From NCBI GenBank assembly GCA_022651245.1, contig JALCQM010000002.1, forward strand, positions 1-64,000: 64,000 nt of DNA. Direction: 5' to 3'. The position numbers and the translations under genes are program-made. Source of the DNA: Lactobacillus sp. GTDB taxonomy: Bacteria > Bacillota > Bacilli > Lactobacillales > Lactobacillaceae. Below, piece after piece: positions 1 to 64,000 of the stretch. Position 1 is the stretch's first letter; the number at the start of each line of letters is the position of its first letter. A model generated the notes under the pieces. The model made no database searches and was not told the origin of the DNA. It was given only the letters and a program-made list of their open reading frames with translations.

Positions 1-1
1 C

Positions 2-841
2 TCTCGAATATCTTCTCTCACATCGTTGTCCTCCTTGGATCCGATGTGGTTGATGATATCAAAAAATGTAGGAAAACCGACAATTTCAAATCGCCATTAT
101 CCTACATTTTACGACCGCCATTTACACAGTTCGCCGACGTTTCTACAAGTTTTAAAAAATACGATCATTATCAGTACGATGAAGGTGATATTTGTCTTTC
201 CGATTCCTGTCCTAATGGCATTCTTGCTTAACAGTAATCCAGTGATGAAATTCCGCAAAGCAGTGCAATCTGTTATCTACTTACCCCATTTTCTTTCTTG
301 GGTTGTCATTGCAGGGATTTGGATTGCGTTCCTAGATCCTCAAACTGGCGGGGTTAATCAAGCTCTAAATATTTTTCATCTGCCATCCATGGATTTTATG
401 ACGCAAAAGGGGGCAATTCGATGGGTCTTAGTCTTTTCTGAAATGTGGCGTAGCGCAGGTTGGGATTCAATTATTTACTTAGCAGCAATCCTTAAGATTA
501 GTCCGAGTCTATATGAAGCAGCTTATATTGATGGCGCAACTCCCTTCCAACAGACGCGTTATATTACTTTTCCAGCTTTGACGACGACTATCGTAACCGT
601 ATTTATCTTGAATTTAGGATTTTTCATGAACGCTGGTTTTGATCAAGTCTTCAATATGATGAACGATTCAGTCATTAGTGTTGTTGATATCCTCGATACT
701 TACGTTTATCGAATCGGTTTACAGAATGGCCAATACTCGATTGCAACCGCGGCGAGCCTATTCAAAGGATTAATCGGAATGGTGTTAATTCTGGGGACCC
801 ACTTTACGTCTAAAAAACTGACAGGAAAGGGCGTGTGGTAA
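2..841 (+). CDS. CUT1 sugar ABC transporter permease, LplB-like (5' end missing or broken)
   Basis: Membrane permease of a carbohydrate ABC importer. From about base 131 (residues SPTFLQVLKNT) it reads as an LplB-type permease with several membrane segments and the EAA loop that docks the ATPase (EAAYIDGATPFQQ). It partners the next permease and the lipoprotein at 1750. No ATPase gene is nearby, which is usual for CUT1 systems that share an MsmX-like ATPase. The frame is open to the left edge, but bases 2-130 do not give the expected N-terminus. Frame +1 over bases 1-60 looks at least as family-like, so a frameshift or sequence error near the edge is possible. Stop overlaps the next start (TAATG). 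Confidence 0.8.
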   Translation, partial: SRISSLTSLSSLDPMWLMISKNVGKPTISNRHYPTFYDRHLHSSPTFLQVLKNTIIISTMKVIFVFPIPVLMAFLLNSNPVMKFRKAVQSVIYLPHFLSWVVIAGIWIAFLDPQTGGVNQALNIFHLPSMDFMTQKGAIRWVLVFSEMWRSAGWDSIIYLAAILKISPSLYEAAYIDGATPFQQTRYITFPALTTTIVTVFILNLGFFMNAGFDQVFNMMNDSVISVVDILDTYVYRIGLQNGQYSIATAASLFKGLIGMVLILGTHFTSKKLTGKGVW

Positions 842-1728
842 TGGTTAAGCAGAGAAAGCTATCACCAGGGATTATCGTTAATACCATAGTTCTAGCATTT
901 GTTGGAATTTTGATGGTTATTCCAATATTGAATATCCTTGCCCAGTCGCTAACGAGTCCAGAAAAAATGAGTCAATTAAGCGGATTAGATATTCTACCTA
1001 AAGGATTTACGTTAACAAATTACCAGATATTATTTGCAAATCCTCAGGTTGTCCGCAGTCTACTGATTTCTGTTTTTCTAACAATTGTTGGTACAGCTGC
1101 TAGCTTGTTTTTGACCGCCATCACAGCGTATGTTTTGACGCGTCCCTTCTTTGTGGGTAAGAACTTTTTCATGGTTGTTTTGATTATCTTAATGGTCTTT
1201 GAGCCCGGACTAGTTCAGGAATACTTTGTGGTTAAAGATCTGGGGTTACTTAATTCACTGTGGTCGATCATCCTTTACAAAACGATTGATGTTTATTATT
1301 TGATTATCATGATGCGCTTCTTTGAAGATATCCCAGATTCGATCATTGAGTCAGCGGAGCTGGATGGTGCCAATCATTTTGATATCTTCACTAAAATTGT
1401 CTTACCGCTGTCTAAAACAGCGATGGCGACGATGGGATTATTCTATGGTGTCTTTCGTTGGAATGAATATTTCCGTGCGTCAATTTACATTAATGATCCG
1501 GCTAAGTGGCCACTACAGGTATTGATGCGTCAATTTGTTGTTTTAAACGACAACTCTTCGATGTTAAACGCATCGGGAGCTTTGCCCGCCAATATTATTA
1601 AAAATATCAACTTTACATCTTTGAAGTCTGCGACCATCATCGTTTCCATTATTCCACTGCTGTTACTGTATCCCATGATTCTAAAGTTCTTTACTGAAGG
1701 CACAATGGATGGCGGCGTTAAAGAGTAG
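841..1728 (+). CDS. CUT1 sugar ABC transporter permease, LplC-like
   Basis: Second membrane subunit of the importer, 295 aa, with about six membrane segments and a clear EAA loop (ESAELDGANHFDIFTKIVLPL). I chose the ATG at 841, which overlaps the TAA of the upstream permease and lies about 10 bases from AGGAAAGG; a GTG at 835 in the same frame is the alternative. The N-terminus (one membrane span, then a loop with the SLTSPE motif) is typical of LplC/YtcP-like proteins. Translational coupling implies 1:1 production with the first permease. The substrate cannot be read from the sequence. Confidence 0.9.
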   Translation: MVKQRKLSPGIIVNTIVLAFVGILMVIPILNILAQSLTSPEKMSQLSGLDILPKGFTLTNYQILFANPQVVRSLLISVFLTIVGTAASLFLTAITAYVLTRPFFVGKNFFMVVLIILMVFEPGLVQEYFVVKDLGLLNSLWSIILYKTIDVYYLIIMMRFFEDIPDSIIESAELDGANHFDIFTKIVLPLSKTAMATMGLFYGVFRWNEYFRASIYINDPAKWPLQVLMRQFVVLNDNSSMLNASGALPANIIKNINFTSLKSATIIVSIIPLLLLYPMILKFFTEGTMDGGVKE

Positions 1729-1749
1729 CCGCAAAGGAGGAGCATTATC

Positions 1750-3207
1750 ATGAAAAAGTTCAAGGTCCTAGGGTTGACCCTGGCAGCGTTAGCACTTTTG
1801 GTAGCTGGATGTGGGAAGAAGCAAGCAACTGCAACCAAAGATAGTAGTGGCGCGACGATCATTAAAATTGCTTATAAGGACGATAACTCTAGTAATAAGG
1901 TAGCTAAACAGTATTACACAGAGTTAGCCAAAGAATTGAAGAAAAAAGAAAAGATCAACGTTAAATTTAAAGTGGTTGATTTACCTAGTGAGGGCTACTC
2001 CGATAAATTAAACTTACAGATTTCAAGTGGTGATATTCCAGACATTATTTATTTCCAGGGTGGGGATACGCCATTTGCACAGCAAGGTGTTTTGGAAGAC
2101 TTGAGACCGTATGTGAAGAAGTCTAAGTATCTTAAATCTGAAATGACCGAGACAAATCAAAAACGCCTGAACAATTATCCATACCTGCTGTGGATCAAGC
2201 CGTTATCCGCATCAGTGCCAGTCGTCAAGAAGAGTGTTTTAGCACAAGTTCCAGATGCCGATACTTTAATTCAGAATCCAACTGTTGATAATTATAAAAA
2301 GCTTTTAACAGAATTGGTGGGTAAAAAAGATGGTAAAGGCAACGCCGCAACATATGGGATAACAACGGCGGGTACTGTGGACGAACTAGATTCAATTTTC
2401 GATATGGCGTTCGGCAATACCTCAACGTGGGTTAAACAAGACGGTAAGTATGTCTATAAGCGCACTTCTGATAACGAAAAGAAGAAAATTGCATTTTATC
2501 GGGATCTGTATAAACAAGGAATCCTGGATAAGTCATTCCTCACCAAGAAGTGGGATACCAAAGAATCAGCGTTTTATGATGGTAAGTCAGGGATGATTTT
2601 AGGCACCTCCGGTAAGGTTGTCGATTTATATAATGATAAGGTCAAGCAATTGTCTAATGATACATTGGTTGCCTTACCGCCTGCTAAGGGTGTTGCCCAA
2701 GGCTATGGTGCCACTGATTTGTCCAAAGAAGATCGGGGAATTGCTATTTCGAGTCAATCCCCAAACAAAAAAATTGCGTTTAAAATCTTAGACTATTTAG
2801 GAAGCCCAGAAGGTCAATTATTAGATCGGTTCGGGTTTAAAAATTACCAATATAAGCTTGTGAACAATAAAGTTGAGCTGACCGATAAGGCGGCTGACTG
2901 GTATGCACGGTTCTGGGAACCTCGTAAGGTGACAATCCCGTATAAGCTTGAACACAGTTTGATGAGTGGCGTTGCAGATAACTCAATGGATAAGGTCGAT
3001 CAATACTATACTGCAGATAATTCGTTTATTATGCCTGAAAAATATGTCACTAAGTGGGATGCTGCCGAGAATGTCTACAAAGAGTATGTCGCCGATGCGA
3101 TTACGGGTAAAAAGAGCTTAGATGATTTTGATAAGTTTATTTCTGACTGGAACGCTGCAGGTGGGAAGTTAGTGACCGAATACGCCAATAAGCATATTAA
3201 GGAATAA
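1750..3207 (+). CDS. Extracellular solute-binding lipoprotein of the sugar ABC importer
   Basis: Binds the substrate outside the membrane and delivers it to the permeases at 2-1728. The 485-aa product starts with a lysine-bearing signal peptide and lipobox LVAGC, so Cys21 should be lipidated. Length and texture fit the LplA/YtcQ-like CUT1 binding proteins: SSGDIPDII near residue 95, then many Asp, Lys and Tyr. A strong AAAGGAGGAG site precedes the ATG. The next gene begins three bases after the stop, so the binding protein and the glycohydrolase are one transcript. An oligosaccharide or glycoside ligand is inferred from family only. Confidence 0.88.
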   Translation: MKKFKVLGLTLAALALLVAGCGKKQATATKDSSGATIIKIAYKDDNSSNKVAKQYYTELAKELKKKEKINVKFKVVDLPSEGYSDKLNLQISSGDIPDIIYFQGGDTPFAQQGVLEDLRPYVKKSKYLKSEMTETNQKRLNNYPYLLWIKPLSASVPVVKKSVLAQVPDADTLIQNPTVDNYKKLLTELVGKKDGKGNAATYGITTAGTVDELDSIFDMAFGNTSTWVKQDGKYVYKRTSDNEKKKIAFYRDLYKQGILDKSFLTKKWDTKESAFYDGKSGMILGTSGKVVDLYNDKVKQLSNDTLVALPPAKGVAQGYGATDLSKEDRGIAISSQSPNKKIAFKILDYLGSPEGQLLDRFGFKNYQYKLVNNKVELTDKAADWYARFWEPRKVTIPYKLEHSLMSGVADNSMDKVDQYYTADNSFIMPEKYVTKWDAAENVYKEYVADAITGKKSLDDFDKFISDWNAAGGKLVTEYANKHIKE

Positions 3208-3209
3208 TC

Positions 3210-4364
3210 ATGAAAAAAGACTTTGCAGATCGAGTTTTAGGAGTTGTGTTGGGAACTGCATACGGAGACGCTCTAGGTGCGACCATTGAAAAATTGAGTT
3301 ATGAACAGATCAAAACACGTTATGGGGAAATCCAAGATATTCGCCATGCGTGGTATAAGGCAGAGTATCCTGCTGCGGAAAGAAATAACCGAATGCGCGG
3401 ATTTGGTATTGTCACAGATGATACCTTAATGACGGTTGCATTGATTCAAACGTATTTGAAGTATCAGCGACACATTGATAGCTGGGATATGGGAAAGGAA
3501 TTTGTTCGACAGTTAGTTTATGAGAAGCGATATATTCCAGAATTTGGACATGAGGCTGTGATTCAAGATCGGCTTTTCTATCCAGAAAAATATATTTTTC
3601 AGCGGCACGTTCTGGCTAATTGTGAGCCTCGTGAAGGTGGTTATGGCAACATGATCAACTGTGGTGCGGCGATGTACGTTGCACCAATTGGGGTTATGAA
3701 CGCAGGGAATCCTCAGCGTGCTTATGATGAAGCTATTTTGTTTGCTTGTGGTCATCAGGCCAGCTACGGCTTGGAAGCAGCAGGCGTGCTTGCGGCTTGT
3801 GTGGCTGCGGCCTTTATAGCAAACGCAGTAATAGCAGATATTGTTGCTGCGGCATTAGCTGTTGCCAAAGATGGGACTAAGAAAGCTATCCAGTCGATGG
3901 TGGTTGAAGCAACGCGGTTACGCGAAAAAGAAATTTTTGATCAAGACGTTGTCGTTAATGCGTTTCATCAAGTTATGCAGCAATATTCCCCTATGGGAGA
4001 TGACGTTGCCCGCCGGGAGGATAAATTAGGAATTCCATCCGATCATTATACGCCGTCACGTTTGTACAGTATTGAGGAGTTACCGATGGCACTGGGTTAT
4101 TTGGTTCTTTATGATGGTGACTTTAAGCAGGCAGTGATTAAAGCAATCAACTCAGGCCGAGATACTGATTCTATTGGGGTGATGGTCAGCGTGATTTGCG
4201 GGGCGATGCAAGGATCTCAAATCATATCGAAAGAAGACCGTGACTTACTTGAAGAAGTTAATCGTTTGGCGTTACGGGAAAATGCCGCGTCACTGGCGAC
4301 AACCGCGCGAAAAGTCATTGCTAGAGATATTTCACTTGCTCAGCAGCAAGAGACGGTGCTTTGA
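3210..4364 (+). CDS. ADP-ribosylglycohydrolase-family enzyme (DraG/ARH fold)
   Basis: A 384-aa all-helical hydrolase of the ADP-ribosylglycohydrolase family, which cleaves N- or O-ribosyl bonds using two magnesium ions. Visible landmarks are GTAYGDALGA at the N-terminus, TDDT near residue 71 (first metal motif) and NSGRDTDSIG near residue 312 (second metal motif, with Arg in place of the usual second Gly). It has no secretion signal, so it acts in the cytoplasm. It is wedged between a sugar-binding lipoprotein and a second family member, so the likely substrate is the imported compound or its derivative rather than ADP-ribosylated protein. That is inference. Confidence 0.85.
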   Translation: MKKDFADRVLGVVLGTAYGDALGATIEKLSYEQIKTRYGEIQDIRHAWYKAEYPAAERNNRMRGFGIVTDDTLMTVALIQTYLKYQRHIDSWDMGKEFVRQLVYEKRYIPEFGHEAVIQDRLFYPEKYIFQRHVLANCEPREGGYGNMINCGAAMYVAPIGVMNAGNPQRAYDEAILFACGHQASYGLEAAGVLAACVAAAFIANAVIADIVAAALAVAKDGTKKAIQSMVVEATRLREKEIFDQDVVVNAFHQVMQQYSPMGDDVARREDKLGIPSDHYTPSRLYSIEELPMALGYLVLYDGDFKQAVIKAINSGRDTDSIGVMVSVICGAMQGSQIISKEDRDLLEEVNRLALRENAASLATTARKVIARDISLAQQQETVL

Positions 4365-4380
4365 AAAGAGGTATTAATCT

Positions 4381-6480
4381 ATGGACCATAATCAGGTAGA
4401 AAAAATATATGCAGGATTCCTAGGGAAATGTTTTGGCGTGCGATTGGGCGCGCCAGTAGAGCCAGCTATTTGGACGTATCAAAAGATCCGTGAGGTTTAT
4501 GGGCATCTGGATCATTTCACGAAAGATTATAAAAACTTTGCTGCTGATGATGATACAAATGGACCAACGTTTTTCCACCGGCAGCTGTTACAAAAGACCG
4601 ACCCGGCAGAAATGAGCGCTAATGACGTCGCTAAGGCCTGGCTGAACTTTGGCCGCGAAAATATTGGGATGTTTTGGTGGGGTGGTGATCATGTCAGTAC
4701 CGAACACACAGCCTACCTGAACTTGTTACGGGGGATGCAACCACCGGCATCGGGATCAATTGAAACGAATGGCAAGGAGCTGGCAGAACAGATCGGTGGC
4801 CAAATCTTCATCGATACGTGGGGATTATTGTTTTTGGGCAAACCTGCGGAGGCAGCTAGGCATGCACGAATGGCGGCGACAGTTTCTCATGATGGGGATG
4901 CTTTGGAGGGTGCCAATTTCATTGCCGCTGCTATTGCGGCCGCATACAACCACACCGAAATCCAGGATGTCATTTTTGATGCTTTACAGTATGTTGATCA
5001 GAGCTCACTTTATTATCAAGTGCTGGTTGCGGTACAAGAGTTCCACCAAAAGCATCCAGAGGATTGGTACGACTGTATCCGTTACTTGCATGAGGAATGG
5101 GGCTATGACAAATATGGTGGTGTCGTGCATGTGATTCCTAATGCCGGTGTTTGCATGATGGCTTTACTGTATGGTGCAGGTGACTATGCCAAAACGATTG
5201 AGATTGCAGCGATGGCCGGTTGGGATACAGACTGCAATGCGGGAAACGTTGGAACAATTTTAGGGGTATTAAATGGTCTTGATGGCCTACCTGCAAGATT
5301 TCGCCGTGTGACAAATGATACTTATATTACTTCTAGTGTCGCGGGACAATTGAATATTGTTGATATTCCAACATTTGTTGGAGAGACGGCGCGACTATCC
5401 TGTCGAATGAACCACGAACCACTTCCAACGTTTCTAAGTCACGATTATCGATTGGGTGACATTTATTATGACTTCCTGTTGCCAGGAGCGACTCACGGTT
5501 TTCGGACAGATAATGCATTTAAGACAGAATTGTCGGGAATAGAAATCGATAATAAGAATGTGTTAGGTGTTTTGATTGATCGTATGGTAGTAGGGGATAT
5601 TAGCCATGTGTACAACAAAACGTATTACCGACGGGCAGATTTTAGCGATGAGCGGTATAAACCAACCTTTGCACCTCAAGCTTATTCAGGCCAGCAGGTG
5701 GATATGAAGGTGTTCTTTGAAAAATGGCAGGGTGACGATGTGCTCGTACGGCCATATGTGCGCGATGATTTTTCCCATCGCCGATATTATGCAGAATCTG
5801 TGACCCTAAAGGCAGATCAATGGCAAACTGTTACGTTTGTGGTACCAGAGCTTAACGGCAGCTTTGCTGATGAGGTGGGATTTGAGATTACGACAAATTC
5901 GCCGCTATCGAACCGTTTATTTGGACGTATTGATTTAGGTTTATTTACGGTGTCAGGGACGCCGAGATACTCGATCGATTTTGCAAAGCAGGCGTATGAG
6001 TTCCTCAACGTTACGCCGTTTGCGCACAATCGTGGAGAGCGAAGCCTTGATAATGGGGCGATGGTCTTAACAAGTACTGATGATCAAGGTTGCAGTGCAT
6101 TTTCTGGAAGTTACTATGCTTCTGATTTGACGCTTGCATGTACTTTCGAACCTTGCTATGGTAACTATCAAAAGCTCCTATTCCGTGCTCGCGGTATTCG
6201 TCAGTACTACGAGATCGGATTTGATGGTAATAATCAGATCACACTTTCCGAAGTGGACTTTGATCATCGTAAAGTGCTGGGACAAGCACAATATAGTTGG
6301 CAAACAGGGCGGCGCTATCAATTGCAGTTAATAGTTGCGGATAGCGAATGTCGGTTCAGCGTCGATGGTCAAGAAGTGCTTGTGGTCAATAATCTTGATC
6401 CCCATTTGGCGGGGATGTATGGGTTCAAGATCAACCATGAGGGACAGGCTAAAATTAGGGAGATCGTGATCAATAAGTAG
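4381..6480 (+). CDS. ADP-ribosylglycohydrolase-family enzyme with C-terminal beta-rich domain
   Basis: A 699-aa protein. Residues 1 to about 340 form an ADP-ribosylglycohydrolase domain: FLGKCFGVRLGAPVE, then ADDDTNGP as first metal motif and GWDTDCNAGN near residue 282 as second. The remaining 350 residues are rich in aromatic residues and beta strands, ending in a region resembling a concanavalin-like sugar-binding fold. That layout suggests a carbohydrate-active role. It follows the first enzyme after a 16-base gap with its own ribosome site AAAGAGG. No signal peptide. The substrate is unknown; a ribosylated or glycosylated small molecule is the simplest idea. Confidence 0.82.
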   Translation: MDHNQVEKIYAGFLGKCFGVRLGAPVEPAIWTYQKIREVYGHLDHFTKDYKNFAADDDTNGPTFFHRQLLQKTDPAEMSANDVAKAWLNFGRENIGMFWWGGDHVSTEHTAYLNLLRGMQPPASGSIETNGKELAEQIGGQIFIDTWGLLFLGKPAEAARHARMAATVSHDGDALEGANFIAAAIAAAYNHTEIQDVIFDALQYVDQSSLYYQVLVAVQEFHQKHPEDWYDCIRYLHEEWGYDKYGGVVHVIPNAGVCMMALLYGAGDYAKTIEIAAMAGWDTDCNAGNVGTILGVLNGLDGLPARFRRVTNDTYITSSVAGQLNIVDIPTFVGETARLSCRMNHEPLPTFLSHDYRLGDIYYDFLLPGATHGFRTDNAFKTELSGIEIDNKNVLGVLIDRMVVGDISHVYNKTYYRRADFSDERYKPTFAPQAYSGQQVDMKVFFEKWQGDDVLVRPYVRDDFSHRRYYAESVTLKADQWQTVTFVVPELNGSFADEVGFEITTNSPLSNRLFGRIDLGLFTVSGTPRYSIDFAKQAYEFLNVTPFAHNRGERSLDNGAMVLTSTDDQGCSAFSGSYYASDLTLACTFEPCYGNYQKLLFRARGIRQYYEIGFDGNNQITLSEVDFDHRKVLGQAQYSWQTGRRYQLQLIVADSECRFSVDGQEVLVVNNLDPHLAGMYGFKINHEGQAKIREIVINK

Positions 6481-6493
6481 TGTGGGTGATTAA

Positions 6494-7465
6494 ATGGCGA
6501 CAATCAGGAATGTGGCCGCAAAAGCGGGAGTTTCAATTGCGACGGTCTCGCGGTACATTAACCACAATGGGTATGTGAGCGAAAAGGCCCAGCAGAAAAT
6601 TGAAGCTGCGATTGCATCGCTAGATTATTTACCTAACGAAGTAGCACGCTCCTTATCAACAAAAACATCTTCTTTAGTGGGGGTTATCGTTCCAGATTTA
6701 AGAAATCCGTATTTCCCACAGCTTGTCGAAGGCGTTGAAAAGGAATTAAAGCAAGACCACTATGGTATTTTGCTAGGAAGCACTGATCAGCGAGAAGAAT
6801 TTGAAGATTACTTAGACAAATTACTGCAAAATAATGTTGTGGGTATTATCTCGGCGGTTGGCCTCCAGCCGGAGCGAACGCTAAAGATACCCTTTGTTGA
6901 AGTCGACCGGATTTCGGGAGAGACAGGGTACTCTGTTACAACCAATGATTATCAAGGGGGACAGCTGATTGCGCAGCATCTATTAGCCACGTCGTCAATG
7001 CAGCATATCGCTATTGTTAAGGGCCCTCAGCGGGTTGACAAGTCGATGAACCGATTACGTGGAATTCTGGACGGATTGGCTAAGCAAAAATCGCTTAAAA
7101 TTGAACAAATTACGACTTCTACCTTCAGTCTCAAAGATGCTAAAGTGGTTTGGGAAGTGCTTGACCAATACTCGGAGTTACCAGATACAATAATTGCGTC
7201 GAATGACTTGTACGCGATTATCATCATGCAAAAATTGATAGAACGAGGCGTACGAGTACCCGAAGATGTTCAAATTTTTGGGTATGATGGTATCGACTTT
7301 ATTGATATCGTCTCACCGCGTATCACGACCATTAAGCAACCGATCTATCGTTTGGGAGTGCAGACGGCAGATTTGTTATTGGATATTGTGGCGCAGCGCC
7401 CTATCTCCGAAAAGCATCAGGTCTTAGATGTTGCATATGCTCCAGGAAAGACTTTACGCCTGTAA
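6494..7465 (+). CDS. LacI-family transcriptional regulator of the sugar island
   Basis: A 323-aa repressor-type regulator. Residues 3-25 are a canonical LacI helix-turn-helix (TIRNVAAKAGVSIATVSRYI), followed by the hinge helix (PNEVARSLSTK) and a periplasmic-binding-protein-like effector domain beginning VGVIVPDLRNPYFP. It is the last gene of the transport and glycohydrolase cluster, so it most likely controls that cluster in response to the imported sugar. The controlled promoter lies left of the window, so no operator could be checked. Confidence 0.92.
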   Translation: MATIRNVAAKAGVSIATVSRYINHNGYVSEKAQQKIEAAIASLDYLPNEVARSLSTKTSSLVGVIVPDLRNPYFPQLVEGVEKELKQDHYGILLGSTDQREEFEDYLDKLLQNNVVGIISAVGLQPERTLKIPFVEVDRISGETGYSVTTNDYQGGQLIAQHLLATSSMQHIAIVKGPQRVDKSMNRLRGILDGLAKQKSLKIEQITTSTFSLKDAKVVWEVLDQYSELPDTIIASNDLYAIIIMQKLIERGVRVPEDVQIFGYDGIDFIDIVSPRITTIKQPIYRLGVQTADLLLDIVAQRPISEKHQVLDVAYAPGKTLRL

Positions 7466-7483
7466 TTGATTTTTAATAAACGA

Positions 7484-7509
7484 AAGGCGCCCCTTCGCAA
7501 GGGCGCCTT
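7484..7509. terminator. Hairpin terminator between convergent LacI and DMT genes
   Basis: GC-rich inverted repeat (AAGGCGCCC paired with GGGCGCCTT). A weak T stretch follows on the minus strand and a weaker one on the plus strand. It sits 18 bases after the LacI-family stop and could serve both convergent genes. Confidence 0.7.
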
Positions 7510-7577
7510 ACTTATAGAATGTTGGGTAGCCTTAATTAAAGCCAGTAACGATTGGGGTGCTGGTAGGAGCATGTCTC

Positions 7578-8471
7578 TTAAGTTCGCCGGCGGAATTGCC
7601 ACAGCCGCCGCAGCCCGACTTGCATCAAGAGTAAGGCGAAGATGATCAGGCCTCCGCCGATCAACAGGTCTTGCGTGAAGGGCTCAAACCCGAACGCCAC
7701 GGAAAAGATGCTGCCGAACATCGACTCTGTCATCAGGATCAATCCGGCTGGTGTGGGGTCGGTGAAGCGCTGGCCGACCACTTGCAGGGTCTGGGCGCCG
7801 AAGCTGGAGATGATCCCCAGCACGATCACCGGCCACAAGCCGGCTTGCCAATCGATGGCAGCGTAAGTCTGGCGTTCGAATAATCCCGTGTAGAAAAGCC
7901 CGCCGACGCCTTGGACGACGCCCAGCATGAAGGCCAACACCCATGGGCTGGTTTCGGTGACGCTACCGAAGTAGACGATCTGTAAGGCGTAGAAGAAGGC
8001 GGAGAGGATCGTCAGTAGGTCGCCGAGATGGAGGCTCAAGCCGTGGGAAAAGACGCCGGTCAAAAAGGCCATGCCGACCACGCAGATCATGATCGCGAGG
8101 TAACTTTTAGGTTCTGGTCGCTGGTGGAAAAAGAGCCAGACGATGAACGGCACCAGCACCACGTAGATGGCGGTCAAAAAGGCGTTGTTGGCTGGCGTGG
8201 TGTACATCAGCCCGATGGTTTGCACTTGGTAGCCCAAGAAGTTGATCCCACCGGCGATCAAGCCGACGCGCAAGTCGGCTTTGGTCATGTGGTTGATCGC
8301 GCGATGAAAGAATAAATAGGCCAAGCCGGCATAGATGAAGCCGCGGATTGCGTTGATCAACCCGGCGTGCATCCCGGCGTTCGTGGCCAGCTTCGAAAAA
8401 ATATACCCAGCGCCCCAGATGATGGCTGCACCCAACAGCATCAGGTTCGCGCGCGTTTTTGAAATCTGCAT
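7578..8471 (-). CDS. DMT-superfamily (EamA) transporter
   Basis: A 297-aa inner-membrane protein with ten hydrophobic segments in two repeats, typical of EamA drug/metabolite exporters: NLMLLGAAIIWGAGYIFSK at the N-terminus and ILGIISSFGAQTLQVV with a conserved proline-containing segment in the second half. The start is the ATG whose complement is 8469-8471, preceded by GGGGGAG; the longer open frame to 8540 lacks a ribosome site. Substrate unknown; members export amino acids, metabolites or drugs. It is monocistronic and diverges from the TerC gene. Confidence 0.9.
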   Translation of the reverse strand: MQISKTRANLMLLGAAIIWGAGYIFSKLATNAGMHAGLINAIRGFIYAGLAYLFFHRAINHMTKADLRVGLIAGGINFLGYQVQTIGLMYTTPANNAFLTAIYVVLVPFIVWLFFHQRPEPKSYLAIMICVVGMAFLTGVFSHGLSLHLGDLLTILSAFFYALQIVYFGSVTETSPWVLAFMLGVVQGVGGLFYTGLFERQTYAAIDWQAGLWPVIVLGIISSFGAQTLQVVGQRFTDPTPAGLILMTESMFGSIFSVAFGFEPFTQDLLIGGGLIIFALLLMQVGLRRLWQFRRRT

Positions 8472-8548
8472 TTGACTCCCCCCAGTGCCTTCAATGTAAC
8501 ACGTTTGACTGGCAGGCGGAAAAAAGATTCTGCGAAGCATGAATTTTA

Positions 8549-8577
8549 TGAGATTTTGGTGAAAACTCTAGTATAAT
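8549..8577 (+). promoter_or_regulatory. Promoter for the TerC-family gene
   Basis: A perfect TATAAT at 8572-8577; the -35 at 8549-8554 is weak. The start point would be near 8584, only some 23 bases before the coding start. That leaves no room for the manganese riboswitch (yybP-ykoY) often found ahead of TerC-family genes. Confidence 0.65.
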
Positions 8578-8606
8578 AGTGACTAAGCTAGAAGGAGGGA
8601 CGACTC

Positions 8607-9359
8607 ATCGACACACTCATCAAGTTATATGCCCCGTTTTTTGAGGCGGCTGATTGGCACGCCGCGATCATGACGGGGTCGGGTCTGATGACGATCCTCA
8701 CACTGGCCATCATGGAATGCCTGTTGTCGGTCGACAACGCTGTGGTGTTGGCGGCGCAAACGGCGACACTGGGTGACCCTAAGCAGGAGCATTCAGCGCT
8801 GATGTGGGGATTGTGGGGTTCATACATATTTCGGTTCATCGCGATCGGCCTTGGCGCCTATTTGATCAAGTTCTGGGGGATCAAGGCGCTGGGTTCGGCT
8901 TACCTATTATATATGGCGATCCATTTCTTCTACGAGCAACACCAACCCAAACCGGCGCATGATGCGGCGCCGGTCACAAAGCCGCGCTCTTTTTGGGGGA
9001 CGGTGGCGGCGATTGTTTTGCTAGACGTCGTGTTTTCGATCGATTCGATCTTGACTGCGCTGGCGTTGGACAATAATCCGGTGATCGTCTTGCTCGGGGG
9101 GATGATCGGGATCTTGGCGATGCGGTTCGTCGCACAGATGATGATCGCCCTTTTGGACCGGATACCGGAGCTTTTGACGATGGCGTATGTGTTGATCGCC
9201 TTCATCGCAATCAAGCTCGGGTTAAGCCTGCCAATGATCGGCATCGAAGTCTCCAACACCTTCTTTTCAATTTTCGTCTTAGCTGCGTTCGGCGTGACGA
9301 TCGGTGTCCACTATTGGCGCCAAAAACATGCGCACGCACGCGAAGAAGAGCACGACTAA
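8607..9359 (+). CDS. TerC/Alx-family membrane protein, probable ATC start
   Basis: A 250-aa integral membrane protein of the TerC family, linked in other bacteria to manganese export, metal loading of exported enzymes or tellurite resistance. The family acidic pairs in membrane helices are visible (LLSVDNAVVLAA near residue 35; DVVFSIDSILTAL near residue 127). The first ATG is at 8670, but the frame continues upstream into IDTLIKLYAPFF, which resembles normal TerC N-termini. An ATC codon at 8607 lies seven bases after GGAGGG, so ATC is the likely initiation codon. If not, the protein starts at 8670 with 229 aa and a poor ribosome site. Confidence 0.85.
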   Translation: MDTLIKLYAPFFEAADWHAAIMTGSGLMTILTLAIMECLLSVDNAVVLAAQTATLGDPKQEHSALMWGLWGSYIFRFIAIGLGAYLIKFWGIKALGSAYLLYMAIHFFYEQHQPKPAHDAAPVTKPRSFWGTVAAIVLLDVVFSIDSILTALALDNNPVIVLLGGMIGILAMRFVAQMMIALLDRIPELLTMAYVLIAFIAIKLGLSLPMIGIEVSNTFFSIFVLAAFGVTIGVHYWRQKHAHAREEEHD

Positions 9360-9473
9360 AGACGCGGATGTTTCACATGTAACGTCTAATCAATCGACGC
9401 GTTCCAACAAAACGCAGGGCTGCTCAGAGCCAGCCTTTTGACACGCAACATCACTGGAATATTCGCGTACACA

Positions 9474-9511
9474 AACGGGGCCGTGACTTTTGTCACAGCC
9501 CCGTTCGTTTT
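9474..9511. terminator. Bidirectional terminator between terC-like and dyp genes
   Basis: Stem AACGGGGC / GCCCCGTT enclosing GTGAC-TTTT-GTCAC. T-rich on the plus side (CGTTTT) and usable on the minus strand for the peroxidase transcript, whose stop lies 7 bases away. Confidence 0.8.
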
Positions 9512-9517
9512 GGCCTG

Positions 9518-10462
9518 CTAGAAGTCTTCACCGTCGGCGATCTTGCCTAAAAGGCTAAGGGACGGGATGAAGAAGACTTCACCGCTGGTCGGCGTCGAGA
9601 AGTCCAACAGGCGATCGGAGTTGGTGAACATCCCCGTCAGCATGCGCTTAGTCACTTCCCAGTGCCGCGCGTAGCCGATGAAGTAGGTGCCATTTTCCCC
9701 TTCGGCGGGGTTGGCGAACGGGACGTTCATGCGCACGATCTTGTGCTCAACGCCGTCTTTATTGTCTTGGGAGACGATGTTGTGGGCGTTAGGGGCCTTT
9801 TGGTCGTCTTCTAGCTCGACATCGGTGAACTTCTTGCGCCCGATGGCTTGTTCTTGTTGTTCGACCTTCAGCTTGTTCCAGGCCTCCATATTATGGGCGT
9901 ACTTTTGCGCGAAGGCGTAGGAGCCGTCGATGAAGTCGGGATCTTCATCACCGACTAAGGCGTAGTCTGGCGTGTCCATGGCGCTTGGGTTCTCGGTGCC
10001 GTCAACGAAGCCGATGATGGCGCGCCCTTCGAAGTAGCGGAAGCCGTGGGTCTCGTCGATCACCGTTACGTGGTCGCGGATGCGGTCCATCACCATTGAC
10101 ATGAACTCGAACGGCACTGCGGAGTTCTTGGCGCGAATGTGGAAGAATAAGTCCGCCGGCGTGGCCGGTGCGGTGTACTTGGGCCCGCTGATCGGGGCGA
10201 ATTCTTCCAGCTCTGCCGGCCGCTTTTGGCCGGGGAAAAGGTAGTCCCAAGCTTTGCGGGAAAAGCCAAAGGCAACCGCGAGCCCAGCTTCTGGATAGCG
10301 GACATTGAGTGAGTTGGTAAACGCGGGAATATGTTCTGCGAGGTCTTGGATCGCGGCTAGGTCAGCGGCCTGCTCTTGGCGGTTTAGGTCCATGGTCGTG
10401 AAAATGATGTTGTCGCCCGCATCTTTATAAACAGATTGGACGTCTTTCAAATCAATTGGCAA
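9518..10462 (-). CDS. Dyp-type heme peroxidase
   Basis: A 314-aa dye-decolorizing peroxidase that oxidises organic substrates with hydrogen peroxide at a heme. The family signature GxxDG is present (IIGFVDGTENP, with the distal Asp), and the proximal heme His is likely that in GYARHWEV, with distal Arg further on. There is no signal peptide or Tat motif, so it is cytoplasmic or packed in an encapsulin, although no encapsulin gene is visible. The start is TTG at 10462, seven bases after GAGGGGG. A PerR-like box lies upstream, fitting peroxide control. Confidence 0.93.
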   Translation of the reverse strand: MPIDLKDVQSVYKDAGDNIIFTTMDLNRQEQAADLAAIQDLAEHIPAFTNSLNVRYPEAGLAVAFGFSRKAWDYLFPGQKRPAELEEFAPISGPKYTAPATPADLFFHIRAKNSAVPFEFMSMVMDRIRDHVTVIDETHGFRYFEGRAIIGFVDGTENPSAMDTPDYALVGDEDPDFIDGSYAFAQKYAHNMEAWNKLKVEQQEQAIGRKKFTDVELEDDQKAPNAHNIVSQDNKDGVEHKIVRMNVPFANPAEGENGTYFIGYARHWEVTKRMLTGMFTNSDRLLDFSTPTSGEVFFIPSLSLLGKIADGEDF

Positions 10463-10482
10463 AGTAAAACCCCCTCAATAAA

Positions 10483-10497
10483 TAATAATAATTCTAA
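10483..10497 (-). promoter_or_regulatory. Candidate PerR/Fur box upstream of the Dyp peroxidase
   Basis: TAATAATAATTCTAA (TTAGAATTATTATTA on the coding strand) differs from the PerR consensus TTATAATNATTATAA at one position in each half-site. It lies between a -10 element TACAAT (complement of 10511-10516) and the ribosome site, where a bound repressor would block transcription. PerR control of a peroxidase makes biological sense, but the site was found by eye in an AT-rich stretch. Confidence 0.5.
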
Positions 10498-10762
10498 ATT
10501 ACCCGCCTCGATTGTAGCATTGATTGCGTGCTGACGAAACATTATTGCTGATGGTGACCGCCAGACGGCCACGGGATGAACAAAATTCATGTAACTCATC
10601 ATAAATTTCATTTTACTCACTTATTCCCATTATGACGCGGCTGTCGCCGTTTTCGCCGCTTGGGGGCAGTTGCCAGTCGTTAACCCCGAAAGCTAAAATA
10701 TTCGTCAGTGGCATGATTCGCTTATTGAAGCATGCAATCTGGATGAACGGGAGATAACGGGC

Positions 10763-12154
10763 ATGGAACAACAACAAAACGCAGATGGGACGAAACGAGA
10801 ATTGACCAAGCGCCACGTCCAAATGATCGCCTTAGGCGGGACGATCGGCACTGGCCTTTTCCTAGGGGCCAGCAACTCGATCATGAAGACGGGGCCATCG
10901 ATTCTCCTAGTCTATTTGGTTTTAGGCGTGATCTTCTTCTTGATGATGCGTGGGATCGGGGAAATGATGTATCACGACCCGGACAAGCACACCTTCATTT
11001 CGTTCATTGGGAAGTATTTAGGCGATCAAGTCGGCTATTTTGCCGGGTGGACGTATTGGCTGGGGATCATTTTTGTGGCGATGGCGGAATTGACGGCTGT
11101 GTCCAAATATGTGCAGTATTGGTTCCCGAGTTGGCATACTTGGGCGATCCAGCTGGGGGTCTTGGCGATCCTGGTGGCGATCAACCTGATCGCCGTGGGG
11201 CTGTTCGGTGAAGCCGAGTTCTGGTTTGCGATGATCAAGATCACCGCGATCGTGGTGATGATCCTGGTTGGCTTGTTCATGGTGTTTACCAATTACAAAA
11301 CGCCGATCGGGCACGCGAGCTTCGCCAATATCACCACGAATTTTGCCTTGTTCCCGAATGGCTTCATGAGCTTCGTGGCGGCCTTTCCGATGGTCTTCTT
11401 CGCGTTTCAAGGGATGGAGTTCATCGGCATCACGACCAGCGAAACCAAGGACCCGCGCAAGGTTTTGCCTAAAGTGATCAACGAGATCATCTACCGGGTC
11501 TTGATCTTTTATATCGGCGCGATCGCGGTGATCATGGCGATCTATCCATGGAACAGCCTTGATCCAACGCAAAGCCCGTTTGTGCAAGTGTTCCAATTGG
11601 CCGGCTTAAAAGCCGCTGCGGCCGTGATCAACTTCGTCGTGCTGACGGCGGCAGCTTCGGCTTTGAACTCGTATATGTATTCGGCCGGGCGGCATTTTTA
11701 CCAACTGGCGCTGGATACGAACACCAAGCTCATGCGGCCGTTTCGCAAGATCTCCAAGACCGGGGTGCCGGCGCGCGGCATCTTGTTCTCTGCGGCTTTG
11801 GTATTGATCGGCCCGATCCTGAACTCGCTGCCACAGATCTCCAATGCCTTCACCTTCATCACCAGCGTTTCCAGTGATCTGTATATCATTGTCTACCTGT
11901 TGACGATGTTGGCCCACCGCAAGTATCGCCAGTCGCTAGACTTCGAGCCTGACGGGTTCTTGATGCCGGCGTACCGCTTCACGAGCCCCTTGGTGATCGG
12001 CTTCTTCGCCGCGATTTACTTGAGCCTGTTCATCACAGGCGATGGCATTTGGCCGGCATTGGGCGGCTTGATCTGGACCGTCGGTTTCATGGCCGTGATC
12101 AAGTTGACCACGCGCAAGCAAGGTGCTGGCGCCAGTGTGAATATTAACGATTAG
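10763..12154 (+). CDS. Amino acid permease, APC superfamily (AAT family)
   Basis: A 463-aa proton-coupled amino acid importer with twelve membrane segments. The N-terminal signature of the AAT family is clear (MIALGGTIGTGLFLGAS), as is the central GMEFIGITTSETKDPRKVLP loop. LysP, GABA and aromatic or branched amino acid permeases share these marks, so the substrate is open. A GGGAG site precedes the ATG and a strong terminator follows, so it is a single-gene transcript. The preceding 300 bases (10463-10762) hold only the peroxidase promoter and this gene's promoter region. Confidence 0.92.
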   Translation: MEQQQNADGTKRELTKRHVQMIALGGTIGTGLFLGASNSIMKTGPSILLVYLVLGVIFFLMMRGIGEMMYHDPDKHTFISFIGKYLGDQVGYFAGWTYWLGIIFVAMAELTAVSKYVQYWFPSWHTWAIQLGVLAILVAINLIAVGLFGEAEFWFAMIKITAIVVMILVGLFMVFTNYKTPIGHASFANITTNFALFPNGFMSFVAAFPMVFFAFQGMEFIGITTSETKDPRKVLPKVINEIIYRVLIFYIGAIAVIMAIYPWNSLDPTQSPFVQVFQLAGLKAAAAVINFVVLTAAASALNSYMYSAGRHFYQLALDTNTKLMRPFRKISKTGVPARGILFSAALVLIGPILNSLPQISNAFTFITSVSSDLYIIVYLLTMLAHRKYRQSLDFEPDGFLMPAYRFTSPLVIGFFAAIYLSLFITGDGIWPALGGLIWTVGFMAVIKLTTRKQGAGASVNIND

Positions 12155-12157
12155 CCT

Positions 12158-12193
12158 AAAAGGCGTCTGCGGATTGTTGCAGATGCCTTTTTT
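12158..12193 (+). terminator. Terminator of the amino acid permease gene
   Basis: Stem AAAGGCGTCTGC / GCAGATGCCTTT with a T run, four bases after the stop codon. Confidence 0.88.
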
Positions 12194-12289
12194 GGTGTCA
12201 GCCGCCAGCACACCGTCACAAAATAGGATTACCGTAGGGTGCCGCCCTTATCCATGGTAAAATAAAGGAACCATGACAGGAGGTTGCGC

Positions 12290-13066
12290 ATGCTTTTTCA
12301 ACAACAATTCACCTTATGGGTCCTATACTTCTTCGCCTATGCTTTCGTTGGCTGGCTGTGGGAGAGTGGCTACGTCAGTGTGCAAAAGAAACACTGGGTC
12401 AACTCCGGCTTCTTGAACGGCCCGATCATCCCGGTTTACGGCTTTAGTATGGTGGCTGTCCTCGCGGCGATCGCCCCTTGGCAAAACAACCTATTGGTCT
12501 TGTACCTACTCAGTGCGTTGGTCATCACCGTGATCGAATACGTGACGAGTTGGCTGATGGAGCTGATCTTCCATGCCCGGTGGTGGGATTACAGTAAGGT
12601 GCCGCTGAACCTTAATGGCCGCGTCGCCTTGCCGATCTCGCTGTTTTGGGGGTTGGGCGTAGTGGTGATCGTGAAGTTTCTTCATCCACTCGTGGCGACA
12701 GGGGTGACATTTTTGGCGGGGCATTACGGCATTTTCGCCGCGATCGCGTTATTGATCCTGGGGAGCTTCGACTTCGGCTTCACGCTGGCGAACGCGTTGG
12801 CCTTCGGTGCCGCGACGAAGCGGATCGGGGATACGATCGAAGCCAAGAAAGCCCAACTCCGGCAGCGGGTCACAGCTGAGCTTAGCGAGGAGCGCACCTG
12901 GTTAGATGCATTTCGCAGTGATGAAGCTGCCCGTGCTGGTGTGCCCCGGCTTAACGCCGTCCAGCGGCGCTTGCTCAAGAGCTTCCCGCACATGAAGCTG
13001 CGCGATACGCATACACCGGCCAAAGATATTGAAGATCTGATGACCCTGTTGCGGAAAAAGCGGTGA
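12290..13066 (+). CDS. Putative ABC-transporter type IV membrane protein (PF06541-like)
   Basis: A 258-aa membrane protein. Residues 1-150 hold four to five hydrophobic segments with the conserved WESGYV, NGPIIPVYG and EYVTSWLMELIF stretches typical of the CmpB/PF06541 family often annotated as a putative ABC permease; no ATPase is adjacent. The C-terminal third is charged and cytoplasmic (KAQLRQRVTAELSEERTWLD). The start is ATG 12290, six bases after AGGAGG; an in-frame TTG at 12284 touches the ribosome site and is rejected. Function unknown. Confidence 0.8.
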   Translation: MLFQQQFTLWVLYFFAYAFVGWLWESGYVSVQKKHWVNSGFLNGPIIPVYGFSMVAVLAAIAPWQNNLLVLYLLSALVITVIEYVTSWLMELIFHARWWDYSKVPLNLNGRVALPISLFWGLGVVVIVKFLHPLVATGVTFLAGHYGIFAAIALLILGSFDFGFTLANALAFGAATKRIGDTIEAKKAQLRQRVTAELSEERTWLDAFRSDEAARAGVPRLNAVQRRLLKSFPHMKLRDTHTPAKDIEDLMTLLRKKR

Positions 13067-13097
13067 TGCGGCTGCTTTGCTTGGCTTAAACAATAAG

Positions 13098-13143
13098 AAC
13101 GGCCCTAGCAAAACCATTAGCGGTTTTTGCCAGGGCCGTTTTG
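13098..13143. terminator. Terminator hairpin between convergent genes
   Basis: Long stem (AACGGCCCT with AGGGCCGTT, continuing into GCAAAA/TTTTGC) followed by TTTTG on the plus strand. It separates the PF06541-like gene from the convergent orphan gene. Confidence 0.85.
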
Positions 13144-13161
13144 TGATGGCGGTAACTGCCG

Positions 13162-14004
13162 CTAAAGTCGCGAGGAATCGCCTTTGGTGAACTGGTTCAA
13201 CATTTGCGGATCCCAGAATCTTTTGCCGCGGTAATAGCTGTCTAGTGCCAATGGGACTTTGTGGAACGTCCGGTAAGCCTGGTTGGCGACGATCTGGCGA
13301 AATTGCGTGTGGCGATAAGCTTCATCTAAAAAACGCTTAGTGTCGTTCGGTTCTGGGTGCCAGTCCGGGTGGTAGTTGCTGTACACTTTGACGTGCCGTG
13401 CATTAGTGACTAAGAAAGCAGGGGGCATCAGTTGATCGATTTGTGCTTGCGTTGCTGCCAAAATAGGCCGGAGATCATCGAGTAAATCGCGGTAATTGTT
13501 GATGAGCCGAGGTTCGTTTTTTTGAATGGCAAGGCGACCACGATTGAGCAGTGTGGCGATCGGAATTTCGTTTTCCACGTAATCAGCGAGCAGGGCCCTG
13601 AGTTTTTTATCGGTAGACTTGAGGATTGGGGTTGCTTGGGAGACGTGTTTGAGCCAACCTAGGAACACGTTGTTTAGCATCTGGACTAACCGCTTCTCTA
13701 AATGGCGCACCACTTGTTCATCCTTTTGCCTAACTTCCAGGTTGATTGCTTGTAATTTACCAGAGAGCTTAAGAATATCACCAATACTGACCGTGCCAGG
13801 ATATTTGAGAAAATCACCGTTGTGCTGGACCAGCAGCGTCCAAGCTGGCCAGTCTAAAGGGCGACCATGATTATCAAAATAGTAATACGCGCCTAATGTG
13901 ATGGTGTCGACGAGCTGATATTGCCCTGAGGGGAGGCGAATCCGCCGACTCTTGGCGGCAGCAACAATACCAGCAAAACGGAGCGTCTGAAAGTGATCGC
14001 GCAT
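13162..14004 (-). CDS. Hypothetical protein, 280 aa, divergent from the structured RNA
   Basis: I do not recognise this protein. It is soluble, without signal peptide or membrane segments, basic overall and rich in Leu, Gln, Arg and His. The N-terminal 60 residues (RRIRLPSGQYQLVDTITLG) look beta-rich, the middle (residues 90-200) is strongly helical with heptad-like leucines, and the C-terminus is aromatic (SNYHPDWHPEPND, then SYYRGKRFWDPQ). The ATG at 14004 follows AGGTTC-like bases (AATGGAGGTTCTTTT sense), a fair ribosome site. Its 5' region is AT-rich and is shared with the promoter of the structured RNA that runs the other way. A nucleic-acid-binding role is possible but unproven. Confidence 0.7.
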   Translation of the reverse strand: MRDHFQTLRFAGIVAAAKSRRIRLPSGQYQLVDTITLGAYYYFDNHGRPLDWPAWTLLVQHNGDFLKYPGTVSIGDILKLSGKLQAINLEVRQKDEQVVRHLEKRLVQMLNNVFLGWLKHVSQATPILKSTDKKLRALLADYVENEIPIATLLNRGRLAIQKNEPRLINNYRDLLDDLRPILAATQAQIDQLMPPAFLVTNARHVKVYSNYHPDWHPEPNDTKRFLDEAYRHTQFRQIVANQAYRTFHKVPLALDSYYRGKRFWDPQMLNQFTKGDSSRL

Positions 14005-14165
14005 AAAAGAACCTCCAATCTAATGATCAGTATTGATGGTGTCATTATAATGGGTCAATTTTAAAAAATCTAGTAATTGGTCTATTTATTTTAAAGCCTT
14101 TTTACCCAAAATATACTTAATTAGATGGGTATTGGTATATAAAAAAATAAATATAAAAGAAAGTG

Positions 14166-14194
14166 TTTACATTCATGTATGAGCGTGGTACACT
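14166..14194 (+). promoter_or_regulatory. Strong promoter of the structured RNA
   Basis: TTTACA at 14166-14171, exactly 17 bases, then TACACT at 14189-14194. The expected start is at about 14201 (A). It sits in an AT-rich spacer between the orphan gene and the RNA. Confidence 0.8.
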
Positions 14195-14200
14195 TTGGTC

Positions 14201-14629
14201 ACGTAATGCAACTGGGTATGATGGTGGCCACATCGTATGCTTTCCCAGTTGTAACAGTGGGGGTACCAGTCGATGATCCTTGTCGGCCTCCACACGCGCT
14301 AAGGGATAGATCCTGAAAATGGCCTAGAACTGATTGGGCACAGGCGAGACATCTGGTAGCATGACCCTCATGGCGGGACCAACCCGCGTGAGGCCGCTGT
14401 TATCCCAGTCCTGAGTGCAAACTCAGGCACCGTAACCACACCAATCGCGGGTTGGCAACCGCACCTCGATACTTGAGGAACTGCCCGGGACACGTTTTGG
14501 GGCAACCCGACGTGTCTTTGTTGTGCCTAGCGGCGTGGCGTCACGCCAAAGCCGAGCGGCAGCCTGCAGTTTTGGTGTCGCTTAGAACACAAAGAAGAGG
14601 GTAAGCCGAGTGGGGCTTACCCTCTATTT
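14201..14629 (+). ncRNA. Large structured RNA of unknown family, about 430 nt
   Basis: A stand-alone transcription unit with its own promoter and intrinsic terminator and no plausible reading frame. It is packed with helices: 14208-14216 with 14244-14252 (9 bp); 14257-14263 with 14287-14293 (7 bp); 14366-14377 with 14383-14393 (11 bp, one bulge); 14410-14416 with 14421-14427, capped by a GCAA (GNRA) tetraloop; 14447-14453 with 14457-14462; 14489-14495 with 14510-14516; 14532-14537 with 14542-14547 inside a long-range helix 14521-14532/14579-14592. It lacks the conserved sequences of RNase P RNA, tmRNA, SRP RNA and T-boxes. The next plus-strand gene is 1 kb away, so it is not a leader. Function unknown. 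Confidence 0.75.
14596..14629 (+). terminator. Terminator of the structured RNA
   Basis: Twelve-base stem AGAGGGTAAGCC / GGCTTACCCTCT followed by ATTTGTTT. It can also end the convergent lipoprotein transcript. Confidence 0.85.
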
Positions 14630-14650
14630 GTTTGCAGTTCGGGGTCGCAA

Positions 14651-15445
14651 TCAGTCTTCGTTAGCGATCAGGGCCAACAATTTGCCGCTAGAGGTGATCT
14701 GGTATTGCGCGGCGAGTTGGGTCATGTTGCTACCGGAGACGGGCTTGCGAAAGGCGATGGTCCAAGTGCCGTCTGTGCCTTTCGCACATTCGACTTGGTA
14801 GTTCGCTAGCGCGTAGGCGGTGCCGTCGTGCAAGTATTCGTGGTGATAATGGTTCCAGGCCCAGGTGATCGCCTTTTGGCGGGTCATGTTGGCCATGTCG
14901 GCGTTGCCGTCGAAGGTGGCGGCGGTATCTTTGTCTGTGCTCGTGGTTTCTTGATGCATGGCAGTTTGGTTGTCGATGGTGAGCAAGCTGACCATGCTTT
15001 GCAGCTTATCGGCCTTGGTTTGTTTGGCTAAGGCCGTGACCGTGGTTTGGGTGCCGGCAGCGGCGAACTTTGCCAGCGTTGTGGCTTGTTCAAGGTTGCC
15101 GAAAATAACCGTGTCGCCGTCGAGGTAAACCATGTGGTAGCCGCTTGTGCCACTGGGGAGCTGTAGTTGATATGCTTGCGCGGTTTTCGAGGCGTCGGTG
15201 ATCACTTTGGCGACCGGGTAGCGATACGCGGTCAACTGGAGGCGATTTTGCAAAATGTTCGGCACGTTGAGGCCTGAGTCTTGCATCGCCGGTGTCAAGG
15301 CAACTAAGGCGAGCCGTTGCTTGAGTGAAAGCTGCTGATCCTGGGCTGAAACGGTCACGGGTTGGCTGGTGTTAGTCGGTTGCCCCGTGGCGCTACAGCC
15401 TGTTAATAAGGCGAAGCTGACGATCGTGAGTGGGAGAAGACGCAT
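14651..15445 (-). CDS. Secreted lipoprotein of unknown function
   Basis: A 264-aa product with an N-terminal signal peptide and lipobox ALLTGC, so it should be anchored on the outer face of the membrane. After a Thr/Ser/Gln-rich linker (residues 20-45) the protein is globular and mixed alpha/beta; near the C-terminus lies a His/Trp-rich patch (AITWAWNHYHHEYLHDG). The start is the ATG whose complement is 15443-15445, with AAAGGAGG five bases before it; the longer frame to 15535 has no ribosome site. An extended -10 (TGGTATGAT) lies upstream on the minus strand. I do not recognise a named domain. Confidence 0.82.
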   Translation of the reverse strand: MRLLPLTIVSFALLTGCSATGQPTNTSQPVTVSAQDQQLSLKQRLALVALTPAMQDSGLNVPNILQNRLQLTAYRYPVAKVITDASKTAQAYQLQLPSGTSGYHMVYLDGDTVIFGNLEQATTLAKFAAAGTQTTVTALAKQTKADKLQSMVSLLTIDNQTAMHQETTSTDKDTAATFDGNADMANMTRQKAITWAWNHYHHEYLHDGTAYALANYQVECAKGTDGTWTIAFRKPVSGSNMTQLAAQYQITSSGKLLALIANED

Positions 15446-15582
15446 ACTCAGACCTCCTTTCGAATAGTTAGCAATATCATACCAGAATCTCATCAAAATA
15501 GCATAATAAAAACCTATTTTTGTTATGTAACCCATGAACAGGTGTCTTGTTAGTGTAGACGAGGCCTAAAAAAAGAAAATAA

Positions 15583-15598
15583 AACATAGCGCTTTCAC
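15583..15598 (-). promoter_or_regulatory. Possible cre-like site ahead of the SDH-beta-like gene
   Basis: On the minus strand the bases read GTGAAAGCGCTATGTT, sharing the TGAAAGCGCT core of CcpA sites but deviating at the distal end. It lies just upstream of a TACAAT -10 element at 15620-15625. Weak evidence. Confidence 0.3.
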
Positions 15599-15656
15599 CA
15601 ATTTCACTGAATCAATTGGTACAATGGAGATAAATTAAAAGCGAGGAAGGATCAAT

Positions 15657-16322
15657 ATGGATAATCATGTGACAAGCGTTTTTGATATCGTCGGGCGCAT
15701 TCCAATCACGCCAACGCAACAGCACATCGATGCCGCATTCCGGCTTGGCCGTGCGTTGCGGAGTCTGTTGCCGACACCGATCACGAAAGTCAGTTTCGAC
15801 CTCGACGCTGGCATCCGCCAATCGAGCTTGACGGTCGAGCTGCAAACGGCGTTGGTCGGAGGCATGGCAGGGTTGGCGAGCCTGACCGAGAACAAGAATA
15901 TTTATGAGTACGCGTACCAAGAAGGCATCAAGGTCAGCTTCGCGCCTAACAGCAAAGACTTAGATCAGCCTGACACGACGCTGGTGACGGTGGCCTCTGC
16001 CGATTACCAATTGGCCTTGGCGCTGACGACTCGCCGCGCAGAAGATCAATTGGTGTTGACGGCGATTAACGGTGTTCCTGTGACGCTGGACCTTGGCGCC
16101 ACGACGCGGGTCTGGATCTTGACCAGTGACGCCGACCAGCTGCGGCAACTTGCGGCCAATGACCAGTTGGCGATGCGTGTCGAATCCGGCCAACAACTCG
16201 CTGCTGATATGGCGGTTTTGGTGGTTGAGGCGAGCGGCGACGCCAACCAGTTGTGTGAAGACTTGCGGCCACTAGAAACCGTCGCGGGTGCGGCAGTGTA
16301 TGCGGCGCCGCAAGCTGAGTGA
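15657..16322 (+). CDS. Serine dehydratase beta-subunit-like protein lacking the SSSHT motif
   Basis: A 221-aa protein that aligns along its length with the sdaAB product encoded at 24291-24962: VFDIVGRIPITP against VFDIIGPIMIGP, then ALVGGMAGL, EGIKVSF, PDTTLVTVAS and INGVPV all fall at matching places. The signature GPSSSHT of real beta subunits is replaced by TPTQQHI, and the glycine-rich turn GCSIGGG by TTRRAED. The C-terminus resembles an ACT-like domain. No alpha-subunit gene is adjacent. It is therefore probably not a catalytic subunit; a regulatory or sensing role is inferred. It has its own promoter region and a strong terminator, so it is a single-gene transcript and appears intact. 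Confidence 0.8.
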   Translation: MDNHVTSVFDIVGRIPITPTQQHIDAAFRLGRALRSLLPTPITKVSFDLDAGIRQSSLTVELQTALVGGMAGLASLTENKNIYEYAYQEGIKVSFAPNSKDLDQPDTTLVTVASADYQLALALTTRRAEDQLVLTAINGVPVTLDLGATTRVWILTSDADQLRQLAANDQLAMRVESGQQLAADMAVLVVEASGDANQLCEDLRPLETVAGAAVYAAPQAE

Positions 16323-16332
16323 AGAAACCAAG

Positions 16333-16378
16333 GAGCGGATCCATCAACGAGTGATCGTTGGCGGGTCCGCTTCTTTTT
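16333..16378 (+). terminator. Terminator of the SDH-beta-like gene
   Basis: Long interrupted stem (AGCGGA..CC, ATCAACGA, GTGA loop, TCGTTG, GG.TCCGCT) with TTCTTTTT after it. Confidence 0.85.
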
Positions 16379-16381
16379 GGG

Positions 16382-16855
16382 TTATAGGTCTTTGATGAAA
16401 AAGTAGTCCATCGTGGTGTGGGGACCGGCATGTAATGGCGCCGGGAGTTGCCGGTAACCGCTATGTTCATAAAGTGCGATGGCCACTCCGAGGTTGTGGT
16501 GCGTTTCTAAGTAGAGTTGCGTGTAGCCCGCCTTTTTGGCAAAGGCTTCGCACGCTTGCATCAGCCGGTGGCTGGCGCCTTGGCCGCGGGCGATCGGGGC
16601 GATGTAGAGTTTCTGGAGCTCGGCGACGGTGCCTTGATACTCGCCGATGCCACAACCGCCGATTACCCGGTCGAGGTCGTCGACCAACACGAAATAAGCG
16701 CGCTTAGGCGTCGTGGCGTAAAACGCACTGAGGTGATCCAGCTGGGGATCAAAATAGGCGGTTCCGGGTTGGTCGAGGTTGGCGGCTTGGAGGCACGAGC
16801 GGACCAAAGCCGCCACGGCGGCGTCATCTTGAGCGGTGAGCGAACGAATTTGCAT
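16382..16855 (-). CDS. GNAT-family N-acetyltransferase
   Basis: A 157-aa cytoplasmic acetyltransferase. The acetyl-CoA binding loop is visible as LQKLYIAPIARGQGASHRLM (R/Q-x-x-G-x-G/A pattern) and the terminal ALYEHSGYRQL is the usual GNAT helix and strand end. The start is the ATG at 16855, six bases after GGAGG; an in-frame TTG at 16861 abuts the ribosome site and is rejected. Acceptor unknown. The gene lies directly downstream of the membrane transporter on the same strand, with an 18-base gap, so the two are likely cotranscribed. Confidence 0.88.
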   Translation of the reverse strand: MQIRSLTAQDDAAVAALVRSCLQAANLDQPGTAYFDPQLDHLSAFYATTPKRAYFVLVDDLDRVIGGCGIGEYQGTVAELQKLYIAPIARGQGASHRLMQACEAFAKKAGYTQLYLETHHNLGVAIALYEHSGYRQLPAPLHAGPHTTMDYFFIKDL

Positions 16856-16873
16856 GGGCAACCTCCAGGGAAA

Positions 16874-18064
16874 TTAAATCAGCTTCAAGAAAATCGAGGC
16901 GATGATGACAGAGGCGACAGAAACGGTCGCAAAGCCACCAACCAGCATTTTCGGCATCATCTGTTGGGTGAGGTACTCTTCTTCATCTTCGGTCGACGCC
17001 ATGGCGCGGGCGACTTCAGAGGTGAGGATATAGTCGGCTGGGAAGCCGAATAAGGCGGTCAAGGAACAAGAGAAGGCCATTTGCCACGACATGCCAAACG
17101 GCTTGGCCAAGACGCGAGAGGCTAAGAACATCCCCAAGACCCCTAATGCGATCAACACGATGATCTGCAGCACGATACCACCTAAGACACTCGGGGTGGC
17201 GGCGCTGAGTTGCCCGAATATGTAAGCCAGTAGTCCGTACATCAACCAGTTGAAGACGCCGGCTTTGTTCAAGGCGTTGTCTTCCAAGAAGCCGATTTGG
17301 TGCGCGATGACCCCGAAGATCAAGCAGACGACGTTGGCGTTGATGACGTTGTTGGTGAGCAACCCGAAACCAGCCGCCAATAAGCCGACAATGGCGACGC
17401 GGGCCATGATGAAGGCGCTGGTTTGGTAGGCTTCTGGTAACTTCAGGAGCTTGGGACGGTTATCGGTGACTTCCTCGGCCCCGCGCCGCATCTTCGGCAC
17501 GTTGGGATCGAGCTTGCTGCCATTAGCACGGAAGCCTTTTAGTAGGCGCCGGCTTTCTTGTTTCAATAGGACGGATGTCAATGGGTAGCCGACAACGGAG
17601 TGAAAAACGAACATGGCAACGGGTAAGGTGACTAAGGCGGTGACGCCTTGCGCCTTGAGGCCGTTGGTCATCAGTAATGCGGAAACCAGGCCCCCGGTCA
17701 ATGGGGGAACGGCGGCGACCACAGTGCGCCAGTCGAAGATCAAGGTGCCGACGGTCAGCGTCAGCAGTAGCGTCCCGCAGACCCCGAGTAAGGCGATGCA
17801 GACGGCCTTCCATTGGGCGACCAGTTCACGCAAGTTCATCAAGGTCCCCAAGTGGACCAGCAGGAGGGAAATGCAGATGCTGATGAAGTTGCTGTTGAAG
17901 GAGGCCGTTTCGACGATGTTCTTCGGCATCACGGTCCAAAAACCGATGACGAACAAGACCGCGGTGATAAAGACTGATGGGATAAAGGCTTTGGTGACGG
18001 TGGAAATCCACTCACCGGCCGTCATGAAGACCATGACGACGGTAAAGGCAATTAGAAAATTCAT
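16874..18064 (-). CDS. Multi-spanning membrane transporter, sodium/carboxylate symporter-like
   Basis: A 396-aa membrane protein with about ten to eleven hydrophobic segments in two halves joined by a charged loop (residues 175-215, with MRRGAEEVTDNRPK). The motif PPLTGGLVSALLM in the first half and the matching LFGFPADYILTSE in the second half resemble the paired re-entrant loops of glutamate-type (ESS) symporters. That family assignment is a judgement by eye. It diverges from the M20 peptidase and amidohydrolase operon and may import the peptide-like substrate those enzymes cleave. Confidence 0.7.
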   Translation of the reverse strand: MNFLIAFTVVMVFMTAGEWISTVTKAFIPSVFITAVLFVIGFWTVMPKNIVETASFNSNFISICISLLLVHLGTLMNLRELVAQWKAVCIALLGVCGTLLLTLTVGTLIFDWRTVVAAVPPLTGGLVSALLMTNGLKAQGVTALVTLPVAMFVFHSVVGYPLTSVLLKQESRRLLKGFRANGSKLDPNVPKMRRGAEEVTDNRPKLLKLPEAYQTSAFIMARVAIVGLLAAGFGLLTNNVINANVVCLIFGVIAHQIGFLEDNALNKAGVFNWLMYGLLAYIFGQLSAATPSVLGGIVLQIIVLIALGVLGMFLASRVLAKPFGMSWQMAFSCSLTALFGFPADYILTSEVARAMASTEDEEEYLTQQMMPKMLVGGFATVSVASVIIASIFLKLI

Positions 18065-18264
18065 AGTGACCCTCCGTATTAGAAAATATTAAGAATATGG
18101 AGCTAATTCTAATTCTAATTTTAGGAATGTCAATAAGTGCCGAGGGATTTCTCATGGCTTTTTGGCGCCAATTCCTGCTTTTATACTATAAAGAGTGCCG
18201 TATATTCGTTCTAACAGAATTTTTTATTTTCTGTGATTACCCCTTTTTAAATGAGAATTCAAGG

Positions 18265-18293
18265 TTGACGATTATTAAAATGAGAACTATATT
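18265..18293 (+). promoter_or_regulatory. Promoter of the M20 and amidohydrolase operon
   Basis: TTGACG at 18265-18270, 17 bases, TATATT at 18288-18293, inside an AT-rich divergent spacer; start point near 18300, just before the AAGGAGG ribosome site. Confidence 0.75.
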
Positions 18294-18325
18294 AAAAATC
18301 GAACCGTTGAAGGAGGCCGTTACCG

Positions 18326-19663
18326 ATGAGCAGACGAACGGAAGTCGAACAGTTTGCAGTCGACTATTTACCGGAGTTGGAGGATTATCTCCGGATTCCG
18401 ACGATTTCAGCACAAAACAAAGGCATTCGCCAAACGGTCGAGTGGGTCAAGGCGGCATTTACCGCCCTCGACGCCGACATTGTTGACGAGTGGCATGATC
18501 AAGGCGGCAACCCAGTCGTCTATGCCGAGTTCAAGGGGCAGCAGGACAAAACCATTTTGTTTTACAACCATTATGATGTGCAGCCACCAGAACCCTTGGC
18601 CGAATGGCACACGGAACCGTTTGAACCGACCGTTGTGAACGGGGAGTTAATCGCCCGCGGTGTGGCCGATGACAAAGGGGAGTTGATGTACCGCTTAACG
18701 ACATTGCGGTGGCTGAAAGACCACGGCGGCTTTCCCGTTAATATGAAGTTTTTTGTTGAAGGGGAAGAAGAAATCGGTAGTCCCCACGTCGGCCAGTATG
18801 TCCAGGCCCACGCCGCGGAATTAGCGGCGGATGCCTGTATTTGGGAGACGGGCGGTAAGAATGAGGCCGAGCATTTTCAAATCACGGCGGGGATGAAAGG
18901 CATTGTGTCTTTTGACCTCAGCGTGCAAACCGCCGCTGCCGACATTCACTCATCGTTAGGCACCTATGTCGATAATGCGGCGTGGCGCCTGGTGCAAGCG
19001 CTGGCGTCGTTGCGAGACGCCGAAAACCACATCCATATTGACGGCTTCTACGATGATATCCAGCCACTAGATGATGCGAGCCAAGCGGCGATTGCGGCGA
19101 TGGATTTTGACGGCGAGGCGATCAAGAAGACCTACGGGTTGAAGCGGCCGTTCATCACCGACCAACCAAAAGAAGCCGCCGCAACAGCGCCATCGCTGAC
19201 GATCAACGGCTTGTCGTCGGGGTACGAAGGTGAAGGCCTCAAAACCATCGTGCCTAAATCAGCGTTGGCGAAATTGGATTGCCGCCTGGTGCCAGGCCAA
19301 GAGCCGCGTAAAATCGCCGCCTTGATCCAAAAGCAACTGGAGAAAAACGGTTTTGCCGACGTGCGCCTGCACTATAATTTAGGCGAAGATGCATTCCATT
19401 CCGACCTCAACGACCCGCATCTGCAAATTGCTAAGGCGGTCGGTGAAGAAGTCTATGGTGAAACTGCGGTGCGCTTCGTGCCGATGATGCCCGGTGGCGG
19501 CCCGGCGAAGTTCTTCGCGGATGCCTTGCAGCTGCCGATCATCGCCGTCGGGGTCACCTATGCCGGCTCGGGGCCGCATGCGCCGAATGAAAGTGTGCGG
19601 GTCGCAGATTACCAGCAAGGGACCTATTATCTGCTCCGATTGCTGGAAGAATTTGCGCGCTGA
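18326..19663 (+). CDS. M20-family metallopeptidase (dipeptidase-like)
   Basis: A 445-aa zinc exopeptidase of the M20 family, cytoplasmic. The landmarks are in order: HYDVQPPEP (first metal His plus catalytic Asp), GVADDKGELM (bridging Asp), EGEEEIGSPH (catalytic base Glu-Glu), and a C-terminal metal His in SGPHAPNES. The central 200 residues are the dimerisation lid. It begins with ATG eight bases after GAAGGAGG and is followed 17 bases later by the first of three amidohydrolases. Members of this clade cleave dipeptides or N-acyl amino acids. Confidence 0.9.
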   Translation: MSRRTEVEQFAVDYLPELEDYLRIPTISAQNKGIRQTVEWVKAAFTALDADIVDEWHDQGGNPVVYAEFKGQQDKTILFYNHYDVQPPEPLAEWHTEPFEPTVVNGELIARGVADDKGELMYRLTTLRWLKDHGGFPVNMKFFVEGEEEIGSPHVGQYVQAHAAELAADACIWETGGKNEAEHFQITAGMKGIVSFDLSVQTAAADIHSSLGTYVDNAAWRLVQALASLRDAENHIHIDGFYDDIQPLDDASQAAIAAMDFDGEAIKKTYGLKRPFITDQPKEAAATAPSLTINGLSSGYEGEGLKTIVPKSALAKLDCRLVPGQEPRKIAALIQKQLEKNGFADVRLHYNLGEDAFHSDLNDPHLQIAKAVGEEVYGETAVRFVPMMPGGGPAKFFADALQLPIIAVGVTYAGSGPHAPNESVRVADYQQGTYYLLRLLEEFAR

Positions 19664-19680
19664 GCGGAAAGGAAGCAGAA

Positions 19681-20859
19681 ATGAGCACAGTATTCCAAAA
19701 TTGTCACTTTTTTGCCGGCACCAGTGCGACGGTGCAGCCGAACAGTTGGTTTGCCGTTGACGATGCTGGCAAGCTGACGGCAACGGGGACCGGCACGGCG
19801 CCCAATGCCGACACCCAAGTGGATCTGCATGGCGGGTATGTGACCCCGGGGCTGTTCAACGTTCACACGCACATTTCGCTGGATCCGCAAACCGCAGACG
19901 GCGGCGCGCGCACCAATGTGGTGGCCACCACCGTGCGGGCGGTGGCGCATTTGCACGACTTGTTGCGCTCCGGCGTGACTTATATTCGCGAGTGTGGCTG
20001 TACATATGATATCGATATCGCGCTGCGGCAGATGCAAAAATCCGGGCGACTGCCGCAAGTGCCGACGATCATGCCGGCTGGCGGGCTGTTTTCCATGACC
20101 GGGGGGCACGGGGATGCGCCTAATGGGGGCAACATCGTGGATTCTCCAGATGAGATGCGCAAAGCGGTGCGCACCGCGATGAAAAATGGCGCCGAGGCGA
20201 TCAAGTTGGTCGCCACCGGCGGCGTGATGACGCCGAATGACTTCATGAACGACCCGCAACTGTCGACGGCCGAAATGGCGGTCGGGGTTGAAGAAGCTCA
20301 CCACAAACACCGCGTTGTGGCGTGCCACGCTGAAGGCAATCCCGGGATCATGAATGCGATCGAAGCCGGCGTGGATTCCATCGAGCACGGTTTTTACGTC
20401 AATGATACCGAAATCGATTTGATGCTCAAACAAGGGACCTACCTGACGCCGACGATCGTGGCGGACTGGGCATTCCCGACGTATGCGCAAGGCAAAGTCC
20501 CGGCGTGGGAGCTTAAAAAGGCGACAGACGCCTATACGGATCTGTGCCACAACATCATGCACGCGTTCAAGCGCGGCGTCCCGCTCACGCTCGGGACCGA
20601 TGCGGGGACCGTGTTCAACGACTTCACCATGACGCCGATCGAACTACAGCTGATGGTTGCCAATGGCATGACGCCATTCGAGGCTTTTGACACGTCGGTC
20701 AATGGCGCCAAGCTGATGCGCGTCGATTCGGCCTACGGGACCTTGGAACCGGGAAAATATGCGGATTTCTTAGTTTTGCGGGCGAATCCGCTGCAGGATA
20801 TCAAGGCGTTCCAGCAAGCTGATAAGGCCGTGTACCTGAAGGGGAAGCGGCAGTACTGA
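19681..20859 (+). CDS. Amidohydrolase, imidazolonepropionase-like, tandem copy 1
   Basis: A 392-aa metal-dependent hydrolase of the amidohydrolase superfamily. Metal ligands appear as HTH (VHTHISLDP), His in ACHAEGNPG and EHGFYV, and Asp in LGTDAGT; the Lys of EAIKLVATGG is the likely bridging residue. Relatives of this subgroup hydrolyse Xaa-Pro or Xaa-Arg dipeptides and N-acyl amino acids. No signal peptide, so it acts in the cytoplasm, on products of the M20 peptidase or of the transporter encoded in the opposite direction. It shares very high identity with the next gene: 3 differences in the first 41 residues. Confidence 0.9.
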   Translation: MSTVFQNCHFFAGTSATVQPNSWFAVDDAGKLTATGTGTAPNADTQVDLHGGYVTPGLFNVHTHISLDPQTADGGARTNVVATTVRAVAHLHDLLRSGVTYIRECGCTYDIDIALRQMQKSGRLPQVPTIMPAGGLFSMTGGHGDAPNGGNIVDSPDEMRKAVRTAMKNGAEAIKLVATGGVMTPNDFMNDPQLSTAEMAVGVEEAHHKHRVVACHAEGNPGIMNAIEAGVDSIEHGFYVNDTEIDLMLKQGTYLTPTIVADWAFPTYAQGKVPAWELKKATDAYTDLCHNIMHAFKRGVPLTLGTDAGTVFNDFTMTPIELQLMVANGMTPFEAFDTSVNGAKLMRVDSAYGTLEPGKYADFLVLRANPLQDIKAFQQADKAVYLKGKRQY

Positions 20860-20872
20860 AAGGAGAGCAGCA

Positions 20873-22051
20873 ATGAGTACAGTATTTGACAATTGTCACC
20901 TGTTCGCCGGCACCAGCGCAACGGTCCAGCCGAACAGTTGGTTTGCCGTGGATGATGCAGGCAAGCTGACGGCAACGGGGACCGGCAAGGCACCAGCAGC
21001 CGACCAAACGGTTGATCTGCACGGTGGGTACGTGACCCCAGGCTTGTTCAACGTCCACACCCATATCTCGCTGGATCCACTGACCGGCGACGGTGGCTCT
21101 GCGACTGGGGTGGTGCCGACGACCGTCAGGGCCGTCGACCACTTGCACGACTTGTTGCAGTCGGGGGTGACCTACATTCGCGAATGCGGGTGCAGCTTCG
21201 ATATCGACATCGCGCTGAAACAATTGCAAGACCAAGGCCAGCTGCCTCAAACACCGACGATCATGCCCTCGGGCAAGTTATTTTCGATGACCGGCGGCCA
21301 CGGCGACTTGCCGAACACGGCGTACGTCGTCGATTCGCCAGACGAAATGCGCAAGGCCGTGCGCACGGCGATGAAAAAAGGCGCACAGGCGATCAAGGTG
21401 ATCGCCACCGGCGGCGTGATGACGCCGAATGATTTCATGAATGACCCGCAGTTATCGACTGCCGAAATGGCCGTGGCCGTTGAAGAGGCCCACCATAAAG
21501 GCCGCGTTGTTGCGGCACATGCCGAAGGCAACCCGGGGATCATGAATGCGATCAAGGCCGGCGTCGACTCGATCGAGCACGGTTTTTACGTCACCGACGA
21601 GGAAGTCGATTTGATGCTTAAGCAAGGCACCTACATCACCCCGACGCTGGTGGCGGATTGGGCGATCCCGACCTTCGCCAAGGGCAAGATTCCAGATTGG
21701 GAAGTCAAAAAGGCGGCGGATGCCTTGGCCGACTTGTATCACAACCTCATGCACGCCTTCAAACGCGGCGTGCCGCTGACTTTAGGTACCGACGCCGGGA
21801 CGCCGTTCAACGATTTCACCATGAGCCCCGTCGAGTTGCAGTTGCTGGTCGAACAAGGGCTGACCCCGTTTGAAGCGTTCAGCACCTCCGTCAATGGGGC
21901 CAAACTGCTGCAAGTCGACTCGGCGTATGGCACCTTGGAAGTTGGCAAGTACGCGGACTTTTTGGTGCTCGACGCGGACCCGATGCAAGAGATCAAAGCC
22001 TTTCAACAAGCGGATAAAGCCGTTTACCTCAAAGGCCATCGCCAGTATTAA
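20873..22051 (+). CDS. Amidohydrolase, imidazolonepropionase-like, tandem copy 2
   Basis: A 392-aa paralogue of the previous gene, 13 bases downstream with its own AAAGGAG site. All catalytic landmarks are kept (VHTHISLDP, AIKVIATGGVM, AAHAEGNPG, LGTDAGTPFNDF). Differences cluster in loops around the active site, such as CSFDIDIALKQLQDQGQL against CTYDIDIALRQMQKSGRL, which suggests altered substrate choice rather than decay. Both copies are full length, so the duplication appears functional. Confidence 0.9.
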   Translation: MSTVFDNCHLFAGTSATVQPNSWFAVDDAGKLTATGTGKAPAADQTVDLHGGYVTPGLFNVHTHISLDPLTGDGGSATGVVPTTVRAVDHLHDLLQSGVTYIRECGCSFDIDIALKQLQDQGQLPQTPTIMPSGKLFSMTGGHGDLPNTAYVVDSPDEMRKAVRTAMKKGAQAIKVIATGGVMTPNDFMNDPQLSTAEMAVAVEEAHHKGRVVAAHAEGNPGIMNAIKAGVDSIEHGFYVTDEEVDLMLKQGTYITPTLVADWAIPTFAKGKIPDWEVKKAADALADLYHNLMHAFKRGVPLTLGTDAGTPFNDFTMSPVELQLLVEQGLTPFEAFSTSVNGAKLLQVDSAYGTLEVGKYADFLVLDADPMQEIKAFQQADKAVYLKGHRQY

Positions 22052-22072
22052 ACGAATAAGGAGAGAAAACAT

Positions 22073-23254
22073 ATGACCACTACATTTACGAACGCAAACT
22101 TTTTTGCCGGCACCTCTGATGCCGTGACCCCTAACGCCTGGTTCACCGTCGATGACGCAAACGGGAAGATTTTAGCCACCGGCACCGGCAGTGCACCAAG
22201 CGCCGACACGACCGTCGATCTCAAGGGACAATACGTGATGCCAGGGTTGGTCAACTGCCATACCCACATCACGATGGACCCGACCGCCGGGGATGGCGGC
22301 ACCGGGGCGAACGTGATCGAAACCGCCGTGCGCTCCGTGGACCATTTGCACGACTTGCTCCAATCAGGCGTCACCTGGATCCGTGAATGTGGGTCCTCTT
22401 ACGACATCGACTTGACGCTCGACCAGATGTACAAAGATGGCAAGTTGACCAAAGTGCCTGACATTTTGCCTTCTGGCCGGCCGTATTCGATGACCGGTGG
22501 CCATGGCGACTTCCCGAACTTCGGGCACTTGGTCGATTCACCAGACGAAATGCGCAAAGCGGTCCGCACCGGGCTGAAGAAAGGCACGATGGCGGTCAAG
22601 GTGATGGCCACTGGTGGCGTGATGACCCCAGGCGACTTCATGGATGACCCGCAGTTGAGCACTGAAGAAATCAAAGTCGCCGTCGAAGAAGCCCACCATA
22701 AGGGCCGCATCGTGGCGGCACACGCCGAAGGCAACCCTGGCATCCTCAACGCGATCAAGGCCGGCGTGGATTCCATCGAACACGGCTTTTACGTCAATGA
22801 TGACGAAGTGGATCTGATGCTCAAACAAGGCACCTACCTCACCCCAACGCTGGTCGCAGACTGGGCGATCCCAGAATACGGCGAAGGCAAGATCCCGGAT
22901 TGGGAAATCAAAAAGGCCGCAGACGCCCTCGACGACCTCTACCAAAACATCATGCACGCCTGGAAGCGCGGGGTGCCGGTCACCTTGGGTACCGACGCCG
23001 GGACGCCGTTCAACGACTTCACGATGACCCCGATCGAACTCGACTTGATGGTGCAACAAGGCGCAACGCCGTTCGAAGCCTTCGAAACCTCGGTCAATTC
23101 CGCGAAGTTGATGCAAATCGACAAGCAATACGGGACCTTGGAAGCCGGCAAGTACGCAGACTTCTTAGTTTTGAAGAATGATCCGATGCAAGACGTGAAG
23201 GCGGTGCAACAAGCCGACAAGGCCGTTTACAAGTACGGCAAGCGCGTCTATTAA
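22073..23254 (+). CDS. Amidohydrolase, imidazolonepropionase-like, tandem copy 3
   Basis: A 393-aa paralogue, more divergent than the first two (CHTHITMDPTAGDGG, ESCGSSYDIDLTL-like region, AHAEGNPGILNAIKAG). The metal ligands and lysine remain. It starts with ATG after AAGGAGAG and ends the operon before a strong terminator. Divergence in the order copy 1 and 2 closest, copy 3 more distant, points to an older duplication followed by a recent one. Confidence 0.9.
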   Translation: MTTTFTNANFFAGTSDAVTPNAWFTVDDANGKILATGTGSAPSADTTVDLKGQYVMPGLVNCHTHITMDPTAGDGGTGANVIETAVRSVDHLHDLLQSGVTWIRECGSSYDIDLTLDQMYKDGKLTKVPDILPSGRPYSMTGGHGDFPNFGHLVDSPDEMRKAVRTGLKKGTMAVKVMATGGVMTPGDFMDDPQLSTEEIKVAVEEAHHKGRIVAAHAEGNPGILNAIKAGVDSIEHGFYVNDDEVDLMLKQGTYLTPTLVADWAIPEYGEGKIPDWEIKKAADALDDLYQNIMHAWKRGVPVTLGTDAGTPFNDFTMTPIELDLMVQQGATPFEAFETSVNSAKLMQIDKQYGTLEAGKYADFLVLKNDPMQDVKAVQQADKAVYKYGKRVY

Positions 23255-23260
23255 CAATAC

Positions 23261-23309
23261 AGTGGTGCCTGGCCCCTCAGCTTTTTTGGGGGCTAGGCAC
23301 CACTTTTTG
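23261..23309 (+). terminator. Terminator of the peptidase and amidohydrolase operon
   Basis: Stem AGTGGTGCCT / AGGCACCACT with inner GCCCC / GGGGGC, followed by TTTTT. Confidence 0.9.
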
Positions 23310-23319
23310 ATTGCCACGC

Positions 23320-23345
23320 AAAAAGGGCCGTCTCAGACGGTCCTT
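23320..23345 (-). terminator. Terminator of the serine dehydratase operon
   Basis: On the minus strand AAAGGACCGTCT / AGACGGCCCTTT with a T run; lies 25 bases past the sdaAA stop. Confidence 0.85.
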
Positions 23346-23369
23346 TCGACACACTGCAAAAGCTCTGAA

Positions 23370-24263
23370 TTAGCTGGCGACGTGTTGGTTCTTGCCGAAG
23401 ATACGTTCCTTCATGGCTTTACCAGTCGGGGTGCCGGCTAAGCCACCCAAACCAGTTTCGCGTAAGGCTTTTGGCAAACCTTCGCCGACGGTCTTCATCG
23501 CTTGTACGACTTCATCAGCAGGGATCTTGTTGGTGCACCCAGCTAAGGCCATGTCAGCTGCGATCAAGGCGTTCCCAGCGCCGACCGCGTTACGCTTAAC
23601 ACATGGTAATTCGACTAACCCGGCAACCGGGTCGCAAACCAACCCGAGCAGGTTAGACATTGCCATCGCGAAGGCTTCCGCACTTTGTTGTGCAGAGCCG
23701 CCAGCGGCTTCAACCGCAGCTGCCGCACCCATCGCAGAAGCACTCCCGACTTCTGCCTGGCAGCCGCCGGTCGCGCCGGCGATCATCGCGTTATTGGCAA
23801 CAATCATCCCGAAGGCACTGGCCGTGAATAAGAAGCGGACCATGTCTTCATCAGAAAGCCCCAAGCGCTTTTCCAAAATGAACAAAACGCCTGGTAAAGT
23901 ACCGGTAGAACCGGCAGTCGGGGTCGCACAGATCACACCCATCGAAGCGTTGACTTCGTTGGTCGCGATCGCATTTTGGACGGCTTCGACCATGGAATCA
24001 CCAGATAAGGTGACGTGGTTCTTACGGTACTTGCGCAGCATCGCAGCCTCACCACCGGTCAAACCAGTCTTGGAGTACACCCCTTTGCCGTGAGCGCCTT
24101 TTTCAACGGCGGCACGCATCACGTCGAGGTTCTTCTCCATTTCGTGCCAGACTTCCTCACGGGAACTGTGGGACTTCTCGCATTCTTGGTTAATGATCAG
24201 TTCAGAGATCGGCTGCTTCTTAGAGACTGAATCTGAGACTAGTTCTTCAATACTCATATACAT
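23370..24263 (-). CDS. sdaAA: L-serine ammonia-lyase, iron-sulfur, alpha subunit
   Basis: Catalytic alpha subunit of the two-subunit enzyme that turns L-serine into pyruvate and ammonia using an oxygen-labile 4Fe-4S cluster. The 297-aa length is normal for the split form. Cluster and active-site cysteines are seen in MGVICATPTAGSTGTLPG, LGLVCDPVAGLVELPCVKRN and ALAGCTNKI. It begins at ATG 24263 about eight bases after GAGGGGAAG (a second ATG two codons on is possible). It follows sdaAB in one operon with a 27-base gap. The enzyme feeds pyruvate metabolism and overflows ammonia. Confidence 0.96.
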   Translation of the reverse strand: MYMSIEELVSDSVSKKQPISELIINQECEKSHSSREEVWHEMEKNLDVMRAAVEKGAHGKGVYSKTGLTGGEAAMLRKYRKNHVTLSGDSMVEAVQNAIATNEVNASMGVICATPTAGSTGTLPGVLFILEKRLGLSDEDMVRFLFTASAFGMIVANNAMIAGATGGCQAEVGSASAMGAAAAVEAAGGSAQQSAEAFAMAMSNLLGLVCDPVAGLVELPCVKRNAVGAGNALIAADMALAGCTNKIPADEVVQAMKTVGEGLPKALRETGLGGLAGTPTGKAMKERIFGKNQHVAS

Positions 24264-24290
24264 AATAAGACTTCCCCTCGTTGAACTCGG

Positions 24291-24962
24291 TTAGATATAG
24301 ATCATTTCGTCGGTCAAAGCGCTCAAGGCTTTGATCTGGTCGGCCTTCAAGCGAGTATCCAATTCATATTCGAGTAACATGTCTTTGCGTTCGGACCCGA
24401 GATACTTCTGCGACTTGTTGATGAGCGACATCTCTGCCAGATCCTTGTTGAACTTGTCTTGGTCTTCAGGTGTCTTGAAAATGGCTAAGATCACAGGCAA
24501 GGTCCCAGTAGGGGAAATCTCGTAACCTTCCATCTTGATGTTGCGGACTTCGATCGTCCCACCACCGATGGAGCAACCAGAGAGTTCAATGGCGTGCTTA
24601 TCGTTGCTTAATTCGACGATCGCCGTGTTTGGATGGTGAATCGGGCTATCGGTGTCTTCTTCAATGAAGGTCACCGAGATGCCGCGTTCCTTGGCGATGT
24701 CCACCGCGTCTGGCACGCGGGCATCATCAGGGGCAAAGCCCAAGATCCCACTGATAATCGCGTAATCCGTGCCGTGGCCCAGGTGGGTCTCTGCGAAGGA
24801 TTCAAAATAGTGGATCACGATCTTCGTCGGGTCGTCCCGGAATACTTCACGAGCCGCCTTACCAATGGCAACGGCGCCTGCGGTATGGGAACTGGATGGG
24901 CCGATCATGATCGGGCCGATGATATCAAAAACACTTTTATAATTAACTGTAGTAGCTGTCAT
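24291..24962 (-). CDS. sdaAB: L-serine ammonia-lyase, iron-sulfur, beta subunit
   Basis: Regulatory and structural partner of the alpha subunit, 223 aa. It begins with the standard SVFDIIGPIMIGPSSSHTAGA, whose SSSHT residues contact the active site, and ends in an ACT-type domain (TLPVILAIFKTPEDQ onward) expected to sense amino acid levels. Middle of three genes read from the permease to sdaAA. A divergent homologue without the SSSHT motif is encoded at 15657-16322 in this window. Confidence 0.95.
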   Translation of the reverse strand: MTATTVNYKSVFDIIGPIMIGPSSSHTAGAVAIGKAAREVFRDDPTKIVIHYFESFAETHLGHGTDYAIISGILGFAPDDARVPDAVDIAKERGISVTFIEEDTDSPIHHPNTAIVELSNDKHAIELSGCSIGGGTIEVRNIKMEGYEISPTGTLPVILAIFKTPEDQDKFNKDLAEMSLINKSQKYLGSERKDMLLEYELDTRLKADQIKALSALTDEMIYI

Positions 24963-24986
24963 TTCTATCGCCTCTGTATAGATTGA

Positions 24987-26066
24987 CTAGTGTGCCAGAT
25001 CAGTGGCACCCTCTTGGGTGTCTGCAACTTTTTTCGCATCATCTTTAGCTTCGTCAGCATGCAATTCCTGAACCGTATGGATCGGGAAGTTCTTGAAGAC
25101 GAGCGCGCCAAGGTAACCGAAGATCGTGCTGGAAACAAGGATCAATAGAACCGCCATGATGACTTTCATTGGATCGTTGAAACCAAATGCGACGATCAAG
25201 CCGGCCCATGGGGTCGCCATCCCGGTAACGTTGATGACCAAGCCGAAGAGCGTGACGATGATCCCGTTGACCGCCCCAGCGACTAAGTTGACTCCGAAAA
25301 TCGGGATCGGGTTAGCTGCGATGATGTCGATTTGAGTCAGTGGTTCAATGGTGACTGCGATGGTTGTCGCGTTATCACCAAACTTCATCTTACGGAAGAA
25401 GGTGAAGTTCAAGAAGGAATTACCGGTACAGCATAAAGCCCCGATCGCCATCGGGATACCCGTCAAGCCGATCAAACTGGTCAAGACCATGGAGCTCAAT
25501 GGCGTCATCCCGACCAGTGGGATAATGCCGCCTAAGATAGCCCCCATGACGAGTGGACTCGTGACCGCCGCAGTGGTGATCGCGCTACCGATGACATGCA
25601 AGATCATCATGACAACAGGCGAGATCAAACCAGCGATGGCGTTGACCAACATTGGGCCAACCAAGACGACAACGATCAAATCGAGGCCGCCAGTGACTTT
25701 CTTTTCGATCCATTTGATCAAGAAGCTAACTAAGTATGCCGCGATGAAAGCCGGTAAGAGCTTGACCTTCAACAAGGAAACCCCGAGTAAAACACTGAAG
25801 ACAGGGCTGATACCGAATGATAATGGGACTAACGTGCCGGCGGCCAAGCCACCCAGGTTACCCATGATATCCCCAATTTGTTGTGCGAATTGGACGTGGA
25901 ATACGCCGCCGATCGCGTAGCTCAGGAAGGCCTGAGGTAAGAATGTGGCGCAAGCTGCACCAGATAATGCGCTGACAGCCTTTTTGCCGTGCGGGGCCTT
26001 GAATGTAAATAATGTCATTACCGCGATCACGGCGGCCAACATCAGGACGCCTAATACGATTTGCAT
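24987..26066 (-). CDS. PTS EIIC-like membrane permease of the serine operon
   Basis: A 359-aa membrane protein with about ten segments, resembling the EIIC_2 family (PF13303) that often sits beside serine dehydratase genes in Firmicutes and has no EIIA or EIIB partner. Motifs include LVGPMLVNAIAGL and NPIPIFGVNLVAG. The charged C-terminal tail (HADEAKDDAKKVAD) is cytoplasmic. The start is ATG at 26066, seven bases after GGAGGAGG; the longer frame to 26132 is not used. A role in serine uptake is inferred from operon position only. It is the first gene of the sda transcript. Confidence 0.82.
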   Translation of the reverse strand: MQIVLGVLMLAAVIAVMTLFTFKAPHGKKAVSALSGAACATFLPQAFLSYAIGGVFHVQFAQQIGDIMGNLGGLAAGTLVPLSFGISPVFSVLLGVSLLKVKLLPAFIAAYLVSFLIKWIEKKVTGGLDLIVVVLVGPMLVNAIAGLISPVVMMILHVIGSAITTAAVTSPLVMGAILGGIIPLVGMTPLSSMVLTSLIGLTGIPMAIGALCCTGNSFLNFTFFRKMKFGDNATTIAVTIEPLTQIDIIAANPIPIFGVNLVAGAVNGIIVTLFGLVINVTGMATPWAGLIVAFGFNDPMKVIMAVLLILVSSTIFGYLGALVFKNFPIHTVQELHADEAKDDAKKVADTQEGATDLAH

Positions 26067-26152
26067 GATAATGCCTCCTCCAACGAAGTGTATTTGATTT
26101 GCAGTGTGTCGCTGCTGGGTGCCGGTCACCACGTGAAATTTATAACATGCCT

Positions 26153-26167
26153 GGAACCCGCTTACAT
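26153..26167 (-). promoter_or_regulatory. Possible cre-like site at the serine operon promoter
   Basis: Minus strand ATGTAAGCGGGTTCC matches the first nine bases of the CcpA site pattern but not the end. It overlaps a weak -35 (TGTAAG) 16 bases from TATAAA. Tentative. Confidence 0.3.
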
Positions 26168-26265
26168 TGATATTCGGTGAGCACGTTTAGCTAATCGCCA
26201 CCGCGCGCTCATGAAAACTACCCATGAAAACAAATCATTACGGGTTTTGCCTATGTATAAACCCC

Positions 26266-26304
26266 GAAAAAATACCGTCCGCACAGATGCGTGCGAACGG
26301 TATT
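26266..26304 (-). terminator. Terminator of serS
   Basis: Minus-strand stem AATACCGTTCGCAC / GTGCGGACGGTATT followed by a TTTTTT run. Confidence 0.85.
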
Positions 26305-26396
26305 CGATAACGGTTGTTATGGCTTTCTGAGGAACTATTAGAGAGGCTTTTGGTTTTCTAATAAATTCTCATGAAATAACAGGTCTTTTAACAGAT

Positions 26397-27677
26397 TTAT
26401 TTCACAATATTTTTAATAACGGTTTGGCCGTCCATGTACTTGACCAAGGCATCTGGGATCTTGACGCTGCCATCAGCTTGTTGGTAGTTCTCCAAAACGG
26501 CGGCTAAGGTGCGGCCAACCGCCAGGCCAGAGCCATTCAAGGTGTGCACGTAATCGACTGTGCCGTCTGCTTTACGATAACGGATCATGGCACGGCGGGC
26601 TTGGAAGTCCCAGCAATCGGAGCAAGAACTGATTTCACGGTACTTGTTTTGCGCCGGCATCCACACTTCAACGTCGAAGGTCTTGCGGCTGGAGAAGCCG
26701 GTATCCCCGGTGGAAAGGACGATGACGTGGTATGGCAAGCCCAATTCGCGAAGGACTTCTTCGGCGTTTTGGGTCATCTTGGTCAGTTCATCCATGGATT
26801 CTTCTGGCTTGGCGAACTTCACCATTTCGACCTTATGGAATTGGTGCATCCGGATCAAGCCACGAGTGTCACGGCCGGCGGAACCCGCTTCGGAACGGAA
26901 GCAAGGACTCATCGCGGTGACGTAGATTGGCAGGTCTTCTTCCTTCAAGATCTCTTGGGCGTAGTAGTTGGTCAGTGGCACTTCGGCGGTTGGGATCAGC
27001 GTCATCCCAGTGCTTTCGACCGTGTAGACGTCTTCTTTGAACTTTGGAAACTGGCCGGTACCATACATGGTGTTGGCGTTGACTAAGTATGGCGGGATGA
27101 TTTCGGTGTAGCCTTGCTTGCGGTGCAGATCCAACATGAAGTTGTAGATGGCGCGTTCTAGGCGGGCACCATCGCCGACGTCATAGACGAAGCGGGCACC
27201 GGAAACCTTGGCGGCGCGGTCAAAATCGAGAATGCCGAGGTTACCGCCGACATCCCAATGATCTAACGGCTTGAAGTCAAATTCTGGAATAGCGCCCCAC
27301 TTGCGGACTTCTTTGTCGCTGTCTTCGTCAGGCCCAACAGGCAAGGTGTCATCAGGGATATTTGGTAAGCGGACGGCGATGTATTCGAGTTCGTCTGCGA
27401 CCTTCTTTTGTTCTTCTTCGATCGCCTTGATCTTCACGTTGGTGGCCTTGAGTTCGTCAATGTTGGCTTGCCATTGCGGGTCGTCTTTGGCGAACTTCTT
27501 CATCGCTTCTGTGGCCTGGTTCTTGTCGCGCTTCAGCGTTTCCATTTCGGTGATCAACGTTCGGTTTTGCGTGTCGAGATCGAGGTAATGGTCGATTTCT
27601 TCAGGTTCGACGCCACGTGTGGCGAGGCGTTCTTTGACGTAGTCAGTCTGCTTGCGAATAATATTAGGATCAATCAT
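26397..27677 (-). CDS. serS: Seryl-tRNA synthetase
   Basis: A class II aminoacyl-tRNA synthetase that charges tRNA-Ser, 426 aa. The N-terminal 110 residues are the two-helix coiled-coil arm that grips the long variable arm of tRNA-Ser. Class II motifs are present: [19 protein letters not shown] region (motif 1 dimer), [16 protein letters not shown] (motif 2) and [17 protein letters not shown] (motif 3). The start MIDPNIIR at 27677 follows AAAGGAGT; the frame open to 27791 runs into the T-box leader and is not coding. A serine T-box lies directly upstream. Confidence 0.97.
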
Positions 27678-27700
27678 GTTTTCCCACTCCTTTGAGATAT

Positions 27701-27906
27701 AAAAAAAGCGCCCCAGAAGCCCGAAGGCTCTGGGGCGCATTGCAACTGCAACACACGGTACCACCCAGATTAGGTGCGTGATCACACCCATCTCAGTACT
27801 GTCTACTTGTTGCGAGCAGTGGATTCAACCGTTAAACAGACTGACTCACACCAACCGTCAGCTCTCTGGAGTGTCGCTCGATTTACTATTTGCTCTCGTA
27901 GATCTT
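27701..27906 (-). promoter_or_regulatory. Serine T-box riboswitch of serS
   Basis: Uncharged-tRNA-sensing leader. Sense strand shows AGAGAGC and a GGTGTGAG-like Stem I, the specifier in GAA-TCC-A (TCC at complement 27821-27823, a serine codon), and the T-box core GGGTGGTACCGTG (complement 27756-27766). The terminator stem GCGCCCCAGAGCC / GGCTTCTGGGGCGC with a run of seven T is at 27701-27738. Uncharged tRNA-Ser would favour read-through into serS. Confidence 0.93.
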
Positions 27907-27912
27907 GCATCA

Positions 27913-27941
27913 AGAATATAGTCGCCAAAACCGAAAGTCAA
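27913..27941 (-). promoter_or_regulatory. Promoter of the serS T-box leader
   Basis: Sense strand TTGACT (complement 27936-27941) with TATTCT 17 bases on, or TATATT at 15 bases. Start near 27906. Confidence 0.55.
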
Positions 27942-28590
27942 CCGTTTTGGGATAAAGAAACAGTCCGGCTTAAAGGCGCTATACCGGCATTGGGACCGCT
28001 TTTGTGGTGGCTATCTCCAGGTTGCGAGGCTGCCGGTTGACCGTGCGAATATGCGCGCCGTAGACGGCTGTTCACGACCGGGAAAGGACTCAGGACTACG
28101 GGTCGCTCGGCTGCCGGCGCAAATTAAAACACGTTTTTGTGAAACCGTTTTCCACACGTGCCTGGGAGGGTAACAGGCGACCGCCAAAATGAGGGCCTAA
28201 AAGCTGTGAAATTTCCTAAAATTTCCGCATTAAATAACATCGAGTTTCTAATTTTTAAACGGGTGTCGACGAATCGTGTGACGCCGTTAAGGCCATTAGC
28301 GATTATGCCGGGTCTGTTTTAGCGTTTGGCACAGACCTGTATCAGTTTAAGTCACATAATCGTCACCATGCCGAAAAATTAGAGGCATTTTCCGCAAAAT
28401 TAGCTAGATTGTGTAAAAATTCACTACTTTTTCGACGGTGGCAGGGCTGTGATAGCAGCGACCTGATTTTGGCACAAGTGCCATCTTTGATGAGGGCTCC
28501 TGTGCTATTGCTTTGCGGTGGGCTGTTCACGCCCATGACTTTTGGCCACACAACCGGTAAACTGGGCCTAAACGTTCATGGAGGACGCCA
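27942..28590. other. About 650 bases without a recognisable gene
   Basis: Mixed composition; the middle (28200-28440) is AT-richer. Short open frames exist on both strands but none has a ribosome site plus protein-like composition. No repeat from the A, B or C families and no clear terminator or riboswitch was found. It may hold a decayed gene or an undetected small RNA; I see nothing specific. Confidence 0.4.
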
Positions 28591-28926
28591 ATGACAGTAA
28601 TCACGACCTATATCGCGCACCAACCTGCGCTTGCCCAGCCGCACCTCAAGACGATCTACGCCGTATTGAAGGTTGCATTGCCACAGGCGACAGAAAAAAT
28701 TAGTTACGGCATGCCGACGTTTTGGCAAGGACAAGCCGTCGTGTATTTTGGCGCCAACAAGCAGCATCTGGGGTTTTACCCGACGCCGGCGCCGATCGCT
28801 GCGTTCGCCGACCAGCTTAAAGGGTACCGGACCAGTAAAGGCGCGATTCAATTTCCGTATGCCGAGCCGCTGCCCACAGCCTTGATCACCGCAATCGCGC
28901 AGTGGCGGCTGGCGCAGTTGCCGTGA
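28591..28926 (+). CDS. DUF1801 / YdhG-like small protein
   Basis: A 111-aa cytoplasmic protein with the DUF1801 pattern: ATEKISYGMPTFWQGQAVVYFGANKQHLGFYP followed by SKGAIQFPYAEPLP in line with YdhG-family proteins, some of which are described as iron chaperone-like. ATG follows TGGAGG closely. Single-gene unit ended by a strong terminator. Function uncertain. Confidence 0.85.
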   Translation: MTVITTYIAHQPALAQPHLKTIYAVLKVALPQATEKISYGMPTFWQGQAVVYFGANKQHLGFYPTPAPIAAFADQLKGYRTSKGAIQFPYAEPLPTALITAIAQWRLAQLP

Positions 28927-28942
28927 AGCCGCAAGACAGACA

Positions 28943-28979
28943 AAAACGCGGTCAAGTTTCGGCTTGACCGCGTTTTTTG
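28943..28979. terminator. Terminator between DUF1801 gene and convergent GNAT
   Basis: Perfect stem AAAACGCGGTCAAG / CTTGACCGCGTTTT with TTTT on both strands. Confidence 0.92.
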
Positions 28980-28989
28980 TGTATGCGGG

Positions 28990-29484
28990 TTAAAAATGGC
29001 GCCCGAGGATGTCGAGGCTGCGCCAATTGTCGTCCATCAAGGCGACATCGGGTAGGTGGGCCCAGCGGCTGAAGCCATTTTTTTGGAATAGGCCTTGGCT
29101 CGGCGTGTTGTGGGCGAAAATGAAGGCCACCAAGGTGTTCAAGTCGAGGCGCGGCAGTTGGGACACCACGTAGTCTAAGGCTTGTTGGCCGAGACCTTGG
29201 TGGTGAAAGTGGTTGTCGATGTAGATGCTGATCTCGGCGGTTTGGCGGTAAGCGGGGCGCCCGTAGAAGTCCTCTAACCCGACCCAGCCGGCGAGCTGCC
29301 CGGCGACCAAAATCTTCCATAACGGGCGAGACTTGGCGTCGTAGGTATCAAACCACGCTTGCTTGGACGCCACGCTGACGGGTTCTAAGTCCGCGGTCGC
29401 CAGCCTTCCTGGAATGGCTTGGTTATAAATCGCGACGATCGCAGGTAAGTCAGCGGGCGTCGCAATGCTAAAAGTAGTTGCCAT
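28990..29484 (-). CDS. GNAT acetyltransferase, phosphinothricin acetyltransferase-like
   Basis: A 164-aa enzyme of the PAT/YwnH branch: IATPADLPAIVAIYNQAI at the start, WFDTYDAKSRPLW, VGLEDFYGRPAYRQTAEISIYID, then the acetyl-CoA loop HHQGLGQQALDYV. Members acetylate phosphinothricin, methionine sulfoximine or related amino acids. The substrate here is not determined. Good ribosome site (AAGGAGGCACTC sense) ahead of ATG 29484. Confidence 0.88.
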   Translation of the reverse strand: MATTFSIATPADLPAIVAIYNQAIPGRLATADLEPVSVASKQAWFDTYDAKSRPLWKILVAGQLAGWVGLEDFYGRPAYRQTAEISIYIDNHFHHQGLGQQALDYVVSQLPRLDLNTLVAFIFAHNTPSQGLFQKNGFSRWAHLPDVALMDDNWRSLDILGRHF

Positions 29485-29618
29485 GAGTGCCTCCTTAAAA
29501 TTATTTCTATATTAGCGCATTTTAGGATTTCAAGCGAATCATGCTTGTCGCCCTGTTTTCAACCGCGTATCAGCGCTATATTAGTAAGTATGCATTAATT
29601 GAGAAAGAGGAATCTGGT

Positions 29619-31097
29619 TTGAATAAGAAAAATGTCATCATCGTCACCGCCGCGTTATTGCTGTCTAACGCGATGAGTGGGTTGGACAATACGATCGTGA
29701 ATACGGCGTTGCCCGCAATTATCGCGGATCTCCATGGGTTGGAGCTCATGGGGTGGATCGTGGCGATCTTCTTGCTCGGCACAGCGGTGTCGACCCCGCT
29801 ATGGAGTAAGTTAGGCGAGCGGCTGGGCAACCGGCGGGCCTATCAGTTCTCGGCGCTACTGTTTGTGTTAGGCAGCTTGTTACAAGGGTTAGCGCCGAAC
29901 ATGGTCACCTTGATCGTGGCGCGCGCTGTGGCCGGAATCGGCAACGGGGGGATGATCTCGTTGCCTTACATCATCTACGCACAACTTTATGCCAACCCGC
30001 GCAAGCGGATGCAGGTGCTCGGGTTGGTGTCGGCAAGTTATTCGACCGCGACCATCATCGGTCCCTTGGTGGGTGGGGCGATCGTGGATGCGTGGTCGTG
30101 GCACTGGGTCTTTTACTTAAACGTCCCGATCGGGTTGGTGTCGGCGATTTTGGTCCAACTTTTTTTTCGGGAACAAAAACGCCCGCCGCGCAATGCCCGG
30201 GTCGATTATGGCGGCGCGATGCTGTTGACGGTGGGGTTGATCGCGTTGTTGGCCGCTATCGAAATGATCGGTTCAGCAGGGGCCGGAGTGATCGGCGGCC
30301 TGCTAGTGCTGGCGGTTTTGTGTTTGGGCGGCTTGCTGCACGTCGAAAGACAGGCGGCGGACCCGATCATTCCGGGGCGGCTATTCAAAGATCCGGCGTT
30401 GGTCGTGGACTTTGTCTTGTTCGCCTTGATCTGGGGTGCCTTCATGGGCTTCATCGTGTACGCGCCGATGTGGGTGCAGGCGCTGCTTGGCGTCAGCGCC
30501 CTTGTCGGGGGGTGTACCCAGATTCCTGGGTCGTTCACGAACTTCTTAGGGTCTGGCTCGTCGGCGCCATTGCGACGCCACTTGTCGCCACAGCAAGTGA
30601 TCTTCGTGGGGGTCGTCACCTTGAGCATGACCTTTTTGATCATGGTGTTGGTCAATGTGCACGCGCCGTATTGGGCGATATTGGTCGCCGGGATCTTCCA
30701 AGGCTATGGCAACGGCTTGTGTTTCAGTGAGTTGCAAGTCAAAGTGCAAACCGATGCGGCCAAGCCGGATGTTCCGGTGGCGACGAGTTTTAGTTTCCTG
30801 ATCCGCATGCTCAGCCAGACGCTGACGGCGGCGGTGTACGGGTTGCTGATGAACCATGCCTTGCGCGTTGGGGTGGCGGCCAGTGCGGGCAAGATCACGA
30901 TCAAAATGATGAACAACTTGTCTAATGCCGCCAGCAATAAGTCGCTGCCACAGGCGTTGTTGCCGCAAATGCGCGGCATCATGTTCACCGGTCTGCACCA
31001 CATCATGGGCTTAGGCTTAGCGTTGATGGCTTGCGCGCTGGTGGTCAACTTGTGGGCGTTGCGGCGGGAAAAGGCGCTTAGGCAAAGCGCCGAATGA
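29619..31097 (+). CDS. MFS drug exporter, DHA2 family (14 TM, EmrB/QacA type)
   Basis: A 492-aa proton-driven efflux protein with about fourteen membrane segments. Motifs: MSGLDNTIVNTALPAI (family motif D1), SKLGERLGNRRAYQ (motif A), VARAVAGIGNGGMISLP (motif B-like) and ATIIGPLVGGAIVD (motif C, exporter signature). The start is TTG 29619, eight bases after AAAGAGG. The open frame reaches back to 29541, but a -10 element TATATT at 29577-29582 falls inside it, arguing for the downstream start. Drug range unknown. Confidence 0.9.
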   Translation: MNKKNVIIVTAALLLSNAMSGLDNTIVNTALPAIIADLHGLELMGWIVAIFLLGTAVSTPLWSKLGERLGNRRAYQFSALLFVLGSLLQGLAPNMVTLIVARAVAGIGNGGMISLPYIIYAQLYANPRKRMQVLGLVSASYSTATIIGPLVGGAIVDAWSWHWVFYLNVPIGLVSAILVQLFFREQKRPPRNARVDYGGAMLLTVGLIALLAAIEMIGSAGAGVIGGLLVLAVLCLGGLLHVERQAADPIIPGRLFKDPALVVDFVLFALIWGAFMGFIVYAPMWVQALLGVSALVGGCTQIPGSFTNFLGSGSSAPLRRHLSPQQVIFVGVVTLSMTFLIMVLVNVHAPYWAILVAGIFQGYGNGLCFSELQVKVQTDAAKPDVPVATSFSFLIRMLSQTLTAAVYGLLMNHALRVGVAASAGKITIKMMNNLSNAASNKSLPQALLPQMRGIMFTGLHHIMGLGLALMACALVVNLWALRREKALRQSAE

Positions 31098-31283
31098 AGA
31101 CTGCCGGCAAAACTTGGCATGCGGTGGATTATTAATTATTTTATGAGTATACTGAAGGCAATCAGTTAAATCTGAACTTTGCTCAAGTTCGGAAGCTTTT
31201 TCCGAGCAGACGACCCGCACATGAGAGAGACATGTTCAGGTCGTTTTTTAGTTTGGGGTGGCAGACGGTAGGAGGTGTGGGGG

Positions 31284-31943
31284 ATGTTCCGGTTCTTTGG
31301 CCAACCAAAATTTGATCTCGTGCCTGACCATCAGGCGCCAATCGGGTATGAATTATTCCTTCGGGAGTGGCGCGGTGGCCAGTGGGTGTTGCCGGCAAAT
31401 TTTAGCGCGCTCACCGTCGACAGCATTGAGCCGCTATTGGTGACGACCATCGCGGCGATGCCGGCGAACATTGAGCTGCTGTCGTTCAACTTGGAGCAGG
31501 ATCAATTTATCGATCCGGCCTTCATGGCGATGGCGATGCGGGTCAACGCGCAGACGTCGTTACGCCTGTTCCTCGAGTTGACGGAACGACTGGCGCCAGG
31601 CGTGACAGAAGACCAGCTGGTGGTTGCGGCCCAGCATTACGCGGACCACGGGGTGTTAGTGTGCGTGGACGATGTCGGCACCGGCCAAAACTCGCCACAA
31701 ATGGTTCACCGGATGGCCCTTTCGGTGGCGGAGTATAAGTTTGCACTGCAAAACTTTCGCCCGTTTGCGACCATCGCCGAGCTCGCCCCGAAGCTTAACT
31801 TGTGGTATCGCATGGCGCAAGCAACGCACAAAATGTTGGCGATCGAAGGCCTAGAGACGCCAGAAGAGCTGGCGGTGATCCGCCGCGATTATCCTTGCGA
31901 CGTGATCCAAGGCTACTTACTGGGCAAGCCGGCACTGCTCTGA
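31284..31943 (+). CDS. EAL-domain protein (cyclic-di-GMP phosphodiesterase class)
   Basis: A 219-aa single-domain EAL protein without sensor or GGDEF domains. Residues equivalent to the catalytic set are present: Glu in GYELFLRE (EAL position), Asn in SFNLEQ, Glu in LELTER, the DD pair in VCVDDVGTGQNS, Lys in EYKFAL, Glu in AIEGLET and Gln in IQGYLLGKP. It could therefore hydrolyse cyclic di-GMP. ATG 31284 lies eight bases after GGAGG. No GGDEF gene is in the window. A paralogue with one key change is at 47089-47772. Repeats A and B follow its stop. Confidence 0.85.
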   Translation: MFRFFGQPKFDLVPDHQAPIGYELFLREWRGGQWVLPANFSALTVDSIEPLLVTTIAAMPANIELLSFNLEQDQFIDPAFMAMAMRVNAQTSLRLFLELTERLAPGVTEDQLVVAAQHYADHGVLVCVDDVGTGQNSPQMVHRMALSVAEYKFALQNFRPFATIAELAPKLNLWYRMAQATHKMLAIEGLETPEELAVIRRDYPCDVIQGYLLGKPALL

Positions 31944-31967
31944 GGACCATGGCCGCTGTACGCAGGA

Positions 31968-32275
31968 TTGTTCGCAGGCCAATTGGTCGGGGCGGGCCCG
32001 GGGTGCGGCTGGCTTTGGCGAGCGAATGGCTGGCGACCGGAGTAGAGGGGTGGCCGTTCGCAGGGCAATTGGCTGGGCGGGCGCCGGGGTGCGGCTGGCT
32101 CCGGCGATGAATGGCTGGAACGGGGTGGGCACGACTTGAAGCCAACAAGTTGTCTTCAAGCTCGGCCTTGTTGTAGGCGGTAAACCGCCAACAACAATTT
32201 CACCCCTGAGCCATTCATCGCCTCCGCCAACCACACGCCCGGGCCCTGGGCCAATTGCCCCGCGAACTCCGGTAA
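31968..32275 (+). repeat. Family A palindromic intergenic repeat, copy A1
   Basis: A roughly 300-base imperfect palindrome. Outer arms: CCAATTGG..GCGGGC..GGGTGCGGCTGGC on the left, duplicated in tandem (31971-32052 and 32053-32130), against CCACACGCCCGGGCCCTGG..CCAATTG on the right. Middle arms GATGAATGGCT / AGCCATTCATC; inner hairpin TTGTTGTAGGCGGT / ACCGCCAACAACAA. It begins 25 bases after the EAL stop. Homologous to 49931-50140. Confidence 0.82.
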
Positions 32276-32279
32276 CGGT

Positions 32280-32625
32280 TGATGAGTGACCTTCAGCTAG
32301 TTCATGCGAACAGTGAGCACCAGAGGCGAACCGAGATTCGTATGACACAGTGATCAGGCATTGTCAGCCATTGTTTCCCAGCTACCAGTCATACCGACAC
32401 CGTATGATGCTGACGGAAAGTCTGCTGATACCACAATCGTAGGCAGTTAGGCGGAGCGGGTCGGGGCTCAGCCGTGGTTGAATCAGCGGTAGCTGATTCG
32501 CGCAAACCCTGAGACATGCAGGAGCCGCTTGCGGCTCGTATGGCTCAGGATTTAGGCGGAGAAGCAACGCTTCGCAGCCGGCGCCATGGCGCCTCCAGCC
32601 CCGACCCGCGGCGCCTAACTGCCGG
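32280..32625 (+). repeat. Family B structured repeat, copy B1
   Basis: About 345 bases matching 42005-42371. The core is bounded by 27-base complementary arms (32442-32468 and 32597-32623) and contains nested hairpins: GAATCAGC-GGTA-GCTGATTC, CCTGAG..CTCAGG, GAGCCG-CTTG-CGGCTC, GAAGC..GCTTC, GGCGCCATGGCGCC. The upstream 150 bases are more diverged between copies. No coding potential. Confidence 0.82.
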
Positions 32626-32744
32626 TCCTTTTACGGCGTTCCTGATTATTTTAGAAATTATGTTAATTTAAATGTGCCACAAACTGATTTTGCGACTATA
32701 ATAAGGGGTGTAGAAAGTGACTAAGCAATGGAGGTAATGTGATC

Positions 32745-32963
32745 ATGGCAGCAGCAGTAGAGAAGACATTAGTGTTGGACAAGACGATGGCTGAAGTGTT
32801 CGATTGGGGCGACAGCGACACGCCGGTTCGCGACGCGCTTTGGAACTTCTACATGGAACAAAACAACCACGACACCATTAAGACTGAAGAACAGATGAAG
32901 CCATTGCTCGACCAAAGCGACGATGAGGTCAAGGCTTTGGCTGAGAAGTTGTTGAAGAAGTAG
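32745..32963 (+). CDS. Small hypothetical protein, 72 aa
   Basis: A short acidic soluble protein ([24 protein letters not shown], ending in a Lys-rich helix [10 protein letters not shown]). It reads as a conserved-type small lactobacillar protein because it has a good ribosome site (TGGAGG), balanced composition and no repeats, but I do not recognise the family. Start ATG 32745 or an in-frame GTG at 32739, which has closer spacing. The lysE promoter starts immediately after its stop. Confidence 0.7.
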
Positions 32964-32992
32964 TTGACAGTCAGTGAATGATTCGGTAGCAT
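32964..32992 (+). promoter_or_regulatory. Promoter of the LysE-family gene leader
   Basis: Perfect TTGACA at 32964-32969, 17 bases, TAGCAT at 32987-32992. The start near 33000 creates a 135-base leader before the lysE-type gene. Confidence 0.72.
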
Positions 32993-33044
32993 AACCTTAA
33001 ATTAAACCGCTATTAGGCCGTGTTGTCGTCGGGCACACGGTTTA

Positions 33045-33110
33045 GGCATCCACCACATGATCGTAGGCACAGCGCATTTCGCTGGAAGATCATGGGGTGG
33101 GTGCCTTTTT
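33045..33110 (+). terminator. Leader terminator / attenuator ahead of the LysE-family gene
   Basis: Eighteen-base stem with a single A-G mismatch (33045-33062 with 33088-33105), an inner AGCG/CGCT hairpin, and TTTTT at 33106-33110. It lies between a strong promoter and the gene's ribosome site, so expression needs read-through. A rival upstream helix CCGTGT / ACACGG (33018-33040) is adjacent. It could instead end transcription of the small gene before it. Confidence 0.75.
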
Positions 33111-33134
33111 GTTCGAAGCGGATCGGAGGAAATT

Positions 33135-33755
33135 ATGTTTGCCGTTTATTTACGCGGGATGCTAATCAGTATCGCGCTGGTGAGTTCGATTGGAATGCAG
33201 AATCTGTTCGTGTTTAACAGCGCGATGAGCAACCGGCTGAGGCGCGCGGCTTTGATCGCTAGTTTTGTGTGGTTAGCCGACACCGCCTTGACCGTAATCG
33301 CCTTTTTGGGGATGGGCGCTTTGATCACGCGCTGGCAGTGGCTCAAGCTGGCGATCTTGCTGATCGGTGGCGGGATCGTGATGTGGATGGGCTACGGCAT
33401 CATCCGCGGCGCCAGCAGTAGCGCGATCGGCAATGATAATAAGGTGATGCCGTTAAAAGAAGCTTTCACCGCCGCGTGGGTGGTGGCCTTTGCCAACCCC
33501 CAGGCGATCATCGACACCAGCGTTTCTTTCGGCGCGATGCGCAGTACCTTGACCACGGCTGAGGTGTGGCCATTTTTACTCGGGATCTTAACCAGTACCG
33601 CGCTGTGGTTTTTCGGCGTGACCTTCGTGATCGGGATACTAAAAAACCGCCTACCGCGGCGGTTTCTCCTGTGGGTCAACTTGATCTCGGGTGCAATCGT
33701 GCTGGTGTATGGCGCCACGTTGGTTTGGCACGCGCTCATGTTACTGCTGAAGTAA
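33135..33755 (+). CDS. LysE/ArgO-family amino acid exporter
   Basis: A 206-aa membrane protein with six segments, matching LysE-type exporters: SIGMQNLFVFNSAMSNR near the N-terminus (the family GPQ/GMQN motif) and AFANPQAIIDTSVSFGA in the middle. Members expel lysine, arginine or related basic amino acids. The start is ATG 33135 after CGGAGGAAATT; an in-frame ATG at 33057 lies inside the terminator stem and lacks a ribosome site. The 3' end overlaps the convergent HAD gene by 15 bases. Confidence 0.9.
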   Translation: MFAVYLRGMLISIALVSSIGMQNLFVFNSAMSNRLRRAALIASFVWLADTALTVIAFLGMGALITRWQWLKLAILLIGGGIVMWMGYGIIRGASSSAIGNDNKVMPLKEAFTAAWVVAFANPQAIIDTSVSFGAMRSTLTTAEVWPFLLGILTSTALWFFGVTFVIGILKNRLPRRFLLWVNLISGAIVLVYGATLVWHALMLLLK

Positions 33756-34547
33756 GAAGCGGTGGATCCCGACCCCCACGCCGTCGTCGTCGTTAGAAGC
33801 GGTCACATGGGTGCAGGCGGCCAAGACCTCGGGTTGGGCGTTGGCCATGGCGATCGGGGTGCCGACGCGCGTGAGCATCGGCAAGTCGTTGTGGCCATCC
33901 CCGAAGGCGGCGGTATCGGCGCGCGTGAGGCCGTTGGCGGTGAAAAGGTAATGCAGCCCGTGCGCTTTGGTCGCTTGTTGGCTGGTGATCTCTAAGTAGT
34001 CGCTACCGGAGCGCTGAATCGCGACGCCAGGGACGGCCAAAGCCCGCAAAAAGGTCTCGAGGGCTTGCATTTCGTCGGGATCGAAGGTGATCATCATCAG
34101 CTTGAACAAGGTCAGTGACGCGGCCGCCTCAAGCCCGGTCACTAACAGCTCAGGCGCCTGTTCGGTCAGGCGTTGTTCATAGCGAATGCCGGCATCGATA
34201 TGGGTCGTGTACCACCGCTTGCGGTCATAGAAGCTTAAGCTGACAGTAGGAAACTGCTGGTGGATCTGCCTCAACAACGTCTGGGCACTGGCTGCCGGCA
34301 ATGGGGTGGCCGTCAGCGGCTCGATGCCCGCAGCCCCCAGCCGGAAGATCAAGCCGCCGTTGAAGGCGATCTGTGGCCCTTGCAGGTGCAAGGCGGTGAT
34401 GGCGGGCAGCATTTCAATTGGCGCGCGAGCGGACACTAAGGTGACCGGTAGCCCGGCCTGGTGGATCAAGGCTGCGTTGCTCGGCGCGAGGCGCCCTTGA
34501 GAATTCAGTAAGGTGCCATCCATATCAGAAAAAACATGTTTGATCAT
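33741..34547 (-). CDS. HAD-superfamily Cof-type phosphatase
   Basis: A 268-aa hydrolase with the Cof/IIB cap architecture. HAD motif I is FSDMDGTLLNSQG (nucleophile Asp), motif II is VTLVSARAP, motif III a Lys in the ATKAHGLHYL region, motif IV AFGDGHNDLPML. Such enzymes dephosphorylate sugar phosphates, flavin or other metabolites in the cytoplasm; the natural substrate cannot be named. It overlaps the LysE gene tail to tail by 15 bases. Confidence 0.93.
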   Translation of the reverse strand: MIKHVFSDMDGTLLNSQGRLAPSNAALIHQAGLPVTLVSARAPIEMLPAITALHLQGPQIAFNGGLIFRLGAAGIEPLTATPLPAASAQTLLRQIHQQFPTVSLSFYDRKRWYTTHIDAGIRYEQRLTEQAPELLVTGLEAAASLTLFKLMMITFDPDEMQALETFLRALAVPGVAIQRSGSDYLEITSQQATKAHGLHYLFTANGLTRADTAAFGDGHNDLPMLTRVGTPIAMANAQPEVLAACTHVTASNDDDGVGVGIHRFLLQQ

Positions 34548-34620
34548 GTGCTTGCTTCCCCCAGTCGAAAACGGTTACCATTAGCATAGCATAGGACGCA
34601 CTGGAAAGTAGGAAGAGTAC

Positions 34621-35256
34621 GTGCAAAAACCAAAGATCACCCCAGAATTAACGCCGCTGGCCATCAGCGACTGGCCCGTAGCCGAGCCGTACCTGCAAGG
34701 GGTGGCGGTGGCTGGCGGTCAGTTTGATTCCCAGTGGCGGCACCACCCGACGATCGAAAACAGCCGGGTGCAACAAGTCGATTTCACCGCGATGCAAGCG
34801 GAACGCTTCGAAGCCAGCGACGTGGTGTTCACCCATTGCGACTGGGCGAATACGGACCTCAGTGAGGCGGCGTTTTACCGCGTGCGGTTTGACCAGTGCC
34901 GGCTGACGGGGGTGGACTTGTCGCAGGCGTATCTCAGTGAGGTGGTCTTCACGGACTGCCAAATGGACTTGGCGTGGCTGCCTGAAGCAACCTTGAAAAC
35001 CGTGACTTTTGTCAGTTGTCGCCTGGCGCATGCGGAATTAAGCCGCGGGCGGATCACCCACTTGCAGCTGCAAGATTGTGCCATCGACCGCCTCGGGTTG
35101 TTGGGGCTGCGGCTGAAGGGCTGGGACCTGACGAGTTGCCAGTTTGCCACGCTCGACGCCGATGTCAGCGGCTTGCAAGGGCTACAGGTGACAGCCAGCC
35201 AAGCGGAAAACTTGGCGCGGCGCTACTTGGGCTTGGCGGTTGAAACCACCGCGTGA
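34621..35256 (+). CDS. Pentapeptide-repeat protein
   Basis: A 211-aa protein with irregular A(D/N)LxX-type pentapeptides (FEASDVVFTHCDWANTDLSEAAFYRV, then LTGVDLSQAYLSEVVFTDC), predicting a right-handed square beta-helix. Qnr and MfpA gyrase-protecting proteins share the fold, but the repeats here are weaker and no quinolone link can be claimed. The start is GTG 34621 behind AGGAAG. The TetR gene follows after 31 bases, probably in the same transcript. Confidence 0.82.
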   Translation: MQKPKITPELTPLAISDWPVAEPYLQGVAVAGGQFDSQWRHHPTIENSRVQQVDFTAMQAERFEASDVVFTHCDWANTDLSEAAFYRVRFDQCRLTGVDLSQAYLSEVVFTDCQMDLAWLPEATLKTVTFVSCRLAHAELSRGRITHLQLQDCAIDRLGLLGLRLKGWDLTSCQFATLDADVSGLQGLQVTASQAENLARRYLGLAVETTA

Positions 35257-35287
35257 GGTGGCTATGATGGAGGCGAGGTGAGTGCGT

Positions 35288-35863
35288 ATGGACACGAAAA
35301 CAAAAATTGCTGACGCCACCAAGCGGCTGGTGATCAGCCAACCCTTCACGGCCATCAACGTGACCACGATCATGCGAGAGGCCGGGTTGCGGCGGCAGAC
35401 CTTTTACGATTACTTCCGGGATAAATACGACGTCTTAGGGGCGATTTACGCCAGTGAAGTGGCGGCAGCGGCCCATTATTGTGGCCACTACCGCTACTGG
35501 CCGCAAACCGTGGCCAGCATCGTCGCCTACTTTGCTGCCAACCGCGCCTTTTACCAGCGGGTGCTCCAAATCGATGAGCAAAATGCACCGGAACAGGTGA
35601 TCCGCCAGCACCTGCAAACGATGGTCGCCGATATTTTTACCACGATGGGGCAAGCGGAGACGGTGGTCATCGACACCGCGTATTGCGGGTTCGTCAAGAC
35701 GTTGCTGGGTGACGCGTTGTTGGCCGGGCTCAAAAGCTGGCTGTTGGCGCCAACGCCGGTGAGTGCTGCCCAGGAAACAACCTACTTACAAGCTTATTTT
35801 CAAGATGAGATCAACGGCTTCTTGTTGCGTGCGCGCAAGTTGGCGGTGGTGAACGGACACTGA
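35288..35863 (+). CDS. TetR-family transcriptional regulator (DhaS-like)
   Basis: A 191-aa DNA-binding protein. The helix-turn-helix covers TAINVTTIMREAGLRRQTFYDYFRDKYDVL, typical of the TetR/AcrR branch with a TetR_C_8-like C-terminal domain (ending QDEINGFLLRARK). The ATG at 35288 follows GAGG by nine bases; an in-frame GTG at 35282 is an alternative. Likely targets are the linked pentapeptide gene or the NmrA-like gene downstream. The terminator hairpin begins within its last codons. Confidence 0.87.
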   Translation: MDTKTKIADATKRLVISQPFTAINVTTIMREAGLRRQTFYDYFRDKYDVLGAIYASEVAAAAHYCGHYRYWPQTVASIVAYFAANRAFYQRVLQIDEQNAPEQVIRQHLQTMVADIFTTMGQAETVVIDTAYCGFVKTLLGDALLAGLKSWLLAPTPVSAAQETTYLQAYFQDEINGFLLRARKLAVVNGH

Positions 35864-35885
35864 CGCCAAGGTGTCCGTTTTTATT
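35852..35885 (+). terminator. Terminator overlapping the TetR gene end
   Basis: AACGGACAC / GTGTCCGTT stem followed by TTTTATTT; the left arm lies inside the final codons. Confidence 0.85.
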
Positions 35886-35939
35886 TGGCCCCGAGTGCTT
35901 ATAATAAGTCAGTGTAAGCACAAGAAAGGAAGCTAAATC

Positions 35940-36581
35940 ATGGCAAATGTATTGATCTTAGGCGCGCACGGGCAGATCGCCCGCTTGGCGACGCAACAAT
36001 TATTGCAGGAAACGACGCATCATTTGACCTTGTTTTTACGCCAGGCCAACCGCTTAACGGTGACGGACAGCCAGCGGGAAACCGTGATCGATGGGGATGT
36101 GTTGAACGCGGCGGACCTCCAAAAGGCGCTGCAAGGCATCGATATCGTCTATGCCAACTTAGGCAATGCCCAAATCGAAAAGCAGGCCCAAGAGGTGGTC
36201 GCGGCCATGGACCAAGCAGGGGTCCGGCGCCTGATCTGGATCTCGACGCTAGGCATCTATGATGAGGTGCCTGGGGCGTATGGCAAGTGGAATCACCAAA
36301 TGCTTGACGGCGGGTATTTGGAGACCTATGCGGCCGCGGCTAAGGTGATCGAAACCAGTGACTTGGACTACACGATCATTCGCCCGGCGTGGTTATCGAA
36401 TCAAGATATCGTCAGCTACGAAACCACCACCAAAGGGGAGCCGTTCAAAGGCACCGAGGTGAGTCGCAAGAGTATCGCCGATTTGGTCGTCAAGTTGATC
36501 AACGACCCGACCCAGCACCTCGGCGCGTCACTCGGAGTCGATCAACCCGGAACGGATGGGGACAAGCCGTCATTTTATTAA
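35940..36581 (+). CDS. NAD(P)-binding SDR-like protein (NmrA/YwnB type)
   Basis: A 213-aa atypical short-chain dehydrogenase. The Rossmann dinucleotide motif is [20 protein letters not shown], and the NVDLYANLGNA-like segment and [19 protein letters not shown] follow the NmrA-like pattern, where the catalytic Tyr is often lost. Small soluble protein, possibly a redox sensor or a quinone/flavin reductase relative. ATG after AAAGGAAGC. A large terminator separates it from kup. Confidence 0.88.
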
Positions 36582-36586
36582 GCGGT

Positions 36587-36656
36587 AAAAAGGCCACGGC
36601 ACCACCTGGCCCGTTGCAAGGGATTGTGACGGTTGGAGGGGCGCCTGGCCTTTTTT
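36587..36656 (+). terminator. Terminator after the NmrA-like gene
   Basis: Long interrupted stem whose base is AAAAAGGCCA / TGGCCTTTTTT with GC-rich internal pairing. Confidence 0.8.
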
Positions 36657-36745
36657 GCGTGGGCTTTGCGGGCCAACTTTCAATTGTATTTTGTGCTGGT
36701 GGGCTTTATGCTATTGTCACCACGCATCATAAGGAGGAATTTGGC

Positions 36746-38770
36746 TTGAGTCAAAAGCGGAAGGCAGTGTCATTCGCCGGAATGCTGATCACATTGGGGA
36801 TCGTTTACGGGGATATCGGGACGAGCCCATTGTACGTGATGAATGCAGTCATCGGGGATGCCGGTAAGGTGGGGGCGTTGACGCCTGATTACATTATCGG
36901 CTCGATTTCGTTGATTTTTTGGACCTTGATGTTGCTGACGACGATCAAGTACGTCTTGATCGCCATGCGGGCGGATAACCGCGGTGAAGGGGGTATCTTT
37001 GCGCTTTATGCTTTGGTTCGCCACCGCGGGCGCTGGCTGGCCGTGCCGGCGTTGATCGGTGGGGCGGCGCTGCTCGCAGATGGCACGCTGACGCCAGCGG
37101 TGACCGTCACTTCGGCGATCGAAGGGTTAAAAGGCCAGCGTTTCGGCCAGGTAATCTTCAGCGACTCGCAAACGGTGGTGATCGCGATCACCGCGGTCAT
37201 CATTTTGGGGATCTTCTTGATCCAGCGGTTCGGGACCGCCAGCATCGGCCGGTTGTTCGGGCCGGTGATGCTGCTGTGGTTCTTGTTTCTCGGCATCGGT
37301 GGCACCTTGCACCTGACGACGCACCTGGAGATCCTCAAGGCGTTGTCACCGGTGTACGCGCTGAAGATCTTGTTCAGCCCAGAAAATAAAGTCGGCATCT
37401 TTTTGCTCGGCAGTATTTTCCTGGCCACCACTGGGGCAGAGGCCTTGTATTCAGACATGGGCCATGTCGGCAAGGGCAATATTTACCGCACCTGGCCGTT
37501 CGTCTACGCGATGTTGATGCTCAATTACTTCGGGCAAGGGGCCTGGCTGCTCAACCACTACCAAGATCAGGCCTACCGCAACTTGGCTTCGATCAACCCG
37601 TTTTACACGATGTTGCCGGATAGCGTGCGGCCAGTCGCCATCGTTTTGGCGACGTTCGCCGCGGTGATCGCCTCACAGGCGCTGATCACCGGGTCGTATA
37701 CGTTGGTCAATGAAGCGGTGGGGCTGAAGTTTTTGCCTAAAATGGCGATCCACCATCCGAACAATACCCGTAGCCAGATCTACATCGGGCTGGTCAACTG
37801 GTTTTTGTGCGTGGTGACGCTAGGGGTCGTGTGGTACTTCAAGACCTCCGAACATATGGAAGCGGCGTATGGCTTGGCGATCACCGTCACGATGCTGATG
37901 ACCACCTTGCTGTTGTTTGAATTCTTGAGCACACATGGGTCGCGGCTGCGCGCCGGGGTGTTTGCCGGCTTTTTCGCGGCCATCGAGGCGATTTTCTTAG
38001 CCGCCAGCCTGACCAAGTTCGTCAAAGGCGGCTACATCACGCTGTTGATCATGGTGTTGATCTTAGGCTTGATGGTGGTGTGGTTCTTCGGCAATAAGTT
38101 CCGCGAACGCTACCAAGACGAAAGTGAATACGTCACCTTGACCGACTACTTACCGCAGTTGCAGGCGTTGTCTCAAGATGAGTCGGTGCCGCTGTTGACG
38201 ACGAACCTGGTGTACATGACCAAGGTCAAAGCCGGGTACCGCTTGAAGCGCACGGCGATGTATTCGATTCTCGACAAGCAACCGAAGCGGGCCAAGGTCT
38301 ACTGGTTCGTCACGGTCAACGAAACGGACTCGCCGTGGGAGATGCGCTATACCGTGGACATGATGCACACCGATAATGTCGTGTCGGTTCAGCTGTACCT
38401 CGGTTTCCGCTGTTCCCAACACGTCAACATCTACATCCGCCAGATCATCAACGACTTGTTGGACGACCAGGTCCTACAACCGCAAGCACCGACCTACTCG
38501 ACGATGAAACATCGGCGCGTCGGCGATTTCCGCTTCGTCATCATTGGCGAAAAACCTGCCGGACTATTGAACGCGGATAACATCCCCGCTTGGCAAAAAC
38601 GCCTGATTGGCGGCCGGCTGTGGTTACAAAACGTGACCACGACGCCGGCACAATGGTATGGCTTAGAATTCTCCGAGGTGATCGAAGAATCTGTGCCGCT
38701 GTTCATTCAAAGTCCAAAAGAACCGCGCTTCACCAATAACGAAGTGATCAACCGTAAGGACACGCACTAG
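36746..38770 (+). CDS. kup: Potassium uptake protein, Kup/KUP/HAK family
   Basis: A 674-aa proton-coupled potassium importer with about twelve membrane segments (residues 1-430) and a long cytoplasmic C-terminus. The signature [17 protein letters not shown] is at the N-terminus, followed by [13 protein letters not shown] and [15 protein letters not shown]. The start is TTG 36746, eight bases after AAGGAGG; the open frame continues back to 36389 across the upstream gene and terminator and is not coding. The leader is too short for a cyclic-di-AMP riboswitch. Confidence 0.95.
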
Positions 38771-38904
38771 TTGCCAAACCCAAAGTGCGGCCGCCAGATT
38801 CTAACCAGGAATCTTGGGGGTCGTATTTTTGGTGCGCGCAAGGCATATTCTTTGACCTTTACCGCGACATGGGGATAATACGAGTTAGGTAAGGAGGGGA
38901 TAAA

Positions 38905-39615
38905 ATGCGTTTGAGTTTAATCGTCCCAGTTTATGACCTGGGGCCTTATTTTCGCCCGATGTTAGACTCGTTGACCCGCCAAACAGTCGATTTTGAGTTG
39001 TGGTTGGTGGACGACCACTCGCAAGATGGTTCTGCGGCCGTTGCGGCAGATTTTGTGGCGGGGCATTCCGCTTGGCACGCCTTGCAGCTGCCGGCGCATG
39101 CCGGCAGCTGCAAGGCCCGTAATGCCGGACTCGTGCGGGCAAGCGGGGAGGCGGTGGCGTTTGTCGATGGCGACGACTTGCTGGCACCTGATTTTGTCGC
39201 GACGCTGGCGGCTGGTTTTGCACACCCAGAAGTCGTCGGTACCAGCGTAGGCTACCGGTGGTGGCACGCCGCGCCGGTGACGAAAACGCCATGGCAGTAC
39301 TTGGACCAGGTGGCGATGTTTAATCAGGTGTCTCACCACGGCACGGCGATCGGTGGCTATGTCTGGAACAAGGCCTTCTTGCGCCAGGCCATTGGGGACC
39401 TGCGCTTCGATGAAAGTTTGCGCCTAGCGGAGGATTACTGGTTTACGGCTAGCTTCGTCGCCAACAATCCAGGTGTGTACGCCCACGCACCCAAAATTCG
39501 TTACACCAAGGTCGCGCGGCCGCACAGCACGCTTTATTCCGCTAATTTTGCGGCGCGCCGCCAAGAAGATCAGGTCTTTGACAAGATCCGCCGGTTAGAA
39601 CGAAAACTTGGGTGA
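38905..39615 (+). CDS. Family 2 glycosyltransferase
   Basis: A 236-aa GT-A fold enzyme. N-terminal SLIVPVYDLGPYFRPMLDSL is the nucleotide-binding start, LVDDHSQDGS the first acidic motif, and FVDGDDLLAPDFV the DxD metal-binding motif; LAEDYWFTASF supplies the catalytic base region. No membrane segment. The gene is alone, not in a polysaccharide cluster, so the acceptor is unknown. Good AAGGAGG site before ATG. Confidence 0.9.
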   Translation: MRLSLIVPVYDLGPYFRPMLDSLTRQTVDFELWLVDDHSQDGSAAVAADFVAGHSAWHALQLPAHAGSCKARNAGLVRASGEAVAFVDGDDLLAPDFVATLAAGFAHPEVVGTSVGYRWWHAAPVTKTPWQYLDQVAMFNQVSHHGTAIGGYVWNKAFLRQAIGDLRFDESLRLAEDYWFTASFVANNPGVYAHAPKIRYTKVARPHSTLYSANFAARRQEDQVFDKIRRLERKLG

Positions 39616-39622
39616 TCACGTT

Positions 39623-39657
39623 AAAAGGGCAAGCCAGCGACTCGGCTTGCCCTTTTG
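39623..39657. terminator. Terminator between glycosyltransferase and DUF554 gene
   Basis: AAAAGGGCAAGCC / GGCTTGCCCTTTT, convergent and bidirectional. Confidence 0.9.
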
Positions 39658-39674
39658 CTTGTTGTGGCGCGACC

Positions 39675-40355
39675 TCAAAACAGCTGGAAGAGCCCGACGA
39701 CGACCAAGGGGACGACTAGCGCTGGGAGGAGGTTCAGCGTCTTGATCGGCTTCAAGTCCAGAATCGAGATCCCGGAAGCGAGGATCAAGATCCCGCCGAC
39801 GATGCTCAGCTCGGTGATCATCGCGCTGGAAATCGCCCCTTGCAGCGCTTTGGCGAGTAAGTAGATGCCGCCTTGCCAACAGAATAAGACCGGTGCGGCG
39901 AAGATCATGCCGATCCCGAAGCTAGCGGCCAAAACTGTGCTGGTGACCGCGTCGAGCATGCCGTTGGTCATGAGCATCGTGGTGTCGCCTTTTAACGCCG
40001 CGGTGATCGGGCCGACGATCGACAGCGTGCCGATGCAGTAGAGCAAGATCCCTGTCGAGAGGCCTTGCGCGAGGTCGTTTTGGCCTTGGCGGCGGGCCAG
40101 CAGGCGGTTGAAGCGGCCGTCGAGGTCTAACCAAGCGCCGATCAAGGCCCCAATGGCGAGGCTGGCGATGAATAAGACCGGGTATTTGGAATCCGGCATG
40201 TGGGTGATCGTTGTGTTCAAGCCGATAGCGATCGTCGCCAGCCCGAGGGCGTCCATTAACATGTTGTGGGTGCTGTCTTTGAGCCCCTTGCGGAAAACAC
40301 TCCCGAGGGTGCTGCCTAAGATGATCATGGCGGTGTTAAAAATCGTTCCGAGCAT
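39675..40355 (-). CDS. DUF554 (YdfK-like) membrane protein
   Basis: A 226-aa protein with about six membrane segments and the DUF554 signature IILGSTLGSVFRKGLKDSTHNMLMDALGLATIAIG at its start (LxKxG...LG pattern) and TGILLYCIGTLSIVGPI in the middle. Members are common in Firmicutes and of unknown function, possibly transporters. It has a clear GGAGGTTAGT ribosome site. Monocistronic. Confidence 0.88.
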   Translation of the reverse strand: MLGTIFNTAMIILGSTLGSVFRKGLKDSTHNMLMDALGLATIAIGLNTTITHMPDSKYPVLFIASLAIGALIGAWLDLDGRFNRLLARRQGQNDLAQGLSTGILLYCIGTLSIVGPITAALKGDTTMLMTNGMLDAVTSTVLAASFGIGMIFAAPVLFCWQGGIYLLAKALQGAISSAMITELSIVGGILILASGISILDLKPIKTLNLLPALVVPLVVVGLFQLF

Positions 40356-40529
40356 ACTAACCTCCAGCTAAGTGAATAGACCTAGCATACCCATTGCAAT
40401 AGGGGCACTGTCAAGCACCGTTTGCTGAATAGTAGCGGACGTTTTCAGTAAATCCTGGTATTCACGCGGCATATCGCTTACAATGACACAAAACGTACCT
40501 GGTGTGCTGACACCAAAAAGGGGGCCGTT

Positions 40530-41369
40530 ATGGGGGTACAACCAAGCGTTATCATTAGCCAGGACCTGTCTGGGATCGGGCAGGTGTCTTTGGGCGTCGC
40601 GCTGCCGTTGATCGCGGCCATGGATTTCAATCCCTTCAGTTTACCGACGGCGTTATTGTCGACGCACACAGGGGGCTTGGGGAAAAACACCTTTTTAGAT
40701 CTATCTGCGCAGATGCCGGCGATCTTGACTCATTGGCAGACGCTGGGCTTGCAGCCAGACGGGTTGTTGTTAGGGTATTTGGGGCACAACGCGTTGGCAG
40801 TGTGGCAGTCTTGGCTGCCGCGTTTTCACCGCGTGCCGGTGCGCGTGATCGACCCGGTCATGGCGGATAACGGACAGTTGTACCACGGCTTCGATGCGGC
40901 TTACGTCAAGGCGATGCGCACATTGGTCACCCAGGCTACCGTGATCACGCCTAACCCAACGGAGGCGCTGTTACTATTGGATGAGCCGTTAACGCCGGCA
41001 CCGTTGACCGCGGCAACGGCCAAGGCATTGGCTGCGCGGGTCGCGGCCCGTTTTGAAGTGACGGTGGTGTTGACCGGCGCGCCGCTCGAATCCGGTGACT
41101 TAGGCGTCGCCGGGGCCGGACCAGGCTCGCCGCCGTGGTGTTTGACGACGGCGAGTTTGGCTGGGCATTATTTTGGCACGGGCGATATTTTCGCCAGCGT
41201 CTTGTGCGGCGCCTTGTTGCGGGGGCTGGGGTTGCAGGCGGCGAGCCAGCTGGCAATGACCTTCGTGTCCAAAGCCATCAGCGCGACGCTTGCCGCCCAC
41301 CGCGACGTCCGCTTCGGCGTCGATTATGCGGCCGGATTGCCGTGGTTATTAGCACAGTTACCAGCATAG
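40530..41369 (+). CDS. pdxK: Pyridoxal/pyridoxamine kinase
   Basis: A 279-aa ribokinase-fold enzyme that phosphorylates vitamin B6 vitamers with ATP. The start SVIISQDLSGIGQVSLGVALPLIA and LPTALLSTHTGG are typical of the lactobacillar pyridoxamine kinases; RVIDPVMADNGQLY carries the phosphate-binding motif and HYFGTGDIFAS the GTGD catalytic Asp. Hydroxymethylpyrimidine kinase is the main alternative. The adjacent ECF S component, 11 bases downstream, supports vitamin salvage. Confidence 0.85.
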   Translation: MGVQPSVIISQDLSGIGQVSLGVALPLIAAMDFNPFSLPTALLSTHTGGLGKNTFLDLSAQMPAILTHWQTLGLQPDGLLLGYLGHNALAVWQSWLPRFHRVPVRVIDPVMADNGQLYHGFDAAYVKAMRTLVTQATVITPNPTEALLLLDEPLTPAPLTAATAKALAARVAARFEVTVVLTGAPLESGDLGVAGAGPGSPPWCLTTASLAGHYFGTGDIFASVLCGALLRGLGLQAASQLAMTFVSKAISATLAAHRDVRFGVDYAAGLPWLLAQLPA

Positions 41370-41380
41370 GGGGAAAAAGG

Positions 41381-41932
41381 ATGCAACGTACCAATCAGTT
41401 ACGGAAGTTAGTATTCACCGGTTTGTTTGCGGCAATTATTTATATCGGGATCTGGATGTTACGGATCCCGTTGCCGGCGTTAGTCGGTAAGCCATTCATT
41501 CATTTTGGCAACACGTTGATGGCCTTGGCGATTTTATTTTTAGGTGGCAGGTACGGGTTTATCGCCAGTGCCATCGGCCTGGGCGGTTTCGATTTGGTGA
41601 ATGGGTTCGCCGCGACCAGTTGGCTGACGGTGTTGGAATGTGCGGTGCAGGCGGTCGTGATTTCCGGCCTGTTCAAGGCGTTCAAGGGTAAAACGCAGCC
41701 GTTAAGTCTCAAGCAGATCATCGCGATCAGTATCACCGCCGGCGTGACCAAGGTGATCACATCGTATCTGGTGTCGATCGTCGAAGCGCTGATGGTTGGA
41801 ACCAGCTTCAAAGTCGCGGTCGTCACTAGTTTCTTGAGCTTGACCAGTGCCACCATCAACGCGTTTTCCACCGCCGTCGTCGTCCCGATCCTCTACCTCG
41901 CCCTCCGCGACGCCTTCAAAAACAGAGTGTGA
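41381..41932 (+). CDS. ECF transporter S component, probably for vitamin B6
   Basis: A 183-aa substrate-binding membrane subunit of an energy-coupling-factor importer, with about six segments and the PF12822-type motif KLVFTGLFAAIIYIG followed by FIHFGNTLMALAILFLGGRYGF. It needs the shared EcfAA'T module, encoded elsewhere. Operon with the pyridoxal kinase suggests it takes up pyridoxine or a related vitamer (PdxU-like), by inference. The start is ATG 41381 ten bases after GGGGGAAAAAGG. Confidence 0.85.
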   Translation: MQRTNQLRKLVFTGLFAAIIYIGIWMLRIPLPALVGKPFIHFGNTLMALAILFLGGRYGFIASAIGLGGFDLVNGFAATSWLTVLECAVQAVVISGLFKAFKGKTQPLSLKQIIAISITAGVTKVITSYLVSIVEALMVGTSFKVAVVTSFLSLTSATINAFSTAVVVPILYLALRDAFKNRV

Positions 41933-41935
41933 CCC

Positions 41936-41967
41936 GGCGCGGGTTTAGGTGTGCGTCTAAGACAGCC
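41936..41967 (+). repeat. Partial family C repeat fused to a family A end
   Basis: GCGGGTTTAGG..CTAAGACAGCCGC matches the left third of family C (compare 59735-59765) and is followed directly by the right end of family A (CACCCCCTGGCCCTGGACCAATT). It starts a few bases after the ECF S component stop. Confidence 0.6.
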
Positions 41968-42005
41968 GCACCCCCTGGCCCTGGACCAATTAACCTGCGA
42001 ACTCC
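41963..42005 (+). repeat. Family A repeat, right end only (A2)
   Basis: CACCCCCTGGCCCTGGACCAATT..CCTGCGAACTCC matches the right terminus of A1 and A3. The left arm and inner hairpin are absent. It abuts the B2 copy, as A1 abuts B1. Confidence 0.7.
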
Positions 42006-42371
42006 AGTGGTGGAATTAAGCAACGTTGATCGTGGTTGTGTCGACGGGTTGTCATCAGCCAGTTCATGAGAGTCAGCCGTGATTCGGACGCTGTAATAAT
42101 CGGGCAACATTAGCCAATGTTCTACAGTTACCGCTGTGACTACTGCCGTATTATTTTGATAAAAGTCAGTTGATACCACAATCGTAGGCGGTTAGGTGGA
42201 GCGGGTCGGGGCTCAGCCGTGAAGGAATCAGCGGTAGCTGATTTGCGCAAACCCTGAGACATGCATGAGCCGGAACGGCTCGTATGGCTCAGGGTTTAGG
42301 CGGAGAAGCAACGCTTCGCAGCCGGCGCCATGGCGTCTCCAGCCCCGACCCGCGGAGCCTAACTGCCGGCA
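42005..42371 (+). repeat. Family B structured repeat, copy B2
   Basis: Second copy of family B. Core arms 42187-42213 and 42341-42367 pair over 27 bases. The inner stems of B1 are retained; the GAGCCG/CGGCTC stem keeps its pairing while its loop changes from CTTG to GAA. The upstream half is diverged from B1 but still alignable (TTGATACCACAATCGTAGGC shared). The rest of 41933-42562 holds only these repeats and the cls promoter region. Confidence 0.82.
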
Positions 42372-42562
42372 GTAGGGACTAAACCCAGGTATCATTGGCA
42401 TACAGCATAGAAGAAGCGGATCGGTCGCATGACGGCTGACCCGTTTTTTTGCTAGCACACGCCCATGAAATGCCCGTGTTAGCAGGATAGTAGCTAATTA
42501 TTGCTTGCTTTTGACCGTCAGTGCGGTAGGTTAATACCAAGTATCATTGAGGAGGACATTAG

Positions 42563-44017
42563 ATGAGTTGGACTGTGATCAAGACGATCATCTCGATCGT
42601 CATCACTTTGAACGTCATCGCCTCGGTCATTACGGTGTTTCGCGAAAAGCGCGACATTGCGGCGACTTGGGCGTGGTTATTGGTGCTGAACTTCTTGCCG
42701 CTAGTAGGCTTTTTACTGTATGCCTTTTTCGGGCGGAAGTTGAGCCACCGGCAATTGGACAAGATCCGGGCGCAGCCGAATGCGGAATTGACGGAGGCCT
42801 TGGAGCGGCAGCGCACCTCGATCCCACCGTATTCGGCGGAGAATACGCATACGGAAGCGTCTGTGAAGAACATGATCGAGTTGTTCCAAAACATCGACGG
42901 CGCCTTCGTCACGACGAATAACCAGACGGCGATTTTTACAGACGGCAACCAGTTGTTTGCGGATATGCAAAGTGAGATCCGCCAGGCACAGCACCATGTG
43001 TACATCGAGTTCTATACATTTTATGCCGATCAGCTGGGGTCAGAGATCTTGAGCACCTTAGTGGCAAAGGCTCGCGAAGGCGTCGATGTGCGGGTCTTGT
43101 ATGATTCTTGGGGGTCGATGGGCGCACGGGCAGAATTCTTTCAGCCGCTGCGCGATGCCGGTGGCTATGCGGAACCGTTCTTGGGGATCCACTCGAACCT
43201 GCTGGACTTCCGCTTGAACTTCCGCAACCACCGCAAGATCGTGGTGATCGACGGCTGGACCGGGTATATCGGTGGCTTCAACATTGGGGACCAATACGTC
43301 GGGCGGGACCAGAAGTTCGGTTATTGGCGGGACACCCACTTGAAGCTCGAAGGCGACGGTGTCTTGGGGTTGCAACAGCACTTCATCCAAGATTGGGACG
43401 CGACGGTCGAGGCCCATAAGTTGGATGTCAACCAGACACATTTTCCGAAACATAATCACGGAATGGGCCAAACCATGGTGCAAATCGTCTCTAGCGGGCC
43501 GACCGGGGACATGGAGCAGATCAAGCTTGGGTACTTGCGGATGATCAACTCCGCCAGGGAACACCTGTACATTCAATCGCCGTACTTGATCCCCGATGAT
43601 TCGGTGCTGAATGCCTTGCGCAGCGCGATCTATTCTGGCGTCGACGTGCGCATTATGGTGCCACATATGCCGGACCACGCGTTCGTTTACCGCGCGACCC
43701 AATATTACGCGCGGTTGTTGGCCGAAGACGGCGCGAAGATCTACTTCTACGAAGACGGGTTTATTCACGCCAAGGTGATCACGATCGACGACACGATCAG
43801 CTCGGTGGGCTCGGCGAACATGGATTTTCGCAGCTTCAAGTTGAACTTTGAAGCCAACGCCTTCATCTACGACCGGCCGGTGGCCCAGCAGCTCCACGAG
43901 ATCTTTTTAGCGGATAGCGAAAAAAGTACGCTGGTGACCGCTCAAGACTTCCACGAGATGTCTGCGTGGTTGCGGTTCAAGCAGGCCTTTTCGCGGCTAT
44001 TATCACCGATCTTGTAG
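42563..44017 (+). CDS. cls: Cardiolipin synthase
   Basis: A 484-aa membrane-bound phospholipase-D-family enzyme that joins two phosphatidylglycerols into cardiolipin and glycerol. Two N-terminal membrane helices (residues 5-60) precede two HKD motifs: HRKIVVIDGWTGYIGGFN near residue 223 and HAKVITIDDTISSVGSAN near residue 402. Length is normal. ATG 42563 follows GGAGG. The AI-2E family gene follows after 52 bases, perhaps in the same transcript. Confidence 0.96.
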   Translation: MSWTVIKTIISIVITLNVIASVITVFREKRDIAATWAWLLVLNFLPLVGFLLYAFFGRKLSHRQLDKIRAQPNAELTEALERQRTSIPPYSAENTHTEASVKNMIELFQNIDGAFVTTNNQTAIFTDGNQLFADMQSEIRQAQHHVYIEFYTFYADQLGSEILSTLVAKAREGVDVRVLYDSWGSMGARAEFFQPLRDAGGYAEPFLGIHSNLLDFRLNFRNHRKIVVIDGWTGYIGGFNIGDQYVGRDQKFGYWRDTHLKLEGDGVLGLQQHFIQDWDATVEAHKLDVNQTHFPKHNHGMGQTMVQIVSSGPTGDMEQIKLGYLRMINSAREHLYIQSPYLIPDDSVLNALRSAIYSGVDVRIMVPHMPDHAFVYRATQYYARLLAEDGAKIYFYEDGFIHAKVITIDDTISSVGSANMDFRSFKLNFEANAFIYDRPVAQQLHEIFLADSEKSTLVTAQDFHEMSAWLRFKQAFSRLLSPIL

Positions 44018-44069
44018 CGGCAAAACGCGATTCACGGTACACTATTAGCCAATAGGAGGATTGTCCATC

Positions 44070-45185
44070 GTGAAAGTCACACGTTCTCAAGCGCTCCGGT
44101 ACCTCGTGATCGGGGCTATATTCTTGGTGTGCTTGATCTATCCGGCACAGTTATTTGCTGGGTTTCAAGCGCTGTTTCAAATCGCACTGCCGTTAGTGAT
44201 CGGTGGTGCGCTCGCTTTTTGTATCAACTTGTTATGCGTGCGGTTGGAGCGGCATTTTTGGCCGCGGGCGCAAGCCAAATGGGCGGCTAGCTTGCGGCGG
44301 CCAGCAGCGATCCTAGCGGCGTTGGTGTTGATCATCGCGATCATTGCCGGGGTCTTGCGCTTAGTTTTGCCGCAATTTATCACGGCGATCGACGGCTTCT
44401 TCAGCAGCTTGCCGGAGACGCTCAAACAAGTGAATCAGTGGCTGACCAAGTCGGATCAAGCCAACGCCTTGACCAAGCAGCTGGCCAGCGCGAAGATCGA
44501 TTGGACCAGTATCCAATCCAAAGTGATGAAGTACGTGTCGTCTGGGGTTTCAGGCGTGTTCTCCAGTTCGATCTCGATTTTTGGGAACCTGGCGTCTGGC
44601 ATCTTCAGCTTTATTTTGGCGTTCACCTTCGCCATTTACTTGGTCAGCGGCAAGGAGCGGATCGGCAGCCGCTTGAACCGCGTGTGCGCTGCCTTCTTCC
44701 CAGAACGCTTGATGGCGAAGGTGCGCTACGTGTTGAAAGTCGCCAACGATATGTTTTCGAGCTTCATCGTGGGGCAGGTGACCGAAGCGTTCATTCTCGG
44801 GACCTTGTGTGCGCTGGGGATGTTGCTATTCCGCTTCCCGAACGCCGTTTCGATCGGCGCCTTGATCGGGATGACCGCTTTGATCCCGATGGTCGGGGCG
44901 TTCATCGGCGGCACGGTCGGGTTTGTTTTGATCGCAGTGTCTAGTCCGATGCAAGCCGTGTTGTTCGTGGTCTTCTTAATCTGCCTGCAGCAAATCGAAG
45001 GCAACTTGATCTATCCGCGAGTGGTTGGCGGCTCGATCGGTCTGCCAGGGATCTTGGTCCTGGCCGCGATCACGATCGGTTCTGGGCTTGGCGGCATCGT
45101 GGGGATGCTGGTGGGGGTACCTACCGCCGCGACGATCTACCGTCTAGTCCGCAATGCCACCTGGAAAAAAGAAGGTAAGCTTTGA
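44070..45185 (+). CDS. AI-2E family transporter (PF01594)
   Basis: A 371-aa membrane protein with about eight segments. The C-terminal half holds the family signature (GQVTEAFILGTLCALGMLLFRFP, then MTALIPMVGAFIGGTVGF and QQIEGNLIYPRVVGGSIGLPG). Named after the E. coli autoinducer-2 exporter, but most members transport unknown solutes or ions. The start is GTG 44070, ten bases after GGAGG; an in-frame TTG at 44061 abuts the ribosome site. Confidence 0.92.
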   Translation: MKVTRSQALRYLVIGAIFLVCLIYPAQLFAGFQALFQIALPLVIGGALAFCINLLCVRLERHFWPRAQAKWAASLRRPAAILAALVLIIAIIAGVLRLVLPQFITAIDGFFSSLPETLKQVNQWLTKSDQANALTKQLASAKIDWTSIQSKVMKYVSSGVSGVFSSSISIFGNLASGIFSFILAFTFAIYLVSGKERIGSRLNRVCAAFFPERLMAKVRYVLKVANDMFSSFIVGQVTEAFILGTLCALGMLLFRFPNAVSIGALIGMTALIPMVGAFIGGTVGFVLIAVSSPMQAVLFVVFLICLQQIEGNLIYPRVVGGSIGLPGILVLAAITIGSGLGGIVGMLVGVPTAATIYRLVRNATWKKEGKL

Positions 45186-45187
45186 TC

Positions 45188-45234
45188 AAACAACGGCCCG
45201 CTCAGGTGGCATTTCCCTGAGCGGGCCGTTGTTT
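45188..45234. terminator. Strong bidirectional terminator
   Basis: CAAACAACGGCCCGCTCAGG / CCTGAGCGGGCCGTTGTTTG, about 20 paired bases, between convergent genes. Confidence 0.93.
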
Positions 45235-45242
45235 GCACCGGT

Positions 45243-45758
45243 TTAATTGGTGAGGTGCTTTTCAAGCAGCAGGTCTGTCTGGTCGCCGGTGCCTAGTAGG
45301 AAGGGGCGGTGGCTGAAGCGCTGAAACCCTAGGCGCTGGTAAAAGGCGTTGGCAGGGTCGTTGCGTTCCCAGACGCCAAGCCACAGGCGGTGCTTACCCA
45401 GGGCGTGTGCGCGGGCTTCGGCAAAGGCAATCAAGGTTTGGCCGTAGCCGCGGTGTTGCCGTTTTTGGCGTAAGTAGAGCCGCTCGATTTCGAGGCTGTC
45501 TGGGCCTTGGGCTGTGGTTTGGGCCGTATCGGCATTCAATTTGAGGTACCCGGCAGGCTGACCGTCGACGGTTAGCAGGTAAAAGGCGCTACCGGCGGTG
45601 TTGAGTTCGGCGCGTAATTTTTGCGGGGTATAGGCGGTTTCGAGGTGGGCCGACAGGCGTTCCGGCGAGTTAGCGATAGCGAAGGTATCGCTGAAGGTTT
45701 CGATGCTGATCTGGCCGAGGGTCAATAGATCGGCGGTGGTACAACGGGTGATGGGCAT
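45243..45758 (-). CDS. GNAT-family N-acetyltransferase
   Basis: A 171-aa acetyltransferase. Landmarks: IERLYLRQKRQHRGYGQTLIAFA (acetyl-CoA loop, R-x-x-G-x-G) and WERNDPANAFYQRLGFQRF (C-terminal GNAT signature, spermidine/YitI-like). The start is ATG 45758 behind AAGGAGT; the longer open frame to 45857 has no ribosome site. Substrate unknown. Confidence 0.88.
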   Translation of the reverse strand: MPITRCTTADLLTLGQISIETFSDTFAIANSPERLSAHLETAYTPQKLRAELNTAGSAFYLLTVDGQPAGYLKLNADTAQTTAQGPDSLEIERLYLRQKRQHRGYGQTLIAFAEARAHALGKHRLWLGVWERNDPANAFYQRLGFQRFSHRPFLLGTGDQTDLLLEKHLTN

Positions 45759-45842
45759 AGCAAACTCCTTTGCCCCGCCATGAACCGGCGGGAAAATTCT
45801 CCCAGTAGCGTACCGCAAGTGGGGTGGCAACGCAATTGGACA

Positions 45843-45871
45843 TTGACTTATCGTCAAGGAGTGGCTATATT
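45843..45871 (+). promoter_or_regulatory. Promoter of the Asp-type T-box leader
   Basis: TTGACT at 45843-45848, 17 bases, TATATT at 45866-45871; start near 45878. Confidence 0.8.
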
Positions 45872-45877
45872 AACCCT

Positions 45878-46131
45878 AACCGAAAAGCAGACGGTGATGG
45901 AATGAGTAAGCATCAGTGCGGGGTCAAGCGACTGCCGATAGTGGAAGGGCAGCATCAAGCTGATGGTGAAGATGACTCCGGAGTCTCGCAAGCAGTGCAA
46001 GCTGCAAGCGCGCGTGGGCGCGATAACCCCCTAGGCATCGTTTGTGCCGAAGAGGCCGCAGTCGCGGCGAAAATGGGTGGTACCACGGCGAAAGTCGTCC
46101 CTTGCGTGAGTTTATGCAAGGGGCGATTTTT
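45878..46131 (+). promoter_or_regulatory. T-box riboswitch with apparent Asp specifier
   Basis: Stem I is closed by GAGT (45904-45907) with ACTC (45975-45978), then CATCAG / CTGATG. The specifier position in GGTGAA-GAT-G-ACTC reads GAT (45971-45973), an aspartate codon; the next triplet GAC would also be Asp. The T-box core AAATGGGTGGTACCACGGCG is at 46071-46090, and the terminator TCGTCCCTTGC / GCAAGGGGCGA plus TTTTT at 46095-46131. Downstream genes are a thioredoxin-fold protein and possibly a MIP18-like protein, an unusual target. Confidence 0.88.
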
Positions 46132-46191
46132 GTTTGGCGCGGTTTTAAGGGCGGCAGTCGGCACTTAGTCAACAGAGAAGGAAGTTAGGAT

Positions 46192-46674
46192 ATGAGTCAA
46201 TTTCAACCAAGTAACACGTTAACGTTTGGCCACGCAGATGCGCCACATCAAGTGTGGGCCGTCTTCAATCTCGGCTGCTCCGAGACCCGCGACTGGTTCG
46301 AAGCCCATTTTGCCGAACTGGAAAAAGCGGTCGCGGCAGGCCGCGTGCAGCTGCACATCCAGTTTTGGAGCAAGCAAAAGGTGCCGTTAGTCAGTGGCAA
46401 CGTCGCCCATGGCTATGTCGATTATACGGACCCTGAAGCGGCGTTGGACTTCACCAAAGCAATTTTTGCCAACCTCGATGCGCTCAAGGCGGCGCCAGAC
46501 GTGCGCGCCTATTTGGAAACCACTTACGGGGTGCACCACAACCCGCAAACCGAATTGGTGGACGCACAGGTAGGCCAAGCCATCGCGGAAGCCGGGATCA
46601 CCAGCGTACCAACGATCGTGTATGACGGCCAGCTGTACTTCGATGACACCTTAGAGAAAGTGCCCGCTTTTTAA
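46192..46674 (+). CDS. DsbA-like thioredoxin-fold protein with a single active-site Cys
   Basis: A 160-aa cytoplasmic thioredoxin-fold protein. The segment VWAVFNLGCSETRDWFEAHF aligns with the DsbA active-site loop, but CxxC is reduced to one Cys (GCSE). The helical insert follows (residues 55-120), and the cis-Pro loop is kept (AGITSVPTIVYDGQLYFDD). A monothiol enzyme, glutathione-type transferase or binding protein are all possible. It is the first gene after the T-box; ATG follows GAAGGAAG. Why an aminoacyl-tRNA sensor should control it is unclear. Confidence 0.8.
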   Translation: MSQFQPSNTLTFGHADAPHQVWAVFNLGCSETRDWFEAHFAELEKAVAAGRVQLHIQFWSKQKVPLVSGNVAHGYVDYTDPEAALDFTKAIFANLDALKAAPDVRAYLETTYGVHHNPQTELVDAQVGQAIAEAGITSVPTIVYDGQLYFDDTLEKVPAF

Positions 46675-46735
46675 ACCTAGGCTAGGCCATTTGGGCGACA
46701 CAGGGTATAATGGCATTGATAAGGAGGTCGAGACA

Positions 46736-47044
46736 ATGGACGAAACATTCAAAGACAAAGCGCTGGTTGCGTTAGAGCAGGTGATTGATCCGGAGCTGGG
46801 CGTCGATGTCGTCGATCTCGGCTTAATCTATGACGTCGCCTTAGACGATGCTGGTACCTGTGTGGTCACGATGACCCTGACGATCATGGGCTGCCCGCTA
46901 TCGGATATGCTAAGCGAAGATATTGACAACACCTTGAGTGCCTTGTCTGAGGTCAAAGAGGTCAAGATCAATCTCGTGTGGGAGCCGGCTTGGTCCGTCG
47001 ACAATTTGTCACGCCAAGCTAAGATCATGTTGGGCATCCACTAG
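46736..47044 (+). CDS. MIP18-family iron-sulfur assembly factor (SufT/PaaD-like)
   Basis: A 102-aa protein with the DUF59 pattern IDPELGVDVVDLGLIYDV and MTLTIMGCPLSDML, where the Cys is the conserved metal/cluster residue, ending in VWEPAWSVDNLS. Members help mature Fe-S proteins. The oxygen-labile serine dehydratase in this window is a plausible client. AAGGAGG precedes the ATG, and a TATAAT at 46706-46711 may give it its own promoter besides T-box read-through. Confidence 0.92.
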   Translation: MDETFKDKALVALEQVIDPELGVDVVDLGLIYDVALDDAGTCVVTMTLTIMGCPLSDMLSEDIDNTLSALSEVKEVKINLVWEPAWSVDNLSRQAKIMLGIH

Positions 47045-47050
47045 AGACGA

Positions 47051-47090
47051 AAAAAGACGCGCCGTTTTTTTACGGACGCGTCTTTTTTTT
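47051..47090. terminator. Terminator between MIP18-like and convergent EAL gene
   Basis: AAAAAGACGCG / CGCGTCTTTTT with long T and A runs on both sides. It overlaps the EAL stop region by two bases. Confidence 0.9.
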
Positions 47091-47772
47091 ATTGGGTTGA
47101 AAATGGCGTTCTGGATAGCGGCACGGGCTCGCCTAGGTAGAAGCCTTGCACCAAGTGACATGGGTGCGTCGCCACCAGTTGCTCGAGGTCTTCGGCAGAC
47201 TCCACGCCGGCAATATCGAAGTACTTGCCGTGATGCTGGGCACGCTGAGACCAAAAGTCGATGCGGTCTTTTAAATCTGCTGGGCTGTTGAAGGTGCGGA
47301 GATTTTGCAAGCCGAACTTGTAGGTCGTCACATAAGGGGTCAACGCCTCTACCAAGCCAGGCAGGTTGTTGCCTGAGCCGACATCGTCGATACAAACAGC
47401 GATATTAGCGTCATAAAACCGCTTGGCGGCGGCGACGATCGCCGAGTTATCGATGTTGACATCGTGGCGTTCCGTCAGCTCGACGGTCAGCGTGACGGCG
47501 GTATCCGCTTGCACTTTGGTGATCGCCGCGAGAAAATTCGCGTCGGTGAAGTGCATCCGTTCTAGGTTGAAAGAGACTTGAGTGACGGATGCGGGCAAGG
47601 CGGCCAAGGCATCACGCAGGTGGCCTTCGAACTCGGCTGGCGGCAACTGCGTGAAGTCTTCAGGGAGTAACCACTGATCGTTGATGTGTTGCCGGATCAG
47701 TAGCTCATAGCCGATGGGCGCGGCCGTCAACGTTTGGGCCGCAAATTTTGGTTGTCCGTAAAACGTTATCAT
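47089..47772 (-). CDS. EAL-domain protein, probably degenerate
   Basis: A 227-aa stand-alone EAL protein, paralogous to the one at 31284 (same FYGQPKF..APIGYELLIR opening). It keeps the EAL-position Glu (GYELLIR), Asn (SFNLER), Glu (VELTER), DD (CIDDVGSGNN), Lys (TYKFGL) and Gln (VQGFYLGEP), but the Glu of the usual EGVET motif is Ala (DIAGVES). In studied EAL enzymes that Glu is needed for catalysis or metal binding, so this protein may bind cyclic di-GMP without cleaving it, or serve another role. Confidence 0.82.
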   Translation of the reverse strand: MITFYGQPKFAAQTLTAAPIGYELLIRQHINDQWLLPEDFTQLPPAEFEGHLRDALAALPASVTQVSFNLERMHFTDANFLAAITKVQADTAVTLTVELTERHDVNIDNSAIVAAAKRFYDANIAVCIDDVGSGNNLPGLVEALTPYVTTYKFGLQNLRTFNSPADLKDRIDFWSQRAQHHGKYFDIAGVESAEDLEQLVATHPCHLVQGFYLGEPVPLSRTPFSTQ

Positions 47773-48010
47773 TTTTCTCTCCCGTTATGCGGCCATCTGC
47801 CCGCACCCAAACCGTACTGATTGTGGAACTGGTAAGCCAATCATAACCCGCGGTCGATCGGGGGTCAATAAAAGGGGTGCGGCGCGTGGTTGAAGGGGTG
47901 GACCACGCCTGAAAAATCACGATAATATGGCCAAAATTGATTTGCGTCAAGTTTTCTTTAGCGCGGCGACGCTACACTAAGGGTGTCAATGAGAGAAAGG
48001 AATGACGCAG

Positions 48011-49918
48011 ATGCGAATTCAACGGTGGTTACAACAGCAACAAACAAACATTACTTGGGTGACGGCGGCTTTGATCGTGGTCGGGTACGGGGCGCGCTGG
48101 TTAGGCGCGAGTGCCTGGTTTGCTCCATTATTGGCGATTGCTTCGGTGATCGCGGTCTTGCCGATCGCGATGCATGCCTACCAAGCGTTACGTGTGAAGG
48201 TCATCAGCATCGAATTGCTGGTCACCTTGGCCGTGATCGGGGCCTTTGCGATCGGCGAATATAATGAGTCGGCGATCGTCACGTTCTTGTTCTTATTCGG
48301 GAACTTCTTGGAACAAAAGACCTTGAGCAAGACGCGCGAATCGATCCACCAGCTGACCGAAATGGCACCGACCACGGCAACGGTCCTGCAAGACGACGGG
48401 ACGACGGCCAGTGTCGATGTCGATGACGTCGAAGTGGGCGACCAAGTGGTGGTCAAAACTGGCGCAGCGATTCCAGTCGATGGGCGGGTCGTTTCAGGGA
48501 CGGGCTACGCGGATGAAGCGGCCGTCACCGGCGAAAGCAAAGCCGTCAGCAAAGCCGCAGGCGATTTGGTCTATTCGGGCACGATGCTGAGCGATGGCTA
48601 CTTGCAGATCGCCGCGATCCAAGTGGGCGATGATACGACTTTCGCGAAGATCGTCGAATTAGTCGAAGACGCCCAAGATACCAAGTCGCACGCCGAGAAG
48701 TTTATCGATCGCTTCGCGCAATATTACACGCCAGCGGTTCTGGTTTTAGCCGCGTTGGTGTTCATCTTCACGCGGGATTTGAAGACGGCGATCACAGTCT
48801 TAGTTCTCGGTTGCCCGGGGGCTTTGGTGATCGGGGCGCCGGTGTCCAACGTTGCCGGGATCGGCAATGGGGCCAAGCGTGGCATTTTGGTCAAAGGCGG
48901 CGAGGCGATGGATACCTTCGCCAAAGTCGATACTTTCGTTTTCGATAAAACCGGTACCTTAACGACGGGCAAAACCGCCGTCGGGGACGTGCAAGTTTAT
49001 TATCCGGACCGGGAACAGTTATTGGCCTATACGGCGGCGTTAGAGACGCTGTCGGATCATCCCCTCGGCCGGGCACTGCGGCAATACGCCGATGCCCAAG
49101 GGGTGGCTTATCAGGCGCTCCAACCAGAAGCCAGCCAGACGCTCAAAGGCCAAGGCATCACCGCGACGATCGCAGGGCATCACGTCTGCGCCGGAAACGC
49201 GAAGTTATTGGCCGCGCACCAGGTGACCTTGTCCGCGGACCAAAAAGCGGCGCTTGACGCCATGCAAACTGCTGGCAATTCCTTAGTCTTAGTCGCAATC
49301 GATGGCCAAGTTGCCGGCTTCTTCGGCATTGCCGATCAGATCCGGCCAGACATGGCGGCGCAGCTAGCCCAGTTGCGGCAAGCTGGCGCTAAGCACCTGG
49401 TAATGTTGACCGGGGATAACCAAGCGACCGCAGACCGCGTGGCGCAGGAGTTGGGTATCGATGAGGTGCACGCCGAACTTTTGCCGGAAGATAAAGTCAC
49501 GTATGTGCAACAGTTCAAGGCAGACGGCCGCGTCGTCGCGTTCGTCGGCGATGGCATCAACGATTCGCCATCCTTGGCGACCGCAGACATCGGCATCGCG
49601 ATGGGGTCTGGGACCGACGTCGCGATCGAAACCTCTGATGTGGTCTTGATGCAATCGAGCTTCGCCGCTTTGAACCACGCGTACCGCTTAGCGAAGAAAA
49701 CCGTGTTGAACACGCGGGAAAATGTGGCGATCGCGATCGCCGTGGTTGCGTTCTTGCTGATCGGCTTGATCGCTGGGTTCATCTACATGGCTAGTGGGAT
49801 GTTCGTCCACGAAGCGTCGATTCTCGTGGTGATCTTCAACGCGATGCGCCTGATCCGCTTTGGCGGCCAGCCTAAGGCTGAGACGCCAACCCCAAAGCAA
49901 GCGGTTCAAGCCTCGTAA
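48011..49918 (+). CDS. P1B-type heavy-metal ATPase with CPG motif
   Basis: A 635-aa metal-exporting P-type ATPase. Visible: actuator loop TGESKAVSKAAGD, phosphorylation site FDKTGTLTTGK, nucleotide motifs SDHPLG and TGDNQAT, hinge GDGINDSPSLA. The transmembrane metal motif is CPGAL (LGCPGALVIGAPVSN) instead of CPC or CPH. No N-terminal heavy-metal-associated domain. Start chosen at ATG 48011, ten bases after GAAAGG; ATG 48002 is too close. The metal is uncertain (zinc, cadmium or cobalt are usual in lactobacilli). Repeat A3 follows the stop. Confidence 0.9.
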   Translation: MRIQRWLQQQQTNITWVTAALIVVGYGARWLGASAWFAPLLAIASVIAVLPIAMHAYQALRVKVISIELLVTLAVIGAFAIGEYNESAIVTFLFLFGNFLEQKTLSKTRESIHQLTEMAPTTATVLQDDGTTASVDVDDVEVGDQVVVKTGAAIPVDGRVVSGTGYADEAAVTGESKAVSKAAGDLVYSGTMLSDGYLQIAAIQVGDDTTFAKIVELVEDAQDTKSHAEKFIDRFAQYYTPAVLVLAALVFIFTRDLKTAITVLVLGCPGALVIGAPVSNVAGIGNGAKRGILVKGGEAMDTFAKVDTFVFDKTGTLTTGKTAVGDVQVYYPDREQLLAYTAALETLSDHPLGRALRQYADAQGVAYQALQPEASQTLKGQGITATIAGHHVCAGNAKLLAAHQVTLSADQKAALDAMQTAGNSLVLVAIDGQVAGFFGIADQIRPDMAAQLAQLRQAGAKHLVMLTGDNQATADRVAQELGIDEVHAELLPEDKVTYVQQFKADGRVVAFVGDGINDSPSLATADIGIAMGSGTDVAIETSDVVLMQSSFAALNHAYRLAKKTVLNTRENVAIAIAVVAFLLIGLIAGFIYMASGMFVHEASILVVIFNAMRLIRFGGQPKAETPTPKQAVQAS

Positions 49919-49930
49919 ACAAGGTTAGTG

Positions 49931-50140
49931 GGCCGGGCCAGGGGGTGTGGCTGGCTCCGGCGATTTGAATGGCTGTAACGGGGTGGCGCGTTTTGAAGCT
50001 AACGCTCGCTTTGCTCGAGTGGATCTTCAAAACCGCGCTTGTTGTAGGCGGTAAACCGCCAACAACAATTTCACCCCTGAGCCATTCATCGCCTCCCGCC
50101 AGCCACACCCCTGGCCCTGGACCAATTGCCCTGCAAACTC
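49931..50140 (+). repeat. Family A palindromic repeat, copy A3
   Basis: Starts 13 bases after the metal-ATPase stop. Outer arms pair over about 19 bases (49936-49955 with 50098-50116), then GAATGGCT / AGCCATTC, CGCGTTTTGAAG / CTTCAAAACCGCG, and the same inner TTGTTGTAGGCGGT hairpin as A1. Where A1 has C-TTGAAG / CTTCAA-G, A3 has T-TTGAAG / CTTCAA-A, a compensatory change. Confidence 0.83.
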
Positions 50141-50252
50141 GGCAGGTGGAGATTAAACGCGGATCGTCTGCCGGCTACTGGTGGCGTCATTGGCGCTCCC
50201 GTGTGCTGGCCAGACGATAGTAGATAGCCCTCTAGTTTGAGTGGCCAACACC

Positions 50253-50301
50253 AAAAGGCGCCTTTGCAACCCGATTTCGGGTTTTGCAAGGGCGCTTTTT
50301 T
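50253..50301. terminator. Terminator of the deoxyribosyltransferase gene
   Basis: Long stem (AAAGGCGCCTTTGCAACCC / GGGTTTTGCAAGGGCGCTTTT) flanked by A and T runs, usable on both strands. The remaining spacer 50141-50252 holds nothing I recognise. Confidence 0.82.
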
Positions 50302-50317
50302 GCGGCTGTCTCGGGGT

Positions 50318-50788
50318 TTAGTATACCTTGCCGCTGAAAGGTTGGTAGTGGAGACGCGCGAAGTTGAAGGTGGCCAGGTCGGCTTGACGTAAGACGACGG
50401 TGGCGCCCATTGCGGGCATCAGGTTCAAGTCGCGGGTGAGCGTGTCGGGTAGCACCAGGATCACCGGTTTGTGGCAGCCATAGGCGTATCCCAGCTCCCA
50501 CAGCACACCGGGGTCGGAGTTGGCCGGGGTGGGGTCATAGATCGCCACCACGAGGTCACTGGCGTTAATGCCGGCGACATCGGCGTTGAAGGTCGCAAGC
50601 TGCCACTCCGAATTGGCCAGCATGTCGGGGTGGGTGGCTGGGGTCCAGTCTTTGTAGGTGTGGTCTTTGGGCCGGAAGCTATTGGCCCAATCCAGTGTGG
50701 GGTTGGCCTGTAACTGGGCGCTGGCCGCGTCGAGAAAAGCCACTTGGTCAGGGTTGAACCAACTGGACGCGATATAAGCAGTTTTCAT
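50318..50788 (-). CDS. Nucleoside 2-deoxyribosyltransferase
   Basis: A 156-aa enzyme that swaps the base of deoxynucleosides through a covalent deoxyribosyl-enzyme. The pattern follows the Lactobacillus enzymes closely: YIASSWFNPDQ, NSFRPKDHTYKDW, a Asp-rich NASDLVVAIYDPTP, the catalytic Glu in LWELGYAYG, and C-terminal GKVY whose terminal Tyr completes the neighbouring active site. Length matches. It salvages deoxynucleosides. ATG 50788 with GGAGGATTCC sense. Confidence 0.94.
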   Translation of the reverse strand: MKTAYIASSWFNPDQVAFLDAASAQLQANPTLDWANSFRPKDHTYKDWTPATHPDMLANSEWQLATFNADVAGINASDLVVAIYDPTPANSDPGVLWELGYAYGCHKPVILVLPDTLTRDLNLMPAMGATVVLRQADLATFNFARLHYQPFSGKVY

Positions 50789-50968
50789 GTGGAATCCTCC
50801 GTAAGTCTGGGGTCGAGTTTGATCGTGGGTGGCGCAGTTCTCGCCATCAAGCGAGACGTGGGGTTTGCCTTTTTAGTGTAGCGGAAAAACCGCCGGATGG
50901 CGAGTGAATCGGAAAGAATGGCGGAATCATAGGTGATAGCGGTAACAAGATCACGGCGATGCCTGCTT

Positions 50969-50992
50969 TTGAAAGCGCTCGCGTGATACGAT
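50969..50992 (+). promoter_or_regulatory. cre site overlapping an extended -10 promoter of the GH13 gene
   Basis: TTGAAAGCGCTCGCG (50969-50983) fits 14 of 15 positions of the CcpA cre pattern and touches TGATACGAT, an extended -10 (50984-50992). CcpA bound here would block transcription, so the glucosidase should be glucose-repressed. Confidence 0.75.
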
Positions 50993-51017
50993 AGACCTAC
51001 AAAAGGAAGGGCGTGAG

Positions 51018-52649
51018 ATGGTGAAACATTGGTGGCAAGAAGCGGTGGTGTATCAGGTGTACCCGCGGTCGTTTCAAGATAGTAACGGGGACGGGATCGG
51101 GGACTTGCAAGGGCTCATCCAGCGGTTGGATTACCTGCAGGCGCTGGGGGTCTCGGTGCTTTGGCTGAACCCGATCTACCAGTCGCCTAACGATGATAAT
51201 GGGTATGATATCAGCGACTACACACAGATCATGGCGGATTTTGGCACGATGGCGGATTTTTCAGCGCTGTTGACCCAAGCGCATGCGCGGGGGTTGAAGA
51301 TCGTCATGGATCTGGTGGTCAATCACACCTCAGATGAGCATCCCTGGTTCATCGAAAGCCGCAAGAGCAAGGACAACCCGTACCGCGATTATTACTTGTG
51401 GCGCGATGGGCACGATGGGCAGGCGCCGAATCAATGGCAATCGTTCTTCTCTGGGCCGGCGTGGACCTATGATGCGCAAACGGCGCAATATTACCTCCAC
51501 CTGTTCTCGAAAAAGCAGCCCGATCTCAACTGGGCCAATCAGGATGTCCGCCAGGCGATCTACCAGATGATGCGCGGGTGGCTGGATAAGGGGATCGACG
51601 GGTTCCGGATGGATGTGATCAATATGATTGCCAAACCGGCAGACCTGCAAGGCGCGACGCAGCTACCGCGCAACGGTGCGCACATCCATGAATACTTGCA
51701 AGAGATGAATCGGGAGGTTTTGTCGCATTATGACATGATGACCGTTGGCGAAATGGACGGGACGACACCGGAGATGGCGCTGCAGTACACCGGATTTGAC
51801 ACGCATGAGCTGAATATGCTTTTTCAATTCGAGCATATGCAAGTCGATGCCGACCCGGTTTTAGGCAAGTGGCGGCCGCAGCCTTGGTCGCTGCCAGCCT
51901 TGAAGGCGATCATGTCCAAGTGGCAAACGGCGCTAGATGGGAAAGCCTGGAACTCCCTGTACTGGAATAACCACGACCAGCCGCGGGTCGTGTCGCGCTT
52001 TGGGGATGACCGGCCTGAATACCGCGTGCGGTCAGCCAAAATGCTCGGGGCTGTGCTCCATTTCATGCAAGGCACGCCGTATATCTACCAAGGTGAAGAA
52101 CTCGGTATGACCAATGTGGCCTTCCCCGAAATTTCTCAGTATCGGGATATCGAGACGTTAAACGCGTACCATGAACTCGTGGATAGCGGGCGCGTGACGC
52201 CTCAAGCGATGATGGCGGCGATCCACCACAGCTCGCGCGATAATGCGCGCACGCCGATGCAGTGGGACGCGACGGCCAACGCCGGGTTTACCTCCGGGAC
52301 ACCGTGGTTGGCGGTGAACCCGAATTATCAAGAGATCAACGCGCAGGCGGCACAGGCCGATCCGGACTCGGTGTGGCATTTTTATCAGCAGATGAACGCC
52401 TTGCGCAAGCAGTACCCAGTGATCACTTACGGGCACTACCAACTGTTGGATCCAGAGGCCGAGCACACGTGGTGTTATGCGCGGACGCTTGACGACGAGC
52501 GGCTGATCGTAGCGGCCAACTTCACCGCGACGCCGCAACCTGTACCGGCGGCCGCCCAAACCAGCGACCGGCAACTATTGGGGAATTACCCGGCCACGCA
52601 GGCGCAGACCCTGCGCCCATATGAAGTCCGAGTGTTATTTAACGCGTAA
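51018..52649 (+). CDS. Oligo-1,6-glucosidase / alpha-glucosidase, GH13
   Basis: A 543-aa cytoplasmic retaining glycosidase of GH13 (subfamily 31 type). Landmarks: WWQEAVVYQVYPRSFQDSNGDGIGDLQG at the start, DLVVNHTSDEH (conserved region I), GFRMDVIN (nucleophile Asp), MTVGEMDG (acid/base Glu) and WNNHDQPRV (transition-state Asp). Members of this type cleave alpha-1,6-linked isomaltose and panose. The cre site upstream fits catabolite repression. Possibly serves the CUT1 importer at 60834. Confidence 0.93.
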   Translation: MVKHWWQEAVVYQVYPRSFQDSNGDGIGDLQGLIQRLDYLQALGVSVLWLNPIYQSPNDDNGYDISDYTQIMADFGTMADFSALLTQAHARGLKIVMDLVVNHTSDEHPWFIESRKSKDNPYRDYYLWRDGHDGQAPNQWQSFFSGPAWTYDAQTAQYYLHLFSKKQPDLNWANQDVRQAIYQMMRGWLDKGIDGFRMDVINMIAKPADLQGATQLPRNGAHIHEYLQEMNREVLSHYDMMTVGEMDGTTPEMALQYTGFDTHELNMLFQFEHMQVDADPVLGKWRPQPWSLPALKAIMSKWQTALDGKAWNSLYWNNHDQPRVVSRFGDDRPEYRVRSAKMLGAVLHFMQGTPYIYQGEELGMTNVAFPEISQYRDIETLNAYHELVDSGRVTPQAMMAAIHHSSRDNARTPMQWDATANAGFTSGTPWLAVNPNYQEINAQAAQADPDSVWHFYQQMNALRKQYPVITYGHYQLLDPEAEHTWCYARTLDDERLIVAANFTATPQPVPAAAQTSDRQLLGNYPATQAQTLRPYEVRVLFNA

Positions 52650-52654
52650 TGTCT

Positions 52655-52680
52655 GGCGGCTCGCAAGCGGGCCGCTTTTT
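52655..52680 (+). terminator. Terminator of the GH13 gene
   Basis: GCGGCTCGC-AA-GCGGGCCGC stem followed by TTTTTG. Confidence 0.78.
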
Positions 52681-52777
52681 GCGTGCACCGTGGTGAGACG
52701 CGGCTTCAGCGGGGCCTGACGCGGGGAAAAGGCTGATGTGACAAGACGTCAGAGGGTTTATTAAATTTAGCAGAGTG

Positions 52778-52806
52778 TTGACACATCGTTTTGTAATGTT
52801 TAGTAT
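52778..52806 (+). promoter_or_regulatory. Promoter of the cysteine ABC importer
   Basis: TTGACA at 52778-52783, 17 bases, TAGTAT at 52801-52806; start near 52813, giving a leader of about 92 bases before the first permease. Confidence 0.85.
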
Positions 52807-52852
52807 CGTAACTATCGAACCGCTTATCGGCGGTAATAAAGGGGATGGTTTC

Positions 52853-53020
52853 ATGTGTCCGTGCATGTGTGTGATGCATCAGCAAACGAATAGGAGGCAA
52901 CGGAATGGACTGGACCGTGATCGCCCAAAGCTTGCCGCAATTTACGGCGGCTTTTTGGCTGACACTGAAACTCTCCGCGATCGGAATTCTCGGTTCGCTA
53001 GTCGTCGGTGCGCTGGTTAG
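52853..53020 (+). CDS. Cysteine-rich upstream ORF overlapping the first permease
   Basis: ATG 52853 lies eight bases after AAAGGGG and opens a 55-codon frame beginning MCPCMCVMHQQ, with Cys at codons 2, 4 and 6. It runs through the permease ribosome site (AGGAGG 52892-52897) and start in another frame and stops at 53020. The downstream operon encodes a CjaA-like cysteine importer, so ribosome stalling at the Cys codons could tie permease translation to cysteine supply. The second half looks non-selected, so the start of the peptide would be the functional part. Confidence 0.5.
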   Translation: MCPCMCVMHQQTNRRQRNGLDRDRPKLAAIYGGFLADTETLRDRNSRFASRRCAG

Positions 53021-53564
53021 TCTTGCGCAGTATTTCAGACTGCCAGGCTTACGGCAGCTTGCGATGGTTTACATCGAGATCTCACGTAACACCCCGCTGC
53101 TTGTGCAACTCTTCTTCATTTACTATGGCCTTCCCGGCCTAGGGTTGAAGTTGAGCGCGACCGTCAGCGGGGTTTTTGGTTTGATATTCCTCGGTGGCAG
53201 TTACATGGCAGAAGCGTTTACTAGCGGCTACAACGCCATTAGCAAAGGACAACTCGAATCTGGTCGGGCGCTGGGGCTCACCAACCGCCAATTGGCGCGG
53301 TATGTGGTGGTGCCTCAGGGACTAGCAGCTTCGGTGCCAGCGCTGGCGGCGAACGTGATTTTTTTGATCAAGGAGACATCGATCTTCACCGTGATCGCGA
53401 TTCCAGAATTGACGAACACGGCGCTTGATCTGATTGGATTATATTATCGCAGTAACGAGTACCTATTCGTACTCGTCGTGGCGTACGCCATTATCTTGAT
53501 CCCATTGTCGGTGGGGTTGACGTGGCTGGAAAGGCGGGTCAGGTATGGCACATTCGGGAATTGA
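52905..53564 (+). CDS. Amino acid (cysteine-type) ABC permease 1
   Basis: A 219-aa HisM/GlnP-type membrane subunit with about five segments. Markers: LPQFTAAFWLTLKLSAIGILGSLVVG, RNTPLLVQLFFIYYGLP, and the ATPase-docking loop ISKGQLESGRALGLTNRQLARYVVVPQ. First gene of a four-gene operon; the second permease overlaps its end by 20 bases. The substrate is inferred from the binding protein at 54984. The start overlaps the Cys-rich upstream ORF. Confidence 0.92.
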   Translation: MDWTVIAQSLPQFTAAFWLTLKLSAIGILGSLVVGALVSLAQYFRLPGLRQLAMVYIEISRNTPLLVQLFFIYYGLPGLGLKLSATVSGVFGLIFLGGSYMAEAFTSGYNAISKGQLESGRALGLTNRQLARYVVVPQGLAASVPALAANVIFLIKETSIFTVIAIPELTNTALDLIGLYYRSNEYLFVLVVAYAIILIPLSVGLTWLERRVRYGTFGN

Positions 53565-54234
53565 TATCTTGTTCCAAGGCCAAAACTTCCACCGCTTCTT
53601 GCAAGGCTTCGGCGTGACGTTGCGCGTGGCGGTGATCACTTTGTTGATCGGCGGCGTGTTAGGGATCGTCTTAGGCGCATTGCGCACCTTACATAACCGG
53701 CCATTGCAGGTGATCTTGCGGCTGTACCTCGAGATCTTCCGGATCGTACCGACGGTGGTGTTACTATTCGTGGTGTATTACATCGTGCCGCAACTTTTTC
53801 ACCTCGACATGAGCGGCGAGTTGGTCGCGATCGTGACCTTCGCGTTGTGGACCGGGGCGGAAATGTCTGATATCGTCCGCGGGGCGTTGATCGCCGTACC
53901 GCAACACCAAGTCGAATCGGCGCAGGCGCTGGGGTTGAACCGACTGCAACAGTTACGTTACGTCTTGTTGCCACAGGCACTGCCGGTGGCACTGCCAGGG
54001 ACGATCAACTTGGCGACGCGGATCATCAAGACCACCAGTTTGTTGCTGATGATCAGCGTGATGGACATCGTCAACGTCGGCCAGACCTTGGTCGAAGCTA
54101 ACAGCCATCAGCACCCGGCCTTTGCCTTTTGGGTCTATGGCATCATGTTCATCATGTATTACATCTTGTGCGCGCCGCTGTCATGGTGGGCCAAGCGCAT
54201 CGAGAAGCAGAGATTGGAGCGTAGCAATGGCTGA
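53545..54234 (+). CDS. Amino acid (cysteine-type) ABC permease 2
   Basis: A 229-aa partner permease of the same HisM/GlnP type: FLQGFGVTLRVAVITLLIGGVLG, RIVPTVVLLFVVYY, and the EAA-like loop VPQHQVESAQALGLNRLQQLRYVLLPQALP. It overlaps both neighbours (20 bases upstream, 8 downstream), so the four genes are translationally coupled. Together with permease 1 it forms the heterodimeric channel. Confidence 0.92.
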   Translation: MAHSGIDILFQGQNFHRFLQGFGVTLRVAVITLLIGGVLGIVLGALRTLHNRPLQVILRLYLEIFRIVPTVVLLFVVYYIVPQLFHLDMSGELVAIVTFALWTGAEMSDIVRGALIAVPQHQVESAQALGLNRLQQLRYVLLPQALPVALPGTINLATRIIKTTSLLLMISVMDIVNVGQTLVEANSHQHPAFAFWVYGIMFIMYYILCAPLSWWAKRIEKQRLERSNG

Positions 54235-54964
54235 AGCGTTATTGAGCGTGCGCCACTTGGAAAAGGCGTACCAAAAAAATGTGATCTTAACCGACATCAA
54301 CTTCGATGTCCATAAAGGCGAAGTCGTCGCGTTGCTCGGTCGTAGCGGCTCGGGGAAGAGTACGTTGATCCGCACCTTGAACGGCTTGGAACCGTTTCAA
54401 AAAGGGGAGCTACGCTTCGCCGGTGAGGTGGTGCAGCCCAAAGCGGCGACGTGGCTACAATTACGCCAAAAGATCGGGATGGTGTTCCAAAGTTATGATC
54501 TGTTCCCGAATTTGACGGTGTTGGACAACATCTGCTTGGCGCCGACCAAGGTGGCCAAGCGCGCGCGGGCAGAAGTCGAACCTGAAGCGCAAAGCCTTTT
54601 GGCTAGTGTCGGGTTGGCGGAATTCGCCGACCGTTATCCGCGGCAGTTATCCGGTGGGCAAAAGCAGCGCGTGGCGATCGTCCGGGCGTTGGCCATGCAT
54701 CCGGAAATGATGTTGTTCGATGAAGTCACCGCCAGCTTGGATCCCGAAATGGTGCGTGGGGTCTTAGATATGATGGTCGATTTGGCCAAGCAAGATATGA
54801 CCATGATCGTGGTCACGCACGAGATGAACTTCGCTCGGCAAGTGGCCGATCGCGTCTTGTTCCTCGATGACGGCACGATTACGGCGGATACGCCGGCAGA
54901 GGCTTTTTTCACCGCCCCGCCGACGGCATCGGCGAAGGAATTCTTGGCAAGTATGAATTTTTAA
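54227..54964 (+). CDS. Amino acid ABC transporter ATP-binding protein
   Basis: A 245-aa ATPase of the polar amino acid class. Walker A is LLGRSGSGKSTLIRTLNGLE, signature QLSGGQKQRVAIVRALAM, Walker B MMLFDEVTASLDPEMV, with the His switch VTHEMNFARQVADRV. The start is ATG 54227 seven bases after GGAG; the longer frame to 54122 lies inside the permease gene. It powers the two permeases. Confidence 0.95.
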   Translation: MAEALLSVRHLEKAYQKNVILTDINFDVHKGEVVALLGRSGSGKSTLIRTLNGLEPFQKGELRFAGEVVQPKAATWLQLRQKIGMVFQSYDLFPNLTVLDNICLAPTKVAKRARAEVEPEAQSLLASVGLAEFADRYPRQLSGGQKQRVAIVRALAMHPEMMLFDEVTASLDPEMVRGVLDMMVDLAKQDMTMIVVTHEMNFARQVADRVLFLDDGTITADTPAEAFFTAPPTASAKEFLASMNF

Positions 54965-54983
54965 AAATAAAGGGGTAGCGTTT

Positions 54984-55820
54984 ATGAAGAAGCGTATTTT
55001 CGGTATTTTAACCGCACTGGCCGCGATTTTGGTTTTCGCCAGTGCATGTGGCAAATCGAGTTCCTCCAGTTCAACTAGCGATAACGACACGGTGGCGAAG
55101 ATCAAAAAAGCCGGCGTGATCAAGATCGCGGTGTTCGGGGACCTGCAACCTTATGGCTGGATCAATAAGTCTGGCAAGCGCGTCGGTTACGACTTGGAGC
55201 TCGCCCGGCAGATCGCCAAGGACCTCGGCGTGAAGGCCAAGTTCGTCCAAGTTAACGCTAATGGTCGTGTCGATGCCTTGAAGGCGGGCAAAGTCGATAT
55301 GGTTTTGGCCAACTTCACCGTCACTGATGACCGTAAGCAAGTCGTCGACTTTGCTGATCCGTACATGAAGGTCTCTGTCGGCGTGATTTCCAAGAAGAGC
55401 AACCCGGTGACGAAGATCGGCCAGCTCAAAAACAAGAGCGTGATCGTCACCAAAGGGACCACGGCGGAGCAATACTTCACCAAGTCCCAAAAATCGGTCA
55501 CTTTACAGAAGTATGATTCCAAGACGCAACAATTCAACGCGTTGAAGAACGACCGGGCAACGGCATTAGCCGACGACAACTCGTACTTATACGCCTGGGT
55601 CAAGAACAACCCGACCTACACCGTCGGCATCAAAACCCTCGGCCCAAGCTCCTACATCTCACCAGCCGTCAAAAAAGGCAACAAGGCCCTCTTGACCTGG
55701 ACCAACAAAGAAATCAAGAAGCTCAACAAAAACGGCTTCTTCGAAAAGGACTACCAACAAGAACTCGCCCCGTACTTCGGTAGTGATATCAAAGCGAGTG
55801 ACATTATTATCACGAAGTAG
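54984..55820 (+). CDS. CjaA-like cysteine-binding lipoprotein
   Basis: A 278-aa solute-binding protein anchored by a lipobox (FASAC, Cys22). From memory it follows the Campylobacter cysteine-binding protein CjaA closely: GYDLELARQIAKDLG, NRVDALKAGKVDMVLANFT-like stretch, VDFADPYMKVSVGV, VTKGTTAEQYF, DDNSYLYAWVKNNP and SPAVKKGNK occur in the same order. Cysteine is thus the favoured ligand; polar amino acids remain possible. Last gene of the operon. Two family C repeats begin at its stop codon. Confidence 0.88.
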   Translation: MKKRIFGILTALAAILVFASACGKSSSSSSTSDNDTVAKIKKAGVIKIAVFGDLQPYGWINKSGKRVGYDLELARQIAKDLGVKAKFVQVNANGRVDALKAGKVDMVLANFTVTDDRKQVVDFADPYMKVSVGVISKKSNPVTKIGQLKNKSVIVTKGTTAEQYFTKSQKSVTLQKYDSKTQQFNALKNDRATALADDNSYLYAWVKNNPTYTVGIKTLGPSSYISPAVKKGNKALLTWTNKEIKKLNKNGFFEKDYQQELAPYFGSDIKASDIIITK

Positions 55821-55940
55821 AGCGCGAGTAGATGCGGTTTTAGGCGGGTGGATAAGGCAGCGTGGCACGATACGGCGTCAGCCGCAGCGGGACGCGATGA
55901 CCTATATGCATTGCCGTTGCCTGGGGGAGCGCGTTTAACA
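55819..55940 (+). repeat. Family C structured repeat, copy C1
   Basis: About 122 bases beginning in the stop codon of the cysteine-binding protein. Boundaries AGAGCGCGAG and GCGCGTTTAA; inner CGGC-GTCA-GCCG hairpin; middle stem with A-TAAG / CCTA-T. Tandem with C2. Confidence 0.8.
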
Positions 55941-56063
55941 AAGCGCGAGCCATCGCGGTTTTAGGGGAACGTGTAAGACAGCGTGGCACGATGCGGCGAT
56001 AGCCGTAGCGGGACGCGATGGCTTATCCGCACCGCCGTTGGCTGGGGGAGCGCGTTTAGAACG
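55941..56063 (+). repeat. Family C structured repeat, copy C2
   Basis: Head-to-tail duplicate of C1 (shared GGTTTTAGG, CAGCGTGGCACGAT, GGGACGCGATG, GGGGGAGCGCGTTTA). Middle stem G-TAAG / CTTA-T, inner CGGC-GATA-GCCG. Confidence 0.82.
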
Positions 56064-56096
56064 CAGGCCTCAAACCAGCAAACGCACCAACACCAA

Positions 56097-56138
56097 AAGA
56101 GGGGGCAAGCCGCACAAGGCTTGTCCCCTCTTATTTTG
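56097..56138. terminator. Terminator of the cysteine importer operon
   Basis: AAGAGGGGGCAAGCC / GGCTTGTCCCCTCTT with ATTTT on the plus strand; placed after two repeats. Confidence 0.85.
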
Positions 56139-56161
56139 GCGCTGACGCACAATACAGAAAA

Positions 56162-56202
56162 AAATGAGGACACAGCCAACTGGCAATGTCCTCATTTTTT
56201 TG
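56162..56202. terminator. Terminator of the HTH-DUF3800 gene
   Basis: AAATGAGGACA / TGTCCTCATTT with A and T runs on both sides; three bases from the minus-strand stop. Confidence 0.85.
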
Positions 56203-56204
56203 GT

Positions 56205-58283
56205 TTACTTCGCTGCTGCGAGTAAATTATACATATTGCTCAAGGCATCCTGGGCGATTTGCATCGCGTCGGGATCGATCTCGAATTGTGGCAAGGTAGC
56301 ATCCGTGTAGTGCAATAAGGCACTGGCCCGGGCACACATGTCGTACCAGTTTTGGAACGGCATTTTGTTGATCGCCCCGTTGACGGAAGCCGGGCTGATC
56401 TGTAACAGTTGGTTGATCACGAGCTTGGCTTGCGTCAAGGTTTCATCAGGCACTTGGGCCAACGTTGTCGCTCTGGTGGAAAGGTTGAACAGGCGCTCTG
56501 CGGCGACTAAGACGGGGTTGGTGAAGGACGCAGGCTTGACGACGGCTGCGTGGTCATCAAGCAGGTACTTTTGCAACCCGATCATCGAGAATAAGGTGAT
56601 CTGGTCACCGACTTGGCTGCCCAAGTCTGGCAGGCGATTGATCCCACAAGCCGCGAGCTGTTCAGGGGTGAAGGTCAATGCGGCATGCGCAGAGAAGTCA
56701 CTGTACTGGATCCCGATCGTCGACTTGGAGTCGCTCGTCCGCAACATGAACATCACGTCTTGGCCGGTTTGGGCCTTGATGTAGCTGTTGAGCATGCGGG
56801 CGGCCACGCCGAGCTGTTCGTCTTGAATCTCGTTGCGCCGGTCTAACACGATGCGGATCTTGGCCGGCAAGTTGTCGCGTAAGCTCAAAATGCGCAAGAT
56901 CGTGGCCAGGTATGGATACAAGACCCCGAAGCCCATCGCGAAGTTGCCAGTGTCGCTTTGTGGCGAAAAGGCGACGAAGTTATCGGCGTGTGGGCCGTGT
57001 GCTTGGGTCAACATTGCGGCGATCTGATCGTGGTTTTTACCACGCGCTTTAACTTCATCCCCTGGTTGCCAACCGAATGGGTATAAAGTATCGGCAAATT
57101 GCGTCAGCGCATTGTCATCATCTTCAGCCACCACTGTGACGCCGATGTACATATTGCGTTGATAGTCATTGCCGTGGACGAAAGATTCGTCGACAAACAG
57201 TTGCAACGTCTTGGCCGCTGTCGAAACTGACGCCGCCGGTTGGGCTGCGGTCGTGGCATCAGCTGCCAGTACGGTTGTGGCGACCATTGGTGTTGCTTGG
57301 GATGGTGTCTGCGTGGTCGCGGACTTCTCAACAGGGGCGACGAGCTCAGTTTGCACCGGTTGGCGCGCTTCTGGGGTGGTCGCTTGCGATTCGGTGGCCG
57401 GTTGCTGAGCAACTGGGGTGGCCACCGTTTGCTTAGGCGTTGGCTTTTCGGCTTCAGCCGGTTGCTTGGTAGCGGGGGTCACGACGGTTTGCTTCGGTTC
57501 TGGCTTCTCAGTCGCAGCAGGTTTCTTAGTTGGGGTGGGTTGTTTGGGTTCTAAGCTGCCAACCCCAGCCAACGAAAGTTCTTCCGCCCGCTTCTGGACG
57601 CGACGCCGGTGCTGTTGCGCGTCTTTGATCGCACTTGAGGTGGCTTTAGGCGTCGCCTTGGTCGATTTAGCGACCTGACGGGTTGGCTTCGGCGTGTCAC
57701 GTGGCGTGGTTTCGTTTTTCGTTAACGTATTTGGCCAGCCATCGTTCAATTGTGATTCGAGGACCAAAGGCTCGCCATCGCTTTGGTGGATCGTGAAGCG
57801 CGCTTGCTTCGTTGGGCGCTGAGTCCGCGACTTCTTGGCGGCCGGCTGCTTGGGGGTGACGGTCGGGGTCACCTTAGGACTGGCCTTGGTCGCCGCCGGC
57901 TTCTTAGCCGCAGTTTTTGGTTGCGTCGTTTTAGTGGTTGCGGCGGGTTTGGCGGTCGTCTTTTTGGCCGCTGTTTTCTTCGCCGCTTGCGGTTTGGCTG
58001 CGGGCTTGTCCGCTTTTTTGGTTGGTCGCTTTGCAGGCGCCTTCTTGGTGGCTGCTTTCTCGGCTGTGGCAGTCGGTAATTCGCCCGGCTTGGTTTGAAC
58101 GATCGCCTTGTGGGCATCAATGAAGCGGTTGATCTTGAACATCAGCGGTTGGCTCATCTTGGCGTCTTTGAGCACTTTACGCATGCTCGATGGCGAAATG
58201 CCGATCTGTTTGGCCGCTTGCGTTAAGCTCAGGTGCTCGGCACTCATGATCTGTTTCAAATGGAAGGCAGTGCTACCATTCAT
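56205..58283 (-). CDS. HTH, histone-H1-like linker and DUF3800 fusion protein
   Basis: A 692-aa protein. Residues 5-45 look like a small helix-turn-helix (LSLTQAAKQIGISPSSMRKVLKD). Residues 60-150 are Lys/Ala/Pro-rich like histone H1 (KKAPAKRPTKKADKP). A second low-complexity part (about 240-350) repeats EKPxPKQTVxTPxxxQPA. From about residue 360 comes a DUF3800-type domain, predicted RNase-H-like: LQLFVDESFVHGND, GDEVKARGKNH, RIVLDRRNE and IQYSDFSAHAA. The C-terminal 120 residues are helical. ATG 58283 with AGGAGGAA; the frame to 58538 is not coding. A DNA-bound nuclease or sensor is possible. DUF3800 also occurs in phage and defence contexts. Confidence 0.8.
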   Translation of the reverse strand: MNGSTAFHLKQIMSAEHLSLTQAAKQIGISPSSMRKVLKDAKMSQPLMFKINRFIDAHKAIVQTKPGELPTATAEKAATKKAPAKRPTKKADKPAAKPQAAKKTAAKKTTAKPAATTKTTQPKTAAKKPAATKASPKVTPTVTPKQPAAKKSRTQRPTKQARFTIHQSDGEPLVLESQLNDGWPNTLTKNETTPRDTPKPTRQVAKSTKATPKATSSAIKDAQQHRRRVQKRAEELSLAGVGSLEPKQPTPTKKPAATEKPEPKQTVVTPATKQPAEAEKPTPKQTVATPVAQQPATESQATTPEARQPVQTELVAPVEKSATTQTPSQATPMVATTVLAADATTAAQPAASVSTAAKTLQLFVDESFVHGNDYQRNMYIGVTVVAEDDDNALTQFADTLYPFGWQPGDEVKARGKNHDQIAAMLTQAHGPHADNFVAFSPQSDTGNFAMGFGVLYPYLATILRILSLRDNLPAKIRIVLDRRNEIQDEQLGVAARMLNSYIKAQTGQDVMFMLRTSDSKSTIGIQYSDFSAHAALTFTPEQLAACGINRLPDLGSQVGDQITLFSMIGLQKYLLDDHAAVVKPASFTNPVLVAAERLFNLSTRATTLAQVPDETLTQAKLVINQLLQISPASVNGAINKMPFQNWYDMCARASALLHYTDATLPQFEIDPDAMQIAQDALSNMYNLLAAAK

Positions 58284-58740
58284 ATAATTGTTCCTCCTAA
58301 AAATGATCCCGCCACGCTGGCGGGTATCGACGTATGGGTTCTCGTGGAGATGCTCAGTGATGGCTGACCGCGCCTCGAACAGCGGCCTGTGGACCCGGGG
58401 CAGTGGGAGACGGCGCATACCATGATGCGGAAGCCTCTCGACTGCAATGACGGCGTCCAGCCAGGCAAATCTGGAAAATACGGGGTGAATCAGACGACAG
58501 TGAATGCGGGGTGACCAGATCGGCACCCGTGCACTCAACTGCGATCACCTAAACAACTCACCATAAGCGTACAACAAACTGGCCCTTTTTGCAGAAAAAA
58601 ATCTAGGCTGTGACATCAAGCGGTTTTAGCCCATAACACAAGCGCCATTGCTCCTTGAATCGCGGCGCAATGGCGCTTGTGTTTCTGGGCGTTGCTTTGT
58701 GGAACGCGACTATGGCTTGATGGCCTCCGTCGGCGAAAAA
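58284..58740. other. Intergenic region, 457 bases
   Basis: Contains the 5' region of the HTH-DUF3800 gene and, at 58635-58684, a long hairpin (ACACAAGCGCCATTG / CAATGGCGCTTGTGT) that probably ends the LysR transcript. Otherwise no gene, repeat family or clear promoter could be supported. Confidence 0.55.
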
Positions 58741-59667
58741 TTACGCCAGTGAAGGATCATCGAAGGCGGCGATGGCCATCTCGATGAACGCTTGGACGGG
58801 TGCGCTTAATTGGCGCTCGCGATTGTAGGCGATCTTGACTTCGGTTTGAAAGACGCTCGGGGATAATGGCAAGGTGGTGACCGGCGCGTCGTGTAGATAA
58901 TGCGCCGGCATCGACAATGGGATGATCGTCGCGCCTAAACCGGCGGTGGCCAAGATGCAGGCGGTGGTCAAGTTAGCGGTTTGCAGCACCACATTAGGGC
59001 TGATGTTGTACTTGGTCAAGTAGCCGTCAACGGTGCGTTGAAAATCCGATTCTGAGGTTTCTAAAATGAAGTCTTTGCCATTAACCAGCGGGCTGATATC
59101 GACCAGCGGTTTTGTCGGCAGGGTTTGCGGAAAAAGTCGCTCGGGTAACACCAAGGCCCCTGAATCGCTGTACAGGTGTTGGTACGCCAACGCTTCATTA
59201 TATGCAGGGGTGACGCCAATGTATAAGTCGAGGTCACCGTTTTGGACATTTTGTTGGAGCGCCAGGGAGTCTCGTTCGCGCAGTTGCACTTCGATTTGTG
59301 GATATCGCAGGTGGTATTGCGGCAGGATTTGCGGCAAGATCACTTGTGCGAGCGAAGGGTTGATCCCCAGCGAAATCCGGCCGTGTTTGTCGGCAGCGTA
59401 AGTCGACAAGTTGTTGCCTAAGGTCTGGTAAGCTTGGGCGATGCCGCGTATTTTGTTGAGGTAGTATTCCCCAGCGTAGGTGAGCTTCAACGGATGCGTT
59501 GAGCGGTCGACAAAATCAACCCCGTAGGCTTTTTCTTGGGTGCGGATCAGCTTACTGACTGTCGGTTGGGATAGCGATAACTCGCTGCCGGTTTGGGAGA
59601 TGTTACCAGTGCGGGCGAGGCTTTCGAGGATCTGGATCAGTTGGGTTTCGCGGTCGAATAATGCCAT
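58741..59667 (-). CDS. LysR-family transcriptional regulator
   Basis: A 308-aa regulator. The winged helix-turn-helix is at residues 15-60 (LESLARTGNISQTGSELSLSQPTVSKLIRTQEKAYG), followed by the linker helix and a substrate-binding-like effector domain (GRISLGINPSLAQVILPQIL, LDLYIGVTP). The target is unknown; neighbours in the same orientation are the DUF624 gene and, beyond its stop, the HTH-DUF3800 gene. ATG 59667 follows CAAGGAGGCCG (sense). Confidence 0.92.
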   Translation of the reverse strand: MALFDRETQLIQILESLARTGNISQTGSELSLSQPTVSKLIRTQEKAYGVDFVDRSTHPLKLTYAGEYYLNKIRGIAQAYQTLGNNLSTYAADKHGRISLGINPSLAQVILPQILPQYHLRYPQIEVQLRERDSLALQQNVQNGDLDLYIGVTPAYNEALAYQHLYSDSGALVLPERLFPQTLPTKPLVDISPLVNGKDFILETSESDFQRTVDGYLTKYNISPNVVLQTANLTTACILATAGLGATIIPLSMPAHYLHDAPVTTLPLSPSVFQTEVKIAYNRERQLSAPVQAFIEMAIAAFDDPSLA

Positions 59668-59723
59668 AACGGCCTCCTTGAGGAATTATGTTTAGTATGC
59701 CGTTAATGACATGCGCCTGCAAG

Positions 59724-59852
59724 TAGAGCGTGAGCCAGTGCGGGTTTAGGCTTGTGGTTAAGCTGGCCTGGGTGCGTTATGGCGACAGCCATAGCGTGAC
59801 GGGGACGGCTTAACCGCAAAGCCGATGCACTGGTGAACGCGTTTAGTCAGCG
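59724..59852 (+). repeat. Family C structured repeat, copy C3
   Basis: Single copy reaching into the stop codon of the minus-strand DUF624 gene (GCGTTTAGTCA). Middle stem GGT-TAAG / CTTA-ACC, inner TATGGC-GACA-GCCATA, showing pairing-preserving changes against C1, C2, C4 and C5. Confidence 0.8.
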
Positions 59853-60527
59853 CGCAACGAAGCGTGATTCGATCCAGTCGAGCAACGGTTGATTCAGGTA
59901 ATAAAATGGTACCAGCAAGCAAGAGGTCAACACGACGAGCAAGAGCGGGCTGACCCACAGGCCGATGCAGGCGCCGACTAAAACCAGCACGATATCAGCA
60001 AGCAAAATGGTGAGGTGCTGCGCCAAACTCCCAAGCGCCAGTCGAAAATAATCCCCATAGCTGAACGTGAAGGTGGCGGCGAGGAGTAAAACGGTCGTGG
60101 CGATCACCGCGGCGAGGATCCCCAAGATCAACACCGCAGGAATCAAGACGTATAAGAACCGTGGTGCCTGTGCGAGCGAGACCTGTCCGTACAACATTAA
60201 CGGGAGGAGGAATAGCCAAAACGGGGCCCAAAGCCGCAACCCTTCTCGCCAGTGTTGCCGCCAAAAGTGCCAGGCTTGGCGATAAAGGCCAGGCGTCTTC
60301 GTGCGCACGTATTCGCGAGTCGAAGCGAAGATCGCCGTCACCATGGGTCCGATCGGTAGTAGGCACACCCAAAGCACCAACAGTGTCAATAAATTGACCT
60401 TCAATAGGTACAACCCCGCCAGCAAGGGCAATAAGACGGTCAACGTGAATAACCCCATGATCGTGATCGGATAAAGTAAGTTAACGATCCCCTGAGAGAT
60501 CTGTGTTGCGCGTTGTTTTTTGGCCAT
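59847..60527 (-). CDS. DUF624 (YesL-like) membrane protein
   Basis: A 226-aa membrane protein with five to six segments, of the YesL/DUF624 family that accompanies CUT1 sugar importers; here it diverges from the msm-like operon beginning at 60834. Motif YRQAWHFWRQHWREGLRLWAPF is typical. The start is ATG 60527, six bases after GGGAGGG; the ATG at 60533 touches the ribosome site. Function unknown, presumably linked to sugar uptake. Confidence 0.85.
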   Translation of the reverse strand: MAKKQRATQISQGIVNLLYPITIMGLFTLTVLLPLLAGLYLLKVNLLTLLVLWVCLLPIGPMVTAIFASTREYVRTKTPGLYRQAWHFWRQHWREGLRLWAPFWLFLLPLMLYGQVSLAQAPRFLYVLIPAVLILGILAAVIATTVLLLAATFTFSYGDYFRLALGSLAQHLTILLADIVLVLVGACIGLWVSPLLLVVLTSCLLVPFYYLNQPLLDWIESRFVAR

Positions 60528-60730
60528 AGTCATCCCTCCCGCTTTCGCCAGTCGCCAAGGGTGGCAACCGGTTGCTTTAACTATAGCACACCGGTTTTGG
60601 ACGTCGTATCCAATTGTGAGAATTTGATATTTTTCTCAAAACGTATAACTGGACGCTGATGAGTTAGATAGATTAATATTAATAGATAGCCGGTAGTCAT
60701 CACCGCCGGGGCCAGCACGGGTTGAAAACT

Positions 60731-60744
60731 TGATACCGGTAACA
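60731..60744 (+). promoter_or_regulatory. Candidate LacI-family operator
   Basis: TGATACCGGTAACA is a 14-base palindrome with one mismatched pair around CCGG, typical of LacI-family sites. It lies 24 bases before the -35 of the sugar operon and in the divergent spacer with DUF624. No regulator gene is adjacent in the window. Confidence 0.45.
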
Positions 60745-60767
60745 GCTGATTTGACGGGGTTAAAAGC

Positions 60768-60796
60768 TTGCACAGGGGTGATGGCCTAGTTATGAT
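60768..60796 (+). promoter_or_regulatory. Promoter of the CUT1 sugar operon
   Basis: TTGCAC at 60768-60773, 17 bases, TATGAT at 60791-60796. Confidence 0.8.
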
Positions 60797-60800
60797 ATGC

Positions 60801-60815
60801 ATGTAAGCGTTTTAA
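60801..60815 (+). promoter_or_regulatory. cre site of the CUT1 sugar operon
   Basis: ATGTAAGCGTTTTAA fits 14 of 15 positions of the cre pattern and covers the transcription start, so CcpA should repress the operon in glucose. Confidence 0.75.
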
Positions 60816-60833
60816 ACAGGGAGGATGGAAAAG

Positions 60834-62144
60834 ATGATAGGAACAAAGCACAAGTTTGTGAAAAGTGTTGTTGCCGGGGCCGCAATCTTGGGCAGTGTGT
60901 TAGCCTTAAGTGCCTGCTCAAGCAGTGGCTCATCTAACAGTTCTAGCGGTGGGACGACGACTGTCAGCTTCTTCAATATGAAAGTCGAGTTCAAGAAGCA
61001 GTTGGAACAAGCGGCCGCGACTTATAACAAGACGCATAAAGGCGTCAAAGTACAAGTCACCACGGTCGGTGGGGGAACGGACTACCAAACCAACTTGAAA
61101 GCGAAGATGCAATCTGGCAAGACGCCTGACATCTTTGCACTTGAAGGCCCTCAACAGTTGCAGACCTACAAGAAGTACTTAGCCGATGTTTCTGCTGGTA
61201 AGGCGATTAAGAAGGCCTTACCTGGCACCTTGAGCACCGTGAAGTCCGGTGGCCAAGTCTTAGGTTATCCCGTGTTGCAAGAAAGTATCGGGATCGTTTA
61301 TAACAAGACGATTTTCGCTAAGGCGGGCATCGATCCTGCCAAGATCACCGATCAGGCCTCTTATGAAGCTGCATTGAAGACTTTGAACGACAAGAAATCC
61401 GAATTAGGGATTGAAGCTGCGACCGCCTTTCCAATGAAGGAATGGTGGGTCATTGGGCAACACGCGGTCGATCCGTTCCTGTCTTCTGAATTCAATGGCT
61501 CTGTCACCAAGGCTTACAACGCCAAGACCATTTCTTGGAAGAACAGCCAATACTTCAAGCAATATATTGACGCCACCACGAAGTACAGCGCACAGCCGGT
61601 TCAAAGCATGGATTACTCCACGCAAATTGAAAAGCTGTTCAGTACCGGCAAGGTTGCCATGGCGGAACAAGGATCTTGGGTATACCCAACCATCGAATCC
61701 GTTAACAAAGACCTCGCCAAGAACATTGGTATTATCCCAATTCCTGTCAATGATAAGACTTCTGGCAAGTTGCCAGTGGGTGTGACCCAATGGTGGGCTG
61801 TCAACAAGCAAGCTGACAAGAAGACGCAAAAGGCTGCGATGGACTTCATGGACTGGTTGTTCACCTCTAAGACGGGTAAGAATATCGTCCTCACCGATTT
61901 GAAGGTCGTGCCGGCATATAGCGGCTTCGATTCTTCTAAGATCGCTGATCCTCTGGGCAAAGCGACCTATCAGTATATCGATGATGACAAGACCCAAGGC
62001 TTAGTATTCGGTGGCTTTGCGACCGACTGGGCCCAAAACGGGATGGCACCAGAACTCCAGAAGTACGTTGCGGGTAAGGAAAGCTGGAACACAGCGATCA
62101 AGAACTCTGAGACTGCTTGGAAGACAGCTCGAGCAGGTCAGTAA
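60834..62144 (+). CDS. CUT1 sugar-binding lipoprotein (MsmE/MalE-like)
   Basis: A 436-aa solute-binding protein. Signal peptide and lipobox ALSAC (Cys27) lead into a Ser/Gly linker and a family 1 binding protein fold (TVSFFNMKVEFKKQLEQAAATYNK, GKTPDIFALEGPQQ, VGVTQWWAVNKQADKKTQKAAMDFMDW). The start is ATG 60834, nine bases after GGGAGG; ATG 60825 abuts the ribosome site. Ligands in this group are alpha-glucosides, raffinose-type or maltooligosaccharides. A strong terminator follows immediately. Confidence 0.9.
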   Translation: MIGTKHKFVKSVVAGAAILGSVLALSACSSSGSSNSSSGGTTTVSFFNMKVEFKKQLEQAAATYNKTHKGVKVQVTTVGGGTDYQTNLKAKMQSGKTPDIFALEGPQQLQTYKKYLADVSAGKAIKKALPGTLSTVKSGGQVLGYPVLQESIGIVYNKTIFAKAGIDPAKITDQASYEAALKTLNDKKSELGIEAATAFPMKEWWVIGQHAVDPFLSSEFNGSVTKAYNAKTISWKNSQYFKQYIDATTKYSAQPVQSMDYSTQIEKLFSTGKVAMAEQGSWVYPTIESVNKDLAKNIGIIPIPVNDKTSGKLPVGVTQWWAVNKQADKKTQKAAMDFMDWLFTSKTGKNIVLTDLKVVPAYSGFDSSKIADPLGKATYQYIDDDKTQGLVFGGFATDWAQNGMAPELQKYVAGKESWNTAIKNSETAWKTARAGQ

Positions 62145-62162
62145 TCACGCGATGAACATGTA

Positions 62163-62196
62163 GGGAGGAGAGGAGACATCCTCTCCTCCCTTGTTT
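62163..62196 (+). terminator. Terminator between binding protein and permeases
   Basis: Perfect GGGAGGAGAGGA-GACA-TCCTCTCCTCCC stem followed by TTGTTTT. Partial read-through would give more binding protein than permease. Confidence 0.92.
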
Positions 62197-62248
62197 TAAA
62201 ACCAGTACCGGCGCGGGATGCCGCGCTCGCCATTATTTAGGATTCATG

Positions 62249-62370
62249 AAAAACGCGTTCGCTGGCACACCGGTGGTGCGTCTAAGTCATCGCGCCGGCA
62301 AGCGGCTAACGCCACTCACCGCCACGCTGCCTTAGCCAACCACCTAAACCCGTGCCAGTTCACGCTCTGA
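62249..62370 (-). repeat. Family C structured repeat, copy C4
   Basis: Reverse-oriented copy inside the sugar operon. Middle stem C-TAAG / CTTA-G with outer GGTGG / CCACC. Its central 51 bases (62284-62334) are identical to those of C5 (62406-62456). Confidence 0.82.
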
Positions 62371-62371
62371 C

Positions 62372-62494
62372 TAAACGCGTTCGCCTCGGCACCGGCGTTG
62401 CGTGTAAGTCATCGCGCCGGCAAGCGGCTAACGCCACTCACCGCCACGCTGCCTTACACACACGCCTAAAAGCGCCGCGGCTCACGCTCTGACT
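62372..62494 (-). repeat. Family C structured repeat, copy C5
   Basis: Tandem neighbour of C4 in the same orientation. Middle stem GTG-TAAG / CTTA-CAC, outer GGCG / CGCC. Ends 18 bases before the permease start. Confidence 0.82.
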
Positions 62495-62512
62495 TTAAGG
62501 GGGTTCACACAC

Positions 62513-63373
62513 ATGTCTCAGAAAAAGACTTGGTTCTATCTTTTCTCGGCACCTGTCTTGATCGCGCTGTTCCTTGTGGTGATCTTGCCATTCATCTATG
62601 GGATCTACTATTCATTCACCAGTTGGGACGGGGTATCGACCAGTGCCTTCGTCGGGATTCAAAATTATATCAACGCCTTCAAAGATCCAGGTTACTTGGG
62701 TGCGTTGTGGTTTACCATCAAGTTCTCCGTGGTGTCGATCGCGTTGATCAATATCATTGGCTTGGGCCTAGCGGTATTGGTGACCACGAAGTTCAAAGGC
62801 GCCAATATTTTGCGGACGATCTTCTTCATGCCGAACTTGATCGGGGGCCTGATCTTAGGGTTCATCTGGCAGTTCATTTTCGTTGAAGCGTTCTCTGCTT
62901 TCGGCAAAGTCACCGGCATCCCCGGTTTGGGGAGCTGGCTGGCGACGACGAATACCGGCTTTTGGGCCTTGGTCATCGTGATGGTCTGGCAGTATTCCGG
63001 CTACATCATGGTCATCTATATCTCTTATCTGCAAGGGGTCGATCAGTCCCTGCTAGAGGCCGCTGATCTGGATGGCGCCACGGCGATGCAAAAGTTCTGG
63101 CGCATCAAGTTCCCGTTGATCATGCCAGGATTCACCGTCTCCTTGTTCATGACGTTGTCCAACTGTTTCAAGTTGTACGATCAAAACCTGTCCTTGACGG
63201 GTGGCGGCCCTTATAACTCGACGCAAATGGTTGCAATGAACATTTACAACACGGCCTTTTCCATGAACAAAATGGGTTACGCACAAGCCAAGGCTGTGGT
63301 GTTCTTCGTCTTCATCGCGATCATCTCGTTGACGCAGGTTTACCTCACTTCTAGAAAGGAGATCGAAGCCTAA
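62513..63373 (+). CDS. CUT1 sugar ABC permease 1 (MsmF/MalF-like)
   Basis: A 286-aa membrane subunit with six segments: KTWFYLFSAPVLIALFLVVILPFIYGIYYSFTSW at the start, and the EAA loop DQSLLEAADLDGATAMQKFWRIKFPLI. It follows terminator and repeats but should be transcribed by read-through. Overlaps permease 2 by one base (TAATG). The ATPase is not in the window. Confidence 0.93.
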   Translation: MSQKKTWFYLFSAPVLIALFLVVILPFIYGIYYSFTSWDGVSTSAFVGIQNYINAFKDPGYLGALWFTIKFSVVSIALINIIGLGLAVLVTTKFKGANILRTIFFMPNLIGGLILGFIWQFIFVEAFSAFGKVTGIPGLGSWLATTNTGFWALVIVMVWQYSGYIMVIYISYLQGVDQSLLEAADLDGATAMQKFWRIKFPLIMPGFTVSLFMTLSNCFKLYDQNLSLTGGGPYNSTQMVAMNIYNTAFSMNKMGYAQAKAVVFFVFIAIISLTQVYLTSRKEIEA

Positions 63374-64000
63374 TGCAAGAAGAGAAGCGGACTAAAAAAG
63401 TACTCATGATCATCCTCGGTTGTTTTCTCGGATTGGTGTGGATCTCGCCTTTCTATCTGATGTTGACCAACTCCTTCAAAACGAAACAGGAGTTATTCAA
63501 TGACACCTTAGGGTTACCAAAGACGTTTCATTTTGATAACTATGTCAATTCTGCCAAGGACCTGAACATTGTGAACACGTTCTTGAATTCGCTGGTGATC
63601 ACCGTCGTTTCGGTGCTGATCATCATCGTCTTCTCCAGCATGGCGGGTTACGCGATTCAGCGGACCAAGAGCAAATGGAGTGCCGTATTCTATATGGCTT
63701 TCGTTGCCGCGATGCTGATCCCATTCCAGTCGGTCATGATTCCGTTGATCGCGGTCTTCGGGAAAATCAACATGCTCAACCGCCCAGGGTTGGTGTTCAT
63801 GTACCTCGGCTTCGGGGCCAGCATGTCGGTCTTCCTTTATAACGGCGCGATGAAAGGGATCCCGCAAGTGCTTGACGAAGCGGCGATCATCGACGGCGCC
63901 AGTCGCTGGCAGATTTTCACCAAAGTGGTCTTCCCGATGTTGCAGCCGACAACGGTGACGGTCGCGCTGCTGAATGTGATGTGGATCTGGAACGATTACC
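63373..64000 (+). CDS. CUT1 sugar ABC permease 2 (MsmG/MalG-like), truncated by window edge
   Basis: The visible 209 residues start MQEEKRTKKVLMIILGCFLG and carry SPFYLMLTNSFKTKQELF, NTFLNSLVITVVSV and the EAA loop DEAAIIDGASRWQIFTKVVFPMLQP, a standard MalG-type permease. The stop lies beyond base 64000. Starts inside the previous stop codon. Confidence 0.92.
   Translation, partial: MQEEKRTKKVLMIILGCFLGLVWISPFYLMLTNSFKTKQELFNDTLGLPKTFHFDNYVNSAKDLNIVNTFLNSLVITVVSVLIIIVFSSMAGYAIQRTKSKWSAVFYMAFVAAMLIPFQSVMIPLIAVFGKINMLNRPGLVFMYLGFGASMSVFLYNGAMKGIPQVLDEAAIIDGASRWQIFTKVVFPMLQPTTVTVALLNVMWIWNDY

Follow-up and report, generated by a model that had tools for sequence, protein, structure and literature searches.

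A new family of large, structured and lineage-specific RNAs in Lacticaseibacillus with a candidate protein partner

Few classes of large structured RNA are known in bacteria, and few have a dedicated protein partner. Among the HEARO guide RNAs of the IscB-IsrB (OMEGA) systems, copies without the protein exist. The long RNA described from L. salivarius is presumably ROOL. ROOL and GOLLD are large ornate RNAs of unknown function, known from lactobacilli among others (PMC12286853, and PMC5643018 on the L. salivarius RNA), and both form homo-multimers (PMC12286853). OLE is a large structured bacterial RNA with a protein partner, OapA, and dimerizes through a loop with a switching palindrome; in PMC12286853 its L9.3 palindrome changes from GGCC to GAUC or AGCU, and such switching is used there to argue that OLE and GOLLD form symmetric kissing loops. 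The HEARO and other OMEGA guide RNAs are structured RNAs adjoining a protein gene, one example being 343 nt long (PMC12286853). Finally, in multi-copy genes that evolve in concert, such as rRNA, paralogues of one genome are closer to each other than to their positional orthologues (PMC6053082).

The RNA described here resembles each of these in some respects. It shares with OLE the combination of a large structured RNA, a protein partner and a putative dimer loop with a switching palindrome, but it has no match in Rfam, its partner has a predicted OB fold whereas OapA is a membrane protein, and it occurs in many dispersed copies. Compared with ROOL and GOLLD it is shorter, likewise without an Rfam match, absent from the phage and plasmid records searched, and linked to a protein gene; its self-association, unlike theirs, is inferred from sequence. 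It is similar in length to the HEARO/OMEGA guide RNAs and also adjoins a protein gene, but again Rfam gives no match and no nuclease family was found in the partner.

The locus lies in a window of 64,000 nucleotides, the whole stretch of DNA that was analysed, from a genome whose genus is Lacticaseibacillus. A preliminary description had proposed a stand-alone, densely structured RNA of about 430 nt (14160-14629), without a recognised family, between a near-consensus promoter and an intrinsic terminator. The features of the locus are as follows.

13162-14004, minus strand: partner protein gene, 280 aa, unclassified, head-to-head with the RNA
14007-14160, no strand assigned: intergenic leader between the diverging genes, conserved in A-type copies (blastn between copies, alignment and flanks)
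14166-14171, plus strand: -35 box TTTACA, its position kept in the other copies read
14189-14194, plus strand: -10 box TACACT after a 17 bp spacer; TATACT in B-type copies
14201-14526, plus strand: structured RNA core, its start placed from the promoter and its end where similarity between copies ends
14224-14231, plus strand: apical loop GTGGCCAC with the self-complementary core GGCC; GCGC or GTAC in other copies
14297-14299, plus strand: CGC, long-range partner of GUG in the 3' tail (14523-14525); columns 120-122 with 376-378 of alignment A3
14487-14518, plus strand: 3' hairpin with a GCAA (GNRA) loop in the window copy; helices 13 and 14 of A3
14517-14526, plus strand: conserved 3' tail UUUGUUGUGC, from the alignments; similar ends occur in other clades
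14527-14625, plus strand: tail and end hairpin (14596-14625), in the window copy only and outside the conserved RNA, from the comparison of copies

The promoter is as first described. The proposed dense structure is borne out by the fold of the plus strand from 14160 to 14640, at -201.4 kcal/mol versus -166.8 in shuffles (z -6.62; 0/100 shuffles as good). The RNA is thus real as a structure, but its full extent did not stand. Similarity between most copies stops at UUUGUUGUGC or a variant of it, and the 60 bases 3' of 14526 in the window copy have no match in the 12 own-genome copies compared; therefore the conserved RNA is placed at approximately 14201-14526. A long-range pair proposed between 14521-14532 and 14579-14592 is local to the window copy and not conserved, its downstream arm being unmatched in the other copies, and it would compete with the conserved tail pairing 14297-14299/14523-14525. 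The hairpin read as an intrinsic terminator is present at 14596-14625, but the U run after it, ATTTGTTTG, is weak; the hairpin lies outside the conserved RNA and may be the terminator of the convergent gene at 14651-15535. That gene, on the minus strand, has a lipoprotein-like start and matches no family above cut-off. No gene follows the RNA on its own strand, as had been noted, but the RNA is not isolated: a gene of a conserved family starts head-to-head with it at 14004.

The absence of a recognised family was upheld. No Rfam 15 covariance model reached its gathering score anywhere in the window, including those for OLE, ROOL, GOLLD, HEARO, group I and II introns, RNase P and 6S. Searches down to E 10 in 14000-14800, and down to E 1 in 11 loci of several clades, gave nothing credible on the RNA. 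The sole match in 14000-14800, a sub-threshold miRNA family on the end hairpin, was judged a chance match. T-box leader matches below gathering at L118:212-449 (minus strand) and L126:937-1181 (minus strand), and a Transposase-1 RNA match, also below gathering, at L070:3756-3809 (plus strand), lie in flanking DNA and off the RNA. Neither the RNA nor the partner protein matched the plasmid and phage records at the DNA or protein level. When the window RNA was compared by BLAST with 301 genomes of the family, it matched its own genome and gave two weak matches of approximately 30 bases. No published description of the RNA was found in the open literature searched, which is a part of the whole literature. 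We read the locus as a single member of a new RNA family, previously unlisted and lineage-specific, whose RNAs are large and structured, with lengths of approximately 330-400 nt.

The RNA does not stand alone in its genome. BLAST returned 14 own-genome matches of at least 246 bases including that of the window, the other 13 at 87-91% identity, together with at least four copies of a divergent type that first appeared as short end matches. Three types can be distinguished: A (window, L011, L014, L021, L023), B (L012, L013, L015-L020, L022) and C (L024-L027). Promoter-like boxes are found, by eye, at a common position in copies whose 5' end is present, with a poor -35 box in the C-type copy L027. 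L011 and L014 have approximately 600 bases in common at 90%, comprising leader, promoter, RNA and terminator, and their flanking genes are different; L021 shares the preserved part of this unit, and the tail with its strong terminator is common to all three at 97%. The divergent leader is also present in L014, which has no adjoining partner-protein gene. A non-systematic annotation of the flanking reading frames shows that they vary from copy to copy and are often convergent. A strict scan for a hairpin and T run within 200 bases found terminators in 7/12 own-genome copies, 0/6 copies of genome G302 and 17/50 clade-2 copies, versus 0.4, 0 and 1.0, respectively, in shuffles; the scan left the window's own end hairpin uncounted. 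Just 5' of the promoter, five B-type copies (L013, L015, L018-L020) carry two to three near-copies of TGTAAATGTT, which might be a regulator site.

Multiple copies are also found elsewhere in this genus, which includes food species: 14 long copies in the window genome stand beside approximately 35 in each of two other species. In those two (G305 and G216), the covariance model R1 of the counterpart RNA has 35 and 36 matches, respectively, with 39 BLAST match rows each. R1 matched none of the other 28 genus genomes, the window genome included; it was built on one clade-2 domain, and its blindness to other clades is no evidence that they lack an RNA. G302 has six copies of at least 367 bases at 93-100% and several partial or divergent ones. 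A third kind of RNA has 9, 9 and 8 matches of at least 200 bases in G198, G179 and G303, and a fourth has four and three matches of at least 360 bases in G011 and G156. Because the covariance model stays within its clade, common descent of the RNAs across clades is suggested by the shared protein neighbour and the similar 3' end only. The genomes are drafts, and contigs are broken inside some copies.

The preliminary description had suggested looking for covariation among homologues, and it is present in two clades, with two-sided changes above both shuffled and slid controls. For clade 2 we aligned 50 of the 67 copies extracted, omitting similar and truncated ones (alignment A4). Its 16 helices comprise 91 pairs, of which 46 have two-sided changes, and 93.8% of cells are paired; the 419 two-sided cells compare with 141 in shuffles (0/500 reaching that count) and with 58-90 in slid controls. 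When column pairs were tested by script, a structural pair ranked at the top (columns 14 and 28, z 15), and half of the top 20 pairs were structural, the other 10 not. For clade 1, alignment A3 holds 22 RNAs. The own genome contributes 12 of its 14 long copies, the omitted L021 and L023 being cut by contig ends; six RNAs come from G302, and two C-type copies each from G000 and G302. Here 15 of 67 pairs have two-sided changes, 97.5% of cells are paired, and 69 cells are two-sided versus 22.8 in shuffles (0/500) and 0-9 when slid; two of five covariation measures were not clearly above shuffles (31/500 and 257/500). The 23 RNAs of clade 3, analysed by script and without controls, give 100 pairs, 33 of them two-sided, with 95.8% paired. 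In both A3 and A4 the 3' tail pairs with a short internal segment; those pairs have no two-sided changes (in A3, columns 120-122/376-378, 95.5% of cells are paired with zero such changes). The RNA fold is under selection. With no match in Rfam and compensatory changes above controls in two clades, the suggestion of an undescribed structured RNA in a lactobacillus is supported.

An apical loop near the 5' end carries a self-complementary core that changes from copy to copy. In clade 1 it is GGCC, GCGC or GTAC in 22/22 RNAs (A3 column 47), and in the counterpart loop of clade 2 it is GCGC or GGCC in 46/50 (A4 column 20), the remaining four being the non-palindromic GGCT. A clade-3 hairpin has GATC or AGCT cores within 8-base palindromes in 20/23 RNAs, and the loop is absent in the other three; the outer bases of these palindromes can pair within a molecule, and only the core four bases bear on a dimer. 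Among 283 scorable four-base windows in A3, the apical loop is the only fully palindromic one with three kinds. One other four-base stretch, at column 92 and likewise in a hairpin loop, is palindromic throughout but has two kinds; two further stretches are 91% palindromic with more than one tetramer. In A4, 2/314 windows are at least 90% palindromic with more than one tetramer; the apical loop has two palindrome kinds, and the next stretch with two kinds is 56% palindromic. By analogy with OLE and GOLLD, the switching palindrome suggests a kissing loop, through which the RNA would associate with itself.

The head-to-head arrangement of RNA and 280-aa protein gene is found in the window, L011 and L023. 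Across the genus, the partner protein is present in 11 of 30 genomes. Profile searches found 8 carriers among 301 family genomes (8/15 in the genus, 0/286 outside) and 4 among 395 order genomes (4/7 in the genus, 0/388 outside). Linkage between the RNA gene and the protein gene holds across species: a recognisable RNA runs divergently from 25 of the 32 protein matches in the genus. For five of the 25 the RNA is partial, three being cut by a contig end (G000:C53, G000:C11, G156:C15) and two matching in pieces (G156:C27, G303:C11). The other seven (G302:C6, G302:C1, G000:C72 with two, G107:C29, G107:C32 and G277:C1) have no RNA detectable by blastn. By eye, three of those seven (L079, L063, L075) show a GC-rich stretch behind a promoter-like sequence with a strong hairpin near its end, followed in L079 and L075 by UUUG and GUG. 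Upstream of many homologues the DNA is likewise conserved, in divergent orientation. In G107, a different tandem repeat (GTGCGTACCGTACCTTTAGG...) lies beyond the RNA-like region of L063. Behind the first gene, L011 (5164-5913, plus strand) and L023 (1241-1990, plus strand) carry a second one, for a shorter protein related to the partner protein. The protein gene stands head-to-head beside a minority of RNA copies, and this neighbourhood suggests that the RNA family belongs with a new family of OB-fold-like proteins.

No Pfam, NCBIfam or PHROGs family matched the partner protein above cut-off, all Pfam matches being below it. The same holds for 22 family members in Pfam and NCBIfam, where no HNH or RuvC nuclease domain was seen, and PHROGs and NCBIfam gave no matches to the family at E 0.01. 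No transposase, integrase, reverse transcriptase or nuclease family was found in the protein. PADLOC gave no match for the window protein; matches of single family members to PrrC, a methyltransferase and PDC-M27A (E 0.004-0.006) were judged chance. A PDB sequence search returned two matches only (E 0.87-0.88), and Foldseek against PDB and BFVD returned none at E 0.001. AlphaFold models of the window protein (pLDDT 89.3, pTM 0.83) and of a member from clade 3 that shares 15% identity with it (pLDDT 84.7, pTM 0.79) agree in topology, with four strands leading into a four-helix bundle and then a fifth strand and C-terminal helices. We read the predicted fold as an OB barrel with the bundle inserted between strands 4 and 5. 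In a structural search, in which all matches of the protein were below Z 8, the barrel matched mainly OB-fold proteins (PriB, SSB and anticodon-binding domains, at Z approximately 5.4-6.8). Its predicted five-stranded barrel may resemble those of SSB, PriB and other OB-fold proteins; the inserted bundle sets it apart from these, and no sequence relationship was found. The bundle resembles many helical bundles, the best being LemA (Z 7.8); another match is 8ub8_C, an accessory protein of a DGR (Z 6.7, rmsd 4.2, 94 aligned), in an arrangement that is common. On these models, the protein looks able to bind nucleic acid. Between the window protein and two own-genome paralogues dN is 0.164 and 0.163 with dS near 2 (dN/dS approximately 0.08-0.09), and between those two paralogues dN is 0.038 and dS 0.289 (dN/dS 0.13); dS was computable for three of six protein pairs. 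These values point to purifying selection on the partner protein.

At least 23 copies of G305 lie at the same site as a G216 copy, 15 by both flanks and 8 by one. Six weak or conflicting pairs among 29 flank pairs were omitted (L118/L119, L132/L119, L132/L123, L132/L149, L172/L127 and L174/L162). L132/L119 matches on both sides, but weakly and beside paralogous protein genes; this pair and L174/L162, computed later, follow the same rule as the 23. An empty site was sought for L136 only and was not found, since its positional counterpart is present in G216, split over two contig ends. At all 23 shared sites, each of the two RNAs has a paralogue within its genome (identity 0.77-0.96 in G305, 0.84-0.99 in G216) that is closer to it than the positional counterpart (0.59-0.83). 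For one copy, L170, the closest RNA of all lies in the other species (0.844), but it is not the positional counterpart. The RNAs form six subfamilies, and the two species have different ones at 15/23 sites; the eight sites in agreement are near the random expectation of 6.35 (p 0.23). Shared sites have a mean identity of 0.699, versus 0.683 in random pairings, and 3.1% of the random pairings reach the higher value. Two of the 15 pairs (L177/L167 and L184/L165) have promoter and upstream flank in common and may simply be diverged orthologues. In L169/L121, promoter and RNA both differ and the upstream flank is conserved. An incompatibility test indicates recombination between copies in G000 (0.301 vs 0.447, 0/2000) and G305 (0.233 vs 0.328, 0/2000); for G216, with 17 copies and 34 informative sites, its result was negative. 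Copies within a genome change in concert. As in multi-copy genes such as rRNA, own-genome paralogues are closer than positional orthologues; unlike there, many shared sites hold different subfamilies, and the protein family is found in one genus only. Growth of subfamilies through the adjoining protein gene was considered and dropped on reasoning, the distribution looking like random draws by copy number. With site memory nearly lost between two species, one may ask how RNA genes come to be copied from one fixed chromosomal site to another.

The reading that we consider probable, if only just, is that of a self-associating RNA acting in trans with the partner protein. The RNAs would be transcribed as separate units, and each would fold compactly, its domain closed where the 3' tail pairs with an internal segment. 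The self-complementary apical loop would join two or more such molecules, the OB-fold protein would bind the RNA, and the assembly would act in trans, with many gene copies supplying the dose. Strong covariation and the dimer signature make tests of structure, binding and deletion practical. This reading is not fully exclusive of the main alternative, a selfish RNA gene, which we find unlikely yet deserving of serious consideration. Protein-linked copies would then be autonomous and RNA-only copies satellites, RNA and protein promoting the copying of the unit, often into sites that already hold a relative. The many RNA-only and few protein-linked copies fit this, as do the copying of a whole unit, leader to terminator, into different flanks in L011 and L014 (in part L021), the different subfamilies at 15/23 shared sites with agreement close to random, and the changed promoter and RNA beside a conserved flank in L169/L121. 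However, most of the sites compared are common to the two species, which implies little recent hopping there; no terminal repeats or target duplications stood out by eye in the alignments read; and no family of transposases, nucleases or reverse transcriptases was seen in the protein. Possible orthology between subfamilies 1 and 2 would also lower the 15, and ordinary gene conversion or duplication could account for part of the pattern. A self-propagating RNA gene, in which the kissing-loop dimer and OB-fold protein would direct copying of the unit and replace relatives at fixed sites, seems to us quite unlikely. If true, sites would be inherited and the subfamily at each overwritten, and the RNA would be a homing-like mobile element without a recognisable transposase, integrase or reverse transcriptase.

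Three further explanations carry less weight. RNAs unrecognisable between clades, the patchy protein (11/30 genus genomes) and the concerted change of copies would suit an RNA-protein pair for host defence or phage response, maintained in numerous copies and evolving rapidly under conflict; given a window protein without a PADLOC match, three weak matches of single family members, no PHROGs match and nothing in phage or plasmid records, we regard this as distinctly improbable. That the dispersed RNA genes and hairpin repeats serve as, or with, nucleoid anchors in organising the chromosome is more doubtful still, indeed very improbable: intergenic copies are dispersed at conserved sites, a second dispersed structured repeat follows some RNAs and the barrel matches single-strand binding proteins, but a large single-strand fold that is under constraint and has a promoter of its own is more than a DNA site would need. 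Scarcely credible is a cis-acting leader, riboswitch or attenuator, since downstream frames differ in orientation and sequence between copies and the window copy has no gene to control, even though some copies lie 5' of a same-strand gene (in L013, a start codon preceded by a good ribosome site follows after approximately 100 bases).

A second dispersed element was seen in the window at 55821-56057 (plus strand), 59727-59844 (plus strand) and 62251-62488 (minus strand), and also in L024-L026 and L189-L195. Its units of approximately 116 bases, single or in tandem with a period of approximately 122-124, each form one long hairpin; 25 of 42 predicted pairs have two-sided changes (alignment A7, 24 of 27 units, without a shuffled control), and Rfam gave no match to the element in the window. 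Searched by BLAST with a C-type end and its array, the own genome returned 67 match rows. The hairpin units start at the RNA 3' tail in six full-length G302 copies (L185, L187, L189, L191, L193 and L195), and at or within approximately 20 bases of it in the four own-genome C-type copies (L024-L027). Because the units begin at or near the tail, a transcript could run into them.
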